From NCBI RefSeq assembly GCF_000340215.1, contig NW_006921532.1, positions 11,199,501 through 11,263,500 on the forward strand: a DNA stretch of 64,000 nucleotides. Direction: 5' to 3'. This stretch comes from Pseudocercospora fijiensis CIRAD86 (lineage: Eukaryota > Ascomycota > Dothideomycetes > Mycosphaerellales > Mycosphaerellaceae). Under the pieces are notes generated by a model. It ran no database searches, was not told the DNA's origin, and saw only the letters and a list, made by a program, of their open reading frames with translations. A program made the position numbers and the translations under genes. Every line of letters starts with the position of its first letter. Within the stretch, counting starts at the first letter, position 1. Below are positions 1 to 64,000 of this stretch, piece after piece.

Positions 1-1760
1 GTTTAAAGTGTAGAATACTAAATTACTAACTTCTAAATAGAGATAGGTCGATTAGTAGAGGTCGATTAACGGTTCGACTAATAGTTCGATTAATAGTTAA
101 ATTAATAGTTCGATTGAGAGTTTAATCAATAGCTTAATTAATAGTTTAATTAATAGTTTAATTAATAGTTTAATTAATAGTTTAATTAATAGTTTAATTG
201 ATAGTTTAATTAATAGTTCGATTAATAGTTTGATTAATAGTTTAATTAATAGTTTAATTAGAAATTTAAATAGAAGTTCGATTACTAGTAATAGTTTGAT
301 TTAAAACGTATTTAGTAGTTTAATTAATAGTCTAATTAATAGTTTAACTACCCGTTTGATTAGTAGTTTGATTAGTAGTTTAATTAATAGTTTAATTAGT
401 AGTTCGATTAGTAGTTTTAGTTTAACGGAAATTTTAATTAGTATTTTAGTAGTAGCTAGTACCCCGATAAATTATATAGTTTAAAGTATATAAATAATAA
501 TACTAAACTACTAGCTTCTAAATAGAGATAGGTCGATTAGTATATTAATTAGTAGGTCGATTAATCGTTCGATTAATAGTTCGATTAATAGTTCGATTAG
601 TAGTTTAATTAGTAGTTTAATTAGTAGTTCGATTAGTAGTTTAATTAGTAGTTTAATTAGTAGTTTAATTAGTAGTTTAATTAGTAGTTTAATTAGTAGT
701 TTAATTAGTAGTTTAATTAGTAGTTTAATTAGTAGTTTAATTAGTAGTTTAATTAGTAGTTTAATTAGTAGTTTAATTAGTAGTTTAATTAGTAGTTTAA
801 TTAGTAGTTTTATTAGTAGTAGAATTAGTAGTTTTACTAGTAGTTTTATTAGTAGGTTAATTAGTAGTTTAATTAGTAGTTTAATTAGCAAGTTAATTAG
901 CAGTTTAATTAAATATCTAATTAATAGTTTAATTAGGAGTTCGATTACTAGTTTTAGTCTAACGGAAGTTTTAACTAGTATTTTATTAGTAGCTAGTCCC
1001 CCGATAAATTATATAATTTAAAGTATATAGTACTAAGTTACTAGCTTCTAAATAGAGATAGGTCGATTAGTAGGACGATTAGCAGGTCGGTTAGTAGGTC
1101 GATTAGTAGGACGATTAGTAGATCGATTAGTAGTTCGATTAGTAGTTTAGCGAGTAGTCCGATTAGCATTTTAATTACTAGTAACGGTTTAATTTAAAAT
1201 TTCGTTAGTAGTTTAATTAGTAGTTTAACTAGTAGCTTAACTAGTGGTTTAATTAGTCGTTTTATTAGTAATTTTATAAATAGCTTAATTAACTATTTAA
1301 CTAATAGTTTAATTAGCAGTTCGATTACTAGTTTCTGTTTAACGAAAATTTTAATTAGTATTTTATTAGTAGTTTCTTTAATAGTTTTATTAGTAGTTTT
1401 ATTAATAGTTTTATTAGTAGTTTTGTTAATAGTTTTGTTTCTAGTTTAGTTAGTAGTCTTAGTACTTTAATTAGTAGTCCTATTCGTAGGTTAGCTCGTA
1501 GTCTTAGTAGTTTTACTAGTAGTTTTATTAGTAGTTTTGTTATTAGTTTTATTAGTAGTTTTATTAATAGTCCTATTAGTAGTTTTACTAACAGTTTTAC
1601 TATTAGTGCTATTTGAGTTATTAGTTTTATTTTTAGTTTTATTTTTAGTTCTATTATTAGGTTTACCAACAGTTTAGCCAACAGTTTATCCAATAGTCTA
1701 TCTAACAGCAAAAGTTTACCTAATAGTTTAACTAATAGGTTTGTTAATAGTTTTCTTAAT
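1..1760. repeat. AT-rich 12-bp minisatellite in higher-order repeats
   Basis: The tract is built from a 12-bp unit close to AGTAGTTTAATT and variants (AATAGTTTAATT, AGTAGTTCGATT). Because 12 is a multiple of three, the minus strand stays open for 126 codons (511-891) and 118 codons (1355-1711), reading as LLIK repeats; I regard these as by-products of the repeat, not genes. A higher order is visible. The block containing CTTCTAAATAGAGATAGGTC starts at 30, 515 and 1045. A second landmark, TAACGGAAATTTTAATTAGT and close variants, lies near 423, 960 and 1340. So about 2.7 copies of a unit of roughly 485-530 bp are present, each carrying its own 12-bp array. The third copy degenerates into an ATTAGTAGTTTT-type array after 1370. 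Confidence 0.85.
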
Positions 1761-2418
1761 ACCTAGCCCTACTAGTAGTTGCCTACTAGTAGCCCTACTA
1801 ATAGTCTAATAGTCTAAAGTTACTAGTAGCTCTACTAATAGCTTTATTAAAATCAATAGTACTATTAGTAGTCTTACTAACATTTTCGCTATAGGGACCT
1901 TTATACTAGTCGATAGGCTTCGTATTTAGTAGGATATAGCTATATCTAGGTCTTTAGTATACGGTAAGCTCCTACTGAATTTTTGTTAGCGCATTACGCT
2001 TATATCCGGGGTTCGTTAAGCGCTTTCGATTTGCGTTCTACGCTAAAATCCGGGGCAAGTCAAATTTCCCTCTAATATTTGTTTCGACTGACGTTCTACG
2101 CTGAAATCCGGGGTAAGTCAAATTTCCCTTCAATCTTTGATTGCACATTACTTCTGCGAAATTTCTCAGCCAATCATTTCGGTCTTGGCGGACAACTTGG
2201 ATTTTCGCGGGCGGTGGCCGCGGTGTCTAGATTGGCAGCTGCGCTGCCAATGATGAGGATGATTGCTCATCGGCGATTATCGTGATTAGTAGAGCTTCTG
2301 ATCCCTGCTTCCATGGTTCCCGAGCGCCGAGGCGAATGATATGCTCGCAGTTTTGCCGGCACAACACCTTCGATTTCTGCGTGCTCCGGAATAGTTTATA
2401 CAATCCCACAACGACGAT
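1761..2418. other. Spacer with a 58-bp tandem repeat
   Basis: No gene is seen. Two copies of a unit beginning GTTCTACGCT and containing ATCCGGGG and AAGTCAAATTTCCCT start near 2035 and 2093 (period 58 bp). A weaker partial copy with TTACGCTTATATCCGGGG lies near 1994. Base composition shifts from AT-rich to normal host DNA at about 2150. The part next to 2419 should hold the promoter of the hotdog gene. Confidence 0.6.
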
Positions 2419-3456
2419 ATGAATGCCCCTCGGCCTCTTCTCCTCCATGGTCTGCGACCAACTCCGCGATTGAGATATCGAAGCCTGCGTCAATTCGGGT
2501 CCACCGCTGCTCAATCCAACGCCCGAGTTACAGTTTCCAAAACATCTCCCGATGCCACACCACGAAGTAGAACACGATACTTGTGGTTGTCTGCGCCGCT
2601 CCTACTAGGCCTAATAGCAGGTGGTGCATTGGCAAACTTCTTCTCTCCAGCGTCGCATATGCCACAAGCTGGTACTGACCCAGACAATGTGCTCATGGCA
2701 GATCTGAACCAGCGCATAGAAGAGGAGTTTCTAGTAAAAGTGCTGCGTGGAAAATGCTTGGCAGTGCCCAAAATGCTTCGAGGTGAAGAAGGGGGATGGG
2801 TTGAGATCATGCCTGCTGTGAGCGCTGGTCCCGAAAGGAGCGAGATGCTGCCATTTCACGACAGGTTGACAGACGCATTGCAAGGCGCGAAAGGCTTGGG
2901 AGTTGAAAGACAATTCTGGGATCGGGGAGATAAGAAGCTTGTGGCAGTCGTATGGCTTGGAGGTGCGCTTAGCGGTTGGCCAGGAGTTACGCATGGAGGT
3001 TTGCTGGCTACTCTTATGACCGAAAAGATCGCGCTTGCTGCAAGCCTGGAAAGACACGGGGTGGACAAGAACTTCAACGCTGCTGTTAGACCGCAGAGGT
3101 TGCCAGGTGCGGGCAATCATGCTACGGTTCCAGCGCCCACAGTAGTGCCTCAAGAACCGGCACAGTTGAGTGTTGACTATGTAAAGCCCACTTATGCAGA
3201 CAATTTCCATGTTGTAAGAGTGCAGCCGGCTTGGGCTACGGAAGACAATGTGCGATTCGGAATTGCAGATCATGAGTACTTTGCTACGCTGGAGACGATG
3301 GATGGCAAGGTCTGCGTCAAAGCAACGGCCAAGTTTGGTCCTAGGAGCGAACTGGAGCGCGTGGAGGAGAAGGTCAAGGAGACAGTCGGGTGGAGCTACA
3401 AGGACTTCAAGAACTGGATGTGGCCGAGTAGGCAAGAGCAAAGCCAGATTGGGTGA
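2419..3456 (+). CDS. Mitochondrial hotdog-fold thioesterase-like protein (UPF0644/FMP10 type)
   Basis: 345-residue intronless protein. The N-terminus (about residues 1-40) is rich in Arg, Ser and Leu and almost free of acidic residues, as in a mitochondrial presequence. One hydrophobic segment (about 54-75, YLWLSAPLLLGLIAGG) follows, suggesting an inner-membrane anchor. The C-terminal 240 residues resemble the fungal hotdog-fold proteins related to yeast Fmp10 and S. pombe UPF0644; the fold-typical helix is visible as GWPGVTHGGLLATLMTE with the HGG motif. Acyl-CoA thioester hydrolysis is the expected chemistry of the fold, but no member-specific substrate can be inferred. The ATG at 2419 is chosen because it opens the presequence. 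It lies upstream of, and on the same strand as, the next gene. Confidence 0.75.
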   Translation: MNAPRPLLLHGLRPTPRLRYRSLRQFGSTAAQSNARVTVSKTSPDATPRSRTRYLWLSAPLLLGLIAGGALANFFSPASHMPQAGTDPDNVLMADLNQRIEEEFLVKVLRGKCLAVPKMLRGEEGGWVEIMPAVSAGPERSEMLPFHDRLTDALQGAKGLGVERQFWDRGDKKLVAVVWLGGALSGWPGVTHGGLLATLMTEKIALAASLERHGVDKNFNAAVRPQRLPGAGNHATVPAPTVVPQEPAQLSVDYVKPTYADNFHVVRVQPAWATEDNVRFGIADHEYFATLETMDGKVCVKATAKFGPRSELERVEEKVKETVGWSYKDFKNWMWPSRQEQSQIG

Positions 3457-3609
3457 AGGGTGTGATATTGGAGAACAAAAGGAAATCAACGCCAATTCCA
3501 TCCACGCTGGAGTTCCTGATCCCGTGAAAGCCCTACATCCACCGGCAACTGGCAGCAGCGAGCTTTCGCTGATTAGTGGGTGATGCATAGAGGCAGGAGG
3601 AAAATTGTT

Positions 3610-3613
<4 letters not shown>

Positions 3614-3643
<30 letters not shown>
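3614..3643 (+). repeat. (CAG)10 microsatellite
   Basis: Ten uninterrupted CAG triplets preceded by CAA, 157 bp after the stop of the hotdog gene and before the next start, so probably in a UTR or spacer. It is not inside a supported coding frame. Confidence 0.95.
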
Positions 3644-3646
<3 letters not shown>

Positions 3647-3886
3647 TGTGGGCGGCGCCAACAAGAAGTGGACCACGACTCGAGTAATATGAATTGCTGG
3701 CTGAGGTGCTGCTGAGCCCCCAACGGTTGCGCATGAAATCTACGCACATGCCGCTTGGCTGGAGTGTCAATGTTTGTTTACACAATCAGAGCATCACCAA
3801 CCACGACCGCCGCTCTCGAGATTCTTTGCACAAGGAGTGATCGCGCGCTGTCACGCTCGAACAATACAAACATAAGATCCCCTAAA

Positions 3887-4968
3887 ATGGTTGTCCGGAA
3901 GAACAACTCAACTATTCCCCGGGCAGGCATGCCGCCAGCAGATGCAGCATCATTTCGCCGCTACCGAGCAACTAATGAGCGCACCACAGCCATGGAACGC
4001 TGTCAAATTTGGAACTGCACATGGGATGAGGGGGATAAGGTACGCCTGAGATTCTACGGGCTAGTTCGTATAGAATATTCTGACCTTGTCCAGGTGCGAG
4101 ATTCCGTGCGCCACAAGCTTCTTCGACCATCGGGCCAGTTCGCTTCAAAGAAAATGCTATTCAAAGACCTCACCGTCAGCGAAGGCGAAGAGCTCGTGTA
4201 CTGGATGTTCTCGTCCAACAAGGACAGCGGCCTAGTCGAGTGGGCAGATCTAGTTGCCGAAGTAATGGCAGAGTTCCCCGAATATTCTGCCCCAGATCCA
4301 ATGCCAATGGAACCAGAAATGGACAACAAGTGGTACGAGTACCATCCAAATTGATATACCAGCACCCACCACTAACCCATCCATGCAGGTTCGGCTATCA
4401 AATGCCAGACGACTACGACCCAGAACCCAAACGCATCGCCCGCGTCCCTTACGACATCCGCCTCAAAGCCACCCGCGACCTCTTCGTCTTGGAATCACAA
4501 TACATGAAAAACACCCCATCCCTCCGCGACGAAACAACCTGGGTCCGTAAACGTCACAACGCCTCCTTACTTCCAGGTCCCCACCACAGAGCACGCACCA
4601 AAAACGCCCCCGTCCAGAAAATCCATCGAATGACACGCCGCCTCATCGTCCGCAACTGTCAAAATCCCGAGAAGTTCTTCACCGAACGCCTCACCTCCCT
4701 CGTGGCAGACGACACCAACCTGAAAGATCTAAGTTCCATCGAAGTGACGCGTCTCGGTGCTGAGATCGTAGCTAGGAAGTGGACGGATCCTGTCGATGAG
4801 TTTTGGATTTCTTATAAGCGGAGAAGTGATGGGAAGCAGGTGGCGATTGGTAGGGATCGTGATTTGGAGAATTCGCTCATCGATACTGAGGGGGAGAAGG
4901 GTGCGGTTTGGGAGGTTGAGGTTGTGAGTGGATCGGACGTTCCTGAGGAGGTGATGGAGAGGAGTTAG
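3887..4968 (+). CDS. Unknown protein, two exons
   Basis: I do not recognise the family. Exon 1 starts at ATG 3887 (MVVRKNNS) and runs to 4338; exon 2 runs from 4389 to 4968. The 50-bp intron 4339-4388 begins GTACCA, has a CTAAC branch site and ends ATGCAG. It is required because exon 1 meets a stop at 4354 while the downstream frame is open and continues in a sensible way (..NKWYE / FGYQMPDDYDPEPKR). A donor six bases earlier (4333, GTACGA) would also keep the frame. The product is about 343 residues, rich in charged residues, with no membrane segment or signal peptide. An in-frame upstream extension to 3755 exists, but 3887 gives the simpler N-terminus. The gene converges on SPT5. Confidence 0.65.
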
Positions 4969-5431
4969 TGGTGGTTGAAATTGAATCGAAGGGAAGAGAA
5001 CGAGAAGGAGAGGGTTTTGATGTAGGTCGTGGAGGCCAGAAATGCTGGATATGCTGCAGAGGACTTTTCTGCGGTGATAGCTTGCGTAGTGCAGGTGAAT
5101 AGGCTTGTCGCTCTTGGAGGCTGTGGGGGGCTTCTCTGGGCGAGCTGGTGTAACACTCGTTCTCAAATTTCATATGTAATTCAATTCTAACTCGCTACGA
5201 AAGAAGTAGCAGCAAGTCTGTGTCACAGTGAGGACAGCAGTAGTAGACAGCGGCAATCTGCCTCGTTGATTTGTCTATCTGGGCGCAAGCGCTCGTTATG
5301 CATAATAAAATGGAGATACTGATACAATTGCATAACACCCAACCTTCGCTATGCTACAACAAGAAGCATTTTAACTTCGCAAAAACGGCCCCTCCAAGAG
5401 GCGTTCGCGATACAGATCATCGGTACGGACT
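4969..5431. other. Convergent 3' intergenic spacer
   Basis: Between the stops of two convergent genes. The open frames here have no ATG-led coding character. An AATAAA-like TAATAAAATGG near 5304 could serve polyadenylation of either gene. Nothing else is seen. Confidence 0.5.
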
Positions 5432-8400
5432 CTACTCGTAACGTGGTCCGTCATCAGCCGAGGGTGCAGGCGTCTCCGCAGAATATGGTGCAGGTGTTTC
5501 CGGGAAGCCACCAGGTGTAGCGCAATTCGCAGGTGTCTGATATTGACCGCCTCTGAATGCGCCTGGAGTAGGCTGGTCCGTGTAGGTTGCACCTGGTGTT
5601 GGAGCAGAATAGTCAGCTCCTGGGGTGGGAGCTTCAAGGCCGCCATATGCAGGTGTCTTGCTGCCGCTATTGGCAATGTATGCTGGAGTTCTGCCACCGC
5701 CAGCATTGGGGTTCCAGGTCGACGCCTGCAGATTGTTGTCAGTGACTGTGTTCGTCTGCAGAATCGAATGAGAACTTACAGCACCACCTCCACCACCCCA
5801 AGCGGATCCACCGCCGTATGAGGTCGCACCGCCGTAGCTAGTTTGACCACCATACGAAGTCATGCCTCCTCCACCGTAGGCAGTCTGACCACCAGATCCT
5901 TGCCAAGCTGGCGTTCGTCCTACTGGAGTTCGGCCTCCATCTCCCATGGCGTAAGCTGGTGTCCGACCTCCAGTGGCCATTGGTGGAACGCCGTACGTCG
6001 GAACTCTTCCAGGCGGCATGCCCGATGGCGGAGGACGACCAGGTGGACCAGCACCGCGTCCCGTGCCAAATGTGCTGGCATCTTCGCAAATCTTCTCGCC
6101 AGTCGTGGGATGGATCACGGCCAGCTTCTCCTTTGGAAAGTTGAGCTTCTTAGTCTTGCCATGAATCTCGACGAGGGCGCCGTGGGCATCTGTCTCTTTC
6201 ACAATACCCTTGTGAGCCTTGTAGTTGCCGACTTTGATTCGAACAGTCTGGCCAATGAGCCTGTCGCGACCTTTCTGCATTGGTGGGGGCATTCCTGCAC
6301 CTCCCGCGCCTCCTGGTCCTTTGAGTGCTGTGTTCATCTTCGTAAGATCGACACCTCCTCCCATGCGGCCACCTTTGGCAGCCATGACCAGGACGTTGTT
6401 GGTACGTGCAACGAACACACCGGCATTGTCTCTCAGCTCCCTAGACTGAGCAAAGACATATCCTCGGTGCACGTGCAACACCTTGCCCTCTCTACCTTCA
6501 CCGCCATACTCCTTGATCTTGTCTTCGTTCTTGATCTCGTTGCCTTGTTGATCGACTGCAGGTGCACCTTCTCTGCGCTTCTCGATCTTGTTCGATATGC
6601 TGGAAGGCAACGCGTTGCGAATTGCACCCAATTGATCCAAAATACGCAGACTTTCTCGATCCACCTTGACAACGCAGCCCACGGTAGATGCGTCTAGCTG
6701 CACCAGATCGAAGAGATCGTACTGGCTCGTGCCGACAGTACCACCACTATCCGTGGCTTCGCGCAAGTCCTTTGCAAAGACGCTGATCTCTTGTTGATTG
6801 CTGTCGGTGAGAATGGTGACGCGATCGTCCTTGATTCGGACTACCATGCCGACTTCTTCCTGGTATTTGCTGCCTCCTATGACCTTGACATGGTCACCCT
6901 CTTTGAAGTTCTTGCGCAGATCTCGAATAGGTGCTTCGACAACCTGGCCTGCCAACGATCCGCTGTCTACCTTGATCTTGATCACGTCATTGTAGACTTC
7001 GCTGGCACGACCAGTCACGCCCTTCTGCTCACCACGGAAGATCTCCACCTTGTCACCAGGCAAGTAATCTGCACCAGCACTTGCCTTCAATGTCTGAGCG
7101 AGCGCAGCCAGGTCGAGATTCTCCGTACCATCCTCGGTGCTGGCAGCGAATTTGGTAACCTCTTCAAGTGTTGGGTTTACGTTCTCGGTCTGCAAGTGGG
7201 CAATACGGAAGGTATCAACGAGAAAACCGTTCACGTATTCCTTGCCCTGGTAGGTCCATATGTTGGTTATAATACCACCCGGACGACTAAGATACCTGCT
7301 GTGCTTCTTCTTGGCATCATTTTCGCTGAAGAGTCGCGCAGGTGGTCGTTGCTTGAATTGCGGGGGGACTCGCTTGCGCTTCATACCGCCCTGACCGTCA
7401 GGCTCCAGTGCGCCGGCTGCCATGGCATTTGCATCTTCTGTGAGGCCATAGTCCAGACGAGGAATAAGCTTGAGCTGTACTTCTGTGCCGTTTGCCTCTA
7501 CTTCTTCAATCATCGCGAGATCGCCAGAGTAGAGTCCACGTTTGGGTCGGCAGTACATGCCAGGCTGAAGTTCTTTACTCTTCTTCACCTTGAGCAAGTC
7601 TGGCATCTCTTCGACCGGAATCATGAAAGGCTTGGTACCCATGAAAACATTAGTGATACCATCGAGTGCAGCCGTGACATGATCCGCGAGTCGTGCTTCA
7701 ACGTAGATTCTACCAGCCATGGCGACAGTGCCCGAGCGCTCAAAGGCAGAGAAGATCTGACAAGGCTCGCGCGATCTCTGTCGCTCGACTATCCGGTTTT
7801 GAATGGCGAATATGATCTCGCGCTCCTTGCCTGGTCTGCATCGCATAGCGAAGATGCGGGGATCGTCCGCAGAAGGCATAAGCAAGCGTTGAGGGATGAC
7901 GCCCGATGCAGAGCCAGTGGCACGTTGTTGCCTGCCATATCGCTCCTTCAGCCGGGCGGCGGTCTCCTCGACGTCCATAGCTTCCTCCTGCTCTCGCCTT
8001 CTGTCGAGCTCTCTGTGTGCGCGGTCGTCCTTGTCCGCCCCCGGTGGCAATTCCTGAAGGTCATCCGGGTGCATCTCTTCCCCAGGAAGATCATCTTCCT
8101 CCTCCGGCTCTTCCTCATCGTCCTCGTCGACTTCGGCTTCGACGTCAATGAACTGATTTCGCCTCTGCCTTCGTCGCTTCGCTGGTCGACCAATGTCATC
8201 ATCCTCGTCTTCATCATCTTCTTCTTCGTCTTCCTCGTCCTCTTCGTCGTCATGTGCGTCTTGGCCCTCGTCGTCGCCATTAACCTCGTCTCCTTCCTCC
8301 TTCATCTCATCTTCATACTTTCCAGGCGCGCTTCGGGCTCGCGACCGGCCTCGCGCGGGCTCTTCGTCATCGTCTCCAACTGCAGGCTTTGAGTCGTCTT

Positions 8401-8482
8401 CATTGTCACTGTCGTCCTGAGGCGCTGGGTTGAAATCGTCTTCCTCCTCATCGGGGAAGTCCTGGTTCAGGATGCTGCTCAT
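5432..8482 (-). CDS. SPT5: Transcription elongation factor Spt5
   Basis: Spt5 pairs with Spt4 (DSIF) to clamp RNA polymerase II and support elongation and capping. The frame is 1016 codons long. It has a strongly acidic N-terminus (residues about 8-160, with Asp/Glu runs and a basic PAKRRRQRR patch), an NGN domain (about 205-300, from IFAMRCRPGKEREIIF), and a series of KOW modules (for example EKELQPGMYCRPKRGLYSGD at about 305, and GDKVEIFRGEQKGVTGRA). The C-terminal repeat region is rich in GGRTPAY and PTPGA units, the usual target of Bur1/Cdk9. There is probably one intron that keeps the frame open: 5726-5779 (54 bp, GTAAGTTC...CTGAC...CTGCAG). Removing its 18 codons gives 998 residues and joins GGGGGA to ASTWNPN. 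Divergent from the gene at 9058. Confidence 0.93.
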   Translation of the reverse strand: MSSILNQDFPDEEEDDFNPAPQDDSDNEDDSKPAVGDDDEEPARGRSRARSAPGKYEDEMKEEGDEVNGDDEGQDAHDDEEDEEDEEEDDEDEDDDIGRPAKRRRQRRNQFIDVEAEVDEDDEEEPEEEDDLPGEEMHPDDLQELPPGADKDDRAHRELDRRREQEEAMDVEETAARLKERYGRQQRATGSASGVIPQRLLMPSADDPRIFAMRCRPGKEREIIFAIQNRIVERQRSREPCQIFSAFERSGTVAMAGRIYVEARLADHVTAALDGITNVFMGTKPFMIPVEEMPDLLKVKKSKELQPGMYCRPKRGLYSGDLAMIEEVEANGTEVQLKLIPRLDYGLTEDANAMAAGALEPDGQGGMKRKRVPPQFKQRPPARLFSENDAKKKHSRYLSRPGGIITNIWTYQGKEYVNGFLVDTFRIAHLQTENVNPTLEEVTKFAASTEDGTENLDLAALAQTLKASAGADYLPGDKVEIFRGEQKGVTGRASEVYNDVIKIKVDSGSLAGQVVEAPIRDLRKNFKEGDHVKVIGGSKYQEEVGMVVRIKDDRVTILTDSNQQEISVFAKDLREATDSGGTVGTSQYDLFDLVQLDASTVGCVVKVDRESLRILDQLGAIRNALPSSISNKIEKRREGAPAVDQQGNEIKNEDKIKEYGGEGREGKVLHVHRGYVFAQSRELRDNAGVFVARTNNVLVMAAKGGRMGGGVDLTKMNTALKGPGGAGGAGMPPPMQKGRDRLIGQTVRIKVGNYKAHKGIVKETDAHGALVEIHGKTKKLNFPKEKLAVIHPTTGEKICEDASTFGTGRGAGPPGRPPPSGMPPGRVPTYGVPPMATGGRTPAYAMGDGGRTPVGRTPAWQGSGGQTAYGGGGMTSYGGQTSYGGATSYGGGSAWGGGGGAVSSHSILQTNTVTDNNLQASTWNPNAGGGRTPAYIANSGSKTPAYGGLEAPTPGADYSAPTPGATYTDQPTPGAFRGGQYQTPANCATPGGFPETPAPYSAETPAPSADDGPRYE
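5726..5779 (-). other. In-frame intron in SPT5
   Basis: 54 bp on the minus strand with a consensus donor GTAAGT, a branch site CTGAC 11 bases before the end and acceptor CTGCAG. It has no stop and is a multiple of three, so a simple ORF call includes it. The encoded VSSHSILQTNTVTDNNLQ interrupts an otherwise Gly/Pro/Thr-rich C-terminal repeat region. Confidence 0.8.
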
Positions 8483-9057
8483 TGTCGAGGATTGTGGAAT
8501 AATGGCGCACTCGGGGAAGCAACGGCAGTAGTAGATCTATGCGAGTCGAGCTCTGCCGCCGCCGAGTGTTGCGAAAGGGTGATGTTGATGTAAGGAGAAG
8601 AAAGGGAATTGATGGAAAGCGACATGTATCGAGAGTCTGAGGTCCCGTTCGCGTATTGTTGCTAGCGCCAAAGCCTAATTTGAATTGATTGGCTCCCACC
8701 AATGAGCCAATCAACTTGTGATTAGCACGGCACCTGCCACTGCAGTCTGCTCTGTACGGAGGCCCGCAACAAGCTGGAACGGCATTCTTGCTCTTACACC
8801 AACATCACCTTCTCTCACCTTGCATCGCTGATTCAATGCAGGCATACCTGGCAGACGCCACATGCATGCACTGGTTGATCAAGCGCTGCATCGCCACGCA
8901 TGTGACCGCAAATCGTTCAATATCTGGCAATGCGCAGCACAAAGCTACTCAGCCATGGTAAGGCGTGCGGTTCGCACAATGACTGCAAAACTCTCACTGC
9001 CCATATCTCATCAAGCGTTTCTTCGTGCCTAATCCTGAGCTCTCAATTCGCGTCAAA
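8483..9057. other. Divergent promoter region of SPT5 and the Cys-rich gene
   Basis: 575 bp between divergent start codons. It contains the CCAAT inverted repeat described at 8685-8714 and no convincing coding frame. Confidence 0.6.
8685..8714. promoter_or_regulatory. Inverted CCAAT-box pair
   Basis: Perfect 11-bp inverted arms, TTGATTGGCTC (8685-8695) and GAGCCAATCAA (8704-8714), with an 8-bp spacer. Each arm contains a CCAAT core, the binding site of the HAP/NF-Y complex. A third ATTGG/CCAAT-type core is formed by CACCAAT in the spacer. It lies about 200 bp upstream of SPT5 and 340 bp upstream of the gene at 9058. Confidence 0.5.
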
Positions 9058-9801
9058 ATGAAAGAAATGCAGAAGAACGATGCGGATAAACCAGACACAA
9101 ACGAGGTAGATGAGGAGTCCCCACCATCATACGAAGAAGCTGTGGAGTCTCCATACGCATTGCTGGTGCAGCCTGTCGAGGATTCCGAGACTCTCGAGCT
9201 TTTAATCAATGCCACGTCTTCCAGCATGCCCCAGTCCGGCACATTTTCCCGATGGAAGAGCATAGCCAGAACACCTACCCCGACAAAGCCGCTGCAACTG
9301 GTACCTCTTGATCCAAAGGCAATAAAATGCAGATGCGGAAAGCACAACGATACTACCCAGTCCTCCCCGGGTTTCCCGCAAGGCTGTGTTAGGTGCACAT
9401 GCAAATACTTGGTCTTTTCCGACGGAAGCTCGCACCACGAAGCAAGTCCCATCACATGCCCAAGACCACGATGCGGCCGTCAGATCCCGAGGATTTCTGG
9501 AATATGTTCTTGTGGCATTGTTGTCAATGCCGATCGCAGTGCGCAAATTGACGGGAAAGCCTTCAATGAGGAGAAGATCAGATGCCTCTGTAAAGCTGTT
9601 GTTGACACTACCCAGCGCTCCACAATCAAACACTGCGTAGAGAAGGGCTTAACGAAGTATGAGTATGAACTACCCAAAGGGAGCGCCAGATGTACTTGTG
9701 GGCGAACAGTACGACGGGATGGCAGCAGCATCCTGGAACATCCGAACAGCTGTTGTGGGATCAGACGGAATATCAGTAAGGAGAGCCAGAGCAAGAAGTA
9801 A
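9058..9801 (+). CDS. Cys-rich protein with an internal duplication and a PPxY motif; unknown family
   Basis: 247 residues from ATG 9058 (MKEMQKND); the frame extends upstream only to a GTG. Residues about 20-27 read PPSYEEAV, a PPxY motif of the kind bound by WW domains of Nedd4/Rsp5-type ligases. The rest consists of two related Cys-rich units. Unit 1 has KCRCGKHNDTTQ, then RCTCKYLVFSDGSS, then CPRPRCG. Unit 2 has RCLCKAVVDTTQ, then RCTCGRTVRRDGSS, then EHPNSCCG. The matching order (CxC, DTTQ, RCTC, DGSS, Cys pair) shows an ancient tandem duplication, and paired CxC motifs suggest metal binding (inference). No signal peptide or membrane segment. I cannot name the family. Confidence 0.7.
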   Translation: MKEMQKNDADKPDTNEVDEESPPSYEEAVESPYALLVQPVEDSETLELLINATSSSMPQSGTFSRWKSIARTPTPTKPLQLVPLDPKAIKCRCGKHNDTTQSSPGFPQGCVRCTCKYLVFSDGSSHHEASPITCPRPRCGRQIPRISGICSCGIVVNADRSAQIDGKAFNEEKIRCLCKAVVDTTQRSTIKHCVEKGLTKYEYELPKGSARCTCGRTVRRDGSSILEHPNSCCGIRRNISKESQSKK

Positions 9802-10190
9802 TGACTTAATGTCCCTATCGCGGACTTTGCTGCTGCTCTGAGATGAACTATGCTTTGCTTACACTCAATTCTCAACAACAACAATAACAACAACAAAACT
9901 TCGAGTCTTCAACTTTCCGTGGTCTGGCAGCAATGCGAACCATATGCTCCGCTCCATAGATACATTGTTCACGTTCTATAATTGGCTGTCGATCACCTGT
10001 TTGTCGGCCAATGGAACGAGTTCGTCTATGCAATTAGGCCTAGCTGCATGGCGCCAAAATTCGGACAAGGCAACCAGCAACTTCGCGGTGCACACGTGGA
10101 AACCTGGGCGGCCTCTCAATTCTATGTGTCCCTACGACATTGAAGCCCAGCGGGTGCTCGTCGCCGCTTTGAAGCTGTGAATCAAGCGGC
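9802..10190. other. Spacer, nothing recognised
   Basis: 389 bp between the Cys-rich gene and the NACHT relic. It has a short CAA-rich stretch (AACAACAACAATAACAACAA near 9873) and no supported gene. Confidence 0.5.
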
Positions 10191-11436
10191 ATGGCATCGC
10201 CGCGGAAGCGACGCAAATGTGGAAACGAATATTCCCATATCGAAGCCAGCGGGCACGCAAGAATCCATGCAGGTGATTTCTACGTCAACGAACTCTACGA
10301 GTGCAGCCCAGCCCTGCCGGATAAGGCCACAGCAATTCTGGACGGTGTTAAGTCACCATACGATAATTACAATTCTCGATTTGAAGAATCCAGGAAGCTG
10401 CCACAGGAACTTTCACCTGGCTTGTACGTCCGACATCCGGCTTCGGAGACTGGATCTCGAACTTCCCGCGAAAAGACATCTTATGGGTAATGGGCAAGGC
10501 CGGCTCTGGTAAATCTACTTTCATGAAGTTCATGGTCAATAATTTGGACATTCATGGCCTACTGCAGTCATCTGCCGGAGACAGGAAAGTTTTGGTACTG
10601 CGGCACTTCTTTTGGTACGACGGCATCCACGAGCAGACGTCATTTTCTGGCCTCATGCGCAATTTGCTCCATCAACTTTGTCTGGCCGATTCAAACCTCA
10701 TTGAAGCATCTTTCAAGCCGCGCTGGGACAAGACTCGACTCGTCTGGGCAAAACCTTGGAATGAGACCGAACTCTGGGAAAGCCTTGTGCGCAGCCTTCA
10801 AAGTGCCGATTTTGAGGTTTGCGTGTTCATTGACGCCTTGGACGAATGCAAACCTTCAAGTAGGCATCCTTTTGTGCGGGATAAATTACGGGAGTTTTCG
10901 AAAATGACAAATGTGAGGATATGCGTTTCCGCTCGCTCATCGGAAAGATTATCATTTCCCCCAGCAGTGGATGATATGCATATTCAATTGGACGATCGCA
11001 CCTACCCAGATTTGCGATGTTTCGCGGCGGCTCGTCTGGCCAACACGGGACTCACAAGCAGCGAAATCGAACAACTTGTTTCTTTAATTGCTAACAACGC
11101 AGATGGGGTATTTCTCTGGGGCAATCTCGTCGTCGAATCACTTTGCGAGCGTGCAGGCGTGGATCCTGATTTCAAACGACTTCGTCGGTGCCTGTGGGAA
11201 TTTCCTAGCGATCTCGAGGAGTACTACAAGAAGATGGTCTACGATCGCATACACAGCATACGATCGCATTCTTGATCGAACATGGCGCCTCCATGGACTG
11301 CAAGCTAGAGCTGACGCTTGGCAATGAAGAGAACAAGATGGTGATAGTGCCAACAGATGTTGCTGCCGCCATCACAGCATGCGTGCCTGAGGAGTTGGAA
11401 GATGAATTGGAAGCGACCTTTTGGCCGCTCGCCTAG
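10191..11436 (+). pseudogene. NACHT (NLR-type) NTPase relic, frameshifted and internally deleted
   Basis: Three pieces of a fungal NLR-like protein lie in three frames. Piece 1 (ATG 10191 to about 10383) carries SGHARIHAGDFY, typical of the segment before a fungal NACHT domain. Piece 2 runs from about 10385 to 11275 in another frame. Its start reads RIQEAATGTFTWL, then GDWISNFPRKDILWVMGKAG with Walker A GKAGSGKST (10494 on) and Walker B VCVFIDALDEC (about 10820-10852). It ends at a stop after EYYKKMVYDRIHSI. Piece 3 (about 11264-11436) reads FLIEHGASMDC and on to FWPLA, like the extreme C-terminus of such proteins. The usual several hundred residues of the NACHT tail and repeat domain are missing. 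The junction has a direct repeat TACGATCGCAT at 11240 and 11259. Piece 2 alone could still be expressed, but the whole is best read as a pseudogene. Confidence 0.75.
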
Positions 11437-11531
11437 TCTATCGGGTAAATTGCTGCCGACTGGCCGATGCTTGCCATCGGAATTGGAACTCATTGCGAGC
11501 TCCTGCTCCATCCATCCAACAATCTCAGACC

Positions 11532-13052
11532 ATGGCATCGTGCAAACGCGAAGACCTGCCGCAATGGCGAAATGCCCCAGAATCGCGCGGGAGCTTCAAG
11601 CCCAGAAGAACACTCGGTGTCATCGGCCTGGCCACTCTCATTCCTTTAGCATTCTGGCAACCATGGTATCTCATCGCTCCGAATTCGAGCATCACTTTTG
11701 GGACGACTTCTGGCTGTGAAATGTCATCAAGAGGACTTCCATTGAACGATATTCCACGGCACCTTAGACGATTCCAGAAATGCTCTATTCACAATCTTCG
11801 CAAGGACACTGGTCTCAAATTCTTGGACACTGCGGAGCCACTCCCAGTATCAGAATTCGTGACAAGGAGGAACAGGTTAGCCGAAGCTTTGCATGAAGAT
11901 GGTCTCGAGGCTTTCATGGTAGAGCCAGGTTATACATTCGAGTACTTCGCAAATGTTTCGCAGCCTGACTGGGAAGTTTGGGAACCTGAAGAAAGGCCAT
12001 TCATTATGATTGTTCGTCCCGAGGAGGTCGAGACTGGCAAGATTGTCTCTAACACGACTTTTCTTGTACCATCATTCGAAGCTGAGCGAGCCCGCCTGCT
12101 CAAAATGCCATTTGAAGAGGAGATCTCTGTGGTGACCTACGAAGAACATTGGAACCCTTACGCAACACTCCTCGCCTCGCCAATATTTGCATCTCATAAG
12201 AAGACATCACCCAAAGTCATGGTCGATGAAGAAATGCGAGACTTCATCTCTCGTGGTCTCAGTGTCAATGGCTTCGACGTTCGCGGCCTAGGTGGAGCAG
12301 TAGAGCGTGTCCGTCAAACGAAATCTGATGCGGAGGTTGGTATTCTGCGAGCCGTCAATACGGGGACTGTCGAGTCTGTTCGTGCTATGAGAAAGTGCTT
12401 GACTCCCGGCCTCAGTGAAGATGAAGTTATGTGGGTCCTCGACAATACCATGCGTTCAGCTGGCATGGATCCGTTCTTCGACATCGTCCTCTTTGATGAG
12501 AATGCTGCGAACCCACACGGCGGCACAGATGGCGCTAAAGTCCTTGAAAAGGAGACTATGGTTCTCATTGATGTCGGGGCTCATCTCTACGGCTACTCCA
12601 GCGATATTTGCCGGAGCTTCTTCCCTCCATTCTTCAAGAAACCTGAGACTGAAGCTGAGATCTCTGCTCTTAGCGAGGACGTCAAAGAGAAGCTGAAAGT
12701 CTGGGATATTGTTCTTGATGCCCAGACTGCCAGCATCCACGCACTACATGAGAATGGTACATGCGCCAATGTTGATCTGGCAGCTCGGGGAGTGATTGAG
12801 GATGCTGGGTACGGCGAGGCATTTACGCACAGAGTCGGTCATGGCATTGGTATCAAGGCGCATGAATCTCCATACCTCAACAAGGGTAACACTCAGACGC
12901 TGTTGAAAGCAGGCATGACATTCACCAGCGAGCCTGGCATCTATATCGTCGACAAGTTCGGCGTCCGTCATGAAGATATCCTACTCATCAAAGAGGATGG
13001 GCTGCCGGATATCTTGACTGGAGTAAGAGCGAAAGGACCTTGGGATCCGTAG
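11532..13052 (+). CDS. M24-family metallopeptidase (Xaa-Pro peptidase/creatinase-like)
   Basis: 506 residues from ATG 11532 (context CAGACCATGGCA). The frame is open further upstream to 11421, but that part overlaps the NACHT relic and lacks coding character. One hydrophobic segment (about residues 29-52, LGVIGLATLIPLAFW) suggests a signal anchor. The C-terminal half has the pita-bread fold of M24 with all five metal ligands visible: both Asp in LIDVGAHLYGYSSDICRSF, His in HRVGHGIGIKAHESP, Glu in TSEPGIYI and Glu in RHEDILLI. The middle part before it (about 100-230) fits the creatinase N-terminal domain. It may cleave N-terminal X-Pro bonds or a related C-N bond; the exact substrate is not decided by the sequence. 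No intron is needed. Confidence 0.85.
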   Translation: MASCKREDLPQWRNAPESRGSFKPRRTLGVIGLATLIPLAFWQPWYLIAPNSSITFGTTSGCEMSSRGLPLNDIPRHLRRFQKCSIHNLRKDTGLKFLDTAEPLPVSEFVTRRNRLAEALHEDGLEAFMVEPGYTFEYFANVSQPDWEVWEPEERPFIMIVRPEEVETGKIVSNTTFLVPSFEAERARLLKMPFEEEISVVTYEEHWNPYATLLASPIFASHKKTSPKVMVDEEMRDFISRGLSVNGFDVRGLGGAVERVRQTKSDAEVGILRAVNTGTVESVRAMRKCLTPGLSEDEVMWVLDNTMRSAGMDPFFDIVLFDENAANPHGGTDGAKVLEKETMVLIDVGAHLYGYSSDICRSFFPPFFKKPETEAEISALSEDVKEKLKVWDIVLDAQTASIHALHENGTCANVDLAARGVIEDAGYGEAFTHRVGHGIGIKAHESPYLNKGNTQTLLKAGMTFTSEPGIYIVDKFGVRHEDILLIKEDGLPDILTGVRAKGPWDP

Positions 13053-13951
13053 AAACGCCTCGGGGCGTCAATGAGTATCCCTACATGCGCCGGAAGTGAA
13101 ACGTATATTGATCAGAGTAGAATTTCGCGCATACTCCCAAGACCAGCCAAGGTTGCACAGTAGCAAACAATCTCGTTTAGTAAGCTAAAGATTTGGGAGA
13201 AGTCAGACCCGAACTACCTAACATCCAGAACATTCTTGTTAACTAATGAATGAACCAAGGCGCCTGTGCCCTACTACTGAAGCATTCTCCCAGACCGTCT
13301 GAAGATTCTCGAGACTCCAAATGCTGTGGCTGTACTCCGCACATAAATGTCGAAGCGTGGTAGAGAGCTGCTGTTGTTTTGGCTCAGTGAGAAAAATCCA
13401 ACTCATCTTTGCCATGACATTCACTCTCTCAGCTGACTGGCAACCCATGATTCACCCCAAACCTGAAGCCGTTCCACGTACAACAAGCCTTCTCCGAGCT
13501 CCACGAATAGACATCAGCAATAATCGAACGCATACTACGATCAAATATCATCGACTACTTTTTCCACACGTCATGCCATGACACGTCTGCAGCCCCGATT
13601 CATGGCCACTGACTCGCCACGTTTTAAGGCCGAAATCCTGCGACATGATCGTACGTTTCAACTTCGAAGGAATGATTCGAACTGATGCAAACCTTGCAGA
13701 ATCGTCGGCAGCCCACGCGTGTCAGACTAGTGTGAACCATCATCATCGTTCTTCTCGCTTAGATGCATGGATGTGCCGAAGAGATGAGGATGAGGCTGCC
13801 GAGCCGTGTCTGCTGTGCCGACCGGTGCTGACACCGATAATCGATATTGCTGCCGTAAACGAAGACTTGGGTGTTCTCATGCCTGGAAGAAGTCTTTCTC
13901 AAGCCGAGAAAAGTGGTTAGGAAAAAGACGGCGACGACGACTCCTGTATCA
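13053..13951. other. Convergent spacer, no gene supported
   Basis: 899 bp between the stops of the M24 peptidase and the oxidoreductase. Several short open frames exist on both strands, none with a recognisable domain. Confidence 0.5.
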
Positions 13952-15066
13952 TCACAATTTGCCAAGTTGTGAAGGAACATCAGCGACCTTCACCACAATT
14001 TTGCCATAGACCTTACGATCATGTAAATCCTGCAGCGCTCTGCCCATATCTTCCAAGCCTTCATACTTTCCAAAGATCATCGCTTTCAAGCGACCGCTCT
14101 CCAGCATTGCAAGATATCCCTTCCAAATCTGTTCCAAAGTCTTCGGATACCTCCTCCCACTCTCACCAAAACGGTATCCAATGACAGTAGCAGACTTGAG
14201 AAGGAGTTTATTCATTTTAACCTCCTCCATCACCCCTTTCCGTGCAGCGAAGCCGAGAATCACGACGCGACCGAAATAGGCCAGACATTTGATGGCGTCG
14301 TTGACCATCCCGGTATTATCCAAGCATACTTCGACACCGTTTCCGCGAGTGAATTCTAGGACTTTCTCTATCCATCCCTCTTCCATGACGACTACTCGGT
14401 CAACATCCATATCTCTTCTCATGAATTCCGCCTTCGCGCGGTCGCCTGTGAGTGCGATGACTCGAGCTCCTACAGCTTTTGCTACCTTACAGCAAACGCT
14501 GCCTAACCCACCGCTCGCTCCACTGACTAGGACTGTTTCCCCCTTTTGCACCTTCGCAATGTGCACGACAGAAGCATAACTAACTGCTTGTCCGGACATG
14601 GCAACTGCAGTCTCACTCGAAAGTTTTTCGGGGACAGGTTGAATATAGTCTTCAGTGACACAGATGTACTCTGCAAAAGCGCCTATATTGGCACCAAACA
14701 CGCGGTCACCTTTTTTGAGGTTGTGGTTTCGTCTGCCGTTTGAGGAGGAGGAGGAGGAGGGAAGGGTTTGTACGATTCCGGCGAAGTCGTAGCCAAGGAT
14801 CTGCAAGCACGTTTGTTAACCCGTGGCCTTTTTGTAGAAAGTCCTCAGGAACTTGATACAAAAGGCGGATGACACCATCCTCGCTTGGTGTTATTCTGGT
14901 GCTTGCCTTGGGCGTGTAGGATATCGGCATGTTGAGGCGAGCAATGCGTGATGCGGATTAGAAACTCATTGGGCTTTGGTTTTGGTACGGGGACTTCGGA
15001 TGGGGAGAGAGTGGAGATGTCCTCGCCGTGGAATTTTGGGATATGGATGGCTTTCATCATTGCCAT
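13952..15066 (-). CDS. Zinc-type alcohol dehydrogenase / quinone oxidoreductase (MDR family)
   Basis: Two exons on the minus strand: 14860-15066 and 13952-14800, joined across a 59-bp intron 14801-14859 (GTATCA...TTAAC...TTGCAG), giving 351 residues. Exon 1 carries the GroES-like start (MMKAIHIPKFHGEDIS, then PNEFLIRIT and HADILHAQGK). Exon 2 opens ILGYDFAGIV, the expected continuation. Then come GDRVFGANIGAFAEYI, the NAD(P)-binding motif VLVSGASGGLGSVCCKVAKA, and the C-terminal AMIFGKYEGLEDMGRALQDL. Structural-zinc cysteines are absent, so it belongs to the quinone-reductase-like branch, which reduces activated double bonds or quinones with NADPH. A Ser/Asn insert (SSSSSSNGRRNHN) comes from a GGA-rich microsatellite near 14742. 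The exon join is supported by family conservation. Confidence 0.85.
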
Positions 15067-17893
15067 TGTGAAATTTTCATGAATAGTGTCTGAGATGCTT
15101 GTGGGATGTTTCCTTTTCGCATCATCTTGAAATGCCAGCGACTCTGACAAGCCGAATCGAAGGGGAACATGGTGAGAGCCGAGGTGAACGAGACTTGCCT
15201 TGCCAACCAGAAAGAGAGATTCCCACCCCAGCCCGAAATCTTCACAGCGGCAGCTCCCTCCATGCTTCCCCGACATCACATTCAACAACAATGGCATGCA
15301 TAATTCAAACACAGCTCATCGGGACAGGAAACCGGTCCAGCTTCCACAAAAAACCTACCCCTCGGCCCGCCTTGGTACAGAATTGAAACAAATCCTAAAA
15401 AAACCCATCGGCACGACGGGTCGACGGCAGTCACACAATGTCCATCGTCAAAATGAAAGTATGTATGGCCGAAAAGAAAAAAAAGTCTGCGTGGCCGGCA
15501 CAACGAAGCCGGTTCGTGAAAGTCAATCCAAGGCCATGAATGGGGATCTGGGCCATTGGTGCTCTCCCTCCTTTTGCGAACAAGGATGTCGATCCAACAG
15601 GGAAATGCCATTCGCATCATCATCAAACTTTCCCGATGCTCGCTTTGTTGGGAAAGACATGGATCTTTGCAACGCGTGGCAGTGGCAGTAGTGGCAGTGG
15701 CGATTTGAGACGTATGTATGTATGCTGATGAACTTATTACGGAAAAAAAAAGAGAAGATTTGAAGAGAAAGATGTTCAACTTTGCACGAGATTACGCAAA
15801 TCAGAGGTTTTTTTTTGGATGTCTGATGAATGCTACTAGAGGAAAAGGGAAGTCTGCCGCACGTGCAATTGACGAAAGAAAAATCTCCTTGTGGAGACGG
15901 TATACATACAAGCCACAACCTAACCTACATCGTGGTATCATCAAGGCACCATCTGAGCGTTGAGGCTTAACGTTACGAAAAAGAGCGTTGCGTTCCAGCT
16001 CACAAACTTGGAACGGATTCGATAGGAACGGATTCGACTCCGTCGTTTAGAAAGGCCTCAAGGATAAAATTAGACTCTGATGCATTCCTGCATATGTAAG
16101 TCAACGGGAAAGTTTTTGCAAGGAAAGGCAAGCAGGACATACGAAGCAGCGAACTGGCGAGGAGAGGTTCCTCGTCGGCGCACAGCCCTATATTCTAACG
16201 AAACACGACGCAATATTGGTCCGATGGCTTCCGCGGGAAGTCTGGTATGTATGTATGAGCACTTCGAGATTTTTTATTATTGACAAGGTGCAGGCCCTGT
16301 GAAGGAGCCGTGAATGGTTCCTTGAAAGTTTGTGTTCGGCAGGAGTGGTAGATGCCGAGTAAGAGAGTTTAGGACCGATGTTGTTACTGTAGCCGTGAAT
16401 AGATGGCTTTCATCATGCCAACAACATCGCGGATATGACCACCGCACGTCTCGCTCGTTGCTGGGTCGGAAATTGCTGTCAAAGTGTTGGGTTGGGAGGA
16501 CCTTGTTGGCCTAATAAGCGACGACACTTTGATCTTCAGAATGCTCGCGCAGATCTCTTCAGGCGGGTAGAATATGTATGCCTCGTTCGGATCGGCGCTC
16601 CGATGAACGTAGACGGACAGCCTTCAGTTGGAAAGTAGCGCTTTCGTTGTGCCTCGGGATTGATCGTACGCTGACATTTGCATGGCTGACACGCATGTTT
16701 GTAAATGTTGCAGTGTCCTTGTTACGAGCGCATAAAAGCTCCGGTTGAAGAGCAGGCGATCAATAAGGACTAAATCTGGCGGAAGGCAGGCATATGTGCG
16801 GAAGACATTCGGAATCTCGCGTGCTCGCAATGCAAGAGCATCTCGTGCGACCAGTGATGGACGAGCGATTTACAGCGACTTCTTTCCAAGACAGCTGGAT
16901 TCGAAGTGGTGGTGTGGTTGCTGTCACGAACCTCTTTGGGTCGAAATCGGTACATCATCGTCTGGCTGTTGCAATTCCCCATTTGTCAAAAGTCTCAAGC
17001 TTCTCCCACACGGGCAAGTGCTTCGGTTTGCGTTCGTAATCCTTCTGGGTAGTTCGTTCACATTCCTCCGTAGAGCTCCCACCAATACTTTTGGAACTCG
17101 GATCCTGGTTGCCATGAGCTGACGAAATGCCGCGATGCAGTACAAACGGAATTGGAAGCTGTGTAAAGGTGGTCTGATCCGCCGAACTCCTACCAGAGCT
17201 GATTGCCGGTGCCATCACTCCAGGTGTAGCTCTTCAGACCTTTCCAAAAGTAGGCCCAGCAAATACGGCGATCGACCTTCTAGAAGCTGTGGCAGTAAGC
17301 ATCTGCAGATCCCACTTGACCTGTTCGTGCCAGGTGCCTCTATCTATTATTGGTGGGGTTCGTCAATGCAGCTCGGCGGCCGATGGTCTGACACAGTCCA
17401 CGGGCACAGTGGTAGTATGACGAGAGGACCTGCCTGGCTTGTCGGGATTAGGTATCAGCTCGATAGGCGAAGACATGACTTCAAAGTACTGTCTCGTGGG
17501 CAGGTACGATGTACCCGACATCTGGAATGCAACGTCAAATGGGCATGTTGCAGCCAGTGTGGCATGCACAATGATCCGAAGCTTGGCCGGTTTGTTTGAA
17601 TGATGGTCCTGCTTTTTGGCAGCGACGCCATTTTCGAGAAGATGATATCAATGGCATCCGAAAAGCATCATTTCAAGGCTTGGCTTGGCCCACTTTCGAT
17701 ATTCGGATATTCCCCATAGTGGAGTACTTTACAATGCCAGGTAAGGATGTCTTGGTGCTGTTCAGTGTTCATCCTTGAAATCAGTGACCTCACCAAGCCA
17801 GCAAAAGACAAGCATTGCTGCACTGGATATTCTGCGGAGCGCCGGTTCGGGATGAGGACGAGAGAGAGAGACACCTTGCATGCTTGATTGTTC
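15067..17893. other. 2.8-kb region without a supported gene
   Basis: Short open frames occur on both strands but none starts well, splices well and resembles a family. A small TATG microsatellite lies near 15712-15724. A Cys-rich stretch near 16900-16980 (WWCGCCHEPLWV in the plus frame) could be a relic of a zinc-ribbon gene but lacks a start. Base composition is that of host DNA, not RIP-mutated. Confidence 0.4.
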
Positions 17894-17896
17894 TGA

Positions 17897-17929
17897 GAGT
17901 GCGTATACCTAGCCGTCGGTAGATCGGTG
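17897..17929 (+). repeat. Left TIR of the Harbinger element
   Basis: Inverted match to 21407-21439 with one G/A difference in a TpG context, as RIP would make. Confidence 0.93.
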
Positions 17930-18149
17930 GATTGGCGATACTATTAAAAAATCCACCGATGCTCTTCTTTTCGAATAACCGGTTTTTAAGGTATACGAGT
18001 CGGTGGATTTCGAAGGCCGTACACTAGGTTATTCCGCCTTAGTATCGCGACTATTCTATAGTCGCGTCTTCTACGTACCTCGTAGATCTATAGACCTAGT
18101 ATTTAACTATTGTATCTACTATTCTAGCTCTTTCTAATACCGCTAAAGA

Positions 18150-19380
18150 AGGCTAATAATACGTCCGCAATACCTCGTAAACGGAAAGCTAACAATGCCG
18201 CTAAAAAGACACTAGTAAAGAAGACGAAGGTAGCTAAGAAGGACCCTAAGAAGGATATAAGCTCCGAGTTTCTAGAAGTAGGTAGATAGACGTATAAACA
18301 TAAGGTTTACTTCCTTAAGGAGATATAGAAGTTAAAGGATAAGGCCTTATTAAAGTTTAAACTATAGCAATAGTTTCTATATTAAATACTACCGCTAGAT
18401 TGCTGCTTAGTTAAGTATAAAGTTTAAGCTATATTTTAAGATAGAGGGTTGTAAGGCGCGCTAGCGTACGTTTAAAAAGAAGTACTACCTATATGCCGCT
18501 TATTTAAAGTATATAAGCGGTTGGAATAGCTATCTAGTAGCGCCTAATAATCTAGAGGTTACAAATAAGCACTTTAGGAAGCACCCTAAATGTAAGTAAT
18601 AGCGTAACGATTGTCCGGACTTTGTATACAAGCTCTTTACTATTATCGAGACTAATATTACGAGTAGAAACAAGGCAGGTACGGGCAGCGAGCTTGCTAA
18701 CGATAGCAACGTAGATATAGCGGCGGACGAGGATAACGATATAGTAGTAGAGTCCGAGGATAAGGACGAAGAGGTAGATATTCTACTACCTAAAGGGATA
18801 ACGGTCGAGGAGCGAGACGCGTTAATAGAGGCGGACGTCGACGGCGAGTTAGATATTAGTATGCTATCGGAGTTAGAGATTTAGGTACTTGTTGCTATAC
18901 GCTATATAAAGGCTAATATCGCGAAGAAGGAAGCGGCGCGGAAGCAGGCTAAATTAGATACTAATTCGAAGGGCGAGAAGGACGACGAGGCGATAATTAA
19001 CCTAATTAAGAAGAGTTAGGTTCTACTATAGCAGACCTTTGCTAACTTCTTAAAGTAGATAAGGGATGATGCTTAGTTAGCTCGCGAAGAAGCTACTACT
19101 AAGCGTGCGAAGGTACGTAAGGAAGAGAAAGCTATACTCGACGAGCGCCGTAAGTACTATATAGATATCGATACTAGTAATATTGCTAATCGGATTATAG
19201 ACGAGGACATCCTTTAGGGGATTAGCAAAGCAGACCGCGCCCTCCTTGCGATAGAAGTAGCAAGGAATACTAGCTATATCGCTATTATTAGGAAGTAGAT
19301 AAGAGATAAGGACAAGAGGTCGAATTTAGACGAGTATTTCCGCTAGTTGCTATAGGATATTAAACCTAGGCATTAACAGG
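18150..19380 (+). pseudogene. Harbinger accessory gene relic
   Basis: Plus-strand coding remnant read through TAG/TAA stops and at least one frame change. It begins with a Lys/Arg-rich stretch (PRKRKANNAAKKTLVKKTK near 18165-18230). Later come a segment GWNSYLVAPNNLEVTNKHF (about 18520-18575), an acidic region and a Lys/Glu-rich, probably coiled-coil C-terminal part. Harbinger elements usually encode a second, DNA-binding protein needed for transposition; I infer this role from position and opposite orientation. A Myb/trihelix motif was not clearly seen. Confidence 0.5.
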
Positions 19381-19849
19381 TAAGCGCTATTAATAACAAC
19401 ATGTATAGTGCTTATACAACTATATAGGAAGGCTTTATTCCTTATAGTTATAGCCGATAGTAGCTAGTTGTGTTGTTATTTAAGAGAGAGTCTGTTTTTG
19501 CTAAAGAAAGTAGTCTTTTAGGTATAGAGTTCGGTTAATTAGGTTACTTTTTCGTCGGAAATGTAGCTTAGGGTCTATACTATTAATTTATATAAAGGTG
19601 TTGTTACTTTTTACTAGCTAAATCGCAGTTACGTACATAGTCTATATCTGCTACGAAAAGGAATACTAACGACTCGAACCTTAGTTCTAACCTCGCGCTA
19701 CTAAGACTCTAGATAATTAGACGCATAACGATATAGAAGGAGGACGAAGAAAGCGCTAGTAGCAATAGAATATAACTATTTAAACTCAAAAGCAGTAACC
19801 CTTACTAAATTCCTTATATAATATAGCCTTGCCTGTTCCCTACTACATC

Positions 19850-21110
19850 GATTAATTATGCTACGACCTTAGCAATTCTCTATAACTAAAACTCGGCCTC
19901 TTAGACCTCCCTCTTATCTATACTATAATCTTCTAGGTATTGCTCGTAATTATCCTACATTTCCTACGCAAACGACTTACGGAATAGCTAATATAGATCC
20001 TTATAGTCCGATACGATAACTAGTTCTTTATTATCGTCCTCCTAGTCCTCGACTTCCTTAGTAGTAACCTTAGGTTCCGCTCGAAGAGGCTGCTTTCCGT
20101 AGCAAAGGATAAAGTTATAGAGTACGAAGTAGGATATAATAAACCTAGACTACGAGCGACTCGAATAGTTATCGTGCGGTCCCTATTTAATAAGTAGGAA
20201 GCGCTTCTACATTACTCCGAATAGGCGCTCTACGACATTGCGAAGCTAAGCATATCGTAGGTTATACAACTCTTCCTTATTATCCGGACGTCGTCTAGTA
20301 GCGGCTTGTTCTCGAAGGTAGTATCGAGTCCTTTCGTACGGTACGAGAAGTCGCTTATCTTTAAACGAATAACTACTATCGGCGAGGTAGAATTTGCTAG
20401 CTAGAATATTAAATCCCTTCGAATACGACTTCTTTAATACCTGTCTATTATTTCCGGCGCCCTCGTAGCCGACAAGCATATAATAAACCCTTATATCGAA
20501 GCCGTAAGCCGCTATTACATTCTAATAGATATAGTTCTTTCTATAGCGGTATAGACCTTACTAAGACTACGGAATACTAATAGGAATTAGGGTGCTATTA
20601 AGCGCTCCGATTGCGTCTTTAAAGTACTTAAATTTGCTAGCATCCGCACCTATAACTATCCTCGTATATAGTAAGAGGTCGTCCGGCTAAGTAATATATA
20701 TATCCGCTATTAAATAGAGCGCAACGCTAACCTCTTTAATTAGGCGCTAGAAGGTCTTATACGAGTGCTAATAATTCCTTCGAAGCTCGCGAATACTAAC
20801 ATTATAGACTATAAAGTCGCAATAGATAACTATCTTCTTACCGACCGTTAACTCGCCGCTTCTACCCCTCGACCGTACGAGACCTCGCTCTTCTACCTTC
20901 TTAATTAGATCCTTTAGTATAGCCTAGCGCAATCCGGTCGTTTCGTAGCAATCGCGCGGCGGTCTATATAGTACTCGAAATACCTTATATTTCCCCTTCT
21001 TCGGCTATATAAGCGTCTAAACTATACCTACTAGTCTATACTATCGTTTCTACTTCGCTCGACGTAGGAAGGGTAGGATAGCGGTAAACTAAGCACTAAG
21101 CATTATAAAT
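19850..21110 (-). pseudogene. Harbinger DDE transposase relic (DDE_Tnp_4 type)
   Basis: The segment 20246-20479 is open for 77 codons and shows the family signature: VGYEGAGNNRQVLKKS, then FYLADSSYSFKDKRLLVPY (second catalytic Asp in LADS), then NKEELYNLRYA, leading into RNVVERLFGV (third acidic residue) below 20246. Upstream on the minus strand, IGALNSTLIPI (about 20585-20615) corresponds to the usual IGAxDGTHIPI. The first catalytic Asp is Asn here (codon at 20597-20599), a G-to-A change in TpG context as expected from RIP. Other frames are broken by TAG. The protein would have cut and rejoined the element's ends; this copy cannot. Confidence 0.85.
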
Positions 21111-21406
21111 AGCAAGAGCGCGACTTAGGTATTAGTATCTATAGAAAGAGCTAGTATTCGAGACAATAGCGACAATAGTATAGAAGAAGAATATAGCTAT
21201 CTATATACTAGAACGCGCTTTCTACCGAAAACCTACTTTTAAACCGCGTTTTCGGTAGACGCTTATACCTACTAGATATAGCATACCGCGCTCGGACGAC
21301 GCTTAGATAATTAATTGCTTTCCACCGACTAAATCCACCGATTTTGACGGTATACGACTCGGTGGATAGCGACAGCAAGATAACCGGTGGAAGATTTAGT
21401 ATGGCG

Positions 21407-21439
21407 CACCGATCCACCGACGGCTAGGTATACGCACTC
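21407..21439 (-). repeat. Right TIR of the Harbinger element
   Basis: See the left TIR. Followed by TGA at 21440-21442. Confidence 0.93.
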
Positions 21440-21442
21440 TGA

Positions 21443-23480
21443 GAAAGGGATACAAAAAGTAAGACCACGTGTATTGCTGCAGGCGCATGTCCATGCTTTC
21501 GGTCGCTTGCTTCCAATCGAAGATGCGGGAAAAGTTTGCTGTTTTGGAAGACCGGGATATGATGACAGCTTTGGACCGGGATAGACACGCAGCTGACTGC
21601 TTTGGGAGAGCGATTGGCGTAGGGCACAGTCGCGTTACTCTGAAGTTGATGGACGTTGAAACAAAGATGTGTCAAAAACAAGAGGGTATGCGTTTCTGTC
21701 AGACGTTTGCCGCATGCGCTTGGGCCAGCGTTTCACGAGCGCGATCGAGTGCCAAATGCGGCGTGTTTTACAGCGGGAAGGCAATCGCTATACAAGTTGC
21801 AGGCGTTCGCATAAGCGATGCGAGATGGTGGTTCGGATTTGTCCCGCCGTCCCATTAGTGCGTTCAGGGCAAACCGCGCGGTGCCAGTGAAAGCATGCGA
21901 GGCCAGGATGGAGGCAGGGATGCGGAAAGCAAACAGGCCACGCATGCTGGACACGTCGAGTTTGATGCGGCAGAAGAGGAACATGGCGACGATACGCTTT
22001 TCATGTTTGCGACATATAGCGACGGCGGCAGGGAAGAGGTGGCAGAAGCGTGGACGGAAGCGGAGCGGTGCTTGTCAGTGGCATTCTGGCATAGCGTGCG
22101 CCCGCGGTGGACGAGTACCGACATTAGCGACGATGCGATCAAACTTGCGGCTTGCGGTGCCAGAAGCCAGCTCCACGGGACGATGGGCCGGCTGGGATGG
22201 GGCTGGGTTGGGTTGGGCAGGGAAGGCAAGGAAGGCTAGTGTGGCTGCGATGCGCACTGTCAGTGAAGCACTCCTTTCACCACCTGAGTCACGATGGGCA
22301 GCGCAGCCTGGAAGCGCTCAAATAATCATCGTGATGGTCGGTGCAGGCGGACGGCTCGCTGGCCAGACGTGCCGCGTACGGTAAGGGTCGGCAAGCTTCC
22401 CACTCCAGCGTCTCCCCGTCTGCCGGAAATGGCTAGCGATGCTCCAGGAGTATGGGACGATCGATTATACTTCGGGCATTCGCTCCGCGCCCCGCTAGAA
22501 CCTACAAGCGCGCACGCTAGAACTTCGCAGTGACTGCAATGTATCATATGCGTACATATATGGCCGCAGCAGGGACGTCGGTCAGCCAGCAATCGGTCTG
22601 CGATCGGCGATAGGCCTGCGCGGGCGTGCTGAGCCCATCTCGCCACTGTAATGGTCCAGCGACGGCGACGACAGCGACGCAATGCGGGTGCAGACGCGGA
22701 CGCCGACGCGGATGTGTCGACGCTGTGCCACAATGCATTCTTGTTCGCGGGCCGGCAGCGCCTTGATGCAGGTACCAGACTAGCGTGTCAAGCGCCTGTG
22801 TCGATCCAAGCCCGCCCCTAGTTTGAGCCGCTGAGCTGCGCTGCGCTGCTCCTTGTCGTGTCGTTGTAACTTGTCGGGCTGTTTGTAACTTTGCAGCGGG
22901 TGTGTCTTCCGCGGCCAGTGCGTTCATGATGCGAGGGAGATTGTTCTGTCTGAGCCGATGCCCCTGGTGCTCTCACAAAAGAATTTCCCATCCCACCTCC
23001 CTGGTCGTTTGCGCAAATGTATACATATTTCTGACCGTCGTCGCTCTCTTCGACGCCAGCCGTCCAGCCTTCTCCTTCACCACCATCACACGCTACCTCA
23101 TTACGCTCCTTCGTCTCTTCGAGCCACAGACATCCCCAAGGCGCACGCCTGACTCCTGTTGCAGCCAGCCCAGAAGCCCGCTGCGCAACCGTCTGCGCAC
23201 ATTATTTGCAATATCTCGACAGCATTCCAGAGCTCGCCTTTGATACACCCTGCGCACACAATCGGCCTCCGACGAATTTTGCAACCAGAAGCAAGCCTCC
23301 TTTCCCATTCGTCCTTGGTGCGCCGTGACTTGCAATCCACTCTGACAGGCCCTCGCTGCCCTTGCGAGAGTAAGTCATCCACTCATCCCCGCTCCCTTGT
23401 GCGACAGCGCATTCCACAAGCCCTATAAAATCTGCCTCGTCCGCCGGCACCTGCTGACTTTTCGCTCAGACTCAGTCTCC
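21443..23480. other. 2-kb host region, no gene supported
   Basis: GC-richer host DNA right of the Harbinger element. Overlapping open frames on both strands are of the kind GC-rich DNA gives by chance. 22920-23470 is C/T-rich, as in a fungal promoter or 5' UTR, and precedes the short spliced gene candidate. Confidence 0.4.
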
Positions 23481-23638
23481 ATGATTACCAGAGAGGATTC
23501 CCAAATCTTCAACATGGGTCGCGGCGCTTATGACACCACTGGGTAAGGTGCCTCGGTGTCGTTGTGTTTTCGCATGCCGCAATCTGACGCCGTCGCAGCA
23601 CGCCCAAACCGAAGCCACCACCACCGAAGAGACGGTAG
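23481..23638 (+). CDS. Candidate tiny spliced gene (22-33 residues), Pro/Lys tail
   Basis: Too short for ordinary ORF calling. ATG 23514 opens MGRGAYDTTG; an in-frame ATG at 23481 would add MITREDSQIFN. A textbook intron follows at 23543-23598: donor GTAAGG, branch CTGAC, acceptor TCGCAG, 56 bp. The second exon (23599-23638) reads TPKPKPPPPKRR and stops at TAG. The C/T-rich leader upstream and the clean splice signals are the support. A further splice from GTAGTA at 23635 to the pyrimidine-rich acceptor near 23728 is possible, so the C-terminus is uncertain. I do not recognise the product. Confidence 0.4.
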
Positions 23639-25060
23639 TATCCTTCTTGCTCCCTGGCCATGTTTCTCCACCGAGCAATTGTCGAAGCCGAAGCTGCCAA
23701 CTTTTTTTTTTGGCTTTGGCTTTGCAGAGCTGCAGCTACCGACTGCCGATCCACCGCACAGCGCCAGCGCAGTGCAGCTACCTTGCTGCTGCATGCATGA
23801 ACCGCCCTGGCATTCGCATCTGCGCACCACTTCTCCGCCGCGCAAATTCGACAACGACAACATACCGCACACCGCACACCGCACAACACCACTTTTCGAT
23901 TCCGAGCATAATACCCTATTGAGCGTTCACTGTACTGTATGTCTTAGCGGCTTTGTTCCCGGTCCAATCTCTTCACCTCCTGCACGCACATGATACAACA
24001 ACACCCATCAACTACCGCGCGGCATCGACTCCCGCATACCTAATTTCACCACCTTTCGACCACCGCTTGCTTTTACGGACCCGGGACCCTTTTTTTTAAA
24101 CACTGGCGTTGGGTAGAGGTCTGGTGGCAACACCATATTGGCAACGGACATCATGGGTTAGACCACTGGCAATTGCAGAGCAATCTGCACTGTTGGCAAA
24201 AGAATTGTACATTACATTTGGCATCTTCTTAAGGCGTTTTTGGGGAGGCAATGGCACTGGCGTCGCGATACTGTTGGACTTGAAAAACTCCAACTTCGAG
24301 CATGTTTTAAGGACAGCAACATGTGTACACCACTGGCTGGCTGTCTGAACACGCATAACGCAACGCACTACTGTTTGTTGTTTGAAAATGGCCATCAATG
24401 GATAACTTGATGGCAAACATGGGATAGGATTAATGGGCGCGGCGGGCGATTTTCCTTGTAATTACAGATACCCATCATTGCAAAGGAACCGGCTGCGTGA
24501 CAATCTGCGCTTCATTCATCCATCCCATCCACTTCCCTTCCCAGAAACTCGTCTCACCATCGTGAGAGATACATACCGTCGCACATCATCCCCAAGCCGG
24601 CACAAGAATTTCTACTGTACGCCGCATCCACTTTTTTTCCGTCCTGACAGCCTATGATGTCGACGCGCGTCTATCGTCTAACAGGCGCGCCGCACTGTCC
24701 CGTATGTTGTGCAACCTGGCTGCCGGCAACCTGGGCCATGTGACTACAGTAATGTCGGTGCTTTCGACAAGTTCTGTCTACCTGACAGCTGCCAAAAGTG
24801 GAGCAGAGGGCGTCGTCTTGCCAAATTTGTGGGTAACGACACCAAGGGTGACACACACCGCCGAATGTATGTTTCTCCGAGTTTGGATCTTGAAGCCTGG
24901 TTTTTGGGAATATGTCACAGATCTTGCGAGTGACCGGCGACGATGGCACTACTGACACTTTGGTTGCAATTTTTCGATGTAACGATGCCACAGCTTGTCC
25001 TCTACGTCTATTCTGGAAGGAAGTCTCCACTGGTCTCTTTTGGTACCCGTTTCGCTTGTC
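23639..25060. other. 1.4-kb region without a supported gene
   Basis: Host-like composition and scattered short frames only. Poly-T/pyrimidine tracts lie near 23700-23712 and 24090. Convergent with the glyoxalase-like gene on its right. Confidence 0.4.
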
Positions 25061-25870
25061 TCAATTGGTGGTCTTCTCAAACACAACAGAAATCTCGCCG
25101 TCGTCGATTGTGTGATGGATGTCAGGAACGGATTTGGGAGTTTGTAGGACCAGTGATAAGGCGAGAACTTTCTTAGGCAGCGAACCCGCAGTCCTGATCC
25201 TGATCGATGGGTTTCTAGCATTGGATACCGAATGTACGACATCCAATTCGTAAGTCCCATCCTTACTATTCAAATCTTTGTCCAAGATCGCCGCAGTGGC
25301 GTTAGATAGCCGCGATACCAGAGACGGGTCAGCGTCTAGCAAAATGCCACCCATCCCTAATGCGCCAGATGGATGAGAAGTCGCCGCGTCAGAAAGAGGG
25401 ACTCTCCGATCTCTCGGCGTAACATCATGGCACCAAAATGGAACGCTGCCTCGGTCTGTACCAGTTGGAAAGGTGACACGCCACTGTAATTCCACTCCGT
25501 CGGGACGCTTTCGGCCTCCTACTTTGGGACTGGTATATGAGATCCCGGTATCAGTCTTTGACAGCCGATCTTTGATGCCGCCGAGCTCGCCGAAGTCTTC
25601 GGAGGAGGTGGTCAGGGCGAAGTCGACGACTCCATACGATTTGTCCCACCAGTGACCTTCTCTCTTTTCGGGATCGTCGTTTATGAATGCTATCAGTTCG
25701 AGATAGGTGCCGTCTTTGAATAGTACGAGCTTGTTTTCGGTCCTGTTGTCGGCATGCCGACCGCCAGGACTCACGGTGAAGTTGTCGGTGATCCATGCCG
25801 GCGGGTCCACGATGTCTTGGTACGGAAGCAGCAGGACGACGTGGTCTAGCTTCGCGTTGATCTTTGACAT
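25061..25870 (-). CDS. Glyoxalase-like domain protein
   Basis: 269 residues from the ATG at 25870 (MSKINAKLDHVVLLLPYQD). The frame stays open to 26014, but that part lacks conserved character. The start LDHVVLLLP followed by PGGRHADNRTENKLVLFKDG and TYLELIAFI is the pattern of the Glyoxalase_3 family, a beta-alpha-beta-beta-beta fold in which His (LDHV) and Glu (YLELIAF) usually bind metal. Later parts (HWWDKSYGVVDFAL, RGSVPFWCHDVTPRDRRVP) match fungal members. The reaction is unknown; members are thought to act on small aldehydes or other small molecules. It is divergent from the RBR ligase gene, with a 555-bp shared promoter region. Confidence 0.8.
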   Translation of the reverse strand: MSKINAKLDHVVLLLPYQDIVDPPAWITDNFTVSPGGRHADNRTENKLVLFKDGTYLELIAFINDDPEKREGHWWDKSYGVVDFALTTSSEDFGELGGIKDRLSKTDTGISYTSPKVGGRKRPDGVELQWRVTFPTGTDRGSVPFWCHDVTPRDRRVPLSDAATSHPSGALGMGGILLDADPSLVSRLSNATAAILDKDLNSKDGTYELDVVHSVSNARNPSIRIRTAGSLPKKVLALSLVLQTPKSVPDIHHTIDDGEISVVFEKTTN

Positions 25871-26425
25871 CTTGATTGTCCGAGCTGGTTGAGAGCGCTT
25901 CCGAGCTTGCGGCTGGTTTGATACAGAGTGTCGATGAGTGTTTCGGAGGGCGTGGTGAGGGGCACAGGCCAACGCAGCCAAGTGAAGGCCAGGCCAAGAC
26001 GCCAAGAAACCCAACCCAACGCGAGCAGGGATTCACGTCTCACGTCTTCCTGTCCCATGATTGCTCTCAACTACCGCCTCTCTTGTTCATCACGCTGCTT
26101 TATGCGCCTTCACACTGACTGCCACAGATGAGGCATTCGTAGGAGAGCGAAGTGATGTCGGAGCTGTAGAGGAATGGCATTTGGGCCATCAAATGCGAGA
26201 GCAGGAGGTGGATAGCCGCAGCTAAGTCCTTCGTGTACTCTATAATTTGCTTTCACCATTCTCACCTGAGCATCCCATTCACTTTGGCGTTTTCTGTGAA
26301 AATGGCAGTCGCGTTAGGCAGAAGCGCTTCTGCAGCAGCGGCAAGCTCACTTCGACGTGAGCATTTGCCCCTCTACAACGTCGACTCTCGTTTCGACTTC
26401 GGCCTTGCGACATACATCCGTTATC
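25871..26425. other. Divergent promoter region (glyoxalase-like / RBR ligase)
   Basis: 555 bp between divergent starts. An alternative frame from ATG 26301 (MAVALGRSAS) overlaps exon 1 of the RBR gene in another frame and is not supported. No specific sites recognised. Confidence 0.4.
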
Positions 26426-28249
26426 ATGGAGCGCCCAGCGCAACCAGCGCCGCCGGCGCGGCCACCACAGAAGAAGGGGCCGCCTCCGCCTCCGCCGCCA
26501 TCATGTATGGTCTGCACCGACCACACCGACCTCATCCGCGCCTGCCGCAACTGCCCAAGCCACATCTGCCAGGATTGCCTCAGGAATCGCTTCGACCGGA
26601 GTCTGGAAGAGCCATCGATGTTTCCTGCCTCCTGCTGCGCCATCATACAGCTGCACACCGTCCTTCCGGAATATTCGACTGACAAAGCGAACCAATACAG
26701 ACGCAAGTTCGAAGAGTGGCTCACGCCTGCGAAGATATACTGTAAGTTCACGACTCCGCTCGCGCGCCGGCGCTCTGCAGCCCACGTCCTTCCGCGGAGT
26801 CACTGACGCGTCCACAGGCCCCTCGCCAACCTGTTCAGCATTCATCCCAGAACGCAACGTTCCAAAGCAGCAGCGACCACCGCCACCTGCACCTTCCCTT
26901 CAAGATCTTCTGCTTCAAATTATCGACGAGCTTTTCAAATGCCATCATTCTCGCTTCTTCCAGGGAGACTACAACGTCAGCAAGACACTCAGATTCCACG
27001 AGTGGGTACCCAAATCGATCGACCTCGACGATATCAAGCAGAATGCTCTCAATGGCGAGTACGACTCCGCAGCGAAGTTGACGATAGACATGTCGCTCAT
27101 CGCGACGAACGCAAAATTTGTCATGGGAGCGTCACACCCCACAAGTAAGCCAACTCCGCCGGCTGGCCACAGCCATGCTCGCAAATTCAAATCCCGCTTC
27201 ACAGATTCGAGCTCCAAAATCGGAGTCTAACTTGTTATGAACGCTTGCTAATTCTTCTTAGGTCATGCTGCGATGAATCTGTTCGCAGACTACAACAAAC
27301 TTCTGGCACAACTCACCGATCGACTAGTCGCAGACACTCATAACAGGCCTCAGATCACCCATCAAGACATATTCCCCTGCCCGACATGCCTCATCGCAAT
27401 ATGCGTCAAATGCAGACAGAAAGCGCATCCGGACACGGACTGCGACACCACAGAACTCGACCACGAGGAGACCTTGCTGGCACAATACGGCTACAAGCGC
27501 TGTCCTAGATGCCGCGAAGGTATCAAGCGGATGCTCGGCTGTGCGCACGTTCAATGCCGTTGCGGCGCTCACTTTTGCTGGAATTGTGCGAAATCGATTG
27601 ACGACTGCATGGGTGACTGCGTTAGCGACTTCGATTCGGAAGGCGAGGACGAAGATATGGACGAAGACATGGATGAGGATGAGGATGAGCACGAGGAGAT
27701 ATATGAAGAAGCCGCTGAAAGAATGTCGGAGGATGGTAGCAACCGCGACGATGCAGGAAAATCGCCACGCGCTGATAGTCTCACGCAAGGACGATCACCT
27801 CCGCCTCCATTATCTGAAGCTTACCAAGCGCTCCGCGCGCCAGTCAACCTCGACGCTGGAGGTGCAGCACGGTGAGTGAGCTGAGTCTGATACTAAGTAA
27901 ACTTCACTAACATTCTCGCAGATGGGCTGGAAGTGGACTCAATTTTGGCGAAGAGCCGAAGGAGCCTGCCGTTCAGGTCTGGTCTTGCCAACATCACTTT
28001 GAGAAATTTGCATCTCCAAAGGACGGCCAGAACTACGGCAATCTTGGGTAAGTCTGCATGGACTTTGCTTTGCTGGTGTGTGCTAATGGCTCTCTTTGCA
28101 GATATATGGAATGCAACCGGTGTTTTCTCCACGTCAGTGAGACTGGTGTGCACTTCCAGAGAAACCCGGGTGCCGAGGCAGGAGCGTGGGAGTGCAATGA
28201 CTGCCGGTTGATCGTATGTGAGGGTTGCAAGGAGCACTACGAGGATTGA
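26426..28249 (+). CDS. RBR (RING-IBR-RING) E3 ubiquitin ligase, five exons
   Basis: Exons 26426-26741, 26818-27144, 27262-27871, 27922-28047 and 28102-28249 give 508 residues. All four introns have GT(A/G)AG-type donors and branch sites (CTGAC, GCTAAT, CTAAC, GCTAAT), and each join keeps the frame. RING1 is CMVCTDHTDLIRACRNC followed by HICQDCL. The IBR region has PCPTCLIAICVKC and a His/Cys tail. RING2 reads KRCPRCREGIKRMLGCAHVQ then CRCGAHFCWNC; the Cys in LGCAH aligns with the catalytic Cys of RBR ligases, which takes ubiquitin as a thioester before passing it on. After it come an acidic run (SEGEDEDMDEDMDEDED) and a C-terminal Cys pair region (YMECNRCFLH, WECNDCRLIVCEGC). A Pro-rich N-terminus precedes RING1. 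Substrates unknown. Confidence 0.88.
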
Positions 28250-28259
28250 GCTGAATAGG

Positions 28260-29320
28260 ATAGTCACCGAATGAAGAATCTGCTTCCATCACAGGCCGGC
28301 GGCTGACCATTTGACATCTTTCCTCGCCATTCATGTAACCTGAGAGCAGTTGGAGTCGACGATGAAGGTAAAGCCTTGCCATGTTATCACAAAGTTCCTC
28401 GGAGACTGGATCGCTCCCACAACGTACACGAGTCCGAGGACATGGAGTCCGGTTGCGCGTGTCATATGTTTGCGCACAGCGGAGAGTTGAAAGCGGAAAG
28501 CGAGGTAATTTACCACAAGAAATCACTAGAAGTCTTCTTATATTGACACATCACCGAGGTAGTGAGCGCATTTCTCGCACCTTGTGTGAGTCGATGACAG
28601 TTGGAGCTGCTGAGGGAATGCAATACCAAGCTATCTCCTTCACGACTCGCAACTCGAATTGCTTCGACAACGTAGACAAGTCCAAAGATGCAAAATTTGG
28701 TTGCACGTATTGTAGATCTACTCCAGCACAGAGTCAAATTTGAGGTGAGTTACTACAAGGAATCACAAGACCTCAGGAAAAGCTCAATCCTAACACATCG
28801 CTGAGGTACCTACGAGTTCCCTATTTTGTTTTTGAGTGAGGTGATGGCAGTGAGAGAGGCTTGAGGAGCGAGGTAGCTGTCTTTAAGGTATCACCCGGCT
28901 CTCTTTATTCGTATTGCTTCAGCTAGATAGAGCGGTCTAAGGTAATGACCTTCTGCTTCAACTCTCGTTTTAGTTGGAGCGCTGAAGAGCTCAATGTGAA
29001 CTGAAGCACTACCAGGAGGATCTCACGAAGGACACATGCCTTTCTCATATAAGATCGGCGGCTGAGGAAATCAGCCGATATCTTGCGAGTGCGATAGCTG
29101 CACATCAAGATGAGGTACTTGGATCCACATCACCTCACGCCTTAGATTCTGGTCGGCTCCAATCTTGTAGATCTCACCAAGGCAACGAAGGATTAGCCTG
29201 CGTCTCAACTGCTATGAAGGGCTGAAGAGTTGGATATCAGGTGAAGCACTACCAGACCTTACCGAATGCTCGGAGTGGAGGACATGGCTTCTGGTTTTCT
29301 TATGGACACGAGGCCCAATG
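28260..29320. repeat. Degenerate tandem repeat, period about 240-255 bp
   Basis: Landmarks recur: TACCACAAGAAATCACTAGA (28511) with TACTACAAGGAATCACAAGA (28751), GCACTACCAGGAGGATCTCA (near 29005) and GCACTACCAGACC (29246). ACACATCACCGAGGT (28546) matches ACACATCGCTGAGGT (28793). GCTGAAGAG at 28981 and 29221 each lead into ..GTGAA..GAAGCACTACCAG. At least four copies are detectable, much diverged by base changes. No continuous coding frame exists now; it could be the wreck of a repeat-containing gene. Confidence 0.55.
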
Positions 29321-30070
29321 CCTTGTATCCACGTTCTCAGAGCATGCGGAGATGAACCTCTCGGTGGAAATCTGCAAGCCATCACCGGAATCCAGCAGGT
29401 CCAAGGATCTCCATCAATATGCTATGGACCACCGCACCGGCGTTGCGCTCCATGCTCTACGCATCAGGCAAGGTTTCAGAGTTGTGGCTCGAGGTGAACT
29501 CACATGGTCGTAGGAGAATAAGAATTGCTTTGAAATTCTCCAGCAAAGAAAGTAGGCGGATAACTGACTGAACTGGAAAATCGAGTGCCAAATTTAAGCG
29601 TCAGTGACGGACCCTGCTTCCACGACACGAATCAAGTCCGAGCAGCCAAATTTCGGACGCGTTCCTGTGCCGTCAAGCAAGCGGGAAGAGCAGCTACGAC
29701 ACCGAGGCGAGATCCCAGCGGCAGACGCTGACAAACCAGGTCTTGATGGAGATGTACACTTTTTCACGACCAGACATCATTTCATCAATCTTCGCTTCAT
29801 AGCAGAGGAGCACAAGGACACATTGATCATGGAAAGAAGGAAGCACGAAGAATAAAATCGCCTTCTACTACCTGATTGCTGATTGAGCACCATGTCTGTC
29901 CGTTGACATGCCAAGGCTGTTGCACCGAACGCGAGGAACTGTCCAGGAGGTCTATCTCCGTTTCAGCCCCTTCCTGGTTGAACGCAAGTAGAGGCAGGCA
30001 TAACAAGCACCTTCTACGATCGGACTTTCAACTGAATGGTACCTACTTACTCTCCTTGCGTTAGCAAGGG
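29321..30070. other. Host spacer left of the transposon nest
   Basis: A frame of 83 codons at 29604-29855 (ending EEHKDTLIMERRKHEE) looks coding-like but has no ATG and could only be a later exon or a fragment. No other support. The composition switches to TpA-rich RIP DNA at about 30065-30110. Confidence 0.4.
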
Positions 30071-30079
30071 TCTGAGGAC

Positions 30080-30998
30080 AAAAGTCAGCTGTCCTACACA
30101 GCTATCCTTATAGACTAGAACAATCAACCTACAATACCTAGATACTGCACTATTAGACAATACAGCATATACTAGGCTTCTAGAAAGGATTATATAGAAA
30201 GAATCATTAAAGAAGATACGCGATCCGAGCTTATAGTACCTATCTTATACCTAGATTGCGCCCGGGCCTAGTAGCAAGAAACAGTAAACTAGCCTACCTT
30301 GCCCTCTACTGCTACTATCGATTCGCAACACATCCTATCTATATATGCATCCGTAGAGCTTGTAGAGCGAGAGTTTCTCTAGGGCCTTATACTATCCGAT
30401 AGGGGACAATTAGGTCGCAATATAGGTATTCGAAGGTAATCCGGACGCTATTTATATAGCGTTTCTTATAGAACTACGTTTTGTAATTTTCATTCGTGTA
30501 TCTTTGACTTTAAGTACTCGAATATATAGAATCTCTTTGTCTCCGAGTCTATACGCAGGTACGATTCTAATATAACTTTTAATGAAAATGCGTAGTTGTT
30601 GTGCTATAGTACTGTATACGACAACGTATAAGGCTTAACCTATACGATTTGCGACATTTGTCCTTAGGCTCTTCGATAAAGACATCTTTAGGCCGCTAAA
30701 CTATATTAAGAGCAAAGTAATAAAAGGGGCAGACCGTAGAAGGTACAAATGTAGCGGAAGAAGTTACTATAGAGAGCCTAAGAAGGAGGTAGCAGGAGGT
30801 TACGACATACTAATTAACTTATCTTCTAGCAATCAATAGCCGAGATTACTAGACTCAAGTTTGTAGAGTTGAACTAGTAGCAGCTTAAACAGGCCTTCGC
30901 AACCTTATATTGCTTACTAAGTGTCGTCTTGCGGGCAAAATATTTCTTTCGAGTGTTTTGTAGTAGCTTGCGCCGGCCTAAAGCTTAGCTACAAAACT
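30080..30998 (+). mobile_element. RIP-mutated repeat remnant, unclassified
   Basis: TpA-rich DNA between the left edge of the nest and the Copia 5' LTR. Plus-frame pieces without stops (for example YIAFLIELRFVIFIRVSLTL near 30450-30510) suggest a former transposon ORF, but I could not assign a family and no ends were found. Confidence 0.45.
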
Positions 30999-31119
30999 TG
31001 GAGTGTATGCCTAGGTGTTAGGGTCTATTACGTGCCTAATGCCTAAGGCTGCAACTGCTGCACTCTATCTTCGGACTTCTATATAGATTAGTCCTTCTTC
31101 TAATATATTAGTTATATTA
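30999..31119 (+). repeat. Copia 5' LTR (RIP-mutated)
   Basis: 121 bp, same length as the 3' LTR. It differs from it at 11 sites, all transitions; ten are TpA here where the 3' LTR has CpA. Confidence 0.9.
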
Positions 31120-31139
31120 AGTAGTTATAAGCCCCCTGC

Positions 31140-31563
31140 GTTTCTAACGTATATAACATATATTCTAATAGTTAATCCGACTACTACGTAGCTAGCGCCT
31201 ATTACTAAAAATTGCGCTAATACTAATACCGTCGCCGCCGCCGCCCTCGAGTACTCTAGTAGGTACTAGTCCGACTCGAGTTAGTTACTATTAGTATTAG
31301 CTGTCCGCTATACTAGTTCCTAATATTAGTATTAGCTATCCGCTATACTAAAACATAGGCGCGCCTATTAGCTGCCTCTTAAGACAAGTCTATAGTCTCT
31401 TTCTATATTATCGCCGTCGCTGTCTGCAATAGCTTCCCCTATAATATCTAGCGCTTATATAAGCAACATTCCTAAGCTAAAGAATAAGGAGAACTACCTA
31501 TTATAGTTATATGCCGCTAAAGGCGCCCTTAAGGGTATATTAGTTTAGCGCTATATATAAGGC
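31140..31563 (+). pseudogene. Copia gag, N-terminal part
   Basis: Plus-frame relic containing IPKLKNKENYL and AAKGALKGILV followed by RYI, typical of the Copia gag start region. The frame is broken by TAG. It ends at the Gypsy insertion point inside the target duplication AAGGC (31559-31563) and continues at 48174. Confidence 0.75.
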
Positions 31564-31759
31564 TATAAGAAGGGTATGTTAGCAGGTAGATAGGGTAGTA
31601 GTAGGTACAAGTAGTATTCGATAAGGAACTAGGAGGAGAGGGAGGAAGGTAGGAGAGTTAGCCTAACGCTAAGCGCTAAGCCCTACCTAAGGCATTAAGA
31701 CCCTAGCTTTACTCGGCCTAGTTATATGCTAATTACGTGTAGCCTCTTTAGCCCTAATA
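31564..31759 (-). repeat. Gypsy 3' LTR
   Basis: 196 bp, equal in length to 47973-48168 with about 13 differences, all transitions and nearly all CpA/TpA type. Confidence 0.93.
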
Positions 31760-32940
31760 TACGCTTCCCTTCTAAAGGCCGCGCCCTCGTAGCCGGTCTT
31801 TGTCCTAGTCTCAACCTCTATTGCTGCTAACTTAGCAGGTCTAATAAGCTACTTAGCCCGCGCTAAATTAAACACTTAACTACCTAATTATGTAACTATG
31901 TTAAACCTCACCTCTAATAATACAATATATAACTCTAACTGCGCTATCTCTATATATAATGAACTATAAAGTAATATATATCTATAAGAATTAAAGGCCT
32001 TCGACTAATTACAATACAAGCGCGTCTTCCCTACTGCAATAGGTAGACGTACGAGGTATTGTAGCACTGCCTCCGTTCTAAGTAATATCGTATCGAGTTC
32101 TTTGCGTCTACTCTTAAAAGACCTAGTAATGTCCGCTTCCGAGGGTTTGTCCGTTTCCGAGGGTTATTGTTCTTATTGTTCGTAGTTTCGCTAGCCCTAA
32201 TTAGCTAGGTTTAGTAGCCTTTAAGTGTTAATCTTATCTTATCTTTTCAAAAAATACAGCTCGTCTAGTTTCTATAGGTAAAGGCTATTATAAGTGCAGT
32301 AGTAGAGGTTCGCCTCGCTTAAAGGGTTAGATAGATCGAGGAGTAACCTATTATCCGCAAGATCGACCCCGGCTAGCTTAGCTCTATAGTTTTTGCCCTT
32401 AGTTAGTTAGTCTACTAGTCTACTTAATCTTTTAAGCGGCTTAAAGCTTTAACTTAGCCTTAAAGTTTTAATTAACCCCTTAATAGGCTTAATCTTTTAG
32501 GCGGCTTAAAGTTTTGATTAAAGTTTTAATTAAAGGTGCCTTAGGCTCGTAGTATAGGTAAGGTTGTCTTAGCAGATGCAGTAATAATAGTAAGTAATGT
32601 TAACAATAGCGGCGCTAGTCGTCTTGGCGCTAACTTTACCTCGCTTCTAATCTCCTTTTTTAACTAATAATACACTCCGCAATACCGTTACTAATATAGC
32701 CGCGCCGGCCGCGCCGTCTTCGCCGATTGCCTAGGCCTCGAGGCCCCGATAGAATAAGGGAACAAGAGGGGGACCTATAGGGCGCGTTAGTAAAGAGGTA
32801 GAGTCCTTAAAAGAGTATACGATTAATTAATAGACGCGTCGTAGCGCGCCTAGTATAGTCTTATTGTCCTAGTTTGCTAGCCTCTAATTAGTTAGCTAAT
32901 AGCACCCTAGGGGTAGCATTGTTCCTAGGCGACATTATAG
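31760..32940. other. Gypsy 3' non-coding region
   Basis: No coding frame recognised. Internal short repeats include TCCGCTTCCGAGGGTT/TCCGTTTCCGAGGGTT (near 32129) and two copies of CTTAATCTTTTA(A/G)GCGGCTTAAAG (near 32423 and 32490). Confidence 0.5.
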
Positions 32941-32949
32941 GCCCTTAGC

Positions 32950-35900
32950 CTTCTTCTTGTTCTTTACACTAGTCTAATACTTATCTAACAACTTAGTTAT
33001 ATCCTTAAACGAGTCTTCGGCCTCCTACGAGTCCTATTTAGGTAAATAGCCTTGCTATCTTAGGAGGTACTCCTTCTTGCCTCGCCTAGTCCGATAATCT
33101 AGAATACGTTCTATAGACTATAGCTCTTTACTATCCGCTAGTATGTCTTCGTGTTTAGTAGGGGCTTCATCCCCCTCGCGTAGGTAATATAGCTTAAGGA
33201 GGGATATATAGAAGGTATTATAGATAGTATAATAAGGAGGGAGCTATAACTAATAGGCCTATACGGAGGAGCCCTTAACTTCTCGAATGCGGAATAGACT
33301 AATGTACCTTAGTACTAGTTTAGGGCATGTTTTGCTATTAGGTAATAGGTGTTTACGGATACGGAGGTTCTTCGTACTAAGCATAACTATATCGCCTTGT
33401 TTGAAGGTTATTAGCGTATAGTGTTTATTATAGTAGGCCTTCTAATAGGCCTAGGCCTTTGCTAGTTTGTTAGCTATTATAGCGTAAATTTCTCGCATCT
33501 TTTAACCCCTCTTAATAGCCGCTAGCGTCTTAGGTGTTAGTACTTAACGCGCTTCCCTTTCCTTACGCTCGGCCTCGAGCGAGGTAAATAGGTCTTATAG
33601 TAAGGCGGCGTTCTAGCCTATTATAGCTATATATAGTGAAACCTTAGTAGATAAGTGTATACTGTTGTTATATACGAATTCTATAGGCTATAGGAGATTA
33701 ACCTAGTTATTAGGGTTCTTATTAATATAGCTGTGCAGGTACTGCTATAGCGTAGCATTCTGCCTCTCGGTCTAGCTATCTATTTGTAGATAGAATGCTA
33801 TAGACAGGCGATGCTTAAGTCTTAGCTATAGGCATATCTTACTCTAATAGTAAGATATAAATGTCGAGCCTCGGTTAGAGACTATCCCCTTAGGGGTTCC
33901 CTAATAGCTGCAGAAGATGTTATTCTATAGTAACTTAGCTAAGTTAATAGCTATCTAATCCTTCCTAGTAGGGATGTAACGAGTGCCTTTAGTAAATTAG
34001 TCTACGACGACTAGGATAGCGTTAAAGATGTCTTTGCTTCCTCTTCGCTTAGTAGGGGGAAGACCTATAATAAAATCTATTGTAAGCTCTGCAAATAGCT
34101 TCTTTAGAACAGGGAGTAAAGACAACTCGCTAAATAGTAAGTGCTTTAGTGCTTTAACTCGCTAGCATACTGCATAGGTCTGTATATACTCCTTTATATA
34201 CCGCTTACTATTCGGCTAGTAGTATATACGCGATAGTAACTCGTACGACCTCTCTATACTATAGTAACTAGCGAGTTTACTATTATAGTGCCTCTTTAAA
34301 AGCTCTTGTCTAATCGATTGTTTAGCGGGGATATAGTATCTGCCCTTAAACTTTAAGTAACCTTTGTCGTCGATCGACTAATTGTTATTACTCTTACTAG
34401 ATCGGGTCGCCTGCCTACTTACAAGCCTATTAATACGCTCGATAGCAAAGGCGTCCCTCTACTAAGCACGTAACAGCTTATCTATAAACGATTAACTATC
34501 CCTATTTATAAGGTTATTTAATAGCACCCTCGCTATCGAACGAGGTACGCATTGTATATATCTAATAGTACTAGTAGCCGGATTAACTGCAACCTCTTCT
34601 ATAGTACTGTCGCTATAGATAGTAATATCTTCAATCGAGTCGTTATAGCTCGAGCGATCTACGTCCTTTTTAACGTATACTAGAAGAACGACAACTCCGC
34701 TATAGTATTTGTTGCCGCCGCGGGGTCCGGAAGTCCGCTTATCCTACGCCTACTTTATAGCAAGGTCTATAGCAATCTTATACTACAGGGTTGGAAATAG
34801 AGAATTAATATATTAGGTTTCGCTATCGTAATTAGGTCGCCTCGATAGGCTATTAGTAGGGTTACTTACGCCTAGCCGATATAATACATTAAAATCGAAC
34901 CTAGCGAGGTAGACGGCCTATCTAGCCTATCGACCTATAACCCTAGTAACCTTCGTAATTCTACGGAGGTTGTTATAGTCCGTATAGACCTAAATAGGGT
35001 GCTAAGCACTATCGAGATAATAGCGCTAGTGCTTAAAGGCTTCTACGATTGCTAGGAGCTCTTACTCGTAGGTCTCGTACCGACGTTCTATATCGATTAT
35101 CTTCCGTAAAAAGAAGGCAATCGGGTGCTAATAGGTATTATTAGCCTGCTATAATATAATAGCTAATACAGCGAACTATAAAGCGTTAGTTTCAATTCGG
35201 ATCTGCTTGCTTAGTACGAAATAGTATAACAAGGGGACATTAGTAAAGCGTTGCTTTAGGCCGTTAAAAGCGGCTTGTGCTCTATTAGTCTATTTAAACT
35301 CTCTAGTTAGGTTGGCCTTAGTTTTAGTAAGCTTAGTTAGGGGCATTACATGCCGTAAATAGCTCTTAATAAACCGACGGTAGAAGTTAGTAAAACCTAG
35401 GAATAATTGAAGCTCTTTAATAGACGTAGGAATAGGCTATTTAGTAATTGTTTTAATCCGGTTAGGATTAGCCTTAACACCCTCGGTTGAAATAAGGAAG
35501 CTAAGGAATAATACCTCTTTAGAAGCAAAGGTGCATTTAGAAGGTTTGCAATATAGTCTATAGGCTCGTAGGCGGTCGAGGACCTTGCGTACTACGGCCT
35601 AGTGTTCTATAATATTAGGTAAATGTATATAAACTAGGATATTATCTAGGTAGACTATACAGAGATAGTCTAATAGACCCGAAAGGGCCCGATTAATATA
35701 GGACTAGAATGTTGCAGAGGCATTAGCTAAGCCGAATAGTATAACTAAGTATTCGAAATAGCTATAGCGAGTACGAAAGGCTGTCTTCCATTTATCGCCC
35801 TTACGAATACGGATGCGGTAATAGGCGTCCTTAATATCTAATATAGTGTAATAGTAGGTACTAGAAAGGCGATCGAGAGTCTTATTAATAAGCGGAAGTA

Positions 35901-37224
35901 GATAGCGGTCTTTAATAGTAATAGCATTAAGTCCGCGGTAATTAATATATAGGCGTAGGCTACTATCCTTCTTTAGTACGAATAGGATAGGGGCGCTAGT
36001 AGGGCTGTTACTATACCGTATCCGGCTATTAGCTAGGTTTTCCTCTAGATACTTACGCAATATAGCGAGCTCTCGTTTACTAAGGTTGTAGAGGGGACTA
36101 AAAGGAACCTCTTTGCCCTCTATAATGTTAATCTTATAATCTGTCTCCTTGAATATAGGCAATGTCGATGCTAAGTAGTGTTTAAATATATTAATATAGG
36201 TCTCTCGAATAGGCTCTAGTATGCGTTCGAGCTAATTAGAGTCTATGCCGTTAGGGGGCATAGGTTCTTCGTTATCCCTACCGAGTAGGTCGGCAGTCGG
36301 ATTAGCTAGGGTTAGGTTGCTAATAAATAGGACCCTAATATCGTTAGGGCACTCGCTAACATTAATGTATTTAATATCCTCTTTCCTAGCGATTCTAAAT
36401 CGCTACTATTAGCTGCCTAGGTCTATAACTATAGCATAGTACTTAAGAACAGGGTTGCTAATAATAATATCGGATAGGAGGCTGTCTATGTCTACCGCGT
36501 AGGTAGTAAAGTTTAGTAGGCGTTTATTTCCGAGGTCGTCTTTTAGAACTATAGGAATATAGTAGGCTCTATAGGTTAAGTGCCGAGCGTTATTAAACTA
36601 AGCAAGGGTTGGTAGGTTAGTCTTCGGCAGTTGTCGAAGGTCTAATTGCTTAGCTAGGTAATAGCTAATAAGGGCGCTAACTGAATTTCCGGGGTCTAGT
36701 ATAACCTTTGCCTTATAGTTAGTGTCGGGCCTAGATATAAGACAGGTACGTATAATAGCTAGTACAATGTCGATAGTCTTACGCCGTACGAGGCTAATAG
36801 TTAGTACGGCGCTTACTCTTTTTTCGAAGGTTAGCCTATAGGGGTAGCGTTAGCTACTAAGAGGTGCTTTCGGTGCTTAGCGGTAGTACGGTCGATTCGG
36901 GCCTAGTCCTTAGGTTTGTCGCATTAGCCTAGTAGATAGCTAGTGCTATTACAATTAAAGCACTTTAGTCCGGTTAGGGGATTGCTATAGCTATTACCGC
37001 TATTGTTAGCCGAGCGATTAGTACTATAGGGATACGAGCCCCTTCTACGGCCCCTATCGCGGCCTCCTCTATATAGCCGCCGGCTACGGCTTCTTCTACG
37101 ATCGTTACTGTTCCTATTGTTAGCATTATTGTCCTAGTAGGAACCTTAGTTTCCTCCGCGGCTACGGTTGCTACGGTTGCTAGTAGGTCGGATCCTTAAT
37201 TCTAGTCGTTACTAGAGCTAGACA
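32950..37224 (-). pseudogene. Gypsy gag end and pol polyprotein relic
   Basis: Read on the minus strand through TAG/TAA stops. A zinc knuckle CFNCNSTSYLLG.C (about 36920-36970, with the usual His replaced by Tyr) ends gag. A protease-like ILDPGNSVSA lies near 36695. Reverse transcriptase is open at 35704-36162 (DSSLRLYINYRGLNAITIKD, GDKWKTAFRTRYSYFEYLV), with the catalytic motif YLDN near 35650 instead of YLDD. RNase H and an integrase core follow (ELTIDFIIGLPPTKR near 34050). A chromodomain (ERILDYRTRRGKKEYLLR near 33040-33120) places it among the chromoviruses, which target chromatin marks through that domain. The Asp-to-Asn change in the reverse transcriptase and the many stops make it inactive. 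Confidence 0.9.
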
Positions 37225-37232
37225 GCTCGTTT

Positions 37233-37310
37233 TAGACCTCGTAGTAGTTCGGGTTAGTTTAGTTTGGTTTGCTAAGCCGAAACTCTAGTTTAGTTTAGGT
37301 TGGTTTGCTA
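37233..37310 (+). repeat. Left end of the hAT element: TIR and subterminal repeat
   Basis: TIR at 37233-37252, then two direct copies of TAGTTTAG..TTGGTTTGCTAAG (near 37256 and 37288), typical of subterminal transposase-binding repeats. Confidence 0.8.
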
Positions 37311-37664
37311 AGCAACTATATAAGTAGCTGGTTCGAACTATACAATTTATCGGTTTTTAAGAAGTGTACGAATGTATACGTAGCTTCAAGCAAGCCCTTT
37401 GTAAGACTTAGCAGTATAGCCGGCAGCGTAGCCGGCATTTTTAGTCCTTAGTACTTATAGAATTTTCGAATCCTACTTAGGCTACGTAGTTGTATAAAGG
37501 TACTTATATAACCTTAAATCTATAGACAATTAGCTAAGGGCACTAACTAATCAAAAGCATATATACATATATACAAGGCATTATAGTTCAGTTCGGAAAC
37601 TATACTCCTTAGGTATGAATTTCATCCTTTCGTTTACGGTTCAATTCCCTAACTACTTAGTAGA

Positions 37665-38204
37665 ATGTCTTTATCTAGATCTAGGTAGAACTCATCGATT
37701 TCCCTAGAAGTCCTCCTCCTTAAGAAGTTTATACACTTTCCTACCGAACTATTCGACAATATTAAGTACTAGGATAGCTCCTCCCTCGGTATCGGCATAG
37801 TATATAAAAGAGCTATAAGGCAGCTCTATAGAACGTTCTACTAGTTACTCGCTATACTAAGGCCGAATGCTAGTTCGTTCCTTAGAACTCTTAGTTATTT
37901 AGGAGATATAAAGGGTAGGGCAGGTAGTAACTTCGTATTATATAAGGAGATAGAGGCTGCTATAGAAGAGGCCTTCAACCTATAGAAGATAGTAAAAGAT
38001 ATAGAGGCAGCTATAGGTCTAGGTACCTAGTTGAATTTTCAGTAGGTAGAGTATAAGGATATTTAGAGGGAGTATTAGGTAGAGTTGCGAAGGCAGGTAT
38101 ATAATATACTCTAGAAAACAGGGATAGTGCCTATAACTATAACTATTAGGCTCTTCAACCTTCCTTATTTTTCCCTGTTTTCTTTTTATAAAAATCTAAA
38201 CTAA
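37665..38204 (+). pseudogene. hAT cargo ORF 1 (plus strand), unknown protein
   Basis: From ATG 37665 (MSLSRSR) to TAA 38202-38204 the frame is interrupted only by TAG codons (about nine), each explained by CAG-to-TAG or TGG-to-TAG RIP changes. So it was an open frame of about 179 codons. Readable parts include LEVLLLKKFIHFPTELFDNI near the N-terminus, faintly like the start of an F-box, LGDIKGRAGSNFVLYKEIEA, and a charged helical part VELRRQVYNIL. I do not recognise the family. It is oriented opposite to the transposase. Confidence 0.5.
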
Positions 38205-38534
38205 TACAAATTAACCGGAATGTCTATCTTCTTTTAGTTCTTTGAAAAACCTAGCAGCGTAGCTAGTAGCGTAGCCGGTAGCGTAGCCGGCAGCGTAGCC
38301 GGCCTTTTTACTCCTTAGTACTAACGGGATTTTAGGAGACTTCTATTCCGTACGGCTAATAAAGCATACTATACTATATATATATACTTAGAGAGTATTT
38401 AGAGCGCGGTATACAGCGCCGTATAATAGCGGCTTATTTCGTATACAGAAAAGCTTATAGATAACACTACGAACATCCTTTCTACTAGAATATCTATCCT
38501 ACCTAGCACCGTCTCGAATATAGACATTCTAGCC

Positions 38535-39201
38535 TTTTAGAATCTAATCGAGTGCTTTGAAATCCTTATCTATAATCGTTATACGCTTCGCGTAAATAGC
38601 TATAAGGTTAACCGCTAAAATAGTATTAGTATAGTCCGAAAAGAGGTAGAAGAGAAATATACATTCGAAGATACGAACTAGGTAGGCTTCTATAGCCTCT
38701 TAAAGGGCGCCTATCGCGGAGGCTTAGAAGCGAAGGTCCGTTCTATAATCCTAGGCAATTTCGCGAATAAGTCGTTAGAAAGGAGTTTTGCGGATTAGGA
38801 GCTAAAAACTCTTCTAATACTACCGAATCTTACGGAGGGCTACGGCTAAAGAAGGATTAGTAAAAAGACAGTAAGAATGCCGGCTACGCTACCGGCTACG
38901 CTGCCGGCTACGCTGCCGGCTATAAATAGGACTTACTTCCTAGGCGCTATCGACGCTTCGTACGATTACTACTAGTAGTAGAAGCGCTAGTTATCGTCTT
39001 GCGTAGAGCCTTGCCCGCCGTTGTCTTACGCGGAGCCTTACTCGCGACGCCCTTTCTAGCACCGGAGCTAGCGGCAGTAGTAGTAGCCCTCTTACGTTAA
39101 TATACTATACTCGTTCTACTATTTCCGGTCTTATTGCGACCCGTAGAAGCACTAGGTCCCTTCTTACGAAGCGTCGTAACTTAGTTAAGTAGACTCGCTA
39201 T
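38535..39201 (-). pseudogene. Histone H3-like gene A, three exons, RIP-mutated
   Basis: Minus strand. Exon 1 39201-38937, intron 38936-38846 (GTAAGT...CTAATCCTTCTTTAG), exon 2 38845-38663, intron 38662-38615 (GTATAT...TACTAAT...TTTTAG), exon 3 from 38614 to about 38535. The joins restore H3 sequence exactly: RLG/TVALRKIR at the first (H3: PGTVALREIR) and IFE/S/VNLIAIYAKR at the second (H3: LFEDTNLCAIHAKR). The fold core is unmistakable: SFxLLIRKTPFxRLIREIA, then DYRTDLRF, ASAIGAL, EAIEAYLV, and TIIDKDFKAL, where x marks TAG in place of a Gln codon. The tail contains ARKGVASKAPRK and AGKALRK, echoing the H3 tail KAPRK and ARK motifs, but is longer than in canonical H3. The start is ATA, probably a RIP-changed ATG. 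Confidence 0.88.
38846..38936 (-). other. Intron 1 of H3-like gene A with four GCCGGC motif copies
   Basis: 91 bp with consensus donor GTAAGT and acceptor CTTTAG. Inside are four copies of TAGCCGG(C/T)AGCG-type units in tandem (38879-38925). Confidence 0.8.
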
Positions 39202-39410
39202 TATAAAAGTCGTCGAATTAAGGAAAAAAGTGCGTTACGAAGGTATACGAAGGCGCGCGCGGAGCGAGGGTATTGCGGAGGTAGTAGATATAGAGCGTAG
39301 AGGTATAGGTATCGATACGAAGGTTAAATATAGCGGTAGTATCGCGGTATCGCTAGGCAATAGAGTAAGCTTCGCGTAAGCCTATATTATAGTAACGTTA
39401 GAGCAAGGAA

Positions 39411-39466
39411 AGAAGGCAGGCACGGCTAAAAAAGGCAGGTACGGCTAAAAAAGGCAGGTACGGGAG
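39411..39466 (+). repeat. Three copies of a 19-bp unit GGCAGG(C/T)ACGGCTAAAAAA
   Basis: Tandem, in a non-coding part of the hAT element, followed by TAGCCGGCAT motifs (39480-39545). Confidence 0.8.
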
Positions 39467-39904
39467 ACTTTGAAATATAGCCGGCATATATAGCCGGCAT
39501 AGTAATAGGCGAAAGCCTCCTTTTAATAAATAGCCGGCGTAATAATAGTATCTTACTATAGTATAGATATTCTTTAGTAATGCCTTTACTAGCTATAGTA
39601 ATCTTATAAGTAACCTAGGCCTATTACTAGTAAATATAAGAAATATCAGGTAGGCTATACTAAACAAGCTAGTTATTTAGCAGGAAAAGGCCTACTACCG
39701 TCTCTATATACCGGCTACGAGTGCCGGCTATCGCTCTAAATTCAACTCCGCCCTATCTCGGAGGCTAAGGTACCGAGCGGAAACCCTATAGCTTATATTC
39801 ACTCGGTTATCGCGGAGCGCTTATAGGTAAGGTATTAGAAAAGAGTATAAAAAGTACGAGAAGAGTATCCTAGGATATAGGTCGTAAGTGAATAAGAGTA
39901 GTAC

Positions 39905-40229
39905 GCCTAGTTATTTATATAGTACGTTACTCTATACGACTAAGAGCCTATATTATCTTATGCTTCGCTTATAAGACCTCGACTCTACTAGTATACTATC
40001 GATCTCTTCCTCGGTCGCTAATACGCTGTCTTAATTCTTCTTCGAGTTGCCGGACTTAGTGCGTATCTATAGCTATATAATAGCGCTACGTATTATAGAG
40101 AATTTCTTATTAAAGTTTCTCTCTCGTAGGCTTGCTATCTACCTCGCAGTACAGAGGATCAAAGTGCTAATACTAAAGAATCTCCTTATAGTTAGGATGC
40201 TAGGGCTCCTTAGGACCTTTGTGTTTTAG
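39905..40229 (+). pseudogene. hAT cargo ORF 2 (plus strand), unknown protein
   Basis: A plus frame interrupted only by TAA codons (at sites that could have been CAA) and ending at TAG 40227-40229. The uninterrupted last 60 codons begin LPDLVRIYSYIIALRIIENF. Hydrophobic and basic; family not recognised. It lies between the two H3-like genes, on the other strand. Confidence 0.4.
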
Positions 40230-40493
40230 GTCTAAATAGAGACGTATTATAAACGTTCTATCGCCCTTTCGCTTACTACCCGCTAGGTCGCGATATGCGA
40301 AGAAACTAATCTAAATATAGCTCGTCTCTATAATAGTCGGGTAAATATAGAGCGCTAGGTTTCTACTTCGTACCTTAGATTTAGGGACGGCGCGGAGATG
40401 AAATTAGAAATGTAGCCGGCACCTATAGCCGGCAAAAGGATACGAAAATGGGCCTCCTCCTAGGTTAATCTAACGACTAAATACAATTTCCAA

Positions 40494-41117
40494 CTAATCC
40501 GCTATAAACCGACGCCGAATTTTAGCTAGAAGCTATATATCTTTATTTTAAAGAGTAACCCGCTTCGTATAGATAGCAAGGAGGTTTAAAAGCTTAAGCT
40601 CGGTTACGAGAAATGCCTCCGTAGCTTCCTAAAAAGCACTAATCGCCTTAGCCGTAAATCGTATACTAGACCGAAAATCTAATGTAATTTCTCGGACGAG
40701 TCGCTAGAAGGGAGTCTTAGGGATTAAAAGCTCGGTCCCTCTTTTGTTTTAGAAAAGCCGGATCTAGCGAAGGGCAATAGTACCTAGTTTAAAGCGCCGC
40801 TTCTTTATCGTCGAGTCCTGCCTTATTCCCTTTCTTTTAATAGAAAAATAACTTTTCTTCGCGATAGTCTTCGTCCGCCTACTCTTTTTAGCCTTCTCCT
40901 ATCTACCTATAGCCTTCTTGTTTTTCGGTACTATTTTCCGAGGAACCCCCTTCCTTCGTATATACTACGGAGAGCCTTGCTCTTCCGATATCTCGTTCTC
41001 GCTATAGTCTCCCTATACTTAGCTTGCTTTACCCTTGCCCTTTAGCCTCTAAAGATATTTATCTACGCGTTTAGGCGACGAGGGTATATCGGTAGGACCT
41101 AGAAAATTAATAAGCAT
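40494..41117 (-). pseudogene. Histone H3-like gene B, intronless, long basic tail
   Basis: Minus frame from ATG 41117 (MLINFLGPTD) to TAG 40494, 208 codons, interrupted only by TAG/TAA at former Gln or Trp codons. The C-terminal 100 residues are an H3 fold: RRFKLGTIALR, TELLIPKTPF, RLVREITLDFRSSIRF, AISAF, EATEAFLV, NLLAIYTKRVTL, NKDI and LLAKIRRRF. Compared with H3 it has a two-residue insert before TELL (NKRGTELL against KSTELL), loop 1 of normal length and many substitutions; it is clearly distinct from gene A. The tail of about 105 residues is Lys/Arg-rich (VPRKIVPKNKKAIG, KKSRRTKTIAKKS) with no ARKS motif. It might be a divergent H3 or a CenH3-like variant; the loop length speaks against a typical CenH3. 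Confidence 0.85.
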
Positions 41118-41599
41118 ATAATCGTAAGGAGATATTAATACTTCTTGCCTTCTAGAATAAATAGTCTTCTATTAAACCGCCTTATTAGGTTATCGTTAGA
41201 TTCGAATAAAGGATAGTAGCTTAAGGAAGGGGAGGTAGCCGGCTTAGGAAGGCCCGAAGAGCCGAATCCTTAAGGCATATTTGTCTTTAAGAATATAGGG
41301 AAAGGGAAGAAGGAGAGGAAGAGCGAATAGAGAATTAGAAATAGTCCGCAAGTAAGCGGGGTCGGTTGCTATAGCAACTAGTCTATTTAGGTCCTAGGAA
41401 TTCGAAATACATTTCGGATATATACCGGCTATATACGCCGGCTATATTACCTTATACGTAAACGCTTCGTCTCCTTAAAGCTGCTCTAAGCCTATATACG
41501 TTTCCGCTTCTCGACCCGGTATCGCCTTCTGCCTCCGCCCTCCTCCTCTTCGTTATCGCTAATTAGGGTTTCGCTTAGACTAAATTTCGCATTCTCTTC

Positions 41600-44500
41600 G
41601 CGCTCCTAGGTTTCTTCGATCTTAAGGTTTTCTAATTCCTCGATCAACTCCTTTAGTATAATCTTTAGTAACCTACCTTAGCGATTCTAGTAGAGGAGAT
41701 AGTATCGGAATACTATAATAGATTCGAAGGTAGTAGGCGAGTATATTCGATTAAAGCGGCCCTAGTAACGAGCGATACTAAAAGACCTCTTATAGCCTAT
41801 ACCTACGCTTAGGATAGCGAGGACGTCCCGAGCGACCGACGCTATCGTTAGAAACTTAGGCTCTAACCGCTGCTATATAGCGAGAATATCGTCTCCGAAT
41901 TCGTCTAGAAGACCGGTAAGATCTAGAGATTATTAGCCCTCTTTCCGAGCCTACGGGTTTATACTTACTCGCGCGCCGATAGAGATCGAACTCTTCTTTA
42001 TTTACTTTAGTAGTTACTTCCTCTTCTGCCTCTACTTCCTACCTACGAAACAGGTATAATGTCGGAGCCTTCTAAACCTTCTTTTTCTTTATAGGAGCTG
42101 TATTTAGACTAGTTTCTTTCCGACGCTCGTAGAACATCTTTTCTAGAATAGTTTAGTAATGCTTCGGCTATACCTCGTCCGCCTTCTATTCCGGCCTCTA
42201 CTAGTATATATCCTTTTCTACCGGGTTAAGCAAGTACGTAACGCTATAGATATCCTCGAACGAGTTAAAGGTAGCACTGTAATATTTATGCAACTTAGTA
42301 TAGGAGGTGTCTATAGCTTTCGTTATAGCTACTTTCTAGGGAACGCTCTTCTTAGCTAGCTTAGCTACGGTTTCCTCGAGCTCGTTAAAGAGCTAGTTAT
42401 AGTACGTAAAGACAAGGTAGATCGTCGGTCCTCGGGTTCTTCTAATCGTAGCAGTAACCTTCGCGTAATGCTTACTAATATCGACGAGATACTCTACTTA
42501 GCGCTATTCGGCGGCGGTAAGGCCGAGCTACTTAATACCCTCGGAACTCTAATAGATCTCGAGAGCGGTACGTAAAGTATATCCCCTCGTAACTATATAG
42601 AAAGTCGAATCGAACCGGGTCTTAACGTCTTAAGTAAAACGGAGTAGGCGCTAAGGAGGCCGCTTTTGCTATCGCTTATTCTATACGATATTCTAGGCAT
42701 CGGTTTTAGGGCGCTCGATTAGGTTCTTTTAAATAGCCTCGAATCGGTTATATCTCTATAAGCTCGAGTTCGTATATATTGCTAGACGACGAAGCTAGAG
42801 AAAAAGAGTTAGAACTATACTAGGTTACCGGCTATAGGTGCCGGCTATAGACAAAAGTTATACCTTATATAAAACGAGAGCGAGGCTCTCTGCCTTATCC
42901 CGTCTTATTACTATAATAAGTTTCTCGACTTTCGACTTTGCTTTATCCTTATCTAGGATCTTCTGTTAGTCGTCGTTTAATAGTGCAATTTTAAGCGTCT
43001 TAAAGAGGGCTCGGATCGCGATTTGAACTATATAAGCGAGGTAGGGAAACTTCTATAGGGATATAACTAGCAACGACGTCGGCTCCGATTTAATAGGGCT
43101 AGGGCTATTAATAGGCTCCTCTTTATCGTTATTATCGTGCGTATTATCGTACGTATCCGGAATCGTAGCGAGCTTAATATTCGGAAGATTAAGCTAGATT
43201 GTAGACCTTATAATCTCCTCTACGCACTCGACCCTATCGATACAATTAGTAATTTTAAAGACATATACGAGTGAATTGTATATATAACGCCTTATATAAT
43301 GTTCGATTATTACTAGCGTTGTCCGTAGTAATCGAGATTAGTTTCGTTGTTACGCTAACCCTGTCTATTACCGTATAGACAAGCTTCGCTATATCCTTAC
43401 TAGTATAGGAACCTAGAATTTTAGGGAATCCGATTATAAGTTCCTAGAGTTTCTAATCCGAATTAATAAAGTATAGTATAATCGAGAGGAAGGAGGCTCT
43501 TATAGTCCGGCTTAACTAGCTATCGATAGCAATAGCTACTCGGCGAGTATTACGGAGGATCTCCCGAATATCGTCTAACGCAGCCTCTTTATTCTTTTCG
43601 AATATAACACGCTAGGTTGTCGCGCCGAGAAATAGGGGAGGGTAGTTTGTAAGATATAGGTATATCTTCTATATAGACTCCCTTTCGTAGAAGTCTTCCG
43701 GAAGACCGTTTATAGCTAGCATTTCGTTTGCTAGTTGCTTAAAGTCTTCGAGGGAGAAATCGGTAGCCTTCAATCCTAGAGCTTCCTTAAGCGTAGCCTA
43801 TAATAATTAGCTAGATCTCTACGGTTGATTTAGGTAGCCGGAATCTATAGCCGGCAGCTATAGCCGGCAGCTATAGCCGGCATTTTAGAAGATATACCTC
43901 TTTTTAGAACGCTGTATCTATATTAACTCTCCTCTCTCCTTAAGATTCCCGATACTGTTTAGAATAGAGATAGTTCGTAGGCGATAAGTTCCTATCCCCT
44001 AGTTTCGGGTATTTTAAGATTAAACCGTAGAAGTTGTAGATAATTACTAGTTAACCTTTAAGTCGAGAAGTCGTATAACGGTGCAATATCCCCTCTATAA
44101 AGAACTTCTAGAATGTATCTGTTCGCTCCTTACTCCCCTATCGTATCGAGTACTTCCGGAGTTTATACTCCTTCGAACGTAAGTATAAAGGGAACTATAT
44201 CTTATAGACCTATTAATTAAACTGCTCTATATACTCGGGTTTCTAAAGATACGCCTAGCTAGCCTTTTCGAAGATTTCCGGGTTAATACTCGATATTCTT
44301 ATATCTCCGAACAACCTTCTGCTTAGACTCCGTAAAGGTAAGGACTAGGTAGTAGTACCCTATAATGAATTCCTACTACTAGGATTCGGAGAGGATAAAT
44401 CTAGCCCTAATCGTAGTCTAGGACTCGATAGGCTCGAAGGTAAGTATACGACCTCCTCTCGACGTTATCGCAATCTCGCTCGTATACTAGACTGTTTCGA

Positions 44501-44600
44501 CTATCGTCTCGTTATTACCCTTCCTAGTATAGCGCCTAGTGTATATACAATGTCGGTTAGCATATTTTGAGGTTTCGTACGGTAAGGTAAGGACTTAGGA
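41600..44600 (-). pseudogene. hAT transposase relic
   Basis: Minus-strand relic read through TAG stops. Catalytic-region motif TTKLISITTDNASNN (about 43300-43348), preceded by SFLSIILYFINSD and ELIIGFPKILGSY (about 43400-43480). Then come an IVQIAIRALFKTLKI block (about 42990-43030) and the C-terminal dimerisation region (about 41660-41920): RLEPKFLTIASVARDVLAIL, then SFSIARY and SPTTFESIIVFRYYLL. Two probable introns contain the GCCGGC motif (near 42825-42868 and 43830-43890). The N-terminus is uncertain; the BED finger expected there was not identified. The protein would have bound the TIRs and moved the whole 9.5-kb unit. Confidence 0.85.
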
Positions 44601-44689
44601 GTAGTAGATGTATACTAGTAGCTATAGAGAAACACCCTTTCTTTTATAGCATCGTATCGTTAGGAACAGCTAGGCAGTAAATAGCTAGC

Positions 44690-44815
44690 TACCTTTTTTT
44701 TTTGTTTCCTAGCTACCTAACTACTAGATTTTTTTTCCTAGCTACCCTAGCTAGCCTAACTACTAGAATTTCTTTCCTAGCTACCCTAACTACCTGAATT
44801 TTGCCTTCTATACGG
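44690..44815 (+). repeat. Short tandem repeat, CCTAGCTACC(CTAG)..TAACTAC units
   Basis: About three imperfect copies of a unit of roughly 35-45 bp, CCTAGCTACC..CTAACTACTAGA followed by a T-rich run, in a spacer of the hAT element upstream of the transposase. Confidence 0.6.
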
Positions 44816-44949
44816 CGGCTCTCTCCTACTAACGGAACCGAGCTACTATACCTAACGAATCTAAGCTCGTTTTCAGTCTTAATCTATCCTCTTTCGGTAT
44901 AAGACACTCGACAAGCAAATGCTTAGGCCGAGTCTAACTACGAAACCTA

Positions 44950-46215
44950 AGACTAACTAATAGCTCTATTAACTAATCCTAATCCTCGAACTCCTTCCGC
45001 TTCTTAGTAAAGACCTTAAAGAGCGCTCGAGCTTCTTCGGGTACCTACAGAGTAGTCGAGATAAAGCCGTATCGCTAAAATAGGTAATCCTTCGGAGGCT
45101 TATATAGAGATTCAGAGAATTCTAACGCTAACCTATCCTACTAGCAGCTTAGATTCCGGATACAAGCCCTCTCTACCTTAGTAAAGATTTTATATAGCAG
45201 TAGCACTCTGCCTTCGAGAAACGCTTTCTATTTAACTATTAGTATCTGCCGGCTACGAACGCCGGCTATATATGCCGAGTATAGAATAATTACCTATACC
45301 CCTTCCTCCTATAGTAATACTTCTACCGTCCCTAGATACCTAGCCCCGATCGCATTAATCGCAAGCTACTTTGCCTTTATAGACGCAAAGGCTTCGCTCT
45401 AATACTAATAAAGAAACTTCTACTCTATATTGAGGATATAAAGACGACTAGTCTCGATTCCAATCCTTACTAGCTTTTCGTAGTAGCTTTAACTATAATT
45501 TTCTAGATTAATAGGACTTATGCCTTAGCCCTTTACTAGTATCTCGTCTCTTTAACTATACTCGATCCACTCCTAGCGCTTATCGTCTATAGCGTTAGGC
45601 CCTAAGACTATACCTGTTACTAGATCGACGTATAGTATCTCCTCGCTTTTTTTAGTTCCTTTATTCGTAGCATTAAGCTCTATCGCGGCATCCTAAACTC
45701 TAGCATTATTGTTCTCGGCTATCTAAATATCTCCGTTACTATCGGTCGTATCGATAGAGGTAGCGGCTATAGGTCTAAATGCTATTAGTTAACGTATTAA
45801 AGAAAAATATGCCGGCTATAGCTACCGGCTACGGCTGCCGGCTATAGCTACTAGCTACGGCCGCTAGCTAGATTGACTTACGCTACTAGAACTTTACGCT
45901 CGAAAACTAGCCGCAATTCTTTCCTCCTCTTAGCCTTCTCTTAGGTTGTCTTCTTATTCCAACCTTCACTTTTTTCTATAGGCGCTAGCTATCGATAGAA
46001 TGCCTTATTCCGCGCCTTTCTTCTCTTATTTTTAGCTCTTTTATCCTTATCTATCTTGTCCTTTCTCTCGCGGTCTCGTACGGAATTCTTCTTCGTAGAG
46101 TACTTCTCTTTAGTCTTGCGCTTTTTAGTTAGACGCTTAGGCAAAATAAACTCGCGGTCTTTAGTTCTATCTTCTATTTAGCGCGCGGCGCGCTTCTCTC
46201 TTACTATTATAAAGG
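44950..46215 (-). pseudogene. hAT cargo ORF 3 (minus strand), unknown Lys-rich protein
   Basis: Starts near 46215 with a Lys/Arg-rich part (ILPKRLTKKRKTKEKYSTKK). It continues with KGTKKSEEILYVDLVTGIV, ISPINLENYS, SYYEKLVRIGIETSRLYIL and IKAKQLAINAIGARYLGTVE. After a gap containing the GCCGGC motif (about 45240-45290, probably an intron) it goes on to KAFLEGRVLLLYKIFTKVER and KPPKDYLF, with a charged end (EEARALFKVFTKKRKEFED). Stops are nearly all TAG. A second motif-bearing gap lies at about 45800-45870. Family not recognised; a nuclear, nucleic-acid-binding role is a guess from the basic N-terminus. Confidence 0.5.
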
Positions 46216-46329
46216 AAAGGGGCGGGGGCGCAGCGTATAGTAGTTATTATCGGTATAGGTATAGAGGAAGAAGTTAAAAGTGTAAGAATGTCGCGAAGCC
46301 CTAATTGTTGCCGCCTACGTAACGTTATA

Positions 46330-46640
46330 TAGGTAAGCTTTTGTAACTATAGCAACTACGCCCCGGCAATAGTAACTACGCCTTAGTAACGGCAACTACG
46401 CCCTAGCAACGGTAACTACGCCCTAGCAACGGTAATAAAGCGTAGTAAATACAACCTAGTAACTATTATAGCCGGCAATCGTAGCCGGCAGTCGAATAAG
46501 AGTGTCCTTATAGCAAAACTACGCCCTAGCAACGGCAACTACGCCCTAGCAACGGCAAAAGAGCGTAGTAAATGTAACAGAGTTACTATTATAGCCGGCA
46601 ATCGTAGCCGGCAGTCGAATAAGAGTGTCCTTATAGTAAA
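46330..46640. repeat. Right subterminal repeats of the hAT element
   Basis: Six or so copies of a 20-bp unit ACTACGCC(C/T)(C/T)AGCAACGG(C/T)A, embedded in two copies of a 123-bp unit that also holds TAGCCGGCAATCGTAGCCGG (46469 and 46592) and AATAAGAGTGTCCTTATAG. Confidence 0.85.
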
Positions 46641-46729
46641 ACTAATACAGTCTCTAGTTCAAACCAGGAATCTATATAGTTCGAAAAAACTAAACCGGAA
46701 CTAGGGAGCTAGTTCGCCGCTAAGAAACC

Positions 46730-46777
46730 AAACTATATACGTTTAGTAGTTCGGAAACCGAACTACTGCGGGGTCTA
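46730..46777 (-). repeat. Right end of the hAT element, TIR with palindromic extension
   Basis: The TIR (46758-46777) is preceded by an inverted copy of its own inner part: AGTAGTTCGG AAA CCGAACTACT (46746-46768). Confidence 0.85.
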
Positions 46778-46785
46778 GCTCGTTT

Positions 46786-47750
46786 AGCTGTTTCTACCTC
46801 GACTATAACTTAAATGCGTATTAGGTTAGTCTGTTTAAATATACGGCGGCGGTCTAATTTAAGGACTAATTCCTATCGCAATTTAGGGCGTATTTCGGAA
46901 ATCTAGATAGAGTCGGTCTTAGCTAGTAGATCGTCCTCGAGGGTCTTTAAATAGGCCTTAAATAAGCGAGCCGATTGATTAGTCTTTTGTTTAGCTCGAA
47001 GGTACTAGTTCTAAGCGTGTTGTTGCCTTAGTATAGGGTTCCTAAGGGTGTCTAGCATAATAGTTTTGTAGGTCTACTACTAAATAGCAGTCTAGTTATT
47101 AAGGGAGTTAAAATAGTTATCCTAGGTGCGTTTTGGGTCGCCGTTAATATACTATATAGCATAGACGACTAGTGAATAGTTATTTAGTAGAGCCCTTAGT
47201 GCGTTTCGTTAGTTAAGCTTATAGTTACAAATGTAGTCGTTGTATTGCTTTCGACTAGAGCTATTAAACACGGTGCAGTCCTTAAGTTTAGCATCCTTCT
47301 TCTAGACTAGGACTAATAGTAAGGAAGGTCCTGCTATCGACTTAGTATTAGTTGTTAGGGCCTCCTAAAGGCGGCGAATTTCGAGGAGGTTATCCTTTAG
47401 CTATTGTTCTTAACGTAGGGTAGTAAGCCTATTTTAGGTGGCTTTTTAGAGTCTCCCTACTAGTTAGGGGCTAAAGGCTAGCTAGCTATATCGTCGATTA
47501 ACAATGTTGTTAAGAATGTCGTTAACAGGCAATTCTAGATTATTACCTAGAATTATAGGTTCTTCTTTAATAGGCTCTCCGGCAGGCTCTTTAGTAGGAG
47601 GCACTTTAGTAGGCACTTTAGCGGGAACTGTGCTACTAGCGTTGTTATTGCTAGCGCTGCTAGCGGTAGTACGGTTGTTGTTTCGTAATAAACTAGCTAT
47701 TATAAGGGGCGACACTAATAATGTATTATTAGCCCCTAAGATACGGATAT
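46786..47750 (-). pseudogene. Gypsy gag, N-terminal part
   Basis: Minus frame; open at 47482-47715 (MSPLIIASLLRNN, a Ser/Thr/Pro-rich stretch, then LELPVNDILNNIVNRRYS). Further down it contains NDYICNCKLN and TLEDDLLAKTDSI, with TAG stops. It continues across the hAT insertion at 37224. Confidence 0.7.
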
Positions 47751-47972
47751 AGCGGAATTAGTAGATATCGGCTTAGTATGCTTAACTTAGTGTAATAGGC
47801 CGTATAGAAGGCCTTGCTTAATGATTGGTACGGTTGTTTCGATAGAATAGTACGTATAGGTCCTATTCTTCGGGCGCAATATAGTTAGATTAGTCTTGTT
47901 CGTAGCTATACCGCTAAAAGCTTGAAATAAGGACTATCTAGCTACTGCCCTTAAAGGGTAGATCGAATACTA

Positions 47973-48168
47973 TATAAGAAGGGTATATTAGTAGGTAGAT
48001 AGGGCAGTAGTAGGCATAAGTAGTATTCGATAAGGAACTAGGAAGAGAGGGAGGAAGGCAGGAGAGTTAGCCTAACGCCAAGCGCCAAGCCCTGCCTGAG
48101 GCATCAAGACCCTAGCTTTACTCGGCCTAGTTATATACTAATTACGTGTAGCCTCTTTAGCCCTAATA
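47973..48168 (-). repeat. Gypsy 5' LTR
   Basis: 196 bp; partner of 31564-31759. Followed by target duplication AAGGC at 48169-48173. On the minus strand the LTR is followed by TAGTATTCGATC, a candidate primer-binding site. Confidence 0.93.
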
Positions 48169-48173
48169 AAGGC

Positions 48174-51100
48174 ACCCGCCTACGACCTCTTACTAAGGCC
48201 TCTAGTAAGACTTCTAAAGAATTTAAGGACCGTTAAGACAAATAGGACTCTAAAGATTAAACGGCGCGTACCTAGATCTTCGCTAATTGTATTAGTAATA
48301 TTTAATAATTACTACTTAGTCTGTCTATATCCTAGGAAGTATAGGACTTCCTTAAGAAGAAATATACTAGTAAAGGTAGGTCTACTAAATTTATGCTCTT
48401 CTAGGACTATATTACTCTTCGCTACGATAGCAAGGACGTTAAGAAGTTCTATAACGAATATAAGAAGAAGCTCGGTGCCTTAAAGGATACTAAGTTAGCT
48501 ATTAGCTAATATTAGGCTGTCTATATGTTTATTATATAGATCGCACTATTCTACGAGGCATTCGTATAGATGCGCCGTAAGTAGATACGCGCCTTAGAAT
48601 ATACTATTAATAATAGCACCCTTAATAATATTATTAGCGCGTTACTTAATAAGAATGTAGCTTAATTAAACTAGGCCTAGTATAATAGCTTCTTCGGCCT
48701 TTAGCGCTAGCAACTATAAGGCAATAGCAATAGTAATAGCAATAGTCGAGGTAACTCGAACCGTAGCGGTCGTAGTAGCCGCAGAAATAATAATAATACT
48801 AATAGTCGAGACCGCGGTAGAAGCAACTAGAATAGTTATTAGTCTAACTATAAGAAGTGCGCCTATTATTAGGGGTTACACCCTTCTAACCGCTGCTATA
48901 CTAAGTACTCTTACCTAAAGGAGGAAAACCGACTGCGTCGTAAATAGTAGAAGGCTAAGAAGAAGGGGATATAGCAATAGTAGCAGCGTAGACTAACTAC
49001 TTAGTAGCAGCCGCTATCTAGTTAGAATAGTGCTTAGGGGCTATATACGGCTAATGCTACCCCGGGGGTGTTATTAGGCCTAAGCGACAATTACGCCTTT
49101 ACTATAAATACTATAGTTACTATTAGCGACTAGGTGTCTATAGCTCTTACTACTAGTACTCGTACTACTAATTAGGTTGTCGACTTAGGTACTAGTATAT
49201 ATATAGTTAACGACCCTTTATTACTCGTTAAATATAAAGGCTATTATATTCCTATCCGGTTTAGTAGCAATACGAAGTATACTACGATAGTCGGAATAGC
49301 TTGGACTAAGGTAGTTAATAAGCGTAGTGTAAGCAGTATAAAGTTGTCTAATATACTATATATACTAGGTCTAGTAGCTAACCTCCTGTCTACTAAGAAG
49401 CTTACCGACAACTTGAAGGGCTATTTCTATCGGAACGATAAGCGCGTGCTGTTTACTATTGTTAACGGCTCGGAGGTTACTATTGCTTAGATATACCGAA
49501 AGAATAGTCTCCCCTATCTGTATATACTAACCTCTAGTCCTAACGGCTAGGTTGTTGCGCTTCTATTAAAGAAGGGGGTGCTAACAGGTACGATAGAAGA
49601 ATAGCATCTGCGATATAGCTATATTTATTACCGTAAGCTGTTGCGAATAGAGGCTAAGGGTCAGATTGTTATTACTAGTAACAAGAATAAGAGTAACTTC
49701 CGCAACTGTATCGCTTATTATATAGCAACGTTATATAAGGAATATAACCGACTACTACGACTACGACTATCTACTATTTACTATATTGTCTATATAGATA
49801 TAGTTACTATTACTAACCCTAGTCTACTATAAGAACGCTACTTTACGTTGTTTATATACGCAAAATTAGCCTATCGATACGAATATACTAGCTTACTAAA
49901 GTTAGGGGCTGTAGTAGCAATTAAGGACTACCGTATATACGTCCGTATATAAACTAGCTATTCGATCCTAATCTACTGCCTCGATAGAGAGAGTAAGTAC
50001 GGCGGAAATTAGCTATTAAGCTAGGCTCGTAATTAGGGCATTATACTACAGATTACGGCACCGCATTCTTCTACTTAGAACGGCCTAGCTAAAGTTAGTA
50101 ATTATATTATATGCACGACCGCTCGGAAGATAATACTCTACGCTAATTTGCTAAAGGCCTTATAGCCGTATACAGTCGCTACTACAACATAGGTTCTTAA
50201 TATCACTCCTAGAACCTTAGAAGGCCTTAGTCCCTATGCTATTATAGCTAGGGAGCTTAATTAGTCTCGGAAGTAGCTACGCCTTTAATACCTTCGAGCC
50301 TATAGCTATACTGCTATTGTCTACGACTATAGTATAGCTCGTAGCAAGAAGTTTAACGCTCGTAGAAGGCTTAGCAAACTAGTTAGTTATACAAAGGACT
50401 TAGTAGACTCTAGCAAATATATAATCTACTTATCCGACGAATACAAGGTTGTTACCTCGAAGGATGTCTAGTTTATTAAGTTAGGGGACGACAAGTTGTC
50501 GCTTCTAGAGGATATAAATCTATACGCTAATCCTAATAACCTAGCTAAGAACGAGTTTGTTACACTCGAGTCTATTATACCGGCTTTGTTTAATTCTATA
50601 AGCAACGAGGCTCTACTATAAGCGGAGGCCGCTAGTATAGTCTAGCATATTCTAGCTTAGTAGGAGGAAGAAGAACCTATATAGGGTATTAAGTTAGCTA
50701 ATAAGGTTGTTAATCTATTGCCGCTTAAGGATAACCTTCTAGCTATTTAGCCGCCTTTAAGTAATAAAGATAGTTTCTAGTTTGCTAAAGAACAGCTAGT
50801 ACACGACCCGTAGGCTAAGAAGGGCGAGCCTAGCTAGTTGCCTAAATTTGAGCAGCTAACTAAGACAGGCAATCGTTCTATACGCAAGATACGAAGCAAT
50901 AAGAGCGCTCGTAAACTGTTACGTAGATATCTAGCCGATTGTAGCGTCTAGCGGTCGACTCGACGCATAATAGCTAATATGCCGATAGCCTATATTAAGG
51001 GCTTTATAGCCTCCTACTATATTACTAAGCAGTCCGATAAGCCTAAAGAAACTATCCCTATTCCGAAGAGTTATAAGGAAGCAACTTAGTCGCTATATTA

Positions 51101-52620
51101 GCTATAGTAGAAGGAAGCTTACGAGGCTAAATACAAGTTACTAATTAACAACTATATATAGGTTTATATATCTCGGTTAGAGGTGCTAGAAGGTAGGAAG
51201 GTTGTTCGTAGTCGTTAGGTCTTTACTATTAAGCGAGACGCTAATAGAAATGTAAGCCGGTTTAAGGCTCGTTAGGTTGTCCGTAGCTTTACGTAGGTTA
51301 AAGGCTAGGATTACGACGAGACCTATACGGCTGTCGCTAAGCTATCTATACTGCGGGCCCTATTCGGCCTAATCGCTTATTACGACCTAGAAGCTAAGCA
51401 GTACGATATTCTAACTGCCTTCCTTAACGCACTTATTAGTAATAAGTATAAGATCTACGTTAAACAGCTATACGGCTTTAAAGACCGTAGTAGCAAGGGC
51501 ATAGTTTGCCTACTACTAAAGGCCCTATATAGTCTAAAGCAGTTACTAATGCTGTAGTATAAAGAGCTTCGGAAGTACTTAAAGAGCCTAGACTTTATTC
51601 TAATAATGCCCGACGTCTATATGTTTAAGCACGTTGTTAGCGGCTCGATTATTGTTATCTACGTCGATAATATAATTATTATCGCCTATAGCCTATTAGT
51701 ACTAGAAGCTATTGCTTAGTTGCTAAAGGAGCGCTTTAATATATAAGAACTAGGCGACTTTTACTACTATCTCGGCATGCGCATTATCCGCGACCGTAAT
51801 AAGCGCACTATCTACGTCGTTTAGGACGCCTACTTAAATAGGCTCTACGAGAAGTATAGTATGCGTAGCCGTATCAGTCTAGCTACTCTAATAGCGCCTC
51901 GTTATGTTAAGACATCTATTTAACGCGTACCTAAAGGCTATATAGCTAGTACCGCCTTTAAGACTTAGTATTAGGAGGGTGTTAGTAAAGCCCTCTAGCT
52001 AGCAATAATTACTCGGCTAGATGCTTGCTATACTACCGGCCTATTGTTACGATTTATTTCTAACCCGACCGAGGAGTATTATACTGCGCTTCTTTAGCTA
52101 ATTAAGTACCTAGTTAGTACCCTTAGCCGTAGCATGCGCTTCTAAGGCAACCTAAACGAAGACGACCTTAAGTTCGCTAGTTACTATAACGCCTTATAGG
52201 CTAATAATCTAGTTACTCGTCGCTCTATAGGCAGCTTCTACTTTACTATCGTAGGCGGACCTCTATTATATAAGTCCGGCCGCTAGACGCTCGTTATACT
52301 GTCGTTAACTAAGGCTAAGTATGTTTAGCTTACTATAGGGGCTAAGGAAGCAGTTACCTTAGCTCGCTTCTTAAAGGAAATTAGTTACAAGGGCTATATT
52401 CTTCTAGTTACGCTCTACGAGGACAATTAGTCCGCTATCGCTATTACTAAGTCTACTATTAATAGCCGCACAAAGCATATAGATACTCGTGTCTACTATA
52501 TTCGAGAGAAGATTGCTAATAGTACTATTATCGTCTAATAGATTAGTATATATAATTAGATAGCCGATAGCTTTACTAAGCCGCTTAACAAGACTAAGCA
52601 CGGCCGCTTTATTAAACAAC
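48174..52620 (+). pseudogene. Copia gag end and pol polyprotein relic
   Basis: Gag resumes in frame (GTRLRPLTKASSKTSKEFKD). A zinc knuckle KKCAYY.GLHPSNRCYTKY (about 48858-48905, one Cys changed to Tyr) follows. Protease has VVDLGTSIYIVND in place of DSGAS (about 49170-49210). An integrase region is in the middle (open at 49641-49832). Reverse transcriptase has LRALFGLIAYYDLEAKQYDI, TAFLNALI and the catalytic YVDN (51657-51670, normally YVDD). RNase H has YEDNQSAIAITKS (52417-52455, first part) and ends with IADSFTKPLNKTKHGRF near 52558-52610. Stops are mostly TAG. The element is inactive. Confidence 0.9.
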
Positions 52621-52845
52621 TAAACCTAGTAGATTGCAAGGCCGCTATTAAGAGCGCTATAAAGCTAGCTACTAAATACTAAGAAGAAAGGGCCTTTTAT
52701 TTGCTTTGTTTATATAACCTAAGAGTAGTCTAGTTTGTTTACCTGTTTCTGCTTACCTAATACCCCTTGTTTGCTTTGCTAACAGAATGGCTATTGTGTT
52801 GTTTGTTTTATTCTATAGCGATATGTACGTGCTAAGGGGGTAACT

Positions 52846-52966
52846 TGGAGTGTATACCTAGGTGTCAGGGTCCATCACGTGCCTAATGCCTAAGGCTGCA
52901 ACTGCTGCACTCCATCTTCGGACTTCTACATAGATTAGTCCTTCTTCCAATACATCAGTTACATCA
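52846..52966 (+). repeat. Copia 3' LTR, nearly free of RIP
   Basis: 121 bp. It keeps CpA at ten sites where the 5' LTR has TpA. Preceded by the purine tract GCTAAGGGGG. Confidence 0.9.
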
Positions 52967-54050
52967 AGTATAAATGCCTCTCGTTATGCTCTATGCCTGG
53001 AGTATCTGGCGAGCAGATATCCATCGAAGTACAAGAGCGATACGGAGCACTGAAGTGCATGCAGCTGGCGAATGAGAAGGCCGACGAAGAAAGCAAGGAT
53101 ACGATGCTCGGAGAGGCAGTGAGCGATACAATGGGTTTCTGTGGTTCTACCTTCCGCACAGTATATCCTGGCTTCCAGTGCACACGTCTTCGCTGGATTC
53201 CTGCATTCAGAACCAACCTGCTGACTTGTCTTCTCCAGACGAGATGTTCCAAGCATTTTCACAGCACCCGCAAGGCTGACTGGCCCATATGGGCGGGTTT
53301 CAAGCCTTGTTCGAGCTCAGAGGCTCGTAGTCCTTCAAGACTCCGTTCGCACGTTCGTCCAGTCAGCATAATGGAATCGTTTTTGTAGCGCAAAGCATCA
53401 ACCTAGCGGCGCCATAATGGATCGCGATCGGCAGAGACATTGAATCGCTGGCCTCCGAAGCTGTCAGCATGGCTCTTTTAGTCGGAGATGCCATCGAGAA
53501 GCGTGATAAGATGTGCTTGCCCACCAGAGAGCAACTCCCGGACACCGACATCACGACTTTGCTTTCTGAAACGGTTAGGCTGGGAAACAGTCTGAACCAG
53601 TACGCCTGTGGTCAGCAGCTTCACAAGACGACTGGCTAAGATCTTACAAGCAGCAAGATGGCACCAAGCTGCGATGATGTGAGCGCGTTACGCCATCGCT
53701 TCCGCGTGATGCACTTCTCAGGGGATGGGATGGCTTAGCACGTCACTGAACCTTCAGAAGCCGGTCTTCACCTGGTGGATGCGTCCAGACATCTTGACGA
53801 ATCCTCTGATATCAACACCAAACCTTATGATCCACACTTGAGACTCGAGGCTGCATGTGAATCGGCGCAAGCGGGTGGCGCCTTTTGGTCCGTGCACAGG
53901 CAGGCACGTGCAGAAGCCGTTTCATAGCTCGCGCTTCGTCATCAGCTCACCATCACCTGCACATCAACACGCAAGTGCATACTCAAGCAGCTCTCGCCAC
54001 CACAAAATCCATTAGCCAGCTGAATTGCAACATTGGCCACACCTCGGAAG
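52967..54050 (+). other. Host spacer with possible gene fragments at the edge of the nest
   Basis: An ATG at 52993, 27 bp after the LTR, opens a coding-like stretch (MPGVSGEQISIEVQERYGAL, then a charged part) that loses character after about 53140. A second coding-like frame (about 53415-53639) reads IGRDIESLASEAVSMALLVG and ends YACGQQLHKTTG before TAA. They may be exons of one host gene damaged by the neighbouring insertion, or chance frames. No domain recognised. Confidence 0.3.
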
Positions 54051-54974
54051 ATGGAGCCAATGGACAAACGCTCCTCAAAGGCGAAGTTGGAGGCGACGGC
54101 CGCTGCTCGCCAAGCAGTCTTCGACACCGCAGAACTGCTCGAGAACATCTTCTTGCTCCTGCCACCGCAACAAGCGCTTGTGGCGCAGAGTGTCTGTCAG
54201 CAATTCCGCACCATCGTCGCAACCTCGCCGGCTCTGCAGGAGATGCTTTTTCTGACGCCCTCGAACAAGAACGTGGCATCGGAACGTTGGGCCATCGTTG
54301 GCAAAGACCGGGAAGACGACGAGAGCTGGTTCAAAGTATACGAGTTCGCAGTCTCACCCATTCCGAGCCCAGACACCGAAATCCTCGCCGAAGGTCTCCG
54401 CGTCGTCACGCAGAATCCGATGATTACCATTCCTACCGAACTTCGAGTCTGCTTGGGGAGGCATGCGTGCGCCATTTCCGATGAACCAAATCAGTCGGAG
54501 ATGCTGCTCCTACCGCGTAATATACGTCAGCTCATCCTACGCCCCAAATCCAAGGCCACAGAATCGTGGCAGCACATGAACATCACGGACCCACCATGCA
54601 CCTCCGCTACATTGCAGATCAGCGTGCGCATGAAGGACAAGGGCACCTACCTCAAAACCATCGAGATCACGGCCTGTGATAGAAGTGGCATCACCATGAA
54701 TAAGCTCCTCAACAATACTACCAAGAACGGTCCGGACTCCATGGAGTACGAGATCAAAATATGGGAGTCAATAGCAGGTAGCCGCCACCCTGTGGGACAG
54801 ACTGTCCGTCAGATCTTGGACGACATGTCAAATTCTTGTTCTCACAAGCTGGAGGAGTGTGTGTCCTTCATGTATGTCTGGATACCCAGAACCGTGGCTG
54901 CGACCGAGGAGGAGCGCGATCAGGTTCACCAGGAATTCGCAGGACGGAAAGATGACGGAACTGAGGCACAATGA
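54051..54974 (+). CDS. F-box protein
   Basis: 307 residues from ATG 54051 (MEPMDKRSSKAK; context GAAGATGG). An F-box lies at about residues 22-65 (VFDTAELLENIFLLLPPQQA, then CQQFRTIVATSPALQEMLFL), the short form common in Mycosphaerellaceae. F-box proteins link substrates to the SCF ubiquitin ligase through Skp1. The C-terminal 230 residues have no recognisable repeats and would hold the substrate-binding part. No intron needed. It converges on TOP3, with 173 bp between the stops. Confidence 0.8.
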   Translation: MEPMDKRSSKAKLEATAAARQAVFDTAELLENIFLLLPPQQALVAQSVCQQFRTIVATSPALQEMLFLTPSNKNVASERWAIVGKDREDDESWFKVYEFAVSPIPSPDTEILAEGLRVVTQNPMITIPTELRVCLGRHACAISDEPNQSEMLLLPRNIRQLILRPKSKATESWQHMNITDPPCTSATLQISVRMKDKGTYLKTIEITACDRSGITMNKLLNNTTKNGPDSMEYEIKIWESIAGSRHPVGQTVRQILDDMSNSCSHKLEECVSFMYVWIPRTVAATEEERDQVHQEFAGRKDDGTEAQ

Positions 54975-55147
54975 GGAGCAGAGAAAGACACAGTTCGAGG
55001 GCAACCAGCAAGTTGGGGTCGGTGGCAAAGTTGCCTATGAAGGGTTTGTGCTAATGGGAAGAGATGCTCCCATGCAGAAACCCCGTTCGGCAATCGCGCA
55101 ACAGAGGCATTGACTTTATCGTGGAACATGCCATCAAAGCGCAAGGC

Positions 55148-57272
55148 TCATTGACCGAGTACATATCGCTGTACCGACTAGTCTCAAAATCAGCATACAC
55201 ATACAAAATCGAGGCATGACCACTTACTCGTCGAAGCACCTCAAACCGCTGTGTGGAGCGCAAATACACGGCCCGATACTGCTCAATCGTCTCCTGAACC
55301 ACGTCCATCTTAGTCCTCCGTCCCTCGCACACAGCCTTCATCTTGAGCTCCATCTCCTTGCGCAGAAAAGGTCGCGCCAGGCTGATCTCGTGACCCATCT
55401 GTTCGTAGCCTTGAATCAAAGCCATGCCGAGAGTGCTCGGAATGAACTCCTCCACACCAGAAGTCCTTTCGCTTCCCCCGCCACGACCTCCGCGTCCTCT
55501 GCCTCTACCCCGACCGCCTCGTCCACGACCGCGCCCACGGCCTCTGCCTCCGCCCGCTGGCTCGTCGTCTTCACTAGACATCTCGACCGCGTCTTGCCCA
55601 GCTTGTCGACCACGAGGTCTAGTCATCACGTACTCGCGTGTCTTGATGGTCGCAATATGCTCTGCCATCGTAGCATCAGTGCCAATACCATTTGCATCCA
55701 TGAGCGCGATCAATTCCGGCTCAGTCAAATATCCTGGCGCGGACGTCTGACCTTCATGAATATTGGCTTCAGTAGGCTCGAATGTCTCGCCTTCGCGGAA
55801 ATCCGGCAATTCCTGGCTGCTGGTCCATTTGTCGTAGGGGTAGACATCGAGGTAGTTGCGACGTAGAACGGTCAGACCTGATGCGTTGAAGGTTTCGGAG
55901 CCGTAGAGGATGCTGATTTCGGTTTTGGAGCCTTTTGCGTCGTCGCTGCAGCATGCGAGGAATCTTCGACATACGAATTCGTAGACGCGGCGTTCATCTG
56001 AGCTGAGGACAGATGCAGCGGCGAAGTTCACAGGGTGGATAGGAGGATGTGCTTTATCGTTGTGGTTTCCGTTTCGGGGTTGGACGAAGCCGCCGTTCAT
56101 CAAATGCTGCGCGTACTGACTCCACGCTGCTTGGCCGTTTGCTTGCTTCTGGACGATAGCTTGAAGATTCATGCCGCGGTCGAATTGGTCAGTCTCTGTT
56201 CGAGGGTAGCTGATAAAACCCCTCTGATACAGTCCTTCTGCGATGTTCATCACAGTTTGACTGTTCAATCGCAGGAATCTGCTGCCACATTTTTGCAACT
56301 CCACTGTAGTAAGTGGCAGCGGTCTCCACTTGCTCGTCGGCTTAGTCTGTACTTTCGTGACTCGCGCAAGTCGGGCATGCAGGCAGCGCTCGAACAGTAT
56401 AACCACAATCATGCGGTTGAAAAGATGCTGCCGAGCCCAATTGAACTTGACCTTGACACCGTCCTTCTCATGCATGACTTTGATGCCCCAAAATGGTTCA
56501 GGAACGAAATTCTGTACGCGAAAGTATCGTTCGACGACAAAGCCCAGAGTTGGGAATTGACAGGGGCCATAGCTGATGACGCTGCCCTTGCCTGGCTCTC
56601 TGCCCAGCATCTCTTGGAGACCTATACTTAGCTTCCTGGTGAACGAGGCGCCGATCCGAAGGTCAAGTTCCATTCTCGCGTAGACTGCATTCGCTTGAGC
56701 ATCATCCAGAGTACCTGGTCGGCGCGCGGCGTTGAGCACATGTTGCTTCTCGATGTTGGAGAATCGAGCTCGAACAATCCTGCCATTACTGAGGCCAGGG
56801 TTTGTTTTGAGGGCACAGCTTCGGATTTCTGCACCAATGTTCTCACCCTCTCGATCACAGTCCGTCCAGATGTAGAGGTATCGTACTCCTCGAGCTTGGC
56901 GTTCAATGTTGTCTGCGACAGGCTTCTTGTCTTCCGCCACGAAGGTCTCGATTTGGGCTTCGAAGAGTACCCCTGGGTCGCAAGAATTCCAGCCTTTGTA
57001 TCGACGCTCAAAGTCATGCATCATCAAATGCCCGAGGACGGACGTCATGGTAACTTCGCATTGGCCCCAGTCTGGAAAGTTGAAGGTGAACTTGTAGTTC
57101 TTGACATATTGATTGCCTGGGATGTTGTGCTGCACATACCGTCAGTTCGTACACAAGCATTGTCTTCCACATTGCCGCCCACAGTCTGAACGTCTCCGCC
57201 ACCCAGATGCTGAGCGACAGCCTTTGCAATGGATGGCTTCTCAGCCACACACAGCACCCTTGTCACTACCAT
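55148..57272 (-). CDS. TOP3: DNA topoisomerase III (type IA)
   Basis: Three exons on the minus strand: 57183-57272, 55228-57129 and 55148-55168, giving 670 residues. Intron 1 (57130-57182, GTGGGC...CTGAC...TGTGCAG) joins GGGDVQT to HNIPGNQYVKNY, as in other fungal Top3. Intron 2 (55169-55227, GTAAGT...GCTGAT...TACAG) leads to a 7-codon last exon, RYVLGQ and stop. The TOPRIM domain has VLCVAEKPSIAKAV and DCDREGENIGAEI (about residue 120). The active-site Tyr is in GFISYPRTETDQF (about residue 338). The enzyme relaxes DNA by single-strand passage and acts with Sgs1/BLM-type helicase and Rmi1 on recombination intermediates. Odd: an RG-rich run (GGGRGRGRGRGRGGRG and on) sits inside the core between KTREYV and the conserved FIPSTLGMALIQGYE. 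Confidence 0.93.
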
Positions 57273-57626
57273 CTTGCCACTTGACAAGATATACGAGTGT
57301 CGACTGTCGATTCTTCATAGTAGCACGGATGCCGATGTTCTATGTGATGGGAAAAATAATTGAAGTCATGTCAGTCAGAACGCGTAGAAGTCGCGTCGAA
57401 AGATAGAGTTTGAGGGCCCGCTTTTCAGGCATCAACAAGGCAACCAAAAATGCTGACCCATCGACCGACGACCAATACTGCAGAAGCTCAGAAGACAAGA
57501 GGCGATTTCAGGTTGCCTATCATGACGCCAAAAATCCCAGTAACCTAACAATACTCATTCAATTTGAAGGACTTTTTCATATCCAACAAGCCCGCTTCCA
57601 TCTCCCTCCCCGAACTCATCTCATCT
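57273..57626. other. Spacer between TOP3 and the cupin gene
   Basis: 354 bp; promoter of TOP3 and 3' end of the cupin gene, both minus strand. Nothing specific seen. Confidence 0.4.
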
Positions 57627-58305
57627 TCAACTCGTCCCCCACCCCCCAGGTAAATTCACAACAATCGGCGCCTCCCCAGATCGAACAATACACCAAACCA
57701 CATCCTATCACCCATCAGCCACCATCCCGCACCCCTACCCATCTTTCCTTTTTTTTTTTTTGTTTTCAAGTCCTTGCACTCACCTCATCACTCTCATTAA
57801 CCTCCTGATGCTCCACAAAAGCCGGAATCAGCGCAAAATCCCCGGGTTCCAATTCCTGTGTACGTTTTCCACCGTCAACTGGCTGAGCGTCAGCAGCGAA
57901 GCCAAACCAAACCAAACCAAACAATAAAGTCTGTCTTTCTCTCGCCTCACTTCGTTCGTTCGGCTCGCGCAACTTACAAACAATCACCCCATGTCCAGCA
58001 TGCGCGAAAACAATCGTATTCTCCTCCCCATGATGATGGATAGCGGATTGAGTATGAGGTTTTGCGAGCATGCGGGTGGCACAGAGGTTGGGACATTGGT
58101 GGACGAGGGCGTTTTGGCGGAGGATGCCTAGGAGAATTACGATGAGTAAAGAGAAGGAAAGAAAGAAAGGATGGGAGGAAGATTTGGGGGGGGGGGGGGT
58201 TTTTTGCGCACCGTCGGTTTGGGCGCCTGAGGTTTGGAGGGAGTCTGCTGAGGCGTAGAGGACGGGTTTGAGTTTTTGGTCGTGTTGGGGGGTGGAGGAG
58301 GACAT
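57627..58305 (-). CDS. Small cupin-domain protein, four exons
   Basis: Exons 58212-58305, 57978-58127, 57784-57878 and 57627-57704 on the minus strand, 138 residues, start MSSSTPQHDQKL. The first two introns (58128-58211 and 57879-57977) are multiples of three without stops, so a plain ORF hides them. Joining gives a single cupin core: LCATRMLAKPHTQSAIHHHG, then EENTIVFAHAGHGVIV, FDGGKRTQELEPGDFALIP, AFVEHQEVN, ending DVVWCIVRSGEAPIVV. The HHHGEE and the later EHQ are the usual cupin metal ligands. The reaction is unknown. Intron 1 contains a run of 14 C (14 G on plus, 58186-58199). Confidence 0.8.
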
Positions 58306-58806
58306 GTGTCTGGTAGGGGTTGATGAAGTTGGATGGGTAGTGTATTGAATATGTAGGGTGATTAGATGATGAGAACGATGTTGATGTGCCAAGAGGGAAG
58401 AATGTGTGTTTGTATGAAGGTGAAGTGATATAGGTATGTAGTTATCGAGCTCTGGCTCTGGCCTGGAGTACGTACGGACAGAAGAAGGTTTGGTATATGA
58501 CGTAGCACAAACATGGGAAATGGGAAAGATGATATGAGAGCGCATGTGTGATGCCGTTATGCCGATATTGCTGGTATAGACGAAGTGTTGTTGTAGGCGT
58601 CAAGTGTAGAAGGCGGCTGCAGAACCATCAAGGTCTTCATCACGACACTTCAAGCTTCCTGAATTTATGTTTCCCCTATATTATTATTCAACCGAGTGGT
58701 ATCAGTACAGCTCATTCCAAGTCCAACGCCACCGCTCTTCTCTTCTCAAACCGTGAGTCTCGTCCTCTCATCAATCATATCACGCATTTCCTCACTCTTT
58801 ACCGAT
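58306..58806. other. Spacer between the cupin gene and the SEL1-repeat gene
   Basis: 501 bp holding the cupin promoter and the 3' end of the next gene; no gene seen. Confidence 0.4.
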
Positions 58807-61800
58807 TTACATGACCACACAATTCTCCTCATTGTGTTTCTGATCTTTGCGTGTCAGTTTCCCACTCTGCGGCGCAGATCGATTCTTGCCACCATTTCTC
58901 TTCAGCTCTTCAAGTCGCTCGACAGCTTTGGGGAATTTGTAGGCTGTGGTTAATTAGCAGTGGTAAAAATATGATGCAACGACCTCTCGACTTACAAGCA
59001 GCTCTACCATACCACTTCCTCGCCTCATCCATGCTCGGAGGACAGCCGATGCCATTCTCGGTAAAGTAGCCCATAGCAAACATTGCCTTGGCAAGAGGAG
59101 GCTCCGAGCTGGCGGCTTTCCTGGCCCATAGATAGGCCTCGGTGTCGCTGTGTTCCAATATTCCCTCAGCACCGGTGAGATACCATCCAGATAATGCAAG
59201 CTCAGCTTGGTGTTCACCTTGAGCTGCAGCTTTGGTATACCATGCGATGCTGGAACGGTTATCGATCGGCAGTCCCAGATTGCCATACTCGTACGCTTGG
59301 CCGAGGCGGAATTGACTGAACTTGTATCCAAGCCCAGCAGCTTTCATGAAGAGGTCGCGAGCATAAGCGTCATCCGCAACGACCTTATTACGGATTTCGG
59401 GATTAGTATTTGACGACTCGTAGAGACCGGCGAGCTCGTGAAGAGCATGAGGATTGTCTGCATCTGCGTGCTCCGCGCCACGCTTCAACCAGATTATAGC
59501 TTCGGTGACGTTTCGTTGCTGCCCAAGAAGTCCTTTGAGCAGCACAGCGCCAATCTTGTACATGGCAGGACCGTCTCCCAAAGTAGCAGCACGGCGATAC
59601 CATTGCACTGCTTTGGCAAGGTCCCTGCTTGTGCCGCCTCCTTCTTCGGGACCCATCTCACAACACACTGCGGTTCGATATGCTGCTTGAGGATGACCAG
59701 CTTTGGCAGCTGCTTGATACAACTTGAACGCCTCTTTCGTGTCCACCTCGAGACCGAGCATACCTTGGCCGTAGCAGTCTGCAAGATAGAATTGTGCTTC
59801 AGGATATCCAGAATTGACTATCCGCTTCAGTCGTTTAAGTGCTTCCATGATCCACTTCTCGCGATTCTTCGCGGTAGTTTTGGGATCAGCACGACCGCCA
59901 TCTGATGCCAGCACAGAGGCTGCTTCGACCAGCTTCTTGATATAGATGAGCGTTTGCTTCGGATTATTTGGATTGGCATCAACATAAGCGCGGAGTCTAT
60001 CGAGCTCGGCGTGAGTGACTGGCTGTGCAAAGTGATTAGACGCTTGCCGTTGATGAGAAGGGTCGGAGCTGGTAGATTCGTTGTGGTTTCTAACGGGAGG
60101 TGGCTTTGCGGGTTGCGAACCGCCTTGCGCCATGAGGCCGGGCCGCACAGGCACAGGATGATGAGGAAGTGCATCGGGATTGTTTGAAAGAGGTTGCTGC
60201 TCTGGGCCAGATCGTTGTTGGGTCAGTGGCATGCCATTTGGTCCGTTCGGCGGGCTCATCATCCCATGTCGTTGTGGAGGCGCAGTGGCGATGCGTCCTT
60301 GACCAGGATCGGACCATGTAGTCTGCGCACTCTGCATTCGGTCAAACTCTGGACGTTGTGGAGGGTACTCTCCTCGAGGAGGCGGACCATGTGGATAGAA
60401 GCGTTGTTGGCCGGGAGGTCCAGGAGGACCACCGCGCATCGGCATTGGCCTGCCGTCATCCAAAGATCGTCTGACCGGTGGCTCTTGGGCAAACGGCGCC
60501 TGTGGTGGCCGCATAGGGTCTTGCTGGTATCTGGGATCGTTGGGTGGCAGACCCCGAGGCTGCTGTTGGTAGCCATTCTGAGGACCTGCACCTGGCATGC
60601 CGTACCCATCACCTGGCATGCCGCGCCTTGGAGGGCCACGTACTGATCCCGGCGGAGGTCTGCCGGCGGGCTGGTAAGGTTGCTGCTCATAACGCACATC
60701 CGGCGCAGATGAAGATTGAGGTAAGCCTGGAGTAGGCATGGGAGGGGGCGGCTGCTGCGGTAGTGAAGTGGTCGATGGTTCCGCAAGGTGCTTGTCAATA
60801 GTTTGATTACGCTTATGGAGCATCGAAGTCTGAGATGGTGCTGCACAGTCAAAGTCGGGCATTTCTGCCTCGATCTCTTCCGCGCGAGTGGTCGGCACAC
60901 GCTTGAGCTGGCCGGGAGCTGGCACAGCGTTTGTCCCGTAATCATCGATAATATCTCCAACACTTGCAGCGCTTCCAGCACTTCCAGCTCTGCTATGGTC
61001 GGTCTGCATCCAGGGCTTCGGTGGTGGGCTTGCATGCGTCGAGCGTTGCGATACAGGGCTCATCAAGCCTGGGCCGGGTGGCGGGCGTGCGCCGTGTGAG
61101 GTGGAAGGCCGCGGTGGAACAAAAGCAGGGCTGAGAGGGTTATGGTCGTTGTATCCATACTGCTGTCTGGTATCAATCGGAGGTGGTGCGCGCTGGTTTG
61201 GTGGAGGTTTCGAAACAGGTTGACTAGGCTCATACCCCTGCTGGTATTGAGTAGTTTGTGCATAACCATGGCCATTAACGTGATTCGCAGAATGCTGAGG
61301 TGGCGAATGGGCAGCTTTCGGAGGAGTGTGACCAGACACCATGGGCCATTGATCAGGATACTGCTGGTCGACTGGTGTCGCAATGTTTGCTGTGGGGTGA
61401 CGTTGCAGCTGTTCCGGAGGTGCTTGATTGTAGCCAGGTCTTCCCTGTCGGACATGTGGCGGCGGCGCTCCGTTGAACCTGCCATTGGGAGCTTCTGGAG
61501 CAGTGTGGTTTCTGTCCATGTTTGGTCTTCGTGGATGCGCATGAGCCTCGTATCCTTCTTTCTGGTAGCTGTTCTCTCTGGACGCTCCGGGCCTTTGCCC
61601 AAGCGCATTCACGGGTCGCTGATGATCGCCTCCGTGCTGACTCGGTTCAATCGATGGGTCGGAACCAGGTCGATTCTGCTTTCTCTCTTTCCCGCCAAAG
61701 ACTGGGAAGGCATTATCGAAGGGCATAACTTCTGGCGATATAGCCTGTGCCTTCATCTTCGCCTTCTCCCGAGCCTTCCAGTCGTCCATCGAAGTCTTGA

Positions 61801-62341
61801 CATTGTGCGTGGACGCGTTATGCACCTGAGGTGGAGGAGGCTCGGAGTATTGCGCATTGGATTGGCTGTAGCGGTCGTATTGCGGTGCACTTTGTGTTGA
61901 GTAGCCATTCTGCATTGGAGGGCGCCGCGGCGCTGCGTGCTGTGGTTCTCTGCCAGATGGAGGTCCACGCTGGCTGGGAGCTGGTCCTCGATCTGGTGGA
62001 CCTCGGGGCGCTCGAGGCTGGTATCTCGGGTCATAGGAACGCTCTTGTGGTTGGTGGTACTGCAGATTTTGCTGAGGAGGCATGTCGTAGCCTCCCTGAT
62101 GCCCATTCATAGCTTGTCCGCCGTTCATGCTCTGGTCATCGCCATCATTATAAGCGCAGTTCGGCTGCTGGTACGGCGGAGGGTAGGCTTGATCGTATTG
62201 GGTGTACGGAGTGTTGGCATACTCGGCGTAGTCATTATTATTATTGTAGCCAGCGTGGGCATGAGCAGGAGCAGAAGGCTGCTGTCGGTCGAGGTAGGCT
62301 CTGCGGGGAGGCTCATATGCGGAATGCTGGTCATAAGCCAT
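58807..62341 (-). CDS. Chitin synthase activator of the Chs4/Skt5 type (SEL1 repeats, CaaX box)
   Basis: Exon 1 58996-62341 and exon 2 58807-58943, joined across intron 58944-58995 (GTAAGT...GCTAAT...CCACAG), give 1160 residues. Start at ATG 62341 (context GGAACCATGGCT); the open frame beyond it has only a GTG. The N-terminal 780 residues are low-complexity, rich in Pro, Gln, Gly and Tyr, and probably disordered. The C-terminal part has seven or so SEL1 repeats (for example PEAQFYLADCYGQGMLGLEV, HPQAAYRTAVCCEMGPEEGG, FSQFRLGQAYEYGNLGLPID). Exon 2 adds a basic tail and ends CVVM, a CaaX prenylation box, as in yeast Chs4/Skt5. Such proteins recruit and activate a class IV chitin synthase at the plasma membrane. 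The exon 2 tail is lost if only the long ORF is read. Confidence 0.9.
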
Positions 62342-63538
62342 GGTTCCAGGATTGGGAGATTCTTGACCAAGTCCAAGCGCAAGCGCAAAGTTCCAAAATA
62401 GGCTCACTGCCCAAGCATTGTCGCAGAGCGGTCAAACGAGCGTGGTGTCGCGATACTGAGCAAACGTAGGTCGCATGGGAGTGGCAGGAGTAGCGTGCAC
62501 AGTAGTGTAGACGCGTGATGGGGTGGTGGTTGGCGGGCGGGACTCGGGCTCTCTCATCAGCAGGACGTGAACACGGACATGGATGCGGTAATTATTGTCG
62601 ACGAGAAGAGCGTTTCAGGTAAGTGACAAGGCAAGACTCGCTTCTCTTCACGGTTCAGCTTCTCTTCTTCTACTCCCGCCCGACGTCACCCAACATGCGC
62701 GACCAGTCCCAGCGCATGGAGAAACAGGTGATGAAGCGGGTGGTATTGCTGGTGCGCGTGCGCGTACGCGTGAGCAGCTGTTTGACTGCTTCGATTGGAG
62801 CAGGCGCGCCTCTAGCCCGGACCTTCTGTGGCAAGTGCGGAGGCTGAGGCTGGTGCAGAAGCAGGAACCATCCATCACGTCGCATGGTCGGCAGTATCAC
62901 AGACACAGACACAGCGACAGTGACATCCGCACGCGCTGCCTTTCTTCTTCTTGTTCTGCGCTCGCTCGCATGTGACACGTCTGCTGCACTCACGAAGGAT
63001 TCTACAGTAGATCTCGTCGATCACTTGTTGCAACGAGCAACGCCTGCTAGCGTCATCGCGGCACTTCCACTTTGCTTCCAGAATCCTGCCTCCACCGCCT
63101 TTGGTTCGAGTAGACCACATGCGTTGCCTCTGCATCTTCACTTCACGCCAAACAGGATCGCGTATCGCGTCAATGGACAGACATTGTAATACGTTCATTC
63201 GGGAAGACATCTAGGCAGACCGGGGTGGGCTATATACAGCCTTCGAGATGTGGTGCAATTCCACTTCTCCTTCTGCCTTCGTCGATGAATGGCCACAGCC
63301 TTCCTCTAGAGCCAGCAGCGGACAACGAGATCGGTAGGGAACGACCGGAAACTACTTGAACACATACAGAATTGTCTAGCAAAGATATGCACGAAATTCG
63401 CCAGGCGAAGGAAAGCTGAAAGATTCTTCCGTGGAGCGGCTTCCCGTATGCAGGTGACACTCTGTCTACGCATATGCTTCAAAGCCACATCCTCTTTCCC
63501 TTTCCCCATTATATTATCGAATACCATCATCCATCCCA
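62342..63538. other. Spacer, no gene supported
   Basis: 1.2 kb holding the promoter of the SEL1-repeat gene (minus) and the 3' end of the last gene. Short overlapping frames at 62595-63210 lie in GC-rich DNA and have no domain. A GTGCGCGTGCGCGTACGCGT alternating purine-pyrimidine tract lies at 62752-62771. Confidence 0.45.
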
Positions 63539-63951
63539 TCACGCACCAACATCATTCCCACTCCCATACCCCGCAACCCTCCTCCCCTCCACCTTTTCAT
63601 TCCCAGCATCCGCCTCCCCACTCTGATTGCTCGTAAACCCACTCATCCCACCCTCAGAAACTGTCTGTCCGTATCGAAAATTCTCCGTATTATGTTCTCC
63701 CCTCTCCTTCTGCGCTCGTATCCCCTCTTCAGAATTCCTCGGGTCTGTGGTACTCATATTTTGATCGTGACCGAGCTGACCCGAGGACTTTTTGTGTGGG
63801 GTTTGGGTTGTGGATTGGGATTCGTATCTATCATACAGCAAAGAAGGTTAGAGAAGGTGGGAGTCAGAAGATGGGTGTGGGGCTTTCGCTTTACTTACTG
63901 TGTTTGTTCACCTCCAATTTCTGAATCCATCAATTTGGAGTCGGAAGACAT
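63539..63951 (-). CDS. Small hydrophilic protein, two exons, unknown
   Basis: Exon 1 starts at ATG 63951 (MSSDSKLMDSEIGGEQT) and ends at about 63896; exon 2 is 63539-63827; together about 114 residues. The intron ends ATGATAG. A GTAAGT donor at 63899 is the best by sequence but gives the wrong phase, whereas GTAAAG four bases on (63895) keeps the frame, so the exact donor is unsettled. The product is rich in Gly, Ser, Gln and charged residues, without a membrane segment, and ends GYGSGNDVGA. It resembles small hydrophilic, probably disordered proteins of filamentous fungi; no function can be given. Confidence 0.6.
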
Positions 63952-64000
63952 GATGCTGAATGAACCCCAAGATCCGCTTTTACGGTGCGAACCGGAACCG

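What the first reader, a model, noticed from the sequence alone, without database searches (positions are those of the whole stretch)
37233..46777. A hAT transposon that carries two histone H3-like genes
Seen directly: matching TIRs, a perfect 8-bp target duplication, a hAT transposase relic, and between the ends two separate reading frames with unmistakable H3 core motifs (LLIRKTPF, RLIREIA, IAIYAKRIT in one; TELLIPKTPF, RLVREIT, LAIYTKRVT in the other). I know of no described hAT element with H3 cargo. Idea (inference): an element-encoded H3 with an altered tail could change nucleosomes on the element or at target sites and help it evade H3K9 methylation and silencing, or act in transposition itself. 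The RIP load shows the family was multicopy.
Basis: partly seen in the sequence, partly recalled or inferred. Interest (0 to 1): 0.93.

Follow-up and report, generated by a model that had tools for sequence, protein, structure and literature searches.

The report
Known histone-carrying transposon in banana fungus
The stretch is a dead, mutation-riddled copy of a jumping gene that carries two histone H3-like genes; this element has already been described from what is almost certainly the same fungus, and the new points are details of its histone genes.

Summary
Window 37233-46777 is a 9,545-bp hAT element with matching ends, an exact 8-bp target duplication, an uninterrupted empty site in 40 of 40 scored loci elsewhere, a broken transposase and two broken histone H3-like genes. 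It is not new. The genome (73.9 Mb, intact H3 gene on contig 6) fits Pseudocercospora fijiensis, where Dhillon et al. 2019 (PMC6710886) described this element: 9.5-9.9 kb, 20-bp TIR, 8-bp TSD, two H3-like genes, 471 elements, 784 H3 copies, all RIP-inactivated. A related case was printed in 2013 for Pyrenophora tritici-repentis. What I add: the published '16-residue insertion' is most simply a 48-nt spliceosomal intron; another intron splits tail from core in the same gene, so that copy is no intronless retrocopy; H3L-2 is about as far from H3L-1 (45% identity) as from host H3 (47%); both persist in a subfamily 77-83% identical; and transversions between subfamilies lean to third codon positions in the histone folds (24 of 45), as in the transposase (40 of 81). 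That hints at genes once under selection, but the signal is modest and uneven, and no function is shown.

The parts
37225..37232 (.). left target-site duplication GCTCGTTT
   Evidence: empty site
46778..46785 (.). right target-site duplication GCTCGTTT
   Evidence: empty site
37233..37252 (+). left 20-bp terminal inverted repeat
   Evidence: 934 genomic matches against 9 control matches
46758..46777 (-). right 20-bp terminal inverted repeat
38937..39201 (-). H3L-1 exon 1: long N-terminal tail with an H3-like stretch (GARKGVASKAPRKTTAGKALRKT)
   Evidence: translation; first codon reads ATA in the copies where it was found, so the start is inferred
38846..38936 (-). H3L-1 intron A (inferred): GTAAGT ... 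CTAAT ... TTTAG, holding a 12-bp GCCGGC minisatellite of variable length; same phase as host H3 intron 2 and one codon away
   Evidence: splice signals in 20 of 20 aligned copies and in subfamily B copy L037; host gene
38663..38845 (-). H3L-1 exon 2: histone fold, first part
   Evidence: Pfam Histone E 4.6e-16
38615..38662 (-). H3L-1 intron B (inferred), 48 nt: the published '16-AA insertion'
   Evidence: 48 nt in 20 of 20 copies; AG in 20, GT in 10 and AT (RIP-type) in 10; GTATGT in 5; CTAATAC branch-like site
38529..38614 (-). H3L-1 exon 3: end of histone fold
40494..41135 (-). H3L-2: intronless H3-like gene with a tail of about 115 residues before the fold
   Evidence: Pfam Histone E 3e-22; H3 chains in PDB E 1.4e-24; 21 copies
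39740..40418 (-). unnamed reading frame (orfC); 39742-40103 is tandemly duplicated in 14 of 20 fetched copies
   Evidence: no Pfam match; largely absent from subfamily B copy L037
41560..41960 (-). transposase C-terminus with hAT dimerisation-like segment
   Evidence: PF05699 E 0.1, below cut-off; part of the query that finds P0108
41972..43776 (-). transposase middle, in three pieces (41972-42640, 42870-43238, 43215-43776)
43900..44690 (-). probable N-terminal transposase region; reading frame unsettled
   Evidence: codon-position counts suggest a frame other than the one first tried
44850..45780 (-). unnamed reading frame (orfB)
   Evidence: no Pfam match

Best explanation
This is a RIP-killed copy of the published H3-carrying hAT DNA transposon of Pseudocercospora fijiensis. 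Shown here: exact ends, 8-bp TSD, empty site, hAT transposase remains, two H3-like genes, hundreds of ends in the genome, RIP damage. From knowledge of hAT elements: the transposase cut the element out at its TIRs and pasted it elsewhere, making 8-bp duplications; here it landed in another repeat. Inferred: the two H3 genes travelled with it as genes with their own introns or long tail, spread with each jump, and RIP at meiosis then filled all repeats with stops, so neither transposase nor histone is made now.
For: TSD and TIR; empty site 40 of 40 scored; 934 TIR hits against 9 control hits; H3L-2 in 18 of 18 full-length TIR-bounded elements; stops in 148 of the 150 H3 hits scored, at least 4 in each, the two open ones being the host H3 exon and the host CenH3 exon; RIP context; match of genome size, contig of the intact H3, element length, TIR, TSD and H3 pair with the 2019 description.
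Against: The species name is inferred; no tool named the genome. Only 150 of 772 H3 candidates were scored. I found no DUF659 match, which the paper reports, and the dimer domain is below Pfam's cut-off.
Confidence: 0.93

Rival explanations
1. The H3 genes were working genes of the element lineage, kept by selection through subfamily divergence (for example as variant histones acting on the element's chromatin), and died only when RIP caught up.
For: Both H3 genes and both introns persist in subfamily B, 8,599 bp with exact TSD. Transversions between A and B: third position 24 of 45 in the histone folds (p 0.005), 40 of 81 in the transposase (p 0.002); non-coding control frames p 0.29-0.83.
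Against: Tails show no such lean (10 of 44, p 0.95). Taken alone H3L-2 fold is 7 of 12 (p 0.07) and over 10 copies 9 of 19 (p 0.15). H3L-1 core has a higher transversion rate (12.2%) than the non-coding control (9.05%). orfB 25 of 59 (p 0.09). P-values are uncorrected for the several regions tried.
Confidence: 0.35
2. The H3 parts are inert passengers: a host H3 transcript was captured once, doubled and drifted (the published reading).
For: Published. A single clade of both H3 genes is not rejected (AU p 0.136), nor H3L-1 with ascomycete H3 (p 0.202). 373-bp copies without H3 moved with their own TSDs.
Against: H3L-1 has two intron-like gaps with splice signals, one beside the host intron site; H3L-2 is 45% identical to H3L-1 and 47% to host H3; third-position lean.
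Confidence: 0.5
3. The two H3 segments are independent insertions into the hAT, each with its own ends.
For: GCCGGCTA minisatellites in opposite orientation lie on both sides of the H3L-1 core and of H3L-2.
Against: The repeats also lie inside an intron, in the 373-bp copies and at many other places in the element; the same layout recurs in 20 fetched copies and in subfamily B. No empty version of either segment was seen, but none was systematically searched for.
Confidence: 0.03

Closest known systems
hAT elements with histone H3-like sequences in Pseudocercospora fijiensis (Dhillon et al. 2019, PMC6710886; parts 1-5 of 7 read)
   Same: Length 9.5-9.9 kb, 20-bp TIR, 8-bp TSD, two H3-like copies per full element, RIP damage, hundreds of copies, intact H3 elsewhere on scaffold 6.
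   Different: I read the 16-residue insertion as an intron, find a further intron, weak dimer-domain signal, minisatellites, a 373-bp derivative and a subfamily; I did not find DUF659.
H3L hAT of Pyrenophora tritici-repentis (Manning et al. 2013, PMC3538342; passages read)
   Same: hAT with TIRs, transposase and an H3-like gene that fits neither H3 nor CenH3 and has tail insertions; multicopy.
   Different: 5.6 and 2.3 kb, one H3L, mostly intact and with ESTs.
Repeat R25 of Stagonospora (Phaeosphaeria) nodorum (PMC3017866; passages read)
   Same: RIP-damaged repeat with a histone H3 region and weak DNA-transposon similarity.
   Different: Classed there as from an endogenous gene region; not compared here.

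Membership tests
hAT superfamily | 8-bp target-site duplication | tested here: met
   also L011, L017, L020, L022 and L037
hAT superfamily | short terminal inverted repeats | tested here: met
hAT superfamily | hAT transposase with C-terminal dimerisation domain | tested here: inconclusive
   Homology to a hAT protein E 1.3e-20; Pfam dimer domain E 0.1, below cut-off
P. fijiensis H3-carrying hAT family (2019) | full length 9.5-9.9 kb with TIR and TSD | tested here: met
   18 of 36 neighbouring TIR pairs in the first 100 listed hits are 9.3-10.0 kb
P. fijiensis H3-carrying hAT family (2019) | two H3-like copies per full element, one with a 16-residue insertion | tested here: met
   window and 19 further copies with both, 48 nt extra in one
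P. fijiensis H3-carrying hAT family (2019) | DUF659 in the transposase | tested here: not met
   not listed by Pfam for RIP-damaged pieces with X at stops; the paper found it by TransposonPSI annotation
P. fijiensis H3-carrying hAT family (2019) | sequence match to the published consensus | not tested
histone H3 | histone fold of H3 type | tested here: met
CenH3 | grouping with CenH3 proteins | tested here: inconclusive
   neither gene groups firmly with the CenH3 rows in a 33-row tree; host CenH3 itself was not in that tree

The most novel reading that the evidence does not exclude
A hAT lineage kept two different H3 variant genes, one intron-bearing with an H3-like lysine-rich tail and one with a long foreign tail, as selected parts of its own gene set for long enough to span subfamilies, probably to alter the nucleosomes on its DNA or at targets; RIP later killed all copies looked at.
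Probability: 0.28. Interest if true: 0.75.

Novelty: already known. Interest (0 to 1): 0.3.

Why it matters
The element and its H3 cargo are in print. If the H3 genes were selected rather than dragged along, this would be a transposon that makes its own histone variants, and the mostly intact Pyrenophora elements would make that testable. If they were inert, the case stays an example of gene capture and RIP. The intron reading also bears on how the capture happened.

Tried and rejected
Independent insertion of the H3 segments: rejected as unlikely (see rivals). P0001, a 164-residue metagenomic H3 variant, groups with H3L-2 (FastTree 0.97; 94/87, not starred), but AU tests reject none of: one clade of both H3 genes (p 0.136), H3L-1 with ascomycete H3 (0.202), H3L-2 with ascomycete H3 (0.098), all together (0.084); so separate origins are suggested, not shown. 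A search of viral contigs with P0001 found no relative. The H3L-1 protein search found canonical H3s at about 62-65% (the best 120 of 1226 listed) and no obvious transposon relative. The N-terminal transposase frame that I first assumed showed a lean to position 1 (18 of 30), so it is probably wrong. The first 2 kb of the window (GC 21-28%) was looked at with code 4 and is a 12-bp AT-rich repeat, not mitochondrial genes.
Full report
What is there. The element runs from 37233 to 46777 (9,545 bp). Its flanks carry GCTCGTTT on both sides and its 20-bp ends match at 18 of 20 positions. When the two flanks are joined with a single TSD, 40 of 40 scored loci (1067 candidates) match straight across the junction at 92-98% identity, so the borders are exact and the element sits in another high-copy repeat. 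RIP-type indices of the element (TA/AT 1.85; (CA+TG)/(AC+GT) 0.30) contrast with gene-rich parts of the window (0.52-0.53; 1.36-1.38).

Family size. The TIR pattern gave 462 + 472 matches against 5 + 4 for the control. Only the first 100 are listed; among them 36 plus/minus neighbours pair up, of which 18 are 9.3-10.0 kb apart, 4 are 373 bp, 1 is 5,194 bp and 13 are over 15 kb and probably not true pairs. All 18 full-length ones hold the H3L-2 fold: 14 through the list, 4 by direct reading. Three of the four 373-bp copies were read: they share about 84 bp of the left and 61-97 bp of the right end with the full element and no H3; two have an exact TSD and one matches at 7 of 8. I fetched 20 further loci, chosen by their H3L-2 hits, so their having H3L-2 is no independent evidence; all align along the element at about 93-97% identity, two only in part (L019, L028), and 14 of 20 have a 361-bp tandem duplication of window 39742-40103, which explains the 9.9-kb form. 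Four of them lay whole within the stretch fetched and all four have exact TSDs.

Prior art. The 2019 paper (PMC6710886; parts 1-5 of 7 read, passages) describes in P. fijiensis 784 H3-like copies in 471 hAT elements, 133 full-length ones of 9.5-9.9 kb, 20-bp TIR, 8-bp TSD, two H3-like copies in each full-length element, RIP, and the original H3 on scaffold 6. Here: 73.94 Mb, 772 first-look H3 candidates, an intact H3 on contig 6. A 2026 paper gives P. fijiensis 74 Mb and cites the 784 copies (PMC13041039, passages). The species is therefore inferred with high confidence. Manning et al. 2013 (PMC3538342, passages) had described a hAT with an H3-like gene in P. tritici-repentis. Literature searches.

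H3L-1. Its tail (39201-38937) and core are in different frames. Between them lie 91 nt with GTAAGT at one end and CTAATCCTTCTTTAG at the other, conserved in 20 of 20 aligned copies, with a 12-bp GCCGGC repeat of varying number inside (the lengths printed include one exon base). The host H3 has its second intron in the same phase, one codon away. Further on, a 48-nt stretch, in all 20 copies, begins GT in 10 and AT in 10 (the RIP-type change), reads GTATGT in 5, has CTAATAC and ends TTTTAG; taking it as an intron restores the H3 spacing exactly. Both sets of signals recur in the subfamily B copy, where intron B also begins AT. This is the stretch the paper calls a 16-AA insertion. The paper's retrocopy argument rests on absent introns; H3L-2 indeed has none at these places, but H3L-1 does not fit it. 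That these are spliced is inferred: no transcript was seen.

H3L-2. An intronless frame with a tail of about 115 residues before the fold. Identities: H3L-1 to host H3 61%, H3L-2 to host H3 47%, H3L-1 to H3L-2 45%. In trees H3L-1 comes out near canonical H3 and H3L-2 with the metagenomic P0001, but the alternatives tested are not rejected.

Constraint. Subfamily B (L037, 8,599 bp, TSD TTTACTTC) is 77-83% identical and has both H3 genes. Transversions, which RIP does not make, fall at third positions in 24 of 45 cases in the folds (p 0.005), 40 of 81 in the transposase (p 0.002), 10 of 44 in the tails (p 0.95), 25 of 59 in orfB (p 0.09), 6 of 30 in the N-terminal region in the frame assumed (p 0.96), and near one third in non-coding controls (p 0.29-0.83). 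H3L-1 core alone 17 of 33 (p 0.02), H3L-2 fold alone 7 of 12 (p 0.07), and over ten H3L-2 sequences 9 of 19 (p 0.15). Rates: H3L-2 fold 4.0%, transposase 4.3%, H3L-1 core 12.2%, control 9.05%. So the case for selection is fair for H3L-2 by rate, mixed for H3L-1, and none for the tails. P-values are not corrected for the number of regions.

Mechanism. The best-supported account is cut-and-paste movement by a hAT transposase with two H3 genes aboard, followed by RIP. What the histones did is open. By the alignment the fold keeps most positions common to H3 (for instance PFQRLVREI, with X at stops, LRF or IRF, and KRIT/KRVT), so a nucleosome-forming protein is plausible for the ancestral genes, but this is inference. 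The anti-silencing idea is possible and untested.

Verdict. Ordinary in the sense of already described, with a real correction to the published gene models and a testable, unproven hint of selection.

Noticed in passing
37417-46612, e.g. 38260-38302, 38879-38922, 43848-43881, 46469-46612: TAGCCGGC / GCCGGCTA repeats (12-13 bp units): 27 octamers inside the element against 1 in the rest of the window; they lie between genes and inside intron A, vary in number between copies and occur in the 373-bp copies. The 2019 paper reports no direct or inverted repeats.
   Followed up: partly
38615-38662 against L037: The putative 48-nt intron differs between subfamilies only by transitions, although neighbouring exon sequence has many transversions.
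   Followed up: no
H3L-1 tail, 38937-39201: Of 15 copies with a readable exon 1, 11 have a duplicated KAPRKTTAG module in the tail and 4 (window, L011, L019, L022) have one.
   Followed up: no
30000-53000: The target of the insertion is another RIP-damaged repeat with over 1000 candidate loci in the genome; not identified.
   Followed up: partly
1-2000: Very AT-rich (GC 21-28%) stretch made of a 12-bp TTAATTAATAGT-like repeat.
   Followed up: partly
P0001 (protein hit): A 164-residue metagenomic H3 variant on a 1,189-bp contig shares LLIPK, NLLAI and AK(I/L)RRRF with H3L-2; host organism unknown.
   Followed up: partly
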